37,680 nucleotides of DNA, taken from positions 1 to 37,680 of the IMG/VR virus record IMGVR_UViG_3300008113_000174; one strand, written 5' to 3'. Under the pieces are notes generated by a model that was not told the origin of the DNA, did not search any database, and worked only from the letters and a program-made list of their open reading frames with translations. Made by a program: the position numbers and the translations under genes. Positions 1 to 37,680 of the stretch are shown in pieces. Source of the stretch: a virus. Every line of letters begins with the position of its first letter. Positions within the stretch are counted from its first letter, which is position 1.

Positions 1-399
1 GACTACCTCCAGCGGTATGACGCCCAGCAGGAGCGCGGGGAAACCCGCGATATGGCCCTCGGTAGGTTCACGATGGCGATGAAGGACCTAGCCATCGAGC
101 TGTCCGTCCCCGTCATCCTGCTTGCCCAGCTAGGGCGCAGCGTGGAGCGCGAGAACCGCGAGCCCCGCCTGTCCGACCTGCGGGAGAGTGGCAACTTGGA
201 ACAGGACGCCGACCGCGTCATCTTCCTCAACGCCCCCGACCATCGCCCTGACGGCACGATGCAAACCATCACCGACAACGACCTGCGTTTCATCTACGTG
301 GACGCCATCCAAGCCAAGGGTCGCAGCGACGGCACGGGCCGTTGCGGGATGATGTTCGACCGCCCCATCACCAAGCTCCTTCCCTACGCACCTGTATGA
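1..399 (+). CDS. dnaB: Replicative DNA helicase, DnaB-type, C-terminal part (5' end cut by window)
   Basis: The frame is open from the first base, so only the last 132 residues are present. They read as the RecA-like core of a DnaB-family helicase, the hexameric ATPase that unwinds the replication fork. The fragment begins at the Walker B strand (DYLQ). It continues through VPVILLAQLGRSVE, which holds the sensor glutamine, then RLSDLRESGNLEQDAD, the conserved arginine-containing helicase motif, and ends with QAKGRSDGTG, which resembles the AKxRxGxxG motif near the DnaB C-terminus. The stop overlaps the next ATG (ATGA), so the downstream gene is probably translationally coupled. The Walker A region lies outside the window. 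The family call is strong. Whether the protein is a plain DnaB or a primase-helicase fusion cannot be seen here. Confidence 0.93.
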   Translation, partial: DYLQRYDAQQERGETRDMALGRFTMAMKDLAIELSVPVILLAQLGRSVERENREPRLSDLRESGNLEQDADRVIFLNAPDHRPDGTMQTITDNDLRFIYVDAIQAKGRSDGTGRCGMMFDRPITKLLPYAPV

Positions 400-698
400 A
401 CACCTCACCCAACTTCTCTGAGGCCTCGTTAGACCTCATCCTTGGCGACCGCAACGAAGCCTACGGCAATCCCCGCGAAGACTTTGAGGGCATTGCTATG
501 ATGTGGTCTGGCCTCATCAACGCCAAGCTGCATCGCGAAATCACCGCCGAGGATGTGGCCCGTATGATGGTGGCCCTCAAGCTGCGCCGGGACAGCCATC
601 GCCAGAAGGACGACAACCTCATCGACGCTCACGGCTACCTGCATTGCCTGAGTTGGATTCAGAAAGGGCTGCGCCCCGCGAGAGGAGATGAGGTATGA
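396..698 (+). CDS. DUF6378-like small phage protein
   Basis: This 100-residue protein starts at the ATG that overlaps the helicase stop by four bases. A longer reading from 342 would run inside dnaB and is not needed. The core (ILGDRNEAYGNPREDFEGIA, then MWSGLI, then DVARMMVALKLRR and DNLIDAHGYLHCL) matches my recollection of the DUF6378 family, which is common in phage replication and early regions. The acidic and histidine residues in the second half recall MazG-like or dCTPase-like all-alpha NTP hydrolases, but I do not see a convincing full catalytic set, so a nucleotide-related role is only inference. It sits in a run of four-base overlaps, consistent with one early transcript. Confidence 0.75.
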   Translation: MNTSPNFSEASLDLILGDRNEAYGNPREDFEGIAMMWSGLINAKLHREITAEDVARMMVALKLRRDSHRQKDDNLIDAHGYLHCLSWIQKGLRPARGDEV

Positions 699-1054
699 GC
701 CTAGGATATGATGTGTCGGAGACGATGATCTCTATCCGCCACATCCTAGCCAAGCATACGAAGGGCTGGAAGTGGGATGAGATTCCTGATGTCGTCGTGA
801 AGTCCAAGAAGGAGCCATCCCGCAACCAGATTGAGAAGCCCGAGCTTCTCTATCAGGTGAGCAAGGCGCTGGACGAGGGCATCCACCTTAAGGAGGCGTC
901 CCATCGCTTCGACATCTCCTGCACTACGGCGTCTATGATTAAGCGCCGCCTTGAGCGCTACGAGGGTATGCCTCACGACCGTGACGGCATCCTCCTGTGG
1001 TGCGTTGAGAGGAAGAATGCCAAAGCCAAAGCCAGAACTGACGCGAGCAGGTAG
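695..1054 (+). CDS. Small basic protein with HTH-like segment
   Basis: A 119-residue protein that overlaps the previous stop by four bases (ATGA). Residues around 66-90 (HLKEASHRFDISCTTASM, then IKRRLERYEG) look like a helix-turn-helix: an A-x3-F-x-I-S step followed by a basic recognition helix. The C-terminus is lysine-rich and alanine-rich. A DNA-binding or regulatory role is inferred from that pattern alone. I recognise no named family. The last 38 bases overlap the start of the HNH gene in another frame. Confidence 0.6.
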   Translation: MSLGYDVSETMISIRHILAKHTKGWKWDEIPDVVVKSKKEPSRNQIEKPELLYQVSKALDEGIHLKEASHRFDISCTTASMIKRRLERYEGMPHDRDGILLWCVERKNAKAKARTDASR

Positions 1055-1520
1055 ACAATGGACGGAGGCACGCTACTGGTCCTTCTTAAGAAGCGCTTTA
1101 AGGCGTGCCTTCGTTCGTTGGCCTCCAAACTACCAAGCGAGAAACGCAGGGCGCAGGCCTTACGTCGGGCCAGTGAAGCAGCAGAAATGGGAGTACGAAT
1201 GCGCCATCTGTCACCAGTGGTTCCAGCAGAAGCAAACACAGTTGGACCACGTAAACCCGTGTGGGCAGTTGAGAAGCACCTCAGACCTGCCGGGGTTCGT
1301 GGAGAGGTTGTTCTGCGAGAAAGACGGGCTAAGGGTGCTGTGCAAACCCTGCCACACGGAGGTGACCAATGCAGCTAGATATGTTCAATCTGGTGAAGGA
1401 GGCTCAACCGGAGTGGGTGAAGGCCCAGCCCGAGCCACCAAAGCCAAAGCGCGGAAGCCTCAATCACCTAAGTGCGTGCGGGTGGGAGACGTTCCGCCCC
1501 AAGCCTTACACGATTCGTAA
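1017..1520 (+). CDS. HNH endonuclease-like protein
   Basis: I start this 167-residue protein at the ATG at 1017, which has AGGAAG just upstream; the frame is open further 5' but those residues look spurious. Two zinc-binding pairs frame the HNH region: CAICHQWF and, about 50 residues later, LCKPCHTEVT, with the central LDHVNPCG supplying the His of the beta-beta-alpha-metal fold. The N-terminal SFLRSALRRAFVRWPPNY is a conserved stretch I associate with a phage HNH family near replication genes. Activity may be nicking or a role in DNA processing. It could also be a homing-type HNH, but no intron or intein boundaries are visible. Its C-terminal tail is low complexity and overlaps the next gene by about 150 bases. 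Confidence 0.8.
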   Translation: MPKPKPELTRAGRQWTEARYWSFLRSALRRAFVRWPPNYQARNAGRRPYVGPVKQQKWEYECAICHQWFQQKQTQLDHVNPCGQLRSTSDLPGFVERLFCEKDGLRVLCKPCHTEVTNAARYVQSGEGGSTGVGEGPARATKAKARKPQSPKCVRVGDVPPQALHDS

Positions 1521-1560
1521 GGAAGGCCCATACAAGTGCTGGATTCTGAATGAAAACTGA
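1369..1560 (+). CDS. Hypothetical 63-aa protein
   Basis: The start has a strong Shine-Dalgarno (GGAGGTG, about five bases before the ATG). The protein reads MQLDMFNLVKEAQPEW and then a proline- and lysine-rich stretch, ending in PYKCWILNEN. No family is recognised. It overlaps the HNH gene by 152 bases in a different frame and overlaps the phosphoesterase start by 11 bases. The good ribosome site and the non-repetitive composition favour it being real. In that case the HNH C-terminus is probably the side of the overlap under weaker constraint. Confidence 0.6.
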   Translation: MQLDMFNLVKEAQPEWVKAQPEPPKPKRGSLNHLSACGWETFRPKPYTIRKEGPYKCWILNEN

Positions 1561-2437
1561 CGGCAAACACGTTAACCACTCGGTGGACATCCCCTGCAAG
1601 TTGGGGGAGTCCATCAAGATCATCCCCTTTGGCGACGTACATCGCGACTCCGAGATGCACGCCCACTCTACGTGGAAGGAGTTTCTGGACTACGCCCAAG
1701 CCCAGAAGAACGCCTACTTCCTAGGAATGGGCGACTACACTGACGGCGTATCAACCTCTGAACGAGCCATTCTCAATGCTTCCAACCTACATTCCACCAC
1801 CAAGATTTCTATGGGCGATATGTATAAAGGCGTTGTGCGTACTCTCGCTAACGAGCTTAGCTTTATGCGCAATCGCTGCATTGGCCTTCTTGGCGGTAAT
1901 CATTATTTTGATTACAATGACGGCCAGAACACTGACCACCTGCTTGCGTCGGCTCTTCAGACGAGGCATCTAGGGGTCCACTCGTTCATCCTAGTGCGGC
2001 TGATGGTGGAGCAACGGAAGAATGGTCGCGGCACGCCTCGTCACATCCCGCTTTGGATTCAGGCCCATCACGGGCTAGGGGGAGGGGCTTTGGCCGGTAG
2101 CCAATACAACCCGATCCAGAAGATGGGGCATATGTTCCCACGGGCTCACATCAATTTGATGGGACATAGCCACGGAAAGGGCTGCAATGGGGGCAACGTA
2201 GTGCTGGTGCCTCGGGAGACTCGGGAGTTCCCGTTCTTCACAATCGACGAGCAGCCTAGCTGGCAGGGCCGTACAGGTAGCTTCCTGAAGGTGTACGAGG
2301 ACGGCAAGTCCTCCTACAACGTAGACGCTTGCCGCAGCCCCAATGCGCTGGGCTGGATTGAGTTTGAGGTGACGCCCAAGCGCGTAACCTCAGATGGAGT
2401 CGATCAACTCACCATCTCCATCCGAGGCACTAGCTGA
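1550..2437 (+). CDS. Calcineurin-like metallophosphoesterase
   Basis: A 295-residue protein with the ordered metal-binding motifs of the calcineurin-like phosphoesterase superfamily: FGDVH (about 28-31), MGDYTDG (about 60-66), GGNH, an AHHG histidine pair and LMGHSHG near the C-terminal third. These coordinate two metal ions and cleave phosphate mono- or diesters. In phages such enzymes range from DNA-repair nucleases to protein or nucleotide phosphatases. There is no SbcC partner here, so the substrate is open. It is the last gene of the plus-strand operon. Only 13 bases separate it from the convergent late block, with no obvious terminator between. Confidence 0.9.
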   Translation: MKTDGKHVNHSVDIPCKLGESIKIIPFGDVHRDSEMHAHSTWKEFLDYAQAQKNAYFLGMGDYTDGVSTSERAILNASNLHSTTKISMGDMYKGVVRTLANELSFMRNRCIGLLGGNHYFDYNDGQNTDHLLASALQTRHLGVHSFILVRLMVEQRKNGRGTPRHIPLWIQAHHGLGGGALAGSQYNPIQKMGHMFPRAHINLMGHSHGKGCNGGNVVLVPRETREFPFFTIDEQPSWQGRTGSFLKVYEDGKSSYNVDACRSPNALGWIEFEVTPKRVTSDGVDQLTISIRGTS

Positions 2438-2450
2438 TTACGATCTAGGG

Positions 2451-5400
2451 TTAAGGACGGCCAGCCAGCTTCTGGCGAATCTGAAGCTCCACCTCTGGCG
2501 TAACCACGCCAGACTTAACCAACTGGCGCTTAAATGCCTGAGCCACCTCGGGAGCGCCAGCGTCCACATAGGTGGACATGGCCTTGATGATGTTGTCGGC
2601 TCTTTCCTTGTCGCCCACACTCATCCCGGCAAAGAGACGGGTGATATTGGTCACCCCGCGCTTCTCCTCGACGAGGTGGTTTTGGTAGCTATTCATTAGG
2701 CTACTCAGCATCATTCGGTCGCTACCTGCGATGTTCTTGATGAGTTCACGGGCTTGGGGCCGTTTCTGCGGGTCCGACATGATGCCGTCAATGATGTCAC
2801 TGTGACTCTCGCTGATGCCTCGGGTCATTGGCACTTGGTAGCCAAAGATGGCAGCGGCAATAACACGGTTGGGCACACCGGCAGCGCGGAAGGAGTCAAT
2901 GATACGGTTGTCGTCAAACCCTCCTCGTTCCGACAGCAGCTTCAAGCTGCGGTAGATGGAGTTGAGGTCCTGCTGAGCACGCAGGTAGCGCGTATTCCGC
3001 TCGTTGTATACCTGCTCCTCATTCAGCCCACGATACTGCTCCGTAGTCTCGTCATAGGCCCCCTTCAGGATGCGCTTGTAGCCAGTCAGCTCCTGACCCA
3101 TAGGCTGAGCAATGTCTCGGATACGTACCGAAGCCGAACCCAGAATGTCCATAGTATTGGCGCGATAGCCACCAAACCGCTTGATCTGGTCGTCTAGCGT
3201 ATAGACAGTGCCAAGCTTGTTGGTCTCCCCCATAATGGCCTTCTCAGTGCGGGCCAGCGTGCCAACCACAAACTGAGGCAGGAAGGCTCTGGTGATGAGC
3301 CGCTCCATTAGCTTCACGTTGTCACGGGGTTCCGTGATCGCCACCTGTGTGTTGTAGTAGGTGTTCGTAACCGCTTCGGTAGCAGATGTGAACAGGGGAC
3401 CAATGTCGTCTCCTAAGAACGTGGTCTTTAGGTAGGGCATTGGATTCTCGCCCTTATATGCAGCCAGCATGGTGCCCATCATGTTGGCGTAGGGCATCAG
3501 GTAGTTGATCGGAGCGTAGGTGAACTTCTTCCCGTCCTCGCTGATCTTGTAGATGTTGGTCTTATACTGGTCGAAGGAGGGAGAGATGAGGCGCATTGCC
3601 TCCTCCTCCTTCTCGCTGGTTCCAAACATCCGGTTGCCAGCTACGGCAACACCAGCCGTAACGCCAGCCACGGCACTCATTGACATGGCCCGCTTGGCAA
3701 ACTGCTTGGCAGCAGCAGTGCGGGTTTGCTGGTTGGTGGCGGTGAGAGACAGCTCAAGAAGTCGCTTGTTGTGGACAAGCATATTCTTGAAGTTGCGGAT
3801 CACCTCGTACTCGAAAGAGCCGAAGGCATTGGCTACGCCAGCAGCCGACATCTGCTTGAAGCGTCGGTTAATCTTGTCGTAGGTCTGATACTGGTTACTG
3901 GTGAGGCCAGCCGCTAGGCGCTCAAACTGATCTAGACCAGTTCCGTTAAGCTTCATTTTCTCTTTTCCAGAAAAGAAGATGGCGCCTTCAGGTCCAAGCT
4001 CCTTCATTTCCTGAAGGAAGTTTTGGTAGATGGAATACCTGACAGCCGTGTCAGGGAAGCCATAGGCATTGGACGCCTTGTCCATCCACTTCTTGTAGCG
4101 AGTGGTTTGAGTGGCGCTTTGAGTGAGGCCACGCAGTTCCTCCACTTCTGCACCGCCGCGAAGCACATTGAGTTCGCGCAGGCGCTTGAACTCCTTCATC
4201 TGGGCCAGCTTCTCCTTGGTGCCCATGTTCCCTCCGCGCCAGCCATAGCTATAGGCCGACTTACGCAGGCCAGTCCAAAGCGTGATGGGGTTCACTGCAC
4301 CAGCGGAAGCTGCAAAGGCTAGATTGCCAAACATCTGAGGGGCAAAGGCTTCTGGTAGATTGCCAACCGTCTTCATGGCCTTAGAGAAGCCCGAGAAGCT
4401 TAGTATGGCCTTCATCACCCCATTGTCCCCGAATAGGTGAGGGCTTTGAAGTTCTTGATGCGCATCGGCCCAAGCCTTCGGAACCTTGATTCCGGCAAGA
4501 GCAGAGTGCGTAACTGGTTGGTCTCCAGGGACTAGCTTGACATAGTCCTCCCCCATCTGCGAGGTGTCGGCCTTGGTTCCAATGCCTGAATTTAATAGGA
4601 AGTCGGCCAACTCCTTATCGTGCTTCGCCTGAATAATTAGGCGCTCCTGTGCATTCAGGGTGATTTCTGCAACAAGACCCGGGTCGTCCACCTTGCCAAG
4701 CCAATCGCGAGCGCGTGGAGACAGGTCCTTACGAGCCTTCAGCGGCGAGGATAGCCCGCCAATCATGCTCTTGTCGATATCTCCGCCAGAAGTGATGAGG
4801 GATACGTCTCTCACCATCTCCTTCATGTAATTGTCGGCATAGGCTTCAGCCTGCTGCCGCGTGATTGGAGACTTCTTCTTGACGGCTTCAGCCTCAAAGC
4901 CATCGGCCAACTCAGTCATGAAGGCAGCACGGGCCTGCGGCGTGTCCCAATCCACACCACGCTTGGCCTTTTCATTGAAAGCCATGTAGCCAATGCGGGT
5001 GTAGTCCCCTCCGTTGTCCGTGATCTTCTTCCCAAGCGAATCGGCCATGTTGGGGTAGAGGGTGACGATGTTCTTGGCATTCTCCGCCCTGAGAGTGTGA
5101 AGCTGTTCCATCGCCAGCTTCAGCTCTGGGCTCAGGTTGTTGGGGGACATCCTCCCCTCCATCACTGATAGGATGTCAGCAGCAGCCTGAGTGGGATCGG
5201 GCTCCTTGTTCGCTAGGTCAGAGATGAGCTTGTTCCAGTCGGCGTTGTCAGACCTCGATCCTTTGAGTGCCCCTTGGAACTCGTAGTTCATGTGAACTAC
5301 TGGATCGCCAACGATGGACTCTGGTCCCCCAACTACCCTCTTGCCCAGTTGTGCAGCCTGCTTGCCGCTTTGTGCAATGATAGACGGGATGTGGGTGCCG

Positions 5401-6200
5401 CCGTATGTGGCCAAGCCGTAAGCCACCGCAGTGGGCAGGGCATTGGTGTTCCCCTTCTCTCGCTCGTTGTTGTAGACGTATGCGCCAACGCCAAATCCAG
5501 TGCCCACCTGAGCCGTCTGTGCGGCAATGGGATTGGCAATCAAGTTTCCGTTGGTGATGTAACGCTTCTCAATGCCACCCAAGGCTCCGCCACCAACCGC
5601 ACCCACGGCCAAAGGAACCTTAATCTCATCCCAAGTTGGAAGCCGATTCTCGTCGATGGCCTTCTCCACCACTTCAGCAGAGGCTGCGGTGACGGCACCT
5701 TGAGCCGTGCGGAATACGATTGGAATGGAATAGCCAGCCGACTTGGCTACCGTCTTGGCTCCAATAGCACCGGGGATGGTGCCAAGAATAGCAGAGCCCA
5801 CAATCTGCCCGCCACTGATTGGCTTATCCGAGCCAGCAGCCTGCTCCCATAGTTGGCGAAGGTAGCTGCCAGTAGCACCACCTAGGGCGCCACCCGCCAT
5901 TGCGCCCTTAACAGCACCAGCAACGGTTCCCGGCCCCGGGGCTACACCCGTGCCAAGCGCAGCCCCGGTGAGCCCCCCTAGGATGCTACCGCCAACAGAG
6001 GCAACACCCTCGATGCCCATTCCAATCACCATATCGGTGAGAGATGGCTCCTTGGAATTTACGATGGCGGTGTTGGATTCCTGAGCCTTCTGCTGGCCGC
6101 TTTGAGCGGCCATGTAGGACTCTACTTCATCCGTAGATGGCTGAGTCTCCGCTTCGACATCAACCGTCCCGTAGCGGGTGCTTACCGTGAATTTGGGCAT
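2451..6200 (-). CDS. Large internal virion / ejection-type protein with glycine-zipper region
   Basis: A 1249-residue protein and the last gene of the late block. Residues 1-30 form a short beta-rich head (FTVSTRYGTVDVEAETQPS). Residues about 57-150 are a glycine-alanine membrane-type zipper with repeated GxxxG spacing (SILGGLTGAALGTG, then AGAMAGG-like repeats), followed by a second Gly-Ala region near 195-260. The remainder is long, alpha-helical and charged. Size, last position in the operon and membrane-seeking zippers fit a podovirus internal core protein that leaves the head and forms a channel during DNA ejection, by analogy with T7 gp16. I see no lytic transglycosylase motif. The analogy rests on context rather than recognised homology. 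A TATCAT hexamer sits exactly six bases before the ATG. Confidence 0.72.
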   Translation of the reverse strand: MPKFTVSTRYGTVDVEAETQPSTDEVESYMAAQSGQQKAQESNTAIVNSKEPSLTDMVIGMGIEGVASVGGSILGGLTGAALGTGVAPGPGTVAGAVKGAMAGGALGGATGSYLRQLWEQAAGSDKPISGGQIVGSAILGTIPGAIGAKTVAKSAGYSIPIVFRTAQGAVTAASAEVVEKAIDENRLPTWDEIKVPLAVGAVGGGALGGIEKRYITNGNLIANPIAAQTAQVGTGFGVGAYVYNNEREKGNTNALPTAVAYGLATYGGTHIPSIIAQSGKQAAQLGKRVVGGPESIVGDPVVHMNYEFQGALKGSRSDNADWNKLISDLANKEPDPTQAAADILSVMEGRMSPNNLSPELKLAMEQLHTLRAENAKNIVTLYPNMADSLGKKITDNGGDYTRIGYMAFNEKAKRGVDWDTPQARAAFMTELADGFEAEAVKKKSPITRQQAEAYADNYMKEMVRDVSLITSGGDIDKSMIGGLSSPLKARKDLSPRARDWLGKVDDPGLVAEITLNAQERLIIQAKHDKELADFLLNSGIGTKADTSQMGEDYVKLVPGDQPVTHSALAGIKVPKAWADAHQELQSPHLFGDNGVMKAILSFSGFSKAMKTVGNLPEAFAPQMFGNLAFAASAGAVNPITLWTGLRKSAYSYGWRGGNMGTKEKLAQMKEFKRLRELNVLRGGAEVEELRGLTQSATQTTRYKKWMDKASNAYGFPDTAVRYSIYQNFLQEMKELGPEGAIFFSGKEKMKLNGTGLDQFERLAAGLTSNQYQTYDKINRRFKQMSAAGVANAFGSFEYEVIRNFKNMLVHNKRLLELSLTATNQQTRTAAAKQFAKRAMSMSAVAGVTAGVAVAGNRMFGTSEKEEEAMRLISPSFDQYKTNIYKISEDGKKFTYAPINYLMPYANMMGTMLAAYKGENPMPYLKTTFLGDDIGPLFTSATEAVTNTYYNTQVAITEPRDNVKLMERLITRAFLPQFVVGTLARTEKAIMGETNKLGTVYTLDDQIKRFGGYRANTMDILGSASVRIRDIAQPMGQELTGYKRILKGAYDETTEQYRGLNEEQVYNERNTRYLRAQQDLNSIYRSLKLLSERGGFDDNRIIDSFRAAGVPNRVIAAAIFGYQVPMTRGISESHSDIIDGIMSDPQKRPQARELIKNIAGSDRMMLSSLMNSYQNHLVEEKRGVTNITRLFAGMSVGDKERADNIIKAMSTYVDAGAPEVAQAFKRQLVKSGVVTPEVELQIRQKLAGRP

Positions 6201-6206
6201 GGCCCA

Positions 6207-6212
6207 ATGATA
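6207..6212 (-). promoter_or_regulatory. Candidate leaderless -10 element (TATCAT) before the 1249-aa gene
   Basis: On the minus strand the hexamer TATCAT is followed by TGGGCC and then the ATG at 6200. Six bases between hexamer and ATG would place the transcription start on the A of the start codon. No Shine-Dalgarno is present. Four other late genes have the same arrangement. No convincing -35 was found. Confidence 0.4.
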
Positions 6213-6214
6213 GC

Positions 6215-8320
6215 CTATCTTGCCCTAAACTGCCGCAACTGTTGACCGTAGGACCGGCTAAAGGGCTGAAATTCGGCCCCCAGCTTCACTTCGCCACGGG
6301 TGTCTTGGGTGCGGCTAAGGAATAAATCGAGATCGCGCTGAGATAGCTTGATGCGGGTGCGCTTCCCATTGTCTCCATTGGAGGACTCAATGAAGAACTC
6401 GGGGGCCTTGCCACGATCTCCGCTCCGTGCGCTTCGACTAATCTCGTCTGCAATCTTTTGGGCGGCTGGGCTGAGCTTGATTACCTGCCCAAGGGGGCCT
6501 TGCTCAGGAGTCTGATAGCGCTGGAATGGCAGGGGAGTCTCCATTTCCGGCTGCATAGCAACAGCAGTGGCGCGAGCATCGCGGTCCAGAAATGTGCTAT
6601 CCATTCCGGCGGGTCCAAACGGAATCGAGGACGATTCAATTGGCTTCTCCTTGCCCTTGCTCGGGTTGACCCCTCCACGATAGGAAGGACCCTTGTAGTC
6701 CCACTTTCCAGCATCCGACTTGCGATAGCCGAAATTGACCATCGCCTCGTCAAACGTCTTGGACGGGGTATCGCTGCTCTCCGCCAAGGATTGCGCGTAG
6801 CTCAGTTCCTGAGCACGAGCCGCCTCAAATGCAGGCTTGTTCAGGTTGCGAGCCAAAGCACCAAGACCAATCTTCTCCGGGACTAAGTTCTTGTCTGCCC
6901 AGCGCATTGCTGAGGCAAGGGCACGCGAAACAGTCGGGGTTGGCCGAAAGTCTGCACCCTCTCCTCGCTCCATACCAGCAGGCCCCATCGGGATCACTGC
7001 GTTAATGGATGGAGGAGCACTCAGGTCCACCGGAGGAGGAGCAACAGGGGTGGGAGCAGCCACCGAAGTGTCAATCGAAGGCGTAGCGGCAGAACGAGGA
7101 AGGGTGCCAGCAGAGAATTTAGCACCCATGCGAGCCAACAATGACGGCACAGAGGCCGTGGTGGCGGGGGCCGCAGCAGGCGTAGGCTGAGTGCCGGGAG
7201 CAGAGACGCTAACGCCCGTTATGTTGGACTTAGTTGCAGGAGCAGGGGCGCCTCCCTTGCCCGGGGCAGCGATGGCAACCGGAGACTTAAGGCCCCACAG
7301 ACTGTCCAGATTCTCCCGAGTCTGGTTCATCTGAACATCATCCTTCGGATTGATGATGTTGAATTGAGTAACCAATTCATTACGCGCCTTGATGTTCTCA
7401 GGGCTGTTCCTGTCGGCGCGGTTCAGTAGCTCCGTATACTTGTTGAAGATTTGAGACGTATCCTTCTGACGCTTCTCAAGAACTTGGATTGCTGAAGGAG
7501 CAGACCCCGCCTCAAGTAGCTTGCTAGTAATCTCACCAGTGTTGAAGTTGACGGTCTGGAACACGCGGTTCTTCCCATCGGTAACCTCCAAGAAGCCGTT
7601 AGGCATCCTCTTTAGAGCTTCATTAATCCGCGTGGTCCGCGCCGCAGTCTCGGCGTTTTCAGCTTTGAGCTTCTTAATCTGCTCATCATATTGCCCAACC
7701 TTCATTCCGAACTCAATGGAGTTCTGGGACATATTGAGCATCGAGGCGATTGCCTCTGGGCTCATGTTGTGGTAGAGGCCAAGGCGGATGGCCTCATCTT
7801 GATTCGGCATCCGACCAAGCTCTCCAGCCGAGCTAAATACCCTTGAGAAGGCCTTGCGGTCATTCTCGGCACGCAGATTATCAGCTCTGGCCTTTTCTAG
7901 CTGGAACTGATTGTTGTCCATTGCTAGCTTACGGGCCTTGGCCTCCTCACCCAAACGGTTCTGCTCCGAGTAGGTGACTAGCAACGCATTCATCTTGGAG
8001 TTGTCGGCAAACGACAACCCGCCGTTCTTGGTCTGCTTATCGCGGAGCTTTTGAAACTCGGGGTCAGCATTCAGCACCGGGTCCTTCTCCGCCACCCTAA
8101 GCATCGCGCTGTTCTTGCCCTCAAGGATGGAGTTCTTCTCGCGATTTTGGACGTAGGTCTTGAAGCCCTCGCTGATCTGTGACCCAATCCCAGCCATAGA
8201 CTGAGCCCGAATTTGAGCAGCCTGCTGCGTGCCCTGCGCCTGCGCCTGCGCAGCCTGAAGGATGGGCGAGAAATCCTGCCGCAACAGGGATGGATTTACC
8301 TGTGAGCCGAAGGTGAACAT
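6215..8320 (-). CDS. Putative internal virion protein, coiled-coil/proline-alanine rich
   Basis: A 701-residue protein. The N-terminal third (to about 270) is a helical, glutamine- and alanine-rich region that should form coiled coils (for example AAQAQAQGTQQAAQIRAQ). The middle (about 350-450) is a low-complexity linker of Pro, Ala and Thr with repeated APTPV and IPMGPAGM-like pieces; a near copy, IPFGPAGM, recurs further on. The C-terminal part is mixed. No enzyme motif is seen. Its place between two other large virion genes suggests a structural or ejection role, which is inference. The start follows a TAGAAT-N6-ATG element. The TAG of that element is also the stop of the upstream PAPS-reductase-like gene. 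Confidence 0.65.
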   Translation of the reverse strand: MFTFGSQVNPSLLRQDFSPILQAAQAQAQGTQQAAQIRAQSMAGIGSQISEGFKTYVQNREKNSILEGKNSAMLRVAEKDPVLNADPEFQKLRDKQTKNGGLSFADNSKMNALLVTYSEQNRLGEEAKARKLAMDNNQFQLEKARADNLRAENDRKAFSRVFSSAGELGRMPNQDEAIRLGLYHNMSPEAIASMLNMSQNSIEFGMKVGQYDEQIKKLKAENAETAARTTRINEALKRMPNGFLEVTDGKNRVFQTVNFNTGEITSKLLEAGSAPSAIQVLEKRQKDTSQIFNKYTELLNRADRNSPENIKARNELVTQFNIINPKDDVQMNQTRENLDSLWGLKSPVAIAAPGKGGAPAPATKSNITGVSVSAPGTQPTPAAAPATTASVPSLLARMGAKFSAGTLPRSAATPSIDTSVAAPTPVAPPPVDLSAPPSINAVIPMGPAGMERGEGADFRPTPTVSRALASAMRWADKNLVPEKIGLGALARNLNKPAFEAARAQELSYAQSLAESSDTPSKTFDEAMVNFGYRKSDAGKWDYKGPSYRGGVNPSKGKEKPIESSSIPFGPAGMDSTFLDRDARATAVAMQPEMETPLPFQRYQTPEQGPLGQVIKLSPAAQKIADEISRSARSGDRGKAPEFFIESSNGDNGKRTRIKLSQRDLDLFLSRTQDTRGEVKLGAEFQPFSRSYGQQLRQFRAR

Positions 8321-8326
8321 AGGGGT

Positions 8327-8332
8327 ATTCTA
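8327..8332 (-). promoter_or_regulatory. Candidate leaderless -10 element (TAGAAT) before the 701-aa gene
   Basis: The minus strand reads TAGAAT, ACCCCT, ATG. The hexamer is one mismatch from TATAAT and is spaced six bases from the start codon. It shares the pattern GGTAGAATA-CCCCTATG almost exactly with the gene starting at 23060. The first three bases double as the stop codon of the upstream gene, so part of the match may be fortuitous. Confidence 0.45.
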
Positions 8333-9127
8333 CCGCTTCAAATAACTGGCCTCCAACTTAGGAGCCCAACGAAGCTGGCTAGAGACATTGCTGACGGTGA
8401 GACCCCACTTGGGGCAATGAACGCTATTCCCCGTATTCTGGGACATACAGGCGTAGCAGCAGCCAATGTAGTCTGGGTTGTTGGTCTTGTCGTCCTTCTC
8501 CACCCATTCACCATCCCGCTTCTCATAACGCTCGTGGTGAATCGGGATGTTGTTCTCCTCGATGTACCGCCATACGTCCGCGTGGGTGAAGTGGCGGATT
8601 GGGAACGCCGCAGACGGAGCCCCGATGTTCATAGCCACATCCGAGAACAGGGGCACATCACCCATAATCGGATCGCTGTCTACCGACTTATGGCCGTGGA
8701 ACACTAAGTCGAAGGGGTAGTTGAACGTGCCGGTTGGCTTGCCGTAGATTTCAGTAAGGGCACAAAGGGTGTCTGGCCCCTTGTCTTCGTGCTTCAGGCC
8801 CGTGGGCAGATGAACGGTTCTGGCTCCAATCTGGTAGTAGTTGACTACCTCCATATCCGAACCGACTTCCGCTGCTGCCGTGCTAGCGGGAGGGTAGTCG
8901 ATAACGTGCAAGTCCCACTCCTTCATCACCCGATTGGCGTAGTCATATTTGTGATGCTGGAATGGCTCTCGGTGGAAGATAACCTTCAGTCGCTTGAAGG
9001 TGTTAACCAAATGCAGGACAACCACACTGTCCTTGCCAAAGCTGCACATCACCGCCGGATTCCTTGAGTTCTCAAGGCCAGCCTTGATAGTGAGTTTGGC
9101 TAGGGCGACTTTCTGCTCATAGGTCAT
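8330..9127 (-). CDS. Phosphoadenosine phosphosulfate (PAPS) reductase-like PP-loop protein
   Basis: A 265-residue member of the PP-loop ATP pyrophosphatase/PAPS-reductase superfamily. The SFGKDSVV loop at residues 29-36 binds the phosphates of the adenylyl substrate, and FPIRHFTHADVWRYIEENNI is the helical motif that follows in PAPS/APS reductases and DndC-like proteins. Near the C-terminus four cysteines (C223, C224, C227, C238; CCYAC and HCPKWG) could hold an iron-sulfur cluster or take part in sulfur transfer. Possible roles are sulfonucleotide reduction, or thiolation of nucleic acid as in DndC; the sequence alone does not decide. No dndD, dndE or IscS partner is in the window. It overlaps the upstream virion gene by four bases (ATGA), so it is made with structural proteins. 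Confidence 0.85.
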   Translation of the reverse strand: MTYEQKVALAKLTIKAGLENSRNPAVMCSFGKDSVVVLHLVNTFKRLKVIFHREPFQHHKYDYANRVMKEWDLHVIDYPPASTAAAEVGSDMEVVNYYQIGARTVHLPTGLKHEDKGPDTLCALTEIYGKPTGTFNYPFDLVFHGHKSVDSDPIMGDVPLFSDVAMNIGAPSAAFPIRHFTHADVWRYIEENNIPIHHERYEKRDGEWVEKDDKTNNPDYIGCCYACMSQNTGNSVHCPKWGLTVSNVSSQLRWAPKLEASYLKR

Positions 9128-10899
9128 AGAGCAGCAAGAGCAGCAGTTCCTGCCTTTGCGGCAAGACCAGATGTCAATGCGGCGCCTGCAATACTGCCGA
9201 ACATAGAACTCTTTCCAGCGGACTTGGTAGCAGCCGCCGTCTTCTCCGCAGCCTCCAACGTCTTGTTGGCCGAGTAGATGTTGGCGTTGTAGTTGCTCAG
9301 GTTGGCGGCGTTGGTAGCCGCCAGATTGACACCAGTATTCGGGTCAAACTTCTGGCTGGGAGATACGGTAGAGCCAGCAGTGAAGTAGTTCATTCCACCG
9401 GCCACACCGGGAGCAGGAGTGTTGTAGCCCGTGGCGTTCAACCCGGCATTGCTCACATTGCCGTAAGTGTTCACCTGATTGAGGTTGTATGCGCGATCCG
9501 ACTCACGCAAGCCCTGCGTAGACTGGCCAAGCAGACCCAGATTACGGAGGTAGTCCTGCTGGGCGGTGTAGTTAAACCCACGATTGGCCTCCGCAAAGCG
9601 ATTGGCAGCGTCAGCGTTAAACCGACTCGTATCCAAACCAGTCTGGATATTGAAGCGGTTTACATCTTGCAGGTTGCTGATGTTGAATTGGTCGGCCTGC
9701 ATCCCCGCCTGTTGGTTGGCCAGTGACGCCTGTAGCCCCGTTTGTTGATTGGCAAGGGCCGCTCGCAGGAATGCATCCTGATTGGCCTGCGAAGCCTGCA
9801 ACCCAGTCTGCTGATTGGCCTGCGCCGCACGTAGAGCCGACTCCACGTTGAAGGTGCCAGCCTGTAGACCAGTGGCCACATTGGCCTGCTGACGGGCAAT
9901 GTCAGCCCGAAGAACGTCCGTAGCCAACCCCTGACCGGCCTGTTGGGCCCCCAGAAGCTGAGCGTTAATCCCCTGCGCAGCAGCCAAGTCCTGCATTTGG
10001 CGTTCACGAGAAGCGCCAGCACGGGCAAGCGCCTCCCCAGTGATGCCAAGGTTGTCCTCCAGCCTTCCGCTAGAAGCAAACCGCTCACGCGCCCCTTGAG
10101 TGGCAGCACGAAGCTCTTCTGGGTTGAGCTGGCCCGGGGCCGTCGCCATCCCCAAACCCTGAGCCTGAAGGGCCTGAGACAGCGGGGAAAGCTGCTGATT
10201 GCTTAAAGCCTGCTGATAGAGCGATTGGCCCAGAGCACCAGCGCCCACCTCTCCAGCCTGCACTTGACCTGCTGCGATGCGCTCCGCAGCAATGCGCTCC
10301 GCTGCCACCCGCTCGGCCTGCACCTGCTGAGGGGTGAGCCTTCCGCCAACCCCTAGCTGACCAGCCATAATCCGCTCAGGACTCAGGTCGATGTTGCTAG
10401 GAGCGCCGCCAAGAAGCTGCTTAGACAGGGCATCGTAAGCCGCATTGGTCGAAACACCCCCAAGGGCATCCGACCGATCCATAGCCGACTTCAGGTAGGG
10501 GTTCCCGGCTATGTAAGCTGCAATGGACGCACCACCAAACTGCCCAAACCGATCAACCTCAAACTGCGACTGCGTGCGGGTTTCGTCCCGGGCCACATTC
10601 CCAGCCGTATTGGTCAGGTTTCCAATTAAAGCGGTGAGGGAATTGATATTGCGGTTGCGAGCCGCAATGTCCATATCCTGAAACCGCGTTCCGTACTCCT
10701 GCTCCAGCTTGAAAAGCTGGTCCATTAGCTCTGGACTGAACGAGCTAAGGTAGTTGGCCATTGCCGCACCCGGGTCCACCGTGTACGCACCGGGAGCCCC
10801 GCCCTGCCCCGGCAACTGCACTACGCCACCCGTGGGGTTGTAGTTAGGCTTGGGGTTGTTCACGCCAACAAGACCTAGGTCTTCGGATGTTTCGGCCAT
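9124..10899 (-). CDS. Internal virion-type protein with 11-residue repeats
   Basis: A 591-residue Ala/Gln/Asn-rich protein. Residues about 195-224 repeat a five-residue unit (AERVA, AERIA, AERIA, AGQVQ, AGEVG). Residues 339-437 contain nine uninterrupted 11-residue units starting with AN or FN (ANVATGLQAGT, FNVESALRAAQ, ANQQTGLQASQ and so on), a hendecad periodicity expected of right-handed coiled coils. The C-terminus turns small and hydrophobic (SMFGSIAGAALTSG, then LAAKAG), possibly membrane-inserting. The composition and place next to the nozzle-like gene fit a podovirus internal core or ejection protein similar in role to T7 gp14/gp15; that is inference. It overlaps the PAPS-reductase-like gene by four bases. 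No Shine-Dalgarno is seen. The upstream stop is two bases away. Confidence 0.65.
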   Translation of the reverse strand: MAETSEDLGLVGVNNPKPNYNPTGGVVQLPGQGGAPGAYTVDPGAAMANYLSSFSPELMDQLFKLEQEYGTRFQDMDIAARNRNINSLTALIGNLTNTAGNVARDETRTQSQFEVDRFGQFGGASIAAYIAGNPYLKSAMDRSDALGGVSTNAAYDALSKQLLGGAPSNIDLSPERIMAGQLGVGGRLTPQQVQAERVAAERIAAERIAAGQVQAGEVGAGALGQSLYQQALSNQQLSPLSQALQAQGLGMATAPGQLNPEELRAATQGARERFASSGRLEDNLGITGEALARAGASRERQMQDLAAAQGINAQLLGAQQAGQGLATDVLRADIARQQANVATGLQAGTFNVESALRAAQANQQTGLQASQANQDAFLRAALANQQTGLQASLANQQAGMQADQFNISNLQDVNRFNIQTGLDTSRFNADAANRFAEANRGFNYTAQQDYLRNLGLLGQSTQGLRESDRAYNLNQVNTYGNVSNAGLNATGYNTPAPGVAGGMNYFTAGSTVSPSQKFDPNTGVNLAATNAANLSNYNANIYSANKTLEAAEKTAAATKSAGKSSMFGSIAGAALTSGLAAKAGTAALAAL

Positions 10900-10901
10900 A
10901 A

Positions 10902-11597
10902 TTAAGCGAATTTGGTCTGGCTGGCCAGAACGGTGAACGTAGCAGAGGCGGTCTTAATCACCACGAAGCTGTATGCGTCAATCGAGGAGGCGTTGCCAGC
11001 CGCCGGGGCAGTGCCACCAGCCCACTTTGGGGTGACGGAATTGCCGTCGATTTGCATCCCACTTTGGTAGTAGGCCGTAGCACCCTGCGTAGCCAGCACC
11101 ACGAACGTGAACGAGTCACCCGTGGCCATCATAGCGTTCAGGGTGTTTGATCCGTCCCCGCGCAGGTTGATGGTCCAGTTGCCCGTAGCACTGGCAGTGA
11201 CGTAAGCCACAGCGCCATCAAGGGCATTGAAGTTGACGGTGCCAGACAGCCCTGTACCCGAAATAGAGGCCCTTTCGATCATCTCGTACACCTTGGTGGT
11301 GCCAGACGCAGAAAGAGTCGTAAATGCAGCGGAAGACGGTCCATTGAGGCCAATGGGCGTGCTCTCAATGGACCCAGCCGACATCTGCGAGCTGGTGTTC
11401 CAAGTAGGAGCGCCCGTAGAAAGCTTAGCTGGGGTGATTCCCCCATCCCGAACAATCACTGCCCCGCCAGAAAGCTGCGTCGTGACATTGTCCACCGCGT
11501 TGGCTGCAAACGTGGCGTTGTTGACGGCATTGTTCAGCGTCGTGGCCGTAACGCTGTCGCCCGTGGCGAACGTGTTGCCTGTGGCTAGGATGGGCAT
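10902..11597 (-). CDS. Putative tail-fibre or virion appendage protein
   Basis: A 231-residue Thr/Ser/Ala/Gly-rich protein. The opening (ATGDSVTATTLNNAVNNATF) and the motif GGITPAKLSTGAPTWNT are typical of phage fibre N-terminal regions that precede a receptor-binding or trimeric beta domain. The second half (ATGNWTINLRGDGSNTLNAM and WAGGTAPAAGNASSIDAYSF) recurs as a beta-rich domain at fibre tips. It starts one base after the nozzle gene's stop, so it is probably coupled to it. Function as a short fibre or appendage is inferred from sequence style and context. Confidence 0.65.
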   Translation of the reverse strand: MPILATGNTFATGDSVTATTLNNAVNNATFAANAVDNVTTQLSGGAVIVRDGGITPAKLSTGAPTWNTSSQMSAGSIESTPIGLNGPSSAAFTTLSASGTTKVYEMIERASISGTGLSGTVNFNALDGAVAYVTASATGNWTINLRGDGSNTLNAMMATGDSFTFVVLATQGATAYYQSGMQIDGNSVTPKWAGGTAPAAGNASSIDAYSFVVIKTASATFTVLASQTKFA

Positions 11598-11598
11598 T

Positions 11599-13779
11599 TT
11601 AGGTCTTGGAAGTGGCCGTTGGGTCTGTGGTGGAAGCCTGCACCTTTACGGCTCGCAGCTTGGGGCGTCCTGCAAGCGGGACGATTGAAAGCTGGGCGCC
11701 ATATCCGCGCTTGTTGCCGATTCTACCACGCACGGAGGCGTCTTCACCCACATCCAAAAAGCCACCAAGCAGGTCGGAAACGGTTCCGGCAGAGGTGGTT
11801 GAGTCTGGGTTCTCCACCTCAATCGCAATGCCAGCATTCGACGCCTGTGAGCTGGACGACTCAATGTGCAACTCGTAGGTGGAGAACTTCTTACGCTCCA
11901 TCGTCCCGTAGCTGTATTGCCTCGTCGTTAGCTTAGAGTAGATGGGATAGGCAACGGACGGGACGCCAGCAAACAGGGAGAGATTGTCATTGTTGTCCTC
12001 ACGGCCATCCACCTTGTGGATCGAGCCGGACGGGCTAACCGTGAACATAGACGCCAGCCCGTTGTTCTCGCCCACGATGAGGTTGTCGATGGCCCAACCA
12101 GACGCCCTCACCTCGTCCACGCTCTCCCAGCCCTGATTGAGGAAGTTGTAGACGAGCAGGGCGTTGTTCGTCGTGGAAGCATCCAGCGGGATGGCAAGGT
12201 AGTAGCGGTTGTTGAAATAAGCCGCCACGGCGTTTCCGACGTAGTCCTTGTTAATCCGTGCGATGGTGCCCGCGATAGGCTCCGACAACGGCACGCCAGC
12301 CCCTCTCAAGTTGTAGAGGTCGCCAAAAGCGGCTGCGTACACGCCGTTGTCGGAGAGGAACAGCACCTGATTGCCCACCTGAAGGATGGACCGTCGAGCC
12401 ACGCACCCAATCTCCGAGGTGATGGCAGTGACGCTGGTGTCGGAAATGGCACCGCTGATGCCGCGCACCAAGTGAATAGAGTTGCGGTTGAACACCAGCA
12501 GATTGTCCTCAGCAAACGCCTGCAACCCGACCACGTAATCAGCAATACCCGCCGTGATGCGGTATTGGTTTTGCAGCCGGTCGTAGGTGTTGCTGTCGAG
12601 AATGTCAGACGCGATGATCTCGTCTCGACGATTGCGGTTGGTGTAGCTCCCAGCGGCTGGCTCGTACCAGTAGGGAACCCATAGCCGACGCTGATGATAG
12701 TAGCCCCAGCTCGGGGAGGGCATATGAATGAAGCCCTTCCCGCTACTCACCTTCTTGGACAGGACCACCGAGTTGGGGGCCATATCCCGCACCTGAGCGT
12801 AGAAGTAGAAGGCGTTGCCATCGCCAATGTCGCCCACGGTGTAGGCCACATCGCCCTCCTCCAGCTCAGAGGTTCCACGGTCGATGACGTACACCTTGTC
12901 GCCAACGGCCAGCCCGTGGTTGGTCGCGGCAACCGTTACCACGCCATTGCTGATCTGGCAGTTGACGGCTGCGTCGAAATACACCGGCTGCGTGTAGACG
13001 CCACTGGCCACAGCCGTGAACGCAGGGGAGCCCGTCAACACGCCATTCCACTCCAGCGCGGTTTGGCCCTCGCGAAACAGCAGCACTTTGTCGAAGCACT
13101 GGAGCAGTTCCACGGCACTCGTAATGCTCACCCCGGCAGGGTAGACGACGGTGGTGGAAGCACCTCCGCCCACAGGCGTGGCAATGGCCTCCTTGTTGGT
13201 CGCCCGAATGATGTAGTTGGCGTTGTTGCTGGACGGGTCCGAGAACAGGCAGGAGCCGTAAACGCCAGTGGTGGCCGTAGCCGAGAGCTTAGGCGCCGAC
13301 GTAGTGGCGCTGCTCAGGGCATAGGTTTCGCTGCCAGTGGCGCCAGTGATCGTGAACGTGAAGGTGCTGGCTCCCGTCACCGTGATGAGCCGATTCCCGG
13401 TGGGGTCGATGGTGCCATTAACCCCGTTCACACTCACCAGCGTGTTGCTGCTGAAGCTGTGCGCTGACGAGGTGGTGATCGTGACGGTGGCAGAAGAGCG
13501 GGTGGCGGAGCTGATGTTCACGGTGGCATACAGTTTCCACACGGAGGGGTCTAGGAGTCGAATGGATTCCGTGTTAGCCGTCAGCGTAGGGCCAAAGCTG
13601 TCCAGCCCCTTACGCACCTGCCAAGCGGCCTCAAGGTCCATCCGGCCATTGATGCTCTCCGCCAACTCCCCTTGCGCAAGCTGATCTGGGCGCTTGCGGT
13701 TGTTGAAGCTGGAGAAGCCAACATCCCCGTCGTCGAGCACCATCGTGTCGAGGGCGCCGTATTTGGAGTACCTAGGCAT
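11599..13779 (-). CDS. Tail nozzle / tail tubular B-like protein
   Basis: A 726-residue beta-rich protein. The N-terminus (FNNRKRPDQLAQGELAESIN) resembles the start of podovirus nozzle-type proteins, where a RPDQLxxGE-like stretch often occurs. Repeated strands containing W, Y and G motifs (SPSWGYYHQRRLWVPYW, LLVFNRNSIHLVRGISG, QVLFLSDNGVYAAAFGDLYN) suggest a beta-propeller like T7 gp12 or P22 gp10. Residues about 85-175 and 265-330 look like inserted Ig-like or Ser/Thr-rich beta domains. It should lie below the adaptor and form the distal channel of the short tail. The start ATG overlaps the upstream stop by one base (TAATG). The call is by pattern and gene order. Confidence 0.7.
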   Translation of the reverse strand: MPRYSKYGALDTMVLDDGDVGFSSFNNRKRPDQLAQGELAESINGRMDLEAAWQVRKGLDSFGPTLTANTESIRLLDPSVWKLYATVNISSATRSSATVTITTSSAHSFSSNTLVSVNGVNGTIDPTGNRLITVTGASTFTFTITGATGSETYALSSATTSAPKLSATATTGVYGSCLFSDPSSNNANYIIRATNKEAIATPVGGGASTTVVYPAGVSITSAVELLQCFDKVLLFREGQTALEWNGVLTGSPAFTAVASGVYTQPVYFDAAVNCQISNGVVTVAATNHGLAVGDKVYVIDRGTSELEEGDVAYTVGDIGDGNAFYFYAQVRDMAPNSVVLSKKVSSGKGFIHMPSPSWGYYHQRRLWVPYWYEPAAGSYTNRNRRDEIIASDILDSNTYDRLQNQYRITAGIADYVVGLQAFAEDNLLVFNRNSIHLVRGISGAISDTSVTAITSEIGCVARRSILQVGNQVLFLSDNGVYAAAFGDLYNLRGAGVPLSEPIAGTIARINKDYVGNAVAAYFNNRYYLAIPLDASTTNNALLVYNFLNQGWESVDEVRASGWAIDNLIVGENNGLASMFTVSPSGSIHKVDGREDNNDNLSLFAGVPSVAYPIYSKLTTRQYSYGTMERKKFSTYELHIESSSSQASNAGIAIEVENPDSTTSAGTVSDLLGGFLDVGEDASVRGRIGNKRGYGAQLSIVPLAGRPKLRAVKVQASTTDPTATSKT

Positions 13780-14528
13780 TATTGATAGAGGTAGCGAATC
13801 ACTACGGTTCCGCCTAGGCCGCTGTATCCGGTTCCGGTATCGTCTTCGTATCCGCCGCCATCACCTCGATTGCCGGGGCCAAGGTATGTTCCGTCGCTGC
13901 TAAATGGGCCACCGGCTGCATAATCCAATCCAGTTATAACAGTATCCGTGTATCCCGGGCCTCCATCGGGAGAGCTACCCGCACCACCAGCGCCACCACC
14001 GCCTCCTTGAAAGCCTCCGCCATTATAGCCAAGCCCACCAGACGCAGAAGTGGGCTGAAGGGCGGCTCCTCCGCCAAACGGACCAGAACCACCAGAACCG
14101 CCTGCACTTCCTAACACGGAACTCTGGGACCTGCCAGCTCCGCCGCCAATAGCAGTAATACCGAAGAAGGTACTGTCGCCACCGTTTGTTCCGTTAGCAG
14201 AATTGTAGGCACCCCCTGCGCCGACAACGACTGAATAAGAACCGGACGATGGGGTTTGAGAGGTTCTGAAGACCACGCCGCCAGCACCGCCGCCTTGCTG
14301 TTGTGCAGCGCCACCGCCACCAGCAACGAGAATGTAGTCAATCGTCCTGCCCGAGGGAACCGAAGTTACGGAGAACGTCCCCGAAGACGTAAATGTGTGG
14401 TATTTGTAATTCCCACTAGTGGTGATCGTCCCACCCGTAGCCGATATGAACCCAGCTACGGTTGCATTGATACCAAACAGCCCGAAGGCTCGGGCCCCGG
14501 CTGCGCCTGTGGTGGAGAGGAGCGGCAT
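13779..14528 (-). CDS. Glycine-rich tail-tip/adhesin protein (paralog 5 of the array)
   Basis: A 249-residue protein of the phage glycine-rich domain type. After an N-terminal lead (ATGGTITTSGNYKYHTFTSS) comes a beta strand ending in DYILVAGGGGA and then long Gly-rich runs (GGGFQGGGGGAGGAG), closing with GGTVVIRYLYQ. Such domains occur at phage tail tips. In the T-even/S16 gp38 adhesins, glycine-rich motifs form polyglycine-II helices that present host-binding loops; a similar fold is inferred. It is separated from its four relatives at 15829-19751 by the small-gene and lysis block. TAGGAT-N6-ATG precedes the start and no Shine-Dalgarno is seen. Confidence 0.75.
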   Translation of the reverse strand: MPLLSTTGAAGARAFGLFGINATVAGFISATGGTITTSGNYKYHTFTSSGTFSVTSVPSGRTIDYILVAGGGGAAQQQGGGAGGVVFRTSQTPSSGSYSVVVGAGGAYNSANGTNGGDSTFFGITAIGGGAGRSQSSVLGSAGGSGGSGPFGGGAALQPTSASGGLGYNGGGFQGGGGGAGGAGSSPDGGPGYTDTVITGLDYAAGGPFSSDGTYLGPGNRGDGGGYEDDTGTGYSGLGGTVVIRYLYQ

Positions 14529-14534
14529 ACCCCT

Positions 14535-14540
14535 ATCCTA
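14535..14540 (-). promoter_or_regulatory. Candidate leaderless -10 element (TAGGAT) before the 249-aa Gly-rich gene
   Basis: The minus strand reads GTGG, TAGGAT, AGGGGT, ATG. A TG dinucleotide one base before the hexamer resembles an extended -10. The six-base spacing matches the other late-gene sites. Confidence 0.4.
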
Positions 14541-14591
14541 CCACGCCTAGCTCTTCAGGAACAGGCCTTGCGCTTGGACGAGTAGTCGCCC

Positions 14592-14696
14592 TTACGCGGA
14601 GCCCCATACTCCATCATCCGCTCCTTCTTGCCCTCCCCCTTCTCGTGCATCATCTTGGCCTTCTTGGTCTTGTAGCGTTCGCCGGATTTACTCATA
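14592..14696 (-). CDS. Tiny lysine-rich protein, apparently frameshifted
   Basis: The ATG at 14696 opens a 34-codon frame (MSKSGERYKTKKAKMMHEKG, then GGQEGADDGVWGSA). At a run reading GAGAAAGGGGG on the minus strand, one base skipped would instead continue as EGKKERMMEYGAPRKGDYSS and end in KRKACS at 14555. The Lys/Met-rich shifted continuation matches the composition of the first half and of small Lys/Met-rich phage proteins I recall, whereas the in-frame tail does not. The gene is therefore either a +1 programmed frameshift, a broken gene, or a one-base error in an A3G5 run. No Shine-Dalgarno is visible. Confidence 0.45.
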
Positions 14697-14731
14697 GGAA
14701 TTAGTTTGACTGAAATTGAGATTTCCCTCCA

Positions 14732-14749
14732 CCTCCCCGCTAGGGGAGG
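14732..14749 (-). other. Perfect 7-bp hairpin in a gene gap
   Basis: CCTCCCC and GGGGAGG pair around a four-base loop in the 56-base gap between the 85-aa gene and the tiny lysine-rich gene. On the minus strand it is followed by TGGAGGGAAATC, not a U-tract, so it is not a classical terminator. It may be an RNA stability or processing hairpin. Confidence 0.35.
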
Positions 14750-14752
14750 AAG

Positions 14753-15010
14753 CTAGCAGGACCACAGCACCTTGCGAGCCCAGTAGTTGGCCGAGAGCTT
14801 CCCGTCCCCGCCCTTGATGCCGCCAGACCTAGCGCAGTAGGACTTCCGGCGCTCCAAGGAGCGATGCTGGGTGTAGTCCTTCATCGAGCTATCACCGAAA
14901 TGGACGATCCTCTCCTGCCCATTCGCACAGGCCTTCACCACCTTCTTCTTCCCCGGCCTCCAGCTCTTCATCGGCTGGTTGCACGGCATATCCGCCTTGC
15001 TCTTCTTCAT
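14753..15010 (-). CDS. Small conserved phage protein (DUF6321-like)
   Basis: An 85-residue basic protein starting at the ATG at 15010, which overlaps the upstream stop (ATGA) and has GGGAGG about eight bases ahead. The second half, HFGDSSMKDYTQHRSLERR followed by KSYCARSGGIKG and KLSANYWARKVLWSC, is a motif I recognise from small proteins widespread in environmental phages (FGDxxMxD...H...RR..Y..R...I...S..YW...W). I recall this as DUF6321 but am not certain of the number. Function is unknown. Its cysteines and basic character could suit a virion-associated or nucleic-acid role, but nothing shows this. Confidence 0.7.
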   Translation of the reverse strand: MKKSKADMPCNQPMKSWRPGKKKVVKACANGQERIVHFGDSSMKDYTQHRSLERRKSYCARSGGIKGGDGKLSANYWARKVLWSC

Positions 15011-15186
15011 TTGCTGGCCTCCCGATTCCACTTCCAGATGAGGTAGAAGATGCCCAGAAGGGTGCCAATGAGCCCAGCCACCTGATTGATCTGGGTGAGA
15101 GTGATGGAAGCGGCCACTGGCGTGCTGGCGGCAATAATGTCCCTAGGATGGAGCATCTGAAACAGTTTACCACGATTTGCGCTCAT
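15007..15186 (-). CDS. Small single-pass membrane protein, possible holin
   Basis: A 59-residue protein reading MSANRGKLFQMLHPRDIIAA, then VAASITLTQINQ, then a hydrophobic segment AGLIGTLLGIFYLIW and a basic tail KWNREASK. One clear transmembrane helix (about residues 34-51) and a charged C-terminus fit a small holin or pinholin-like protein in a lysis block. The ATG at 15186 overlaps the o-spanin candidate by 20 bases; an ATG at 15156 is an alternative that avoids this. Neither has a strong ribosome site. The gene ends in an ATGA overlap with the next gene. Confidence 0.55.
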   Translation of the reverse strand: MSANRGKLFQMLHPRDIIAASTPVAASITLTQINQVAGLIGTLLGIFYLIWKWNREASK

Positions 15187-15370
15187 AGTCGGCAATGGCT
15201 TTCAGGGCCTCAGCAGTGAAATGCGGGGCAAACTGAGCCGCTGCCGGGAACTCAGGGTGCTGGAGAAGCTGCTGCACCTTGGGCGTCGTTCCGCACCCGC
15301 ATAGGGCAAGCCCCGTAAGGGCACACAGGAGGGCCATTGCGGGCGTTCTGGATGGCTTGGTCGATGGCAT
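15167..15370 (-). CDS. Putative o-spanin (Rz1-like lipoprotein), embedded start
   Basis: A 67-residue protein with a basic n-region (STKPSRTPA), a hydrophobic core (MALLCALTGLAL) and a lipobox-like LCGC with C26 as the probable lipidated cysteine. That leaves a mature chain of about 42 residues starting CGTTPKVQQ. Outer-membrane lipoproteins of this size encoded in another frame within the end of a small membrane-helix gene are the hallmark of Rz/Rz1 spanins, which fuse the inner and outer membranes in the last lysis step. The first 119 bases lie inside the 15252-15473 gene. It is not proline-rich like lambda Rz1, so the call is contextual. If right, the host is Gram-negative. Confidence 0.55.
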   Translation of the reverse strand: MPSTKPSRTPAMALLCALTGLALCGCGTTPKVQQLLQHPEFPAAAQFAPHFTAEALKAIADYERKSW

Positions 15371-15473
15371 TGTGTGCTTGGACTAGGCGAGCCTCCTGTA
15401 GGGCGTCTAGAAGCCTGTTTAAGAAGGGAACAATCTTAGACAGGGCTAGGACTAGGCCCACTACGCTGGTCAT
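15252..15473 (-). CDS. Putative i-spanin (Rz-like) small membrane protein
   Basis: A 73-residue protein with an N-terminal hydrophobic helix (MTSVVGLVLALSKIVPFL) followed by an amphipathic helix (NRLLDALQEARLVQAHNAID) and a short Cys/Pro-containing tail (CPYGAC). One N-terminal membrane helix plus a periplasmic coil is the i-spanin design. The downstream lipoprotein gene starts inside it in another frame, as for Rz/Rz1. It is shorter than most i-spanins. The ATG overlaps the stop of the upstream 118-aa gene by four bases. A holin is an alternative reading. Confidence 0.5.
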   Translation of the reverse strand: MTSVVGLVLALSKIVPFLNRLLDALQEARLVQAHNAIDQAIQNARNGPPVCPYGACPMRVRNDAQGAAASPAP

Positions 15474-15826
15474 TGCAGGTAGGGGTCTGGGGCTAGGATT
15501 ACCGCTGGATCAAGGCCAAGCTGAGCGCAGATGGCAATGGCAGTTGGGTTATTGTTCCAGAACCAAGCGTAGTTGGTCCAGAGAAACTGTTGCTCAGCGG
15601 GCAATCCGTTAATAACTGCCATTAAGTCTGGAATCTTTCCGGCATCCAATACACGGCTAGTAATCGTGTCTTTGCTTACGCGGTATGGTGGCACGTAGGC
15701 AGTTGGGTCCCAGCCTCCAGCGCGCAAAGCGTTGAACTCCTCTATCGTTACTTGCTGCCAGCCGTCACCGGGCGGCATCGTGTTGCCGAAGTAATACTGG
15801 TTGGTGGTGAGATTGATGTAGGCCAT
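15470..15826 (-). CDS. Hypothetical virion-associated protein, 118 aa
   Basis: The protein opens MAYINLTTNQYYFGNTMPPG and continues with DGWQQVTIEEFNALRAGGWD. An aromatic, Trp-rich second half (FLWTNYAWFWNNN) ends in APDPYLQ. I do not recognise a family. The opening resembles small fibre-assembly or fibre-associated proteins encoded just after fibre genes, and this gene follows four glycine-rich fibre genes. No lysozyme or amidase motif is seen despite the spanin-like genes directly downstream. It starts two bases after the upstream gene's stop and ends in an ATGA overlap with the i-spanin candidate. Confidence 0.5.
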   Translation of the reverse strand: MAYINLTTNQYYFGNTMPPGDGWQQVTIEEFNALRAGGWDPTAYVPPYRVSKDTITSRVLDAGKIPDLMAVINGLPAEQQFLWTNYAWFWNNNPTAIAICAQLGLDPAVILAPDPYLQ

Positions 15827-15828
15827 GG

Positions 15829-16866
15829 TCAGAAATAAGTGATGAAGATTGCTCGGCCAGCGCCGCCAGTTCCGCCAGTTCCGCCGGTATTGGCTGCACC
15901 GATGCCGGAACCTCCGCCTCCGCCTCCGCCAGATGGAAACCCGCCTGCTCCACCCGGCCTACCGTTTCCAGTAACTGTCGGTCTACCACCGCCGCTGCCT
16001 CCCCCACCGCTAAAGGGGCAAACAGTCCCAGCGTTTGATCCAGCGTTGCCGTTAGAATCTGAGGCGGTTTGCGCTCCGCCGCCAGAAACGCCGGGGTTGT
16101 AATTTAACGGGCCGGTGCCGCCACCAGCGGCGCCGGGATGGCCTTGGGTAGTCCCCTGCCCCCCACCGGGTCCACCCCCGCCACCGCCCCAAACAGACGA
16201 AGCCCCGCTGAATGGGTTTTGGCTGGTCGGATAGTTCCCGTTCCCGCCGCCGCCGCCCCATTCCGCGCGCAGTCCACTATTCCCGGCCCAGCCGGCCCCG
16301 CCTTGCCCAGAGATACCGTTAATACCAACGCTGCCAGTTTGGGGTAGCCCGCCTACGCCGGACCCACTGGTTGCCGTCCCGCCCTGTCCTGCGGTTCCGC
16401 CTCCGCCTCCTCCGGTCTCATTAGTTGAACTCACCGCTCCTCTGCCCCCGCCACCACCGCCGGCCATTAAAATAATACCGCTGGTTGGCGGGTTGGTGTT
16501 GTTTGTCGCAACGGTGGTGTTGCCGCCAGCTCCTCCCGTCGTCCCATTGGCCGCTCCGCTGGCGCCCGCACCACCCGCGCCGCTAGCTCCGACGATCACG
16601 TACAACGCCGAGGGGAGCTGATCGGCAAAAAACGTCTGCTGATTGGCGGCGCCGCCACCGGCACTTCCACCACCCATTGAGCCGGTGTCGGCAGACGTTC
16701 CTCCGCCACCGCCACCGCCTCCTCCGTGAAGAGTGATGGTGACCGCCTTGGCCCCGGCGGGCTTGTTCCAAGTCTGCACGGAGCCGGTCGTCGTGATTAC
16801 GTCAACCTGAGTGCCTTTTCCTGCCGGTCCGGCAATGCCAATCGGGATGAGACTGGAAAGGTTCAT
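15829..16866 (-). CDS. Glycine-rich tail adhesin-type protein (paralog 4)
   Basis: A 345-residue protein. I place the start at 16866 (MNLSSLIPIG), one base after the upstream stop, because the two upstream paralogs begin MNLSA or MDLSA in the same relation; the ATG six codons earlier would overlap the upstream gene. The conserved head TWNKPAGAKAVTITLHGGGG marks a phage glycine-rich domain. It is followed by long Gly-rich runs spaced by short variable loops, and it ends ARAIFITYF. A polyglycine-II tip presenting host-binding loops, as in S16 gp38, is the inferred fold. The relation to its neighbours is by tandem duplication. Confidence 0.78.
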   Translation of the reverse strand: MNLSSLIPIGIAGPAGKGTQVDVITTTGSVQTWNKPAGAKAVTITLHGGGGGGGGGTSADTGSMGGGSAGGGAANQQTFFADQLPSALYVIVGASGAGGAGASGAANGTTGGAGGNTTVATNNTNPPTSGIILMAGGGGGGRGAVSSTNETGGGGGGTAGQGGTATSGSGVGGLPQTGSVGINGISGQGGAGWAGNSGLRAEWGGGGGNGNYPTSQNPFSGASSVWGGGGGGPGGGQGTTQGHPGAAGGGTGPLNYNPGVSGGGAQTASDSNGNAGSNAGTVCPFSGGGGSGGGRPTVTGNGRPGGAGGFPSGGGGGGGSGIGAANTGGTGGTGGAGRAIFITYF

Positions 16867-16867
16867 C

Positions 16868-17953
16868 TTAGAAATAGGTGACAATTACGGCTCGGCCATT
16901 CCCGCCATTACCGCCTGCGCCACCCGTGGTGATTCCTGAACCCCCACCTCCGCCGCCTCCAGAAGGGTAGCCACCGGCTCCGCCTTGACCTCCGGTTGTG
17001 CTGCCTCCGCCACCTCCACCTCCGCCGGCTCCCGAAGGATAGGTAGTCCCGGCGTCTGAACCTGCGCCTCCGTTGTTCCCAGCCCCCGGCCCCCCAATAG
17101 CAACTGCACCTGCTCCGCCACCGAATGAGGGCGTGGAGGTGTTAGAGCGCAAATAACGTCCGCTGCAACCACCTGCGCTTCCTCCGCCGCGGTTTGTTTG
17201 GCTTGCGGAGGAGCCCCATAATATGCCGCCATTTCCTCCACCTCCACCTCCGTACATACTGCTGCCGCCTGTTCTAAAGTCGTTGCCATCCTGACGGCTG
17301 CCACCGCCTCCACCCCCGCCCCATTCAGCCCTTCCTACGTCGTTTGACCCATTCGTACCTGCGCCACCCTGCCCACCGATTGCGTCGACAATTGCGGAGG
17401 TAGCTGGAAGACCGCCCGGGATAAGATTGTACGATGTAAACGCAGTAGTCCCAGCCCCCGCGGTCCCACCACCTCCACCCCCACAAAGATAGGTAGCTAC
17501 TAAAGCGCGGTTGAACCCGCCCATACCGCCACCTCCGCCCCCAGCCATAATTAAATTACCGGGCGTAGTCGTGTTCGGATTATTGCTGGTAGAAATAATG
17601 GTGTTTCCGCCAGCCCCACCAAGCCCGCCGTCGGAACTATTGCCGCCAGCGCCGCCAGCGCCGCCAGCTCCTGCAAGCACGTACAGGATAGAGGGCAAAT
17701 CATCGGCCCGGTACAGTTGGCGAGAATGAGCGCCACCGCCACCTCCGGTCCCGCCCATACGTTGTTCATCTCCACCATTTACACGGCCCCCACCGCCGCC
17801 TCCTCCGGCGCCGTGAACGATAAACAAAACGGACTTAGCTCCGGCGGGTTTTGTCCAAATATCAACCACGCCCGGGGTGCTGAAGACATCTACGCGCGAG
17901 TTGACGCCCGCCGATCCAACCGCGCTTGAAGGTACTAGGGCGGAAAGGTTCAT
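16868..17953 (-). CDS. Glycine-rich tail adhesin-type protein (paralog 3)
   Basis: A 361-residue protein that starts in a TGATG overlap with the upstream paralog. The head (MNLSALVPSS, then DIWTKPAGAKSVLFIVHGAG) and the ending GRAVIVTYF match its neighbours. The interior is glycine runs broken by variable loops such as SASQTNRGGGSA, RYLRSNTSTPS and NGSNDVGRAEWGGG. The WTKPAGAK strand followed by GxGGGGGGG is the recognisable family signature. The loops differ most between paralogs, as expected if they contact different surface receptors. Confidence 0.78.
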   Translation of the reverse strand: MNLSALVPSSAVGSAGVNSRVDVFSTPGVVDIWTKPAGAKSVLFIVHGAGGGGGGGRVNGGDEQRMGGTGGGGGAHSRQLYRADDLPSILYVLAGAGGAGGAGGNSSDGGLGGAGGNTIISTSNNPNTTTPGNLIMAGGGGGGMGGFNRALVATYLCGGGGGGTAGAGTTAFTSYNLIPGGLPATSAIVDAIGGQGGAGTNGSNDVGRAEWGGGGGGGSRQDGNDFRTGGSSMYGGGGGGNGGILWGSSASQTNRGGGSAGGCSGRYLRSNTSTPSFGGGAGAVAIGGPGAGNNGGAGSDAGTTYPSGAGGGGGGGGSTTGGQGGAGGYPSGGGGGGGSGITTGGAGGNGGNGRAVIVTYF

Positions 17954-18969
17954 CAGAAGAAGGTGACGAGGACTACTCGACCGGCTCCACCAACTCCACC
18001 TGTTCCACCGGTACTAGGAGAAGCTCCGCCGCCGCCTCCTCCACCGCCCGGGAAACCGCCAGCGCCGCCGGCAAAACCGTATACTCCACCCCCACCTCCG
18101 CCCGATCCCGCGGCATAGAGGGTCGTCGCGTTAGCCCCAGCTCCGCCCGCAGTACCCACTCCGGCAGCACCACCTCCAAAGCTGGCTTGGTTGTTCGTAA
18201 CAAGGTATCGACCAGAAGCGCCGCCGCAAACACCGTCGTTTCCTCCTCCAGCGGAGTTTACAAAGCCGCCAACGCCGCCACCGCCTCCGCCGTACAGACT
18301 GCCACCACCCGGCTGGCGATTCGCTCCGTCATTACGGACCCCGCCGCCACCGCCTCCGCCCCATTCTGCCGCATAACTTGAACTTCCTGACGCTCCGTTC
18401 CCGCCGCCCGCGCCTCCTCCACCAATCGAAAAACCAATGCTCACGGCCGGAAGACCGCCAACAACAGCCGAATCTCCAGTTCCAGTAGTTCCTGCTCCCG
18501 CAGTTCCTCCTCCGCCTCCGCCAACTGAAGCTAAGGAAGACGCTCCAGCTTCTCCCCCGCCGCCACCGCCGCCCATACAGTAGACGGATGTCAAATTCGT
18601 GATGGGGTCAGCAGCCGCAATCGTGCTGTTGCCTCCGGCGCCCCCGGCGCCGTTGCTAACTCCCGCCGTACCGGACGCACCAACTCGGATGTAAAGCGTG
18701 GCCGGCAACTGGTCAGCGGTGTAGATGATTTGCCCGTTTGCACCTCCACCTCCCCCAGCTCCACCATTCCGTTGGGTGGCAACGGCGCTGCCATTCCCAC
18801 CACCGCCACCTCCGCCTGCGCCGACCGCGATCATCTGCACCGCCTTGGCTCCGGCTGGCTTTGTCCAAGTGTGCAGGGTCCCGGTGGTAGTGTAGGTATT
18901 GACCTGCGCGTTGATAGTCAGACCGTCTGGGCCGACTAGTGACGGGGGCTTTATGGCGGATAAATCCAT
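17953..18969 (-). CDS. Glycine-rich tail adhesin-type protein (paralog 2)
   Basis: A 338-residue protein opening MDLSAIKPPSLVGPDG with the family strand TWTKPAGAKAVQMIAVGAGG and a C-terminal GAGRVVLVTFF. Glycine-rich runs alternate with loops (GSSSYAAEWGGGG, GRYLVTNNQASFGG). AEWGGGGGG and GRYL recur in paralog 3, and AEWGGGG in paralog 4, supporting common descent. It begins five bases after the stop of paralog 1. The stop shares a TGATG with the next gene. Confidence 0.78.
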   Translation of the reverse strand: MDLSAIKPPSLVGPDGLTINAQVNTYTTTGTLHTWTKPAGAKAVQMIAVGAGGGGGGGNGSAVATQRNGGAGGGGGANGQIIYTADQLPATLYIRVGASGTAGVSNGAGGAGGNSTIAAADPITNLTSVYCMGGGGGGGEAGASSLASVGGGGGGTAGAGTTGTGDSAVVGGLPAVSIGFSIGGGGAGGGNGASGSSSYAAEWGGGGGGGVRNDGANRQPGGGSLYGGGGGGVGGFVNSAGGGNDGVCGGASGRYLVTNNQASFGGGAAGVGTAGGAGANATTLYAAGSGGGGGGVYGFAGGAGGFPGGGGGGGGASPSTGGTGGVGGAGRVVLVTFF

Positions 18970-18974
18970 AAGTA

Positions 18975-19751
18975 TTACAGGCGATAGCGAATCATCACGA
19001 TACCAGCGGAACCAGATCCGCCAGCCCCTCCGGTAATCGCAGGCACACCGACACCGTGACCGCCACCGCCACCGCCACCTCCGCCATTGCCTCGATTGTA
19101 TCCAGTGGTGTTTGCATTAACGCCAGCAACCCCGCCAGAACCAAATGCATTTCCACCTTTGCCGCCAGAACCCGCTGCTCCACCGGAAGCCGCTCCGCCA
19201 TTTGCTCCTGTAGTAGATGTATTGGAACCACCACCGCCGCCACCACCACCGCCACCGCCAAATGAATAGGATGTGCCGTTCCAGTTTAGGCTTGTTGCCC
19301 CACTGCCTGCGCCGCCAACAGTGCCAGCACCGGGCTCAGTGCCTCCTGGCCCACCAGCGCCACCAGTTGATCCAGCGGAAGGCGATGTAAGCGTTCCAGA
19401 TACAATCGCAGCGCTGCTTGTGCCTCCAACTCCGCCAACGGTTATGGAGTATGAACTTCCAGTGGCGAAGTAGGTGCCGATAACACTCTCGCTTGAAAGA
19501 GTGTATCCACCACCAGCCCCGCCCGCACCGCCGTCAGCGCCATCCGACGTTCCTGTGTCTGCGGGGTCGCCAGCAGTTCCGTTGAACCCTCCGCCGCACA
19601 CAAAGATTTGAGCGGTGGAAGTGGGAGATGCCGACAGCAACTGGAACGTGCCAGACGAGGTGAAGATGTGCACCCGATACCCGTCGTGGACAAACTCCGT
19701 ACCACCAGTGGCGATGGTAGGAGATACGAAGAATACCTGTTGAAGAGGCAT
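18975..19751 (-). CDS. Glycine-rich tail adhesin-type protein (paralog 1)
   Basis: A 258-residue protein, more like the 13779-14528 paralog than like paralogs 2-4. It begins MPLQQVFFVSPTIATGGTEF with a YRVHIFTSSGTFQLLS strand, and ends GGSGSAGIVMIRYRL, compared with GGTVVIRYLYQ in the other. The middle is Gly/Ser/Thr-rich with a run of more than ten consecutive glycines near residue 170. It starts one base after the collagen-like fibre stop (TAATATG). An adhesin or fibre-tip role is inferred. Confidence 0.75.
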   Translation of the reverse strand: MPLQQVFFVSPTIATGGTEFVHDGYRVHIFTSSGTFQLLSASPTSTAQIFVCGGGFNGTAGDPADTGTSDGADGGAGGAGGGYTLSSESVIGTYFATGSSYSITVGGVGGTSSAAIVSGTLTSPSAGSTGGAGGPGGTEPGAGTVGGAGSGATSLNWNGTSYSFGGGGGGGGGGGSNTSTTGANGGAASGGAAGSGGKGGNAFGSGGVAGVNANTTGYNRGNGGGGGGGGGHGVGVPAITGGAGGSGSAGIVMIRYRL

Positions 19752-19752
19752 A

Positions 19753-22700
19753 TTAGCCTAGGCCAGCACCCATAATCACGAACGTGTTGGTGGCAACACA
19801 GAGCAGCGTAGCCGCCCCGCGAAGGGCTAGCGTGCGATTGCCCGTACTACCGACTCCAGACAGGTACATCGTAACACCAGTGCCTTGAGTGATGGTGATC
19901 GTTGACGCACTGCTATTCACGATTGAAACCACATCTCCGGCATTGAACACGCTTTGTGGCACCGTAACCCCTGCACTGGTGTAGATGTGCTTTCCTAGGT
20001 CGGATGCAACTAGGGTGTAGCTGCTGGTCTGGATGTTCTGGTTAATTTTCTGAACACCGCCAACCTCGTTGATGAAATCAACCTCCCACCCAATGGTGGA
20101 GTTGATGTACGTCAGGCCAATAGCAGCCGAGATGTTGCAGACTAGGTCTTCTGCAAGGCTGTCGATGTTTGAACCGTTTCGAGCAACCGTGAGATTGTTG
20201 GTGGCCCAAGTCTTCTTTGGGTCGTTAATCTCTATGTAGTTGCCAGCAGAGGGCGTGGCCGGAAGTGTAATCGTGAACGCACCACCAGAAGTGTCGGCCA
20301 AAAGCCGATCACTAGCGACAGCCGTGTATGCTGAGGTCTTCGTTGCCCAACCGGAAGAGCCACTGCCAGCAGGACCCGTAGGACCCGTGGGGCCCGTGGG
20401 ACCTGTAGGTCCGGTGACACTGGCTCCAGTGGGACCCGTGGGTCCGGTTGGGCCAGTGCCACCGGTAGCACCAGCGGGGCCAGTAGGCCCGGTGACGCCC
20501 TGAATGCCTTGAGCGCCGGTAGGACCAGTGGGTCCTGTAACGCCTTGAATGCCTTGGGGGCCAGTAGGTCCGGTGGGACCAGCACTACCCGTGGCTCCTG
20601 CGGGACCAGTGGGTCCAGTAGGTCCAGTGACGCCAGTAGCCCCCGCAGGACCCGTGGGACCAGTGGGGCCAGCAGCACCCGTAGCACCAGCGGGGCCGGT
20701 TGGCCCCGTTACGCCCGTAGCTCCCGCAGGGCCTGTAGGACCAGTGACACCCGTGGCTCCAGCAGGTCCAGTAGGACCAGTAACGCCAGCGGCTCCAGCA
20801 GGACCCGTGGGACCCGTGACACCTTGAGCGCCAGCAGGGCCAGTCGGGCCGGTGACGCCCGTAGCGCCTGCGGGGCCAGTCGGACCCGTAACGCCCTGAG
20901 CGCCCGCAGGACCCGTGGGGCCGGTAACGCCTTGAATACCCTGCGCCCCCGTGGGTCCAGTTGGACCGGTGACGCCCGTGGCTCCTGCCGGACCAGTGGG
21001 TCCGGTAGGTCCAGCGGCACCCGTAGCACCAGTAGGACCAGTGGGTCCGGTGGGTCCAACGGCCCCTGAAACATTCAGGGTGGTGCCGGACATAGACAGT
21101 CCGGTGCCCAGAGCAATTTCCTCTACGTCTCCAGAACCAGATGCAGAGCCCCGCCCGAGCAGTCTTGATGCCGCAGAGACGTTCTGCATCTTGGCATACG
21201 TCACTGCGTCATTGTCGATGGTCCAAGTGGCTCCGGTGCCGCTTACCGTGATGTCGCCCTTGTCGCCATCAACAAGACCGCTGCCGCTCGCTCCCGTAGG
21301 GCCGGTGGGACCAGTAGGGCCGGTGGGACCCGTGGGACCCGTGACGCCAACTACAGGGCCCGTTGGGCCGGTAGGGCCTGTAGGACCTGTGGGACCAGTG
21401 ATGCTAGCACCCGTTGGACCCGTAGGACCAGTGGGACCAGTAACGCCCTGAATGCCCTGAGGCCCAGTGGGACCGGTAGGGCCAGTAACGCCGTTGGCGC
21501 CAGCAGGCCCCGTGGGGCCGGTGACGCCAGTGGCACCAGCCGCACCCGTAGGACCCGTGGGGCCAGTGGTGCCGGTGGCGCCCGCAGGTCCAGTTGGTCC
21601 AGTTACGCCCTGAATGCCTTGAGGGCCAGTGGGACCCGTAGGACCAGCAGCTCCAGTGGCACCGGCAGGCCCCGTGGGGCCCGTAGCGCCAGCAGCACCA
21701 GTCGGTCCAGTTGGGCCCGCTGGACCCGTGACACTAGCCCCCGTGGGACCAGTGGGCCCAGTGGGACCAGTAACACCGGCGGCACCCGCAGCACCAGTAG
21801 GGCCGGTGACGCCTTGAGCACCCTGCGGACCAGTGGGACCCGTGGGACCAGTGATGCCCGTAGCTCCCGTAGGACCGGCAGCACCAGTGGCGCCAGCAGG
21901 ACCTGTTGGGCCCGTGGGGCCAGTGACACCGGCTGCACCAGTTGCACCAGTGGGGCCCGTGGGACCCGTAGTGCCCATAGCACCAGTTGGACCAGTCGGG
22001 CCTGCTGCGCCAGTGGCGCCCGTTGGTCCGGTGGGGCCAATTGCTCCGGTGGCTCCAGCAGCACCAGTCGGTCCAGTGGGACCAGTGACACCCTGATAGG
22101 TGAGCTGGTAGGCCGTAAGAATGATTGACGGAGTGGCAGGGCGAACAGGGCCGGTGGCAGACGGAAGCTGCTCAACGGACAAGTCGGTGCTGGTCGCACT
22201 CCAATAAACCTGAATGTAGTCGTTAGCCGCAAACGTAGCGACGTAATTAACCGTGGCTAGGTTGTGCCCATCAACGCCGCCGTGAGTGCCGGGAACGTCA
22301 ACTACGCTATTGCTGTCTGCAAGGTCGGTGCCGTTCTTTCTGAGCCAAAGCCTAGCAGTCTGGATTGCGACGTTCTGATTGCTAAGCTGAACAGAAAACG
22401 TGATGGAATACGTCCCTGCATAGGTGAACTTCACCTGAGAACCGCTTTGAAGGCTCACCCCGCTCGACTCAAAGGTGGAGCCAATGGTGATAGCCTGAGC
22501 GCCAGTGACACTGGTCAACGTCTGGTCGTTAGAGTCGTAGAACGACCCGTAGTAGGACAACGCACCACCCGCACCCGTGGGACCAGTAGGACCCGTTGGC
22601 CCGCTGCCACCTGACGCATAGGACAGGCCGGTCCAAGCCGTAGTCCCGTTGCCTAGCTTAAACTTGAGGGTGTCGGTTTCGTAGCCGAGCTGCCCCGCCT

Positions 22701-22773
22701 CCAGCACTGGATTGTTGCTGGTCCAGTTGGCGGCGGTGTCGCGACGATGGCGAAGGATGGCAGGCGTGCTCAT
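19753..22773 (-). CDS. Collagen-like tail fibre with Mtd-type N-terminus and C1q-like domain
   Basis: A 1006-residue protein. Residues about 1-55 ([20 protein letters not shown], then [17 protein letters not shown]) match the short domain at the N-terminus of the phage major tropism determinant and many fibres. Residues about 70-225 are a beta-rich, C1q-like sandwich ([35 protein letters not shown]). Two collagen-like blocks of Gly-Pro-Thr and Gly-Ala-X triplets follow (about 227-493 and 569-802), split by a 75-residue beta domain ([20 protein letters not shown]). A C-terminal beta domain of about 200 residues completes it. The trimeric collagen helix should form a long fibre shaft. Its start overlaps the upstream stop by four bases. 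Confidence 0.87.
20368..21066 (-). repeat. Collagen-type triplet repeat block 2 (within the fibre gene)
   Basis: Continuous nine-base-periodic DNA coding for Gly-X-Y triplets, mostly GPT, GPA, GAT and GVT. The synonymous codons vary between units, so the DNA is less uniform than the protein; this suggests selection on the protein rather than recent slippage alone. Confidence 0.9.
21293..22094 (-). repeat. Collagen-type triplet repeat block 1 (within the fibre gene)
   Basis: A second run of Gly-X-Y triplets (GPTGPTG, GAAGATG, GIQGVTG), separated from block 2 by a non-collagen beta domain. GxQGxxG units recur in both blocks, consistent with duplication or recombination between them. Confidence 0.9.
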
Positions 22774-23060
22774 TCAGATGTTCCGTTTTCCAAGTCTACC
22801 GTAGATGCGGAGTAGGTGGTGGTGCTTACTCCCTCATCTAGGTCAAAAAGAGACAATATCCCACTGCTGGACCCCTCCGAGAAATCCCAAGCTCCAGAGA
22901 GGGTTCCGCCAGCACGCCACCTTCCGTCCTGCCCCAGAACGTGCTGGGTGTCCCGCCTGTATGGCGGAATGGGCTTCCATCCAGCCCCTCTGCCCAAGTC
23001 CTCAAGGGACCACTCTCCTCGCAGGTTCTTGACTAACGTATCCTTAGTGATGGAGGGCAT
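22770..23060 (-). CDS. Hypothetical 96-aa protein upstream of the collagen fibre
   Basis: The protein reads [20 protein letters not shown] with later segments [20 protein letters not shown] and [21 protein letters not shown] recognise no family. It overlaps the fibre start by four bases, so it may be a fibre attachment or chaperone partner; that is inference from position only. The start is preceded by TAGAAT-N7-ATG and has no Shine-Dalgarno. The nearest upstream gene ends 45 bases away. Confidence 0.6.
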
Positions 23061-23067
23061 AGGGGCT

Positions 23068-23073
23068 ATTCTA
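23068..23073 (-). promoter_or_regulatory. Candidate leaderless -10 element (TAGAAT) before the 96-aa gene
   Basis: The minus strand reads GGTAGAAT, AGCCCCT, ATG, nearly identical to the element before the gene at 8320. Here the hexamer is not part of any stop codon and the gap is 45 bases, making it the cleanest example. It could start the mRNA for the collagen fibre and adhesin genes. Confidence 0.5.
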
Positions 23074-23105
23074 CCCTATGCCCGTAAACGGCATTTCCTT
23101 TGGAT

Positions 23106-23285
23106 TTAAGCCACTTTGGCAGCACGCTTCGACCAGAGAGACCAGCCGACGGCCCCGAGACTTCCCAATGCCCCGGCAATGATCTCAATGGTCCCGGCAT
23201 CCAGCTCAATGCCCTTGGCAAGGAGCCAGCCGGAAGCGATGCCCAAGGCGTGACGAACAACGGAAGAGAGGACAGAAGAGTTCAT
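23106..23285 (-). CDS. Putative holin, Pam3-gp28-like
   Basis: A 59-residue protein: MNSSVLSSVVRHALGIASGW, then LLAKGIELDAGTIEIIAGAL, then a second hydrophobic stretch GSLGAVGWSLW and a basic end SKRAAKVA. Two short hydrophobic helices around a Gly-Asp turn and the pattern RHxLxxAxGxLxxKGxxDAGTxE match a phage holin family I recall as Pam3-gp28-like. It would form the inner-membrane lesion that times lysis. It stands alone behind a 140-base gap, far from the spanin candidates at 15 kb. A TAGAAT lies 25 bases before the ATG. Confidence 0.7.
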   Translation of the reverse strand: MNSSVLSSVVRHALGIASGWLLAKGIELDAGTIEIIAGALGSLGAVGWSLWSKRAAKVA

Positions 23286-23425
23286 TTTTTGATGGGTGTT
23301 TCGACCTTCAATTCTAACACCTCAATAACCTGCTTGTTTGGCGTCCATAAATGATACCTAATCGTGGTTAATTGCCTTTAGACGATCATAAATGAGGGCT
23401 AAACCCTAGCCGCCAGAAGTCAATC
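23286..23425 (-). promoter_or_regulatory. AT-rich intergenic region with repeated CATAAATG motif
   Basis: This 140-base gap is clearly more AT-rich than its surroundings. On the minus strand it contains two copies of TCATTTATG followed by similar sequence (ATCGTCTAAA and GACGCCAAAC), 41 bases apart, at 23387-23394 and 23346-23353, and a TAGAAT at 23311-23316. The same octamer recurs only before the terminase-like gene, as far as I could see by eye. It probably holds the promoter or an operator for the holin gene. Confidence 0.45.
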
Positions 23426-23659
23426 CTAACGATAAGCTCGGGTCTTAGCCGCCACCCTAGCAGGCTGCTTGGAGAACTGCTTCCCCGACCGCATCGCCTT
23501 ACGCTTGGCGGCATTCGTGGCCGAACGCTCTGAGGGACTGAGGTACGCCCAAGCCTTCTCGGGCAGATAACGCTCCCCTGTCTTAAGGGAGGGCTTTCCG
23601 CTGTACGTGCGCCACTTCTGGCGCGTCCAGTCCACCAAAGAACGCTGCTGAGGCTTCAA
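23426..23659 (-). CDS. DUF5872-like small basic protein (TTG start)
   Basis: A 77-residue protein, strongly basic. WTRQKWRTYSGKPSLKTGER, then YLPEKAWAYLSPSERSATNA, then QFSKQPARVAAKTRAYR match a small conserved phage family I recall as DUF5872 (KWxTxSGKPS..GxRYLPxKAW...S..E...TN..KR...KQPxxxxxK). I choose the TTG at 23659, which overlaps the upstream TGA (TTGA) and has GGGGGA eight bases ahead, over a longer frame that would run deep into the upstream gene. Function is unknown. It pairs with the next small gene, as in many environmental phages. Confidence 0.72.
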   Translation of the reverse strand: MKPQQRSLVDWTRQKWRTYSGKPSLKTGERYLPEKAWAYLSPSERSATNAAKRKAMRSGKQFSKQPARVAAKTRAYR

Positions 23660-23835
23660 GACTTGTATCCCCCGCCAGCGTCCTTGTATTCCCGAGCGAG
23701 GAACTGCGCCTTGCGGGCGCTCCATTGACCCGACCTGCCACCCTTGGAACCAGCAAGAATACGGCGATAGATGTTCTTACGCAGGCCCGGGCGGGTATAC
23801 ACCCCGGCGCTGTTCACCGTAGACTTCTGGGGCAT
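23656..23835 (-). CDS. Small conserved basic phage protein, 59 aa
   Basis: The frame from the ATG at 23835 encodes MPQKSTVNSAGVYTRPGLRK, then NIYRRILAGSKGG, then RSGQWSARKAQFLAREYKDA and GGGYKS. The core Y-T-x-P-G-x-R-K-x-x-(12-13)-KGG-x-x-GQWSARKAQ-x-LA-x-x-Y is a motif I recognise from many phage genomes, often beside a DUF5872 gene. Function is unknown. The basic character suggests nucleic-acid or virion association. It is too short for a 60-residue cutoff but has strong sequence support. The stop overlaps the next start. Confidence 0.75.
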   Translation of the reverse strand: MPQKSTVNSAGVYTRPGLRKNIYRRILAGSKGGRSGQWSARKAQFLAREYKDAGGGYKS

Positions 23836-23836
23836 C

Positions 23837-23950
23837 TTAGAGCGGACTAATTAGGATTGCAGACCAGAACACACGATCAGCCACCACGGGGGTAAACCCA
23901 CGGTAGAGGCCACTAACCTTGGGGAGAATAGCGGTTTCAAACACGGTCAT
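23837..23950 (-). CDS. Tiny hypothetical protein, 37 aa
   Basis: The ATG at 23950 overlaps the upstream stop (ATGA) and the frame closes one base before the next gene's ATG. It fills the gap between two genes exactly (MTVFETAILPKVSGLYRG, then FTPVVADRVFWSAILISPL). No family or Shine-Dalgarno is seen. Position is the only support. Confidence 0.4.
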   Translation of the reverse strand: MTVFETAILPKVSGLYRGFTPVVADRVFWSAILISPL

Positions 23951-24267
23951 AGGTAGTTGAGCTGTTGGATTTCAGCCACCACGGCAGTGGCGCCGGTTTG
24001 AACGCCCTTGGCCGCAATGGCGAGCTGTCGGGTCCAATACGCACTGGCACCGTCCTTGTAGAGGAAGCCCTTGGTCGAGGTGGGATTGGTGCCGTCGAAC
24101 GTCACCCGGGCGTCAGCGCCGTTAAACTGCACCAGAACGTGGCTGGTGTCCGCAGACAACGTGAAGTCGATGACGTTCTCAGCCGTCGTAATCGAGTTCT
24201 GAGCGTGCAGCGTATTGTTCTGCGGAATGGCCTGAGACGGGGTGTTGACGATGCGGGCGTTGGACAT
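23947..24267 (-). CDS. Small virion-type protein, 106 aa
   Basis: The sequence contains FTLSADTSHVLVQFNGADAR and VTFDGTNPTSTKGFLYKDG, followed by YWTRQLAIAAKGVQTGATAV. The VxVTFDGxNPT..GxLL pattern recurs in short beta-rich proteins next to head and adaptor genes of many phages, so a structural or minor virion role is likely but not shown. The start has TAGAAT-N6-ATG with a TG one base before the hexamer (extended -10) and no Shine-Dalgarno. Confidence 0.6.
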   Translation of the reverse strand: MSNARIVNTPSQAIPQNNTLHAQNSITTAENVIDFTLSADTSHVLVQFNGADARVTFDGTNPTSTKGFLYKDGASAYWTRQLAIAAKGVQTGATAVVAEIQQLNYL

Positions 24268-24273
24268 AGGCCA

Positions 24274-24279
24274 ATTCTA
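24274..24279 (-). promoter_or_regulatory. Candidate leaderless extended -10 (TGC-TAGAAT) before the 106-aa gene
   Basis: The minus strand reads TGTGC, TAGAAT, TGGCCT, ATG, in the 22-base gap after the glycosyltransferase stop. The TGn before the hexamer is an extended -10. The six-base spacing puts the start site on the ATG. Confidence 0.5.
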
Positions 24280-24289
24280 GCACAGGCTG

Positions 24290-25324
24290 CTACTGCACAG
24301 CGGACAGCGCGTTGAAATAGCGATTGTAGTCGAACATCTTGGATCGCATCGAGAACATCTTGATGGCACGATTTATGATAGTAATTCGACTGAGCGACTG
24401 GGCGTGATGCAGGGCCGAGGCCATCTCATCCACCGTGTTGCACCGGAAGCCGGTGACGCCATCCTCGACGGACTCAACAAAACCTCCATAATTTGTTGAT
24501 ACCACTGGAGTTCCAGAAAGCTGGGCCTCGCAGGCCACGTTGCCAAATGGCTCAAAGGTGCGCGTGGGGCAGATGAGCACACTAGCCTCGCCAAGGAGCG
24601 CCAGCTTCTGATCCAAATCAACCACGCCCAAGTATTCGGCATTTCGCGTTACGAGCTTGGGGTTGCCAAAACCAGCCACCTTGAGGGGCATACCCGCCTT
24701 TTGAGCGGCCTCACAGGCCTCTTCGATTCCCTTGGCTGGCGTCACTCGTCCCAAGAACAACGCATACGGCTTCTTGGGTACGTTACGGACATACTCCATA
24801 TCGTCGTAAAAGGCGTTAATCACGGTGTCGTGCTGGTCAATAGGACGACTGTTGGCCCATCGACCAATGCAGTAGGAGCGCCAAACGTGACTCTCCCACA
24901 CCTTCCACTTGGAGAAGAAGCCCTCGTAGCCAATCCCATACTCCACCACCTTCAGGTCTGGCAAAGAGTCGGCAATCTGCTTCTGGCAGTTGCCTCCCAG
25001 CACGCATACGAAATCCCCGGGCTGCTTCCGCTTGTTTATCTCGTCCACAGCCGTTTGGTTGGTCTTCACCCAAATCGGATGGCCGGTCTGCCAAGACGGG
25101 TAGATGTAGTGGCTTCCGCCAGTGATGAGCTTCTGGTCCTCCTCGGTGCTAATCACAACGTGCTCATCACAGATTGCCTGATTCTCAGGCCCGCTGTAGA
25201 GGAACACCGTGTGGCCCAAGGTCTTCATCATCCAACAGAACCTGATGGTCTTCTGGCTAAACCCGCAGGCAGAGTAGGCGCGGGTGGTGAAACTCTGCGG
25301 CATCGCTACAACGTGGAATCGCAT
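24290..25324 (-). CDS. Glycosyltransferase family 4-like (GT-B fold)
   Basis: A 344-residue protein. I start it at the ATG at 25324 because MRFHVVAMPQSF supplies the first Rossmann strand; the upstream open frame would cover a terminator hairpin. The C-terminal donor domain is typical of GT4: YALFLGRVTPAKGIEEACEA, then VLICPTRTFEPFGNVACEAQ with the EX7E pair EPFGNVACE that binds the nucleotide-sugar, then GTPVVSTNYGGFVESVEDG. It should transfer a sugar to a glycan, protein or modified base. It sits between adaptor and minor virion genes, so capsid or tail decoration or change of host glycans are both possible. Its ATG directly follows six U after the hairpin, with no Shine-Dalgarno. Confidence 0.87.
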   Translation of the reverse strand: MRFHVVAMPQSFTTRAYSACGFSQKTIRFCWMMKTLGHTVFLYSGPENQAICDEHVVISTEEDQKLITGGSHYIYPSWQTGHPIWVKTNQTAVDEINKRKQPGDFVCVLGGNCQKQIADSLPDLKVVEYGIGYEGFFSKWKVWESHVWRSYCIGRWANSRPIDQHDTVINAFYDDMEYVRNVPKKPYALFLGRVTPAKGIEEACEAAQKAGMPLKVAGFGNPKLVTRNAEYLGVVDLDQKLALLGEASVLICPTRTFEPFGNVACEAQLSGTPVVSTNYGGFVESVEDGVTGFRCNTVDEMASALHHAQSLSRITIINRAIKMFSMRSKMFDYNRYFNALSAVQ

Positions 25325-25352
25325 AAAAAAGGCGCACCCATAAGGATGCGCC
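25325..25352 (-). terminator. Rho-independent terminator abutting the glycosyltransferase ATG
   Basis: The minus strand forms a 9-bp stem (GGCGCATCC with GGGTGCGCC, one G-U pair) with a TTAT loop, followed by six T and then immediately the ATG of the glycosyltransferase. It lies 24 bases after the adaptor gene stop, so it should end most head-gene transcripts. Confidence 0.8.
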
Positions 25353-25376
25353 GTTGAGCTTCGGGTCAATCGAATA

Positions 25377-26000
25377 CTACCGGATGGTAGAGTGACGCGA
25401 CTGCGTGGAGCTGTGCGACCGGATGCGCTTCCCAATGGTGTTGAAGTTGCGTTGGTTCATCACGTTCTCCAGCTCCAACGCCAACAGCGACTCGGCATAG
25501 CCATCCTCAGCCGCAGCCTTCTCGTTCTGGCCATCATACCGGAGGAAGTCGGCAAAGGCCCCGTGCGCAGCATACTGGAAGAACTCCTGCGGCACCTGCG
25601 TGTTGGTCGTGGTGTTGTAGTCCCCGTCCCAGCGCTTCTTGTAGTCCACGTACACCGTCGTTACGTCGTCTGGCTTGGACAGAATGGTGGCCCCGCCATT
25701 GGTGACGTAGAACGAATACTCAGGCACAGAGTAGGTGCCGTAGGGCGATTCCCGATAGATGCGCAGGAACGTATCTATGGGCTCCAAGGTGGCCTGCGTA
25801 AACGGCACCAGCCCGCCCGAGACGGCACGAGCTTCACCCGTGACCAAGTAGCGGGGCCAGTGCTGGTTGCGCCGATAAGCGTTGTAGAGTCTCCGGTTGA
25901 TGAACGACGACACCAGCGCCGTCTCCTCCGTCGTAAAGGCGGTGTTTCCGGTGAGCCCCTTGGTGAGCGTCAGGAGATTGCTGAAGGTGTCGGTTTGCAT
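25377..26000 (-). CDS. Head-tail adaptor / tail tubular A-like protein
   Basis: A 207-residue protein. The N-terminal helices (TFSNLLTLTKGLTGNTAFTT, then SSFINRRLYNAYRRNQHWPR), an aromatic beta segment and a long C-terminal helix (AHGAFADFLRYDGQNEKAAA) fit adaptor or gatekeeper proteins that dock on the portal, comparable with T7 gp11. Gene order (after capsid genes, before tail genes) supports this. It starts in a TGATG overlap with the upstream gene and is followed by a strong terminator. Confidence 0.62.
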   Translation of the reverse strand: MQTDTFSNLLTLTKGLTGNTAFTTEETALVSSFINRRLYNAYRRNQHWPRYLVTGEARAVSGGLVPFTQATLEPIDTFLRIYRESPYGTYSVPEYSFYVTNGGATILSKPDDVTTVYVDYKKRWDGDYNTTTNTQVPQEFFQYAAHGAFADFLRYDGQNEKAAAEDGYAESLLALELENVMNQRNFNTIGKRIRSHSSTQSRHSTIR

Positions 26001-26302
26001 CAGACGCGATTGGGAGCCAGATGGGGGAACTTCTTCTGGTGGTAGCGGATGAACTCCTTGCTGTTCACCTCCTGCCGACCAAACTTACGAATCAGGCGGA
26101 AATACTCGTCGGCGGGATAGAACGCCACCGCCTTGCCCAGCCCGGGAACGGTCTTGTGCTTCTTCCACTTCTGAGCCTCGTGGGCAGCAAGAATCTCCTC
26201 CTTCTTCTGGTTCACCTTCACCAGCTCAAAGCCGGTGCGAATCTCTCGGATCAGGGCATCCTTTACCGCGCCCTCCCCGGGCAAGCTGGTGATGATGTGC
26301 AT
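26000..26302 (-). CDS. Small head-region protein, 100 aa
   Basis: I start it at the ATG at 26302 (MHIITSLPGEGAVKDALIRE); the longer open frame runs through a terminator hairpin. It is basic with an aromatic C-terminal half (KAVAFYPADEYFRLIRKFGR, then EFIRYHQKKFPHLAPNRV). I have seen similar short proteins between capsid and adaptor genes but cannot name a function. As with the glycosyltransferase, the ATG directly follows a hairpin plus six T, with no Shine-Dalgarno. Confidence 0.6.
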   Translation of the reverse strand: MHIITSLPGEGAVKDALIREIRTGFELVKVNQKKEEILAAHEAQKWKKHKTVPGLGKAVAFYPADEYFRLIRKFGRQEVNSKEFIRYHQKKFPHLAPNRV

Positions 26303-26332
26303 AAAAAAGGGCTCCCCCGTGTGGAGGAGCCC
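26303..26332 (-). terminator. Rho-independent terminator after the capsid genes, abutting the next ATG
   Basis: The minus strand forms a 10-bp stem (GGGCTCCTCC with GGGGGAGCCC, one G-U pair) with an ACAC loop, then six T and the ATG at 26302. It is 24 bases past the decoration-like gene stop, a usual place for a strong stop after the major capsid operon. Confidence 0.85.
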
Positions 26333-26356
26333 CATTGTAACAGCCCGCTAGGCTCG

Positions 26357-26803
26357 TTAGGAGAACTTAGCGAGGTCGATGATGCGCAGGCCGATGACGA
26401 ACTCGCCAGCGGTGATCGACGCGATAGCCGAGTCGGTCAGCTTCAGGTAAACGTCCTGAACCGCCGCACCAGCCTTCGCAGCCTGACTGAGGCCGGTGGT
26501 GGTCGTCGCGGTGCCGAGCTGATACTGGTCACCCGTGTTGAACACAGGAGTCGTCATCGCGTCAGCATCGAGCGCGTTGATGAACTCATCGGGATCGGCA
26601 ATCGTCGTGCCGACATCAAGCACCAGCGTGGTCGTGCCAGCAACCGCCACCGTCTTGGCGACGCCAACCAGCTCAACCGCACCGTGCGCAGGAATCTGGG
26701 CAAGGATCATCGTACCACCGTTGCCGATGGCCTTCAGATCATTGTAATCCAGACGAATGACATCGGTGAATGCACCGAGTTCGTTAACAGCAACTTTAGC
26801 CAT
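26357..26803 (-). CDS. Putative capsid decoration / head structural protein
   Basis: A 148-residue Ala/Thr/Val-rich protein (MAKVAVNELGAFTDVIRLDY, TVAVAGTTTLVLDVGTTIAD, QDVYLKLTDSAIASI). It directly follows the major capsid gene with a proper Shine-Dalgarno (AAGGAG, ten bases before the ATG), the only late gene here with so clear a site besides the 85-aa gene. A beta-rich small protein in this spot is commonly a head decoration or stabilising protein. A strong terminator follows, suggesting high expression together with the capsid protein. Confidence 0.62.
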   Translation of the reverse strand: MAKVAVNELGAFTDVIRLDYNDLKAIGNGGTMILAQIPAHGAVELVGVAKTVAVAGTTTLVLDVGTTIADPDEFINALDADAMTTPVFNTGDQYQLGTATTTTGLSQAAKAGAAVQDVYLKLTDSAIASITAGEFVIGLRIIDLAKFS

Positions 26804-26827
26804 TGTAATGGTCTCCTTGGTTAGGGT

Positions 26828-27808
26828 TTAGCTGAGGACGGTGATCTTGCCGTGAGCGGCAGGATGCGCCACCTTGAGGGTGCCGGTCCAGTCCACGTAG
26901 CCACGCTCACCACCGCCACCGTTCTGGAGGCGGGTCGAACCGAGCGGGATAAGCTCACCCACCGCGTAGAAGTCGGGGTTGATGAGGTAGCCGGTGTCCT
27001 TGTTGGTCGTGTCAGGAGCGCAATCGGGATTCATATCCACGATGGTGATGATGCCGTGGTCAGACTGATACTGACCAACCGCGAGCTTGATAAGGCCCGA
27101 GGAGCTGTCGGCATTGTAGTTGCGCAGCGCACCGCTGGTCGTGTCGGCGCGGGCGAAGTCCGTCACCACCCGGCGAAGAGCGGTGTCGGCCAGCAGCGTG
27201 AGGCTGTTGGTCGCGCCGTTCTGCCGGTAGACGGAGGTGATGAGGTTGTTCAGCGCCGTTTCGTTGAACGTGCCCGAGGCGTGGATGGAGCCAGCCGGGG
27301 TGCGGTAGTCGGCGGGAACGTCCGCCGGACCAGCCGAATCAACCCAGTTGCCAAAGCCGCGCATCGTGTAGGCGACGCCGCCACCGTTCTCGGCAGCGCG
27401 ATTCTGCGTGCCGAGGAGGGTCTTCTCGACGTCACGCTTCAGCTCCTTGACGGCCTTCATCTCCGCACGAGCGATGTCCTGCGGGCCAACCGAGGAGACG
27501 GCCTGCTGGAAGTCGCTGACGCGGAAGGACCGGCGGCGCTTGTGGATGTAGTTGCCGAGACGGGCAACCGACTCAAACTTGTCGTCGAAGTCGGTGACGT
27601 CAGCACCTTCGGTGATCGCGTCGGAGACCGGCGCGGCAAGCTTGTCAACGCCCCACTCAACGAAGGTGGCGTTGCACTTGAACTTGTCAGCCGCGCTCAG
27701 GAACGGGGTGTCCGAGGGCGCGAGCGTGTTAATGGCGTCGTGAAGGTCCTCACGGTTGAGGGCCGCGGCGCCGGGGCTGGTGGTATCGTAGGTAGCGGAG
27801 AACGACAT
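26828..27808 (-). CDS. Major capsid protein (DUF5309 / SU10-like)
   Basis: A 326-residue protein. The opening (REDLHDAINTLAPSDTPFLS) and the following TEGADVTDFDDKFESVARLG and YIHKRRRSFRVSDFQQAV are typical of the DUF5309/SU10-type major capsid family (HK97 fold), with the late strand TGYLINPDFYAVGELIPLGS near the end. It lies after the scaffold and before a decoration-like gene, as expected. The start has no Shine-Dalgarno; AATAAT sits five bases before the ATG and overlaps the scaffold stop codon. Confidence 0.85.
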   Translation of the reverse strand: MSFSATYDTTSPGAAALNREDLHDAINTLAPSDTPFLSAADKFKCNATFVEWGVDKLAAPVSDAITEGADVTDFDDKFESVARLGNYIHKRRRSFRVSDFQQAVSSVGPQDIARAEMKAVKELKRDVEKTLLGTQNRAAENGGGVAYTMRGFGNWVDSAGPADVPADYRTPAGSIHASGTFNETALNNLITSVYRQNGATNSLTLLADTALRRVVTDFARADTTSGALRNYNADSSSGLIKLAVGQYQSDHGIITIVDMNPDCAPDTTNKDTGYLINPDFYAVGELIPLGSTRLQNGGGGERGYVDWTGTLKVAHPAAHGKITVLS

Positions 27809-27814
27809 AACTAA

Positions 27815-28888
27815 TTATTGTTTACTGCGTTTAGAGATTTGTGCTGCGCGGAGGGCAATGAAGTCGTTAGGGCTTCCAGTTTTCTTAAACCGGCTTTCGA
27901 TATCCTTGAGCTGGCGATCCAGACGGCTTTCGGGCCGTTCTGAAGCTCCAGCAACTTGGGACGGGGTGGACGGAGGCGACAGCGCGGGAGTTTTGGGCTT
28001 AGAGTCCATCTCCAACGTGCGCCGCCCGTAGATCGAGTTGGCAGCGTGAGCCACCAAGTATTCGATCTGCGGGGCAATCTCGGGGACCAATTCCTTCGCT
28101 CGCTTGAGGCGAGGATCACTCACCATAGCTTCATAGCGCTTACGAGTGTCATTGTCGTCACCAGCCATCCAAGGCAGCTCGTTCGTGGCTAGTGCCTTGA
28201 ACTGCTGCTCCATCCCCTGCCGCTGTGCTCGGAGCTGAAGCTCTTTCCACTGGGCCGGGATGTATTTGGTCTGACGACGACGAGCGTTGCGGAGCATTTC
28301 CCGCATCTGCATCTTGGTGTAGGGCTTGCCGTCGTCACTTGTGTAGACGACTTCATCACTACCAAGGTCCTCAGCCTTGAAGAGGATGTCCTCTGCCGAC
28401 TCGACGAAACTGTCCACCTCTTCCTTCTGCTTTTGCAGCTCTTCGACGGTGACAATCGACTCGTAGGGGTTGTCCTCAACCTTGGCTTCAGGGAGCTGCT
28501 GTCTGGTTTGCGCGATGGCAAGTTCCAGAGCTGCTGCCTTCTCCTCCGCCAGCTTGCGCTTGGCAGTGAGTTCGGCAATGCGTTTGAGCAGCCCGCTCTT
28601 GCCCTTCTGGGCAAGCTCGGAAATCTCCTCGTCCGTAAGGTCCTCGATGTCCTTTGAAAGAACCTCCTTCTGGGGTGCGGCCTCGGATTCAGTGGTGCCC
28701 TCCTTGGGCGCTTCCACCTTCTCCTCAACCTCCCCTGCGGGAGCCGGTTCAGACTGCGCGGACTTGCCGCCCAGTTTGGCAATTCGGGCCGACAAGAAGG
28801 CGGCTTCCGAAGTTGGCTTGTTTTCCACGGCTGGTTTAGCGTCTGCCGCGTCTGACGTAACGACTTCTGACATAGGTTTTCCCGCCAT
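27815..28888 (-). CDS. Putative capsid scaffolding protein
   Basis: A 357-residue highly charged, helical protein. Residues about 30-95 are acidic and Pro/Ala-rich. A long coiled coil follows (KRIAELTAKRKLAEEKAAAL, ELQKQKEEVDSFVESAEDIL), and the basic C-terminus (DRQLKDIESRFKK and ISKRSKQ) fits the capsid-binding tail of scaffolds. It sits between portal and major capsid genes. I prefer the ATG at 28888 (AAGG seven bases ahead); a GTG at 28930 and an ATG at 28873 are alternatives. No protease motif is seen. Confidence 0.72.
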   Translation of the reverse strand: MAGKPMSEVVTSDAADAKPAVENKPTSEAAFLSARIAKLGGKSAQSEPAPAGEVEEKVEAPKEGTTESEAAPQKEVLSKDIEDLTDEEISELAQKGKSGLLKRIAELTAKRKLAEEKAAALELAIAQTRQQLPEAKVEDNPYESIVTVEELQKQKEEVDSFVESAEDILFKAEDLGSDEVVYTSDDGKPYTKMQMREMLRNARRRQTKYIPAQWKELQLRAQRQGMEQQFKALATNELPWMAGDDNDTRKRYEAMVSDPRLKRAKELVPEIAPQIEYLVAHAANSIYGRRTLEMDSKPKTPALSPPSTPSQVAGASERPESRLDRQLKDIESRFKKTGSPNDFIALRAAQISKRSKQ

Positions 28889-28969
28889 CTTTGCGCCTTG
28901 GCGACTGCGAATTGAGCGGGATGCTAACACACGATTTTGATGCTTGACCCAAAATCGCCCTAGTCGTCA

Positions 28970-28989
28970 CTTAGGGTATGGACCCTAAG
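28970..28989 (+). promoter_or_regulatory. Perfect 8-bp hairpin with the start codon in its tetraloop
   Basis: CTTAGGGT (28970-28977) pairs exactly with ACCCTAAG (28982-28989), leaving the loop ATGG, whose ATG is the start of the 72-aa plus-strand gene. The only Shine-Dalgarno-like bases (AGGG) are buried in the stem. The palindrome also lies in the leader or gap between portal and scaffold on the minus strand, where no U-tract follows. Confidence 0.6.
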
Positions 28990-29196
28990 AGCCTAGAACG
29001 TCTCCACAACAACGAGGACTTCCTTGCCTTCTTGGAGGACGTTCAGTCCCAGCGCGAAGGCTGGATTGGCCAGCTTCACGACCGCACCACGGACTCGGTG
29101 CAACAGATTGCAGGACGCATCTGCGCCTTGGACGATGTCCTCGGCGCAGGCAAATACAAGGAGTTGAAGGCTAAGTGGACCTCGCTCAGGCTGTAA
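28978..29196 (+). CDS. Lone plus-strand 72-aa protein between scaffold and portal
   Basis: The sequence MDPKSLERLHNNEDFLAFLE, then DVQSQREGWIGQLHDRTTDS and VQQIAGRICALDDVLG looks like a genuine small helical protein. It resembles short phage proteins I recall near portal genes (LxRL..N.DF.AFL...R......L......QQ.AGR). No credible minus-strand gene occupies this place. It overlaps the portal 3' end by 11 bases tail to tail. Function is unknown. Opposite orientation inside a one-directional block suggests separate control. A TTGACC 28 bases before the ATG is a possible -35, with no good -10. Confidence 0.65.
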   Translation: MDPKSLERLHNNEDFLAFLEDVQSQREGWIGQLHDRTTDSVQQIAGRICALDDVLGAGKYKELKAKWTSLRL

Positions 29197-31261
29197 GGCC
29201 CTGAGTTTGGACCTCGCCCATCTGGGCAGGAGCCGTACCAATCCGCCCAATCTGGGCGTTCTGCATCTGCTGCATCTGGAACTGGTACTGCTGCATATAC
29301 TTCTCCAGACGGGTCTTGAACGCCTCGTCCTGCTGGAAGCGCTGCATAACGTCCGGCTGCTGCATATACTGCTGGATGGTTTGCATCGCCACCTGAGCAC
29401 CGTTGGGTCGAGCACCCACCTCAATGCCAGCGTAGATTTTGGACAGATCGTCCGTCACCTGCTTCACAATCTGCTGCTGTGACTCCTCGGCAGGCTGGAG
29501 CACGGCATCGGCCAACACGGGGTTGATGGACGAGGCCATCGCCTCCAGCAGTCGGTCCATATTAATCCGCCCGTTGCGGTCAAACTGAACGAGGCTGACA
29601 AACTGGTTCAGTTGCGTCTCAAGGTTCTCGGGGTCGGCGGAGAGAACGTCGTAATTGACCACGATGTCGAAGTTCTCATTCGGGTCGCCACGCGAGAAGC
29701 GTTGCGGATCGGACACGCCCGTGACGCGGAAGAACACTTCCTCGGGGCCGAAGCGCTGATAGCACTTGAAGGCCAGACGCATAACGTCCCGAACGTGCGT
29801 CAGGAACTTGTCCACGAAGTGCTGCTGGCGGATACGGCTCATCGGGTTCTCGTGGTCGAGACCCATAATGCTGTTGGCCTGCTGCATCATCGTGTTCTCC
29901 AGCTCCACCGAGCCGGGGTTGAACGGAGGCGTGGGGCCAAACTGAATCTCGCCCATCCGGCGGTAGGGGATGCGGGCAGCGGGGCCGTAGTCCGTGGGCG
30001 GCTGGCCCGTCACCGGATAGAGCAGCGGCGGAATCGTGGCCATACTGTTCCGGTCGGAACGGCTGTCACGCTCGCCCTTAATCTGCCACTGAAGGCCAAT
30101 GAGCTGCTCAGGCACCGTAGCCAGCTCGTACAGGCGCTTGTTGTCCTCAAACAGTTTGGTGACGACAAACGGGTAGTCGTCGTAGCCGTTCATCAGCTCA
30201 AACTTGGCATACTTAGGCTCGTCCGAGCGACCCGTGTAACGCTGATGGAACACCGTGCAGTAGATGCCCTGCGCGTTCTCCTCCTTGTCCACCATTCGCT
30301 GGTAGGCGTAGATCACCTCGTACAACTCGTTCGTCATCTCCTGCGCCGAGCGGTTGGTTTGGGTGTTCGTCCGAGGATCAGTGAGGTCGATGCTGACGGG
30401 CTGCGTGGCCGTTACGTGGTCCACCCACTCCTCGTCCCAGCCCTCCGTCGCCACCTTGTTGTGCAGCTCCTGAGCCGTGTGCAGGACGCGGAAAAAGCAA
30501 TACGGGGCACGCTGGTAGTCGGTGGTGTAGGCCGGGAAGAATACGTCCCCGTCAGGCGCACAAGCCATCGTGCACGGCGCGTTAATCGACTGACGCACCA
30601 CGGACAACTCTGCGCTGCCCGTATCCCGCAGCTTCTTCACGGCCACCTTGGCCTTCTTCAGGGTGACGCCCTTGAACTGCTGCGTAAACAAGTTGGCAAT
30701 CTGATCGTCGGACCTTCCCTCAATGATGAGGTTGGCCATATCGGGGCTCATCTGCGCGATCTGCTGGAGGTCGAGCCGCTGCATAAACGTGCGGTCCTCC
30801 TTCTTCCAGCCCACGTAGGTCACCATAATCCCACGCTCAAACAGGTAGTTGGCCCCCAGCTCCATCTGCCGCTTGAAGTCGGGGATGTAGCTACTCACCA
30901 TCCACTTCAGGAACGCGGATGTCACCCGAGCGCGCCCGAGGTCACTCACCTCTACGGGGTAGGCGCGGATGTTCGCCCGCGAGAGCGCCGACATACACAG
31001 CGCAACGTAAGTATTGATGAAGTTGTTGATGAGGGGCACCTCGGTGTCCGACGCGCCTTCAAACGGGAAGGCTTCGGGTCCCCACTTACGGAGGTCCTTG
31101 GCTTTGTTGGGCCAGATGCAACGGCGGTAGTCGAAGCTGTCACGGGTGGAGCTAAGATACCAAGCCAAGTCGTTCACCGTCCGGTCATAGGCGGTCTTCA
31201 GGGCAAGAACGTCAGGCTGCTTGCCGACGTATGTGAGGGCCTCGGTGGTGTTCGTATTCAT
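29186..31261 (-). CDS. Portal protein
   Basis: A 691-residue protein in the expected place between terminase and scaffold. Features that fit podovirus-type portals: an N-terminal region with WGPEAFPFEGASDTEVPLIN, a central wing (GIYCTVFHQRYTGRSDEPKY), a conserved FVVTKLFEDNKRLYELATVP region before the stem, and a long glutamine-rich C-terminal helix (MQQYQFQMQQMQNAQIG), which may form a barrel inside the head. It makes the dodecameric DNA channel and docks the terminase and adaptor. It overlaps the upstream 84-aa gene by four bases (ATGA). Confidence 0.87.
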   Translation of the reverse strand: MNTNTTEALTYVGKQPDVLALKTAYDRTVNDLAWYLSSTRDSFDYRRCIWPNKAKDLRKWGPEAFPFEGASDTEVPLINNFINTYVALCMSALSRANIRAYPVEVSDLGRARVTSAFLKWMVSSYIPDFKRQMELGANYLFERGIMVTYVGWKKEDRTFMQRLDLQQIAQMSPDMANLIIEGRSDDQIANLFTQQFKGVTLKKAKVAVKKLRDTGSAELSVVRQSINAPCTMACAPDGDVFFPAYTTDYQRAPYCFFRVLHTAQELHNKVATEGWDEEWVDHVTATQPVSIDLTDPRTNTQTNRSAQEMTNELYEVIYAYQRMVDKEENAQGIYCTVFHQRYTGRSDEPKYAKFELMNGYDDYPFVVTKLFEDNKRLYELATVPEQLIGLQWQIKGERDSRSDRNSMATIPPLLYPVTGQPPTDYGPAARIPYRRMGEIQFGPTPPFNPGSVELENTMMQQANSIMGLDHENPMSRIRQQHFVDKFLTHVRDVMRLAFKCYQRFGPEEVFFRVTGVSDPQRFSRGDPNENFDIVVNYDVLSADPENLETQLNQFVSLVQFDRNGRINMDRLLEAMASSINPVLADAVLQPAEESQQQIVKQVTDDLSKIYAGIEVGARPNGAQVAMQTIQQYMQQPDVMQRFQQDEAFKTRLEKYMQQYQFQMQQMQNAQIGRIGTAPAQMGEVQTQGLTA

Positions 31262-31512
31262 TCCTGTGGGCGTAGCTTGCGCTGAAGTCCGACTATGATT
31301 TTGTTGCTGAAAGACTTGTTGGCACCCACCTTGTCGGCCAGAAGCTCAGGGGCAATTGGCTGATAGCAGGCGCTCAAGGTCCGCGTGAGGATTTCAAACC
31401 CGAGCAGACGGTCCATCTGCTCGGCTTGCCACGCCGGATTTAGGGTCGGGTCAACGCCCGCCAAGAGCTTCGTGTCGGTATGATTTTCCACCGCTGGCGT
31501 CTTCAATGACAT
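31258..31512 (-). CDS. Hypothetical 84-aa protein
   Basis: The sequence is MSLKTPAVENHTDTKLLAGV with later LGFEILTRTLSACYQPIAPE and a basic end NKIIVGLQRKLRPQE. No family is recognised. Its start lies 62 bases inside the upstream gene with no Shine-Dalgarno. A GTG a few codons later is possible but still overlaps. The stop overlaps the portal start (ATGA), so coupling with the portal is likely. Confidence 0.5.
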   Translation of the reverse strand: MSLKTPAVENHTDTKLLAGVDPTLNPAWQAEQMDRLLGFEILTRTLSACYQPIAPELLADKVGANKSFSNKIIVGLQRKLRPQE

Positions 31513-31849
31513 CTACGTTGATTAGCTTGCCAACCAGCCTATCACACCAACTGGGTTTGACGGCCACCAACACCTTCTCTCCAAGGCCCGTTTCGGGGAT
31601 GCAGTAAATCCAATGTGGGTTGGGAGCCGCCTTGATGGCGCGTACACGTATGCGCTTGGGCACCGCCAAGGGCACAGCTAAGGCCAATCGCACCTTGTCC
31701 GCCCCTGCGCGTGTAAACCACTTCTTGCCGTCGATGGTTGCGTGCTCGTCAGGGGCCAACTTCTCGTCTCGGATGCGAGCAAGCTCAAAACGAGTGATCT
31801 TCAGCTCGTCCGCGAGGTCCTTGAAGGACACTAGGTTAGTAGAATGCAT
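31451..31849 (-). CDS. Small protein with HTH-like N-terminus
   Basis: A 132-residue protein. Residues about 8-55 (FKDLADELKITRFELARIRD, then GKKWFTRAGADKVRLAL) resemble a winged or MerR-type helix-turn-helix. The rest is a small beta-rich domain (WIYCIPETGLGEKVLVAVKP, CDRLVGKLINVDVIED). DNA binding is inferred. It overlaps the large terminase by 14 bases and could assist packaging or regulate the late genes. Confidence 0.55.
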   Translation of the reverse strand: MHSTNLVSFKDLADELKITRFELARIRDEKLAPDEHATIDGKKWFTRAGADKVRLALAVPLAVPKRIRVRAIKAAPNPHWIYCIPETGLGEKVLVAVKPSWCDRLVGKLINVDVIEDASGGKSYRHEALGGR

Positions 31850-33449
31850 TCTTAGGGCGGGTTATGGCCATCTGGCCGGGGGAAATATGCCTAATGTCGG
31901 CTATGGCAGCATACCGGAGGACATCCACGGGGTCTTTCCACGCCTCATCCAGCCCACCCTCAGCCGTATACTCCTGAATGGCCGTGATGATGTTCTGACA
32001 GCGGTTGCTGATGTAGATGCGGGGCCGGTTGACGCTGTCCATCGGCTTCTTGCGGTCGTAAGCCATCTTGGTTTGCAGCGCCTGAAGCCCATCCTCGATG
32101 TCCAACCCCGGTGCGGGCACAAACACCAACGCATTGTCGCTCAAATCCTCGATGATGGACGACGCGCCGTTCTGGGTTTGGTACTTTTGGGCACCTAGGC
32201 GGGGGTCGATGAGTCTTTCAAGGGGCTTGAGCCCCAAGTCCTGCTCAATCTGGCCAATCAGAGTGACATAGTCGCCTATTCCATACCCCAAGCCCTTGGC
32301 ACCGGGGCCATTCATCCACTTCCCGCCCCGCATCTCAGCCCACTCACCCACATTGATGTCGGGCCACTCAGCCACCACGTACCAAGTGTCGCTGGGATCG
32401 ACCACAATCCAGCACATAAACCAGTTTTTGCGCCCCGCAGGGTCCAGCACCATATAGTGGGTGCAGTCCTTCTTGGGTATCTTCTCCGGTTCAATGACGT
32501 TCACCTCAAGGGAGAAGCCCGGGAAGCGCGTGGTGAGCGTCTTGGTGGGCACGCCATAGGCCGCAGTGAGCGTGTAGGCGTCGTCGCCCTTTGCCTTACA
32601 CTGCTCGGCAATGCTGGCATACCCAGACCAAGGGTTGTCCTTGCTGTGGAAGTAGACGATGCCTGTGTTCTTGGGCTCGTTCTCCTGAAGGTAGGGCACC
32701 TCTATGTTCCGCAACAGCTCAGCCCGCCTCGACTCGATGGTCTTTGCCCCGTCCAAGTAGTAGCGCACCGTCTCCGTCGTCCCGTCCTTGGGGGTGAACG
32801 TCAGCAGCAGCTTAGACCCACGGGTGGCCAGACGCAGGTAGAGCCGGTCCAGCATCTCCATCCCCATCAGGTATTCGTCGCACCACGCCCCGACGTTCGT
32901 CCACTTGGGGCTCAGGCTCCCCAGCTCCATACCCTCAAGGATGGTTTGGTTCTGCTGATACTGGCTGTACGTCTTGAAGATGATGCGGCTACGGTTGGGC
33001 AGCACCAAGCTGTTCCCCGCAAAGCCATTCTGCATCGAATAGCTGATGTAGTGGGTTTCCTCAGTAGCCTTCTTCTTCAGCTCCAGCGGCAGGTAGGTGT
33101 AGACGGCACTCTGCTGCACCAGAATGGAAGTCTCCTGATTCTGGCTGAAGCAATAAAGGAGACTCTCCTCGTTTTCCAGCGCCGCCTTCACCACCGTCTT
33201 GGCCCCAAACATTGTCTTGCCGCTACGGTTGGCCCCGAGCAGGAGCAGCGTCTTGCGCTTAGCCAGCATCTCCTCCGCCTTCTTCCAGTGGGGCAGGTCC
33301 CACCCATAGCGGTAGGGGTCGCGCCTGCTATTGGCAATGGCCGAATGGTAAAGCTCGTGGAGCTTGAGGACATCCTCGGGCTCCATCTGGACCAACTCCT
33401 TGTCGGAGGGGGCCTTGAGGATTTCGTGCTTCTGCCAAACTAGGCTCAT
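31836..33449 (-). CDS. terL: Terminase large subunit
   Basis: A 537-residue packaging motor. Walker A is GANRSGKT at residues 72-79; Walker B is WTNVGAWCDEYL with D191 and E192; the coupling motif is LTFTPKDG near 216-223. The C-terminal nuclease domain starts at YMVLDPAGRKNW, with D336 as a likely metal ligand, and continues to LIDPRLGAQKYQTQNG, where a second acidic residue sits. It cuts concatemeric DNA and translocates it into the head through the portal. It overlaps the methyltransferase by four bases and the next small gene by 14. Confidence 0.94.
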   Translation of the reverse strand: MSLVWQKHEILKAPSDKELVQMEPEDVLKLHELYHSAIANSRRDPYRYGWDLPHWKKAEEMLAKRKTLLLLGANRSGKTMFGAKTVVKAALENEESLLYCFSQNQETSILVQQSAVYTYLPLELKKKATEETHYISYSMQNGFAGNSLVLPNRSRIIFKTYSQYQQNQTILEGMELGSLSPKWTNVGAWCDEYLMGMEMLDRLYLRLATRGSKLLLTFTPKDGTTETVRYYLDGAKTIESRRAELLRNIEVPYLQENEPKNTGIVYFHSKDNPWSGYASIAEQCKAKGDDAYTLTAAYGVPTKTLTTRFPGFSLEVNVIEPEKIPKKDCTHYMVLDPAGRKNWFMCWIVVDPSDTWYVVAEWPDINVGEWAEMRGGKWMNGPGAKGLGYGIGDYVTLIGQIEQDLGLKPLERLIDPRLGAQKYQTQNGASSIIEDLSDNALVFVPAPGLDIEDGLQALQTKMAYDRKKPMDSVNRPRIYISNRCQNIITAIQEYTAEGGLDEAWKDPVDVLRYAAIADIRHISPGQMAITRPKNAFY

Positions 33450-34213
33450 TTAGCCTTCCACAGGGCGTAGGGGTGGCAGGACATCCCAAGCGTCAGTTCC
33501 TCCACCAAATCATACTTGTCCTGCAAGAGGGGCAGGTAGGAGGGGTGTCCGTCCTGATGGCAGAGATAGGCGTTGTTGTTGGCTAGTTGCCCGTGACTCA
33601 CCGTGAACAGGAAGGGCACCTTCAGCAGCTTCAATATCTCTAGCCAGCAGGCAATCGAGGCCAACGAGCACTCATTCCAGCTATGGATGTTCACCGCCAC
33701 ATCCAGCAAGGGCTTCTGCTCCAAGAGCTGCTCAGGACTCACTACGTGAACGTTCCCAGTGTGGACGTACGTCTTAACGTACGTCCGACAGACTCGCTGA
33801 CTCACCTCCACCCCATCCGTGCACCAGTAGTCCCTGACATAGGAAGACGCGCTGACGGCAAGCCGCCCATACCCAGCTCCAATGTCCAAGAAGTTGCGAT
33901 TGAGTAGCCCGTGCTTGTTCAGGAACCAAAGCTCCGTGTTGGAATCCAGCCACTGGCGGGTGACGGGGCCAAACGCCTCGGTGGGCACACACCTAGCGCC
34001 GTGGTTGACATCCCGCAACCGGCCATAGAAGTCGAACGGAAACTCGTCCCAACAATCAATCCAGTTGGCTATCTCATCAAACTCCTCGGGCCTCTGGCTA
34101 TCCTGCTCCACAAAGACAGGGCTCTTCGCATACTGGTCCCCGGCAGCGACAACCATCTGCTGCCACTGGTCCCACATCGCCAAGCTCTTAACTCCCGCTA
34201 CTAGGTGATTCAT
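33446..34213 (-). CDS. SAM-dependent methyltransferase, sugar-O-methyltransferase-like
   Basis: A 255-residue class I methyltransferase. FLDIGAGYGRLAV at 108-120 is motif I for SAM binding. DGVEVSQRVCRTYV follows as the acidic second strand, and LDVAVNIHSWNECSL sits where motif IV would be. It lacks the NPPY or PC motifs of DNA N- or C5-methyltransferases. The layout resembles proteins annotated as putative sugar O-methyltransferases, so a glycan or small molecule is the more likely substrate than DNA. It is wedged between the two terminase genes, overlapping both (26 and 4 bases). With the glycosyltransferase it could modify virion or host sugars; that link is inference. Confidence 0.75.
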   Translation of the reverse strand: MNHLVAGVKSLAMWDQWQQMVVAAGDQYAKSPVFVEQDSQRPEEFDEIANWIDCWDEFPFDFYGRLRDVNHGARCVPTEAFGPVTRQWLDSNTELWFLNKHGLLNRNFLDIGAGYGRLAVSASSYVRDYWCTDGVEVSQRVCRTYVKTYVHTGNVHVVSPEQLLEQKPLLDVAVNIHSWNECSLASIACWLEILKLLKVPFLFTVSHGQLANNNAYLCHQDGHPSYLPLLQDKYDLVEELTLGMSCHPYALWKAK

Positions 34214-34733
34214 TGGTTACGTTCTTGGTTACAACTTCCAAAGCGTCAGCCCTGAGCTTGGCCCTAGCCTCCTCAATTGCCTTACGGGCATCCTCAATCG
34301 AAGGAGCCCCACCCTTGTGCTCAATGGTCACCCGATTGCCGTCCGTGGCCATAAAGAACTTATCGGCATAGATGCCGTAGCTCATAGCCAAGTCCCTGAT
34401 GTTCACACGCTTCAGGGCCCCCTCGTCCTCCGCCAGCATCTTCATCTTCTCCTGCTGGAGCATCCTCGCCCCCTCAATCAGCTCCATCGCATCCTGCGCC
34501 ACAATCTCCTTCCGCTTCTCTATCAAGCCTTTATGCCGAGCCCGCAGGCCCACCAGCGTGTACCAATCCACCCCCTCGTCACGCACAATGCTCTTCCAGC
34601 TCCTGCCCTCAGCCATCAACTCCAACAACCTAGCCGCCCGCTCAGGCTGACGCGCCTCAATGCTACGGCCATTCTCCCCAGCCGCCACTATGGCCTTGGC
34701 CACTTCCTTCCTTATGGCAGCTCGTTCACCCAT
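34188..34733 (-). CDS. terS: Putative terminase small subunit
   Basis: A 181-residue helical protein from the ATG at 34733 (MGERAAIRKEVAKAIVAAGE); an ATG at 34781 would add 16 residues. LLELMAEGRSWKSIVRDEGV followed by DWYTLVGLRARHKGL is an HTH of the kind found in small terminase DNA-binding domains. A coiled coil follows (ELIEGARMLQQEKMKMLAED), then a C-terminal helix (DARKAIEEARAKLRADALEV) that could bind the large subunit. First in the late block, just before terL, it fits DNA recognition for packaging. A TTGACA lies 29 bases before this start. Confidence 0.7.
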   Translation of the reverse strand: MGERAAIRKEVAKAIVAAGENGRSIEARQPERAARLLELMAEGRSWKSIVRDEGVDWYTLVGLRARHKGLIEKRKEIVAQDAMELIEGARMLQQEKMKMLAEDEGALKRVNIRDLAMSYGIYADKFFMATDGNRVTIEHKGGAPSIEDARKAIEEARAKLRADALEVVTKNVTNESPSSGS

Positions 34734-34738
34734 ACCCC

Positions 34739-34768
34739 TGTGTAGGGAATACTGCCCAGTTTTGTCAA
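34739..34768 (-). promoter_or_regulatory. Weak candidate promoter for the late block
   Basis: A perfect -35 (TTGACA, 34763-34768) is followed after 18 bases by TACACA (a poor -10), five bases before the ATG at 34733. The spacing is right for a promoter making a leaderless or nearly leaderless message, as suggested for other late genes, but the -10 matches only half of the consensus. Confidence 0.3.
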
Positions 34769-35013
34769 CATCCACAGCCATAAATCATAAATGGAATCTT
34801 TGTACTAAACCAGCGTAACTTTTGGTGCCTCCCCCCCGTCCCCTACTCCTTTCAATCCCCGGGAAACCCACAGGAACTCCTTCCGTTACCGGGCGACTGT
34901 GTAAATTTTTTTGAACCGACTGGGTGGACCCGATAATGGGCGACCCCCGAGCGCAGCGGTGACCCCCTCCCCCCCCCTGTGAGTCTGCGAACGCTGTTAT
35001 CCCCCGCGGGGCG

Positions 35014-35029
35014 TTCCGGGGGGCCGGAA
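35014..35029. repeat. Inverted repeat TTCCGG/CCGGAA
   Basis: TTCCGG, a GGGG spacer and CCGGAA form a perfect 6-bp stem, immediately next to the palindrome CCCCGCGGGG. Together they could fold as adjacent hairpins. Confidence 0.6.
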
Positions 35030-35071
35030 TGTCTCACATACGCGGGAAGAGTGAGCAATTCAACCGTTTCC

Positions 35072-35118
35072 CGGCCCTTTTGGGGTGCCCTTCCCTCCCC
35101 TTTCGGCCCTTTTGGGGT
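35072..35118. repeat. Two copies of a 15-bp direct repeat, period 32
   Basis: CGGCCCTTTTGGGGT occurs at 35072-35086 and again at 35104-35118. Each copy is itself a partial palindrome (GCCC-TTTT-GGGG). Confidence 0.75.
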
Positions 35119-35123
35119 TCGCT

Positions 35124-35168
35124 GCCACTCCCCTGCCCTGCCGGGAGCCACTCCCCTGCCCTGCCGGG
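35124..35168. repeat. Two copies of a 22-bp direct repeat, period 23
   Basis: Identical 22-base units at 35124-35145 and 35147-35168, each running from GCCACTCCCC to TGCCGGG, separated by one base. The second copy leads into a G9 run. Confidence 0.85.
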
Positions 35169-35184
35169 GGGGGGCGTGGGGCAC

Positions 35185-35215
35185 GGAAAAGCCCCGGCTT
35201 GGCGGGCCGGGGCTT
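35185..35215 (-). terminator. Terminator of the MoxR/VWA operon
   Basis: AAGCCCCGGC and GCCGGGGCTT form a perfect 10-bp stem with a seven-base loop. Reading the minus strand, the stem is followed by a short T-run (TTTT including the stem end). It lies 22 bases after the stop of the 48-aa membrane protein, so it closes the operon transcribed from 37.5 kb downward. Confidence 0.8.
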
Positions 35216-35237
35216 GTGGGTGTTGGGCTTGGTGGGC

Positions 35238-35384
35238 TTAGGCGGGCGGGTCGCGGGGGTCTCGCCCGTCCGCGGGCGGCGGGTTGTGCCTGCCCGAGGT
35301 GCCGCTCACGACGAGGAGCAGCGCCCAGCAAACGAGGGCCAGCGCGATGACGGCGCCAACTATGACATCGAGGGCGCGGCTCAT
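35238..35384 (-). CDS. Tiny single-pass membrane protein, third gene of the MoxR/VWA operon
   Basis: A 48-residue frame starting at the ATG at 35384, which overlaps the VWA stop (ATGA) and has GGAGG seven bases ahead. It reads MSRALDVIVGAVIALALVCW, then ALLLVVSGTSGRH and a Pro/Arg/Asp-rich tail ending in PPA. Residues about 6-27 form one clear transmembrane helix, with a short proline-rich charged end. The good ribosome site, coupling to the upstream gene and the terminator just downstream support it as a real operon member. It may anchor or receive the AAA+/VWA pair at the membrane; that is inference. No family is recognised. Confidence 0.65.
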   Translation of the reverse strand: MSRALDVIVGAVIALALVCWALLLVVSGTSGRHNPPPADGRDPRDPPA

Positions 35385-36769
35385 CGGGAGGCCTCCGTGA
35401 TGTGCACCATCAGGGCGTGCATGTCGGTGCAGCGCTCGATGCGCCCGCGCACGGCGATGGCCATCGCTTCCTCATCGAGGTGGGCGGCGGCGTCATCGCC
35501 GCAGCCGGTCACGACGCCATCACATACCCAGATGCGCGGCTCGCTTTGGGCGGCGAGCCAGCGTAGCGCGGGGCCATCGACAATGTTGCCCATGCCCACA
35601 TCCCTGATACGTTGCTCGATGGCGGCGCTGGATGCGCAGCGCCCACCCTTGGCGATAACCGAGATAACGCCGCCGTCATTGCGGCCCGAATAAATCGCGA
35701 CGGTCGCGGCGGGCAGCTTGGCGAGCACGGCATGCACATCGGAGGCCTCAAGGTTCATGGAGCCCGAGGTGTCCACCAATATGGTGCCGCCCTTCGCGGC
35801 ACGCTGCACCGTGCGCCGGTAGCATCGGCCATCCGTCAGGGCGCGGCGGATGGAACCGAGGCGGGAGCCAACGGGGACCGCGAGCTTGCGCCTCTGGGCG
35901 GCGGTTGCGGTTGCGTGCTCGGTCATGGGCAGCGGCGGCATGCTATCGAGCGTGCCCCAGTTGAGCGACTGATCGCCGGTGCGCAGCGGGCGCGATACGC
36001 CCTCATGCCCCGGCGGCAGTTCGGTGACGGCATTAAGGCGGCGGCGGAAATACGCCGCAGCGGGGCCGACAAGGCGGAACGGGAAGCGACCCTGCCGCGC
36101 CGGGGGGCGGCGCTTTGGGCGGAGCATCAGCGCGGTAGCCTGCGCGATGCTCTGGGCGCGATCGAGCACATCGGAGAGCACGTGCAGATCACGGTCGGCC
36201 GAGCGTCCGGCAGCGTTGGCCTCGGCGATGGTGAGCCGGCACAACTGCCCGCGCAGCGCCTTAACCTCTAGCCCGCATTCGGTGTTATCGAGTCGGGCGT
36301 CGTTCTTGCCAAAGCCCAAGGCCATGCTTTGCAGGCATAACATGGCATATGGGGCCAGAAGCTTTTCGGGTTTCGGCTCGGGGCCTTTGATGTGCTCAAA
36401 CCATTCCTGCGCCCGCGCGGCGATCCGCTCCGCGCCGTCGCGGGGGATGGCACCGAGGCCAGCGTCGCGGAGGAGCGTTAGTATGCGGCAATCCTCGACC
36501 AACTGCACATCGAGGACGGTTGCGGGAGCGTTGGCCTTGGCGATGCGCCCGGGGTTGGATTTGCGCGGAGTCCACCGTGCGTGGCCCATCTCATGCACGG
36601 CGACCCAGCGGGCGGCGTGGTCCTCGCGATGCAGCACGCGCATGGTGCGGTCATCCAGATTGGTGGAGCCCTCGGTGGAGCCTATCGGCGGGGCCTCGGT
36701 GACAATCCAGCCAAGGCCGTCGATGGCTCCCGGGATCGGGCGCGGGTCGGCGATGTTTTGCGTGGTCAT
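35381..36769 (-). CDS. VWA-domain protein with HExxH metallopeptidase-like N-terminal region
   Basis: A 462-residue protein. Residues 59-63 are HEMGH, a zinc-binding HExxH, followed about 30 residues later by VEDCR, which could supply the third ligand. This arrangement recalls the putative metallopeptidase domain found before VWA domains (DUF2201/CobT-like proteins). The C-terminal VWA has the MIDAS DTSGS at 333-337 and WVCDG near 415-418 for the later aspartate. The middle MIDAS threonine position reads GNIVDG, so that Thr seems absent. Such proteins are partners of MoxR/CobS-type AAA+ ATPases, and one is encoded directly upstream, seven bases away. The substrate is unknown. Codons are distinctly GC-rich compared with the structural genes. 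Confidence 0.85.
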   Translation of the reverse strand: MTTQNIADPRPIPGAIDGLGWIVTEAPPIGSTEGSTNLDDRTMRVLHREDHAARWVAVHEMGHARWTPRKSNPGRIAKANAPATVLDVQLVEDCRILTLLRDAGLGAIPRDGAERIAARAQEWFEHIKGPEPKPEKLLAPYAMLCLQSMALGFGKNDARLDNTECGLEVKALRGQLCRLTIAEANAAGRSADRDLHVLSDVLDRAQSIAQATALMLRPKRRPPARQGRFPFRLVGPAAAYFRRRLNAVTELPPGHEGVSRPLRTGDQSLNWGTLDSMPPLPMTEHATATAAQRRKLAVPVGSRLGSIRRALTDGRCYRRTVQRAAKGGTILVDTSGSMNLEASDVHAVLAKLPAATVAIYSGRNDGGVISVIAKGGRCASSAAIEQRIRDVGMGNIVDGPALRWLAAQSEPRIWVCDGVVTGCGDDAAAHLDEEAMAIAVRGRIERCTDMHALMVHITEASR

Positions 36770-36776
36770 GGCTGGA

Positions 36777-37478
36777 TTAGGCGTTGGCGACGACGAGGGA
36801 ATCGAGCACGGCGGAAGCGCGTGAGCCGAACACTAGCTCGGCGGCGGTGTCGGTGCTCATGCAGCCGCGAAGCTCAGCGAAAGCGCGCCACTGGCGCATC
36901 GTGATTTTGGGGTCTGAATTCCATGTGGAAGCCGCAGCCTTGCGCAAGTCCTCGGGGAGGGCCGCGATGGCGGCAGGGTGCGGCTGGTTGACATGCACGC
37001 GCACGCTGAAACGGTCGGCGACGCCCTCGCTCCGAAAAGCCTCGGCGGGGTCGGCGTTTGTCGTCGCGATGCAATGGAATCCCTGCGCGGGCCTGACGGT
37101 CTCACCGGCGGCGGTGACGTAAACGGCGGAGCCGCTTTCGTCCGCGATGGTGTGCAGCGCGCTTTCCGCGTCTCCGTTGGCCTTGTCGGCCTCGTTCACA
37201 ACCAACCTCGCGCCGCAGCGCCAAGCCCGCAGGGCGGGGCCGTCATTCCAGCGAAAGCCGTCGGGCGTGGAGATATAGTAACCCATGAGGTCGGCGGCGC
37301 TGGTGTCGCTGGTGAGCGTCACCGTGATGGGCTCGGGTGCCCCCTGCTTTAGGCCAACGCGTTGGGCAGCGTAAGTCTTTCCGGTCCCGGCGGGGCCATG
37401 TAAGCAGGCGGTGCGGTTTGCGGTCAGGATCGCTTCGGCCAGAGCCCAGCAGCGGGCGATTACGTTTTCCGTGTTCAT
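36777..37478 (-). CDS. MoxR/CobS-like AAA+ ATPase
   Basis: A 233-residue AAA+ protein. Walker A is GPAGTGKT at 28-35. Walker B is RLVVNEADKA at 91-100, with Asn in place of the usual first Asp (NE instead of DE). Sensor 1 is CIATTNADP near 137-143, and GVADRF (R156) holds the likely arginine finger. TSDTSAADLMGYY is the MoxR/CobS-type segment that precedes the substrate loop. It is shorter than most MoxR proteins and has little C-terminal lid. MoxR ATPases act as chaperones or metal-insertion motors with VWA partners, and the VWA gene follows within seven bases. It begins the operon; an inverted repeat lies about 120 bases upstream. Confidence 0.9.
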   Translation of the reverse strand: MNTENVIARCWALAEAILTANRTACLHGPAGTGKTYAAQRVGLKQGAPEPITVTLTSDTSAADLMGYYISTPDGFRWNDGPALRAWRCGARLVVNEADKANGDAESALHTIADESGSAVYVTAAGETVRPAQGFHCIATTNADPAEAFRSEGVADRFSVRVHVNQPHPAAIAALPEDLRKAAASTWNSDPKITMRQWRAFAELRGCMSTDTAAELVFGSRASAVLDSLVVANA

Positions 37479-37591
37479 GTGTGTGTCGCGTAGTCTCCCG
37501 GGGTCAGCCGGGGCCGATAGCGTCGGCGGCGACCGGGCGGAATGTGCCCGGTCCCGCCGTTATGGGGGGTGAGGGGAGCGGGTCGAGCCAA
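37475..37591 (-). CDS. Possible short leader ORF before the MoxR gene (TTG start)
   Basis: A TTG directly after a strong AGGAGGAA opens a 38-codon frame (ARPAPLTPHNGGTG, then RRRRYRPRL) that ends in a TGA overlapping the MoxR ATG (ATGA). The overlap favours coupling. The spacing between Shine-Dalgarno and TTG is too short to be comfortable, and the Arg/Pro-rich product resembles GC-rich chance sequence. Another frame in the same bases is also open. Low confidence. Confidence 0.22.
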   Translation of the reverse strand: MARPAPLTPHNGGTGHIPPGRRRRYRPRLTPGDYATHT

Positions 37592-37599
37592 TTCCTCCT

Positions 37600-37615
37600 G
37601 ACTGTTTTGACAGTC
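37600..37615. repeat. Perfect inverted repeat GACTGT/ACAGTC upstream of the MoxR operon
   Basis: GACTGT, a TTTG spacer and ACAGTC form a 16-base dyad about 120 bases before the MoxR start and just ahead of an AGGAGG on the minus strand. Its size suits an operator half-site pair. A GATAAT lies further upstream on the minus strand. No repressor gene is in the window. Confidence 0.4.
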
Positions 37616-37680
37616 GGGGCTAGGCTGAGAGTGAGTCTCATTATCCTTGGGGGCAGGGCCGGGTCCGGCAGGGTAGGGGA

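Follow-up and report, generated by a model that had tools for sequence, protein, structure and literature searches.

A tailed-phage operon of a MoxR-type AAA+ ATPase, an HExxH-VWA protein and a small membrane protein, a candidate membrane-tethered remodelling machine

The window, by which we mean the whole stretch of DNA analysed here, is an entire IMG/VR virus record of 37,680 bases, a record that may itself be incomplete. It comes from a tailed phage, whose minus strand carries genes for terminase, the major head protein and tail fibres. The sequence and its list of open reading frames (ORFs) place three minus-strand genes in an operon encoding an AAA+ ATPase, an HExxH-VWA protein and a 48-aa transmembrane (TM) protein, with the following features:

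36777..37478, minus strand: AAA+ ATPase of the MoxR/NorQ/CbbQ type, 233 aa (AAA_5; phrog_16448, phrog_249)
37374..37397, minus strand: Walker A motif GPAGTGKT, ATPase residues 28-35 (G28 and K34 invariant in 42 relatives)
35381..36769, minus strand: 462-aa protein with an N-terminal HExxH domain and a C-terminal VWA domain (phrog_33218)
36581..36595, minus strand: HEMGH motif, residues 59-63 (HExxH in 41/49 relatives)
36485..36499, minus strand: VEDCR, residues 91-95, with E92 as candidate third metal ligand (putative role; E92 in 45/49, R95 in 47/49)
35759..35773, minus strand: MIDAS motif DTSGS, residues 333-337 (D333, S335 and S337 invariant in 49 relatives)
35585..35587, minus strand: Asn395 in place of the MIDAS Thr (Asn in 49/49 relatives)
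35238..35384, minus strand: 48-aa single-helix membrane protein with a Pro-rich tail (start overlaps the VWA stop)
about 35185..35215, minus strand: terminator hairpin, 10 bp and G+C-rich, followed by TTTT (RNAfold)

The gap between the ATPase and VWA genes is 7 bp, and the 48-aa ORF starts within the VWA stop codon (ATGA overlap). A generic terminator scanner skipped the hairpin because it requires at least five Ts, whereas the hairpin is followed by four. Coordinates, spacing and hairpin agree with the initial annotation, made from the sequence alone, of three coupled minus-strand genes with their own terminator. The HEMGH, VEDCR and Thr-less MIDAS that it had read in the second protein are all in place.

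Besides Walker A, the ATPase sequence contains a Walker B motif (VVNEADKA), sensor-1 N141, Arg finger R156 and sensor-2 R195, and G28, K34, E96, N141, R156 and R195 are invariant in the alignment (42/42 relatives). The asparagine in Walker B had been singled out as a variant; it is present but is no peculiarity, given that Asn occurs in 24 of the 42 family members and Asp in 17, so that the 'NE' form is a family trait and no defect of the window phage. The protein matched AAA_5 above cut-off as well as the CobS-like phrog_249, and phrog_16448 was matched by all 42 members. Against the PDB, a profile of the 42 relatives matched NorQ (6e-23), CbbQ (3e-20) and CobS (6e-10), and also Midasin. Judged by position, DLMGYYISTPDGFRWNDG, with an invariant G66, falls where the helix-2 insert hairpin (H2i), the element that would grip the VWA finger, is to be expected.

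The VWA protein departs from the full MIDAS pattern DxSxS-T-D at the Thr, which is Asn in 49 of 49 aligned relatives, and the remaining residues, including D417, are invariant. All 49 matched phrog_33218, a cluster for which no function is stated. Pfam and NCBIfam returned nothing useful for the VWA protein or the TM protein, and a sequence profile search of the PDB with the VWA protein gave weak or low-complexity matches only. In the predicted structure (pLDDT 85, pTM 0.58) the VWA domain spans residues ~325-462, and this modelled segment adopts a VWA fold that best matches the VWA domain of NorD bound to NorQ (Z 10.2), along with many other VWA domains. Together with the NorQ/CbbQ/CobS profile matches, the NorD-like fold bears out the earlier assignment of a MoxR/CobS-type ATPase with a VWA partner. 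NorD docks on NorQ via a finger in the ATPase pore (PMC13036017). The equivalent of that finger may be the stretch just before the VWA core, in which R309 is invariant and G301 and D313 are near-invariant. Foldseek found no significant match in the PDB for either the whole VWA protein model or its N-terminal domain. The closest predicted viral structures are tailed-phage proteins annotated as VWFA or CobT, with a weak match to ORF892 of Acidianus two-tailed virus (ATV; E 0.02).

Residues of a zincin signature are widely kept in the N-terminal domain, with H59, E60 and H63 each present in 41-45 of the 49 relatives and E92, the putative ligand, in 45. In the domain model (pTM 0.87) HExxH and E92/R95 sit on two different helices. 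Solved zincins were not among its structural matches (Foldseek, VIA-align); VIA-align returned helical proteins (best Z 5.8), a result still compatible with a zincin fold. The motifs suggest that the domain could bind metal or act as a peptidase. Conservation of HEMGH, on which the initial annotation had leaned, holds in part: HExxH is found in 41 of 49 relatives, but its absence from the others needs at least three changes on the ATPase tree. The putative metal site thus appears to have been lost repeatedly, which argues that peptidase activity is not central. Members of the VWA family that lack HExxH and have intact MIDAS residues are L066, L063, L037, L027, L083, L085, L010, L013 and L015.

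The 48-aa protein contains a single strongly hydrophobic stretch (highest mean hydropathy over 19 residues, 3.0), as expected from the single membrane helix originally proposed, and four other operons carry relatives of 42-47 aa in the corresponding position. Together these make up the window's clade (window, L004, L008, L120/L122 and L121; ATPase-tree support 100/100; five distinct operons). All five operons have a single-helix ORF of 42-48 aa, Pro-rich in its tail, whose start falls -7 to +4 nt from the VWA stop, with a hairpin 3' of it (window, L004, L008, L120 and L121). The copies in L008 and L121 differ at 9 synonymous codons and 1 nonsynonymous codon, with 9 of 11 differences at codon position 3, and the L008 tail is strongly basic (net +6). 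A second TM ORF is restricted, within the window's clade, to the sister subclade of L008, L120 and L121:

L008:1814-1906, L120:1848-1940, L121:978-1070: 30-aa TM ORF between the ATPase gene and the VWA gene (its stop overlaps the start of the latter)

The divergence of this 30-aa ORF is not mainly synonymous, and its support therefore comes from position and recurrence. In the wider family, 7 of 62 VWA stops have a small TM ORF starting within -10 to +15 nt, against 5 among 435 control stops (Fisher p = 1.6e-4), a comparison in which members are not phylogenetically independent, L066 is doubtful and the control L008 sits inside such an operon. The largest clade of the family has 0 small TM genes, and the majority of the wider family is likewise without one, which implies that the core machine needs no tether. 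The expectation that the small gene is kept beside the pair therefore stands for the window's clade (5/5 distinct operons, with a shared hairpin) and fails for most of the family. The initial annotation had also named absence or frameshift of the 48-aa frame, or loss of HEMGH, as grounds for abandoning its proposal; within the window's clade the frame is neither absent nor frameshifted, and HEMGH is kept. As far as the sequences tell, the TM gene is a real, clade-specific and recurrent add-on and no universal third subunit. No PHROG matched the small TM protein. Small TM ORFs without clear kinship occur at the same place in L002, L016, L015 and L025, and those 3' of the VWA gene in L066 and L026 were judged doubtful. 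Another set of TM proteins of 48-57 aa, alike in appearance and marked by VLREHEK, ILSEHDK or ILKEHDK, is found in freshwater contigs, just after the VWA gene in L025 and further downstream in L041 and L040.

A short protein with a single helix, in one case with the basic tail of the L008 copy, could instead be an independent lysis or holin-like protein that shares the transcript by chance, and no other holin was recognised in the window. We consider this improbable, because no endolysin or other lysis gene was recognised beside the operon, the stop/start overlap and shared hairpin recur in the window's clade, and the sister subclade has a different second TM protein between the ATPase and VWA genes.

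Dozens of viral contigs carry related ATPase and VWA genes side by side (phrog_16448 with phrog_33218), and 80 of the 93 sequences fetched contain both. Bacterial genomes could not be scanned with alignment A4 because of its divergence, and alignment A8 found one contig in them, from a Gammaproteobacteria MAG. With four VWA family members as queries, tblastn gave 0 matches in 50,697 phage records, so deposited phages represent the VWA family poorly.

In the window's clade the operon lies upstream of TerS, and of TerL where the contig reaches it, on the same strand, with about 450-930 bp without an assigned gene between operon and TerS. This position would fit a packaging or assembly role, and it counts against the explanation that we favour, a NorQD-like machine acting on a host client. 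A virion-assembly chaperone with a processing peptidase, in which the pair would act on structural or packaging proteins by remodelling and perhaps by cleavage, is a serious rival, albeit on balance an unlikely one. It is the published proposal for the jumbo-phage pair (PMC7824862), it draws on experiments with p618/p892 of Acidianus two-tailed virus (reviewed in PMC4124505), and two further loci, L014 and L067, have the pair close upstream of TerL, beside a small terminase that by eye is of another type. However, when TerL was sought via phrog_2 in 50 records, 14 had a match, and the window's clade, L014 and L067 were the only ones in which the pair lay near it on the same strand. In most TerL-bearing records it is remote or on the opposite strand, and terminase adjacency was rejected as a general rule. 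At ~25 loci the pair is in a recombination or replication neighbourhood, adjoining an HTH-like gene, a calcineurin-like phosphoesterase and a Rad52-like protein; in S-PM2 it sits between gp46 and gp45. Phage C75C1 (OQ984151.1, L094) has a 40%-identical TerL and a similar gene order, but no ATPase or VWA match with A5 and A8, in a search run without a positive control and with profiles that found the pair in other phage records. These neighbourhoods and the C75C1 blank favour an accessory function over an obligatory role in virion assembly, and membrane microproteins are no obvious fit to capsid assembly. For the structural genes, C75C1 is a possible cultured reference.

NorQ/NorD and CbbQ/CbbO, host chaperones for nitric oxide reductase or rubisco, are the closest solved relatives, the ATPase by sequence and the VWA domain by fold. 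They differ in having the MIDAS Thr, and we know of no HExxH domain in NorD. The p618/p892 proteins of Acidianus two-tailed virus are likewise a viral MoxR ATPase and VWA partner, with the weak structural match to ORF892 given above, but they belong to an archaeal spindle-shaped virus and include a virion protein, and no metallopeptidase motif has been reported for them (PMC7824862).

The AAA+/VWA pair itself is already known in phages. A MoxR AAA+ ATPase with a vWA-metallopeptidase was described in 2021 in group 2.2 jumbo phages, for which virion assembly and peptide processing were proposed (PMC7824862), and the window shows what defines the pair of Iyer et al. 2021, an ATPase gene next to a gene for a VWA protein with an N-terminal HExxH domain. 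By the published description, both systems are found in tailed phages and place a MoxR-type ATPase gene next to one for a VWA protein whose N-terminal domain resembles a metallopeptidase; unlike the jumbo-phage pair, that of the window has a VWA protein of 462 aa, stems from a record of 37.7 kb and falls in a clade with one or two small membrane proteins. For the small TM proteins we found no description in the literature searched, which was thin on subscription journals, and a third gene beside the AAA+/VWA pair seems to be undescribed.

The cyanophage, pelagiphage and haloviral version is annotated as cobS plus 'peptidase' or as cobST; the haloviral and cyanophage pair was named cobST, and the 'peptidase' label was held to be a misannotation (PMC8651126). 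In an arrangement shared with the window, S-PM2 and HTVC008M have an HExxH motif (there HEVGHALxTP), an EDxR motif (there EDxRI) and a VWA domain in succession, next to a CobS-like ATPase. The window family is linked to the pelagiphage 'peptidase' by an HMM match (2.8e-10) and, in the HExxH region, by an alignment of profiles (1.5e-5), and tblastn with the window VWA protein left the cyanophage and pelagiphage 'peptidase' unmatched. These proteins differ in their length (740-785 aa), in keeping the MIDAS Thr (GTPL), in a reversed gene order and in a larger ATPase. Under the reading published for haloviruses and cyanophages (PMC8651126), the viral pair would replace host CobS/CobT and, with host CobN, insert cobalt for cobalamin synthesis. 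We regard this as very unlikely for the window: it has in its favour the phrog_249 match and the CobT-annotated structural neighbours, but Pfam CobT (PF06213) had 0 matches in the 14 viral records searched, with the control genome Caulobacter positive, and matches neither the window VWA family nor the pelagiphage 'peptidase'. In addition, the ATPase is nearer to NorQ/CbbQ than to CobS, and a dedicated membrane protein is no part of CobST.

The accessory distribution, own terminator and membrane proteins would also suit superinfection exclusion or another phage-phage or defence function at the membrane. To this we give little credence, because the PADLOC matches of the ATPase were weak and confined to the P-loop (the best, to IetA, with E 0.001 across 34 residues), and the pair belongs to the core genes of lytic cyanophages (PMC3037559, for cobS), unlike typical exclusion genes. 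The roles first suggested for the operon, in lysis, entry, defence or anti-defence, thus found no direct support.

We favour the view that the operon's products form a MoxR AAA+/VWA remodelling machine driven by ATP; that its core is an AAA+/VWA remodelling pair is highly probable. The ATPase would assemble as a ring, on which the VWA protein would dock with a finger-like segment in the pore, as NorD does on NorQ, and the N-terminal HExxH domain and the MIDAS site would hold or process the client. With the small TM gene mostly absent from the wider family and HExxH lost at least three times, neither appears indispensable to the core machine. The small membrane protein of the window's clade, or two in the sister subclade, would contact the machine and anchor or recruit it to the inner membrane, a tethering that gene order and conservation make rather likely. 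If the small protein does bring the machine to the inner membrane, the client would probably be a membrane-associated complex; it may well belong to the host rather than the virion, on which our confidence is evenly divided. Taken whole, our best explanation is a remodelling machine of the NorQD kind that the window's clade tethers to the membrane and whose client lies in the host rather than the virion; our confidence in it is slightly less than even. More tentative still is a membrane-anchored branch of the viral AAA+/VWA/HExxH machines, brought to the inner membrane by one or two single-span microproteins dedicated to the task, where a host membrane complex would be remodelled or cleaved during infection.

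Phage MoxR-vWA pairs are widespread, and two published guesses at their client, virion assembly and cobalamin, compete. Where, as in the window's clade, conserved membrane microproteins accompany the pair, the client question becomes testable, with the small protein as a handle that would be expected to pull down both machine and client.

The noncoding stretch between operon and TerS (window 34782-35237, L004:5297-5948 and equivalents in L008, L120 and L121) contains a G-rich element, GCAGACTCACAGGGGGGGGGAGGGGG, conserved in the window and L004, with related G-runs in L120, and it also carries repeats of GGGCAGGGGAG. The element and repeats 5' of TerS are a candidate packaging or regulatory site. 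Contig L001, otherwise 99.97% identical, has ~88 extra bases in the same stretch, at window 35005 (L001:2700-2789). Between TerS and TerL the window has a 255-aa ORF (33446-34213, minus strand) with, by eye, a methyltransferase-like DIGAGYGR and no PHROG match; a 64-aa ORF takes its place in L004. The structural arm of the window also includes PAPS reductase-like (8330-9127, minus strand) and glycosyltransferase (24290-25435, minus strand) genes.
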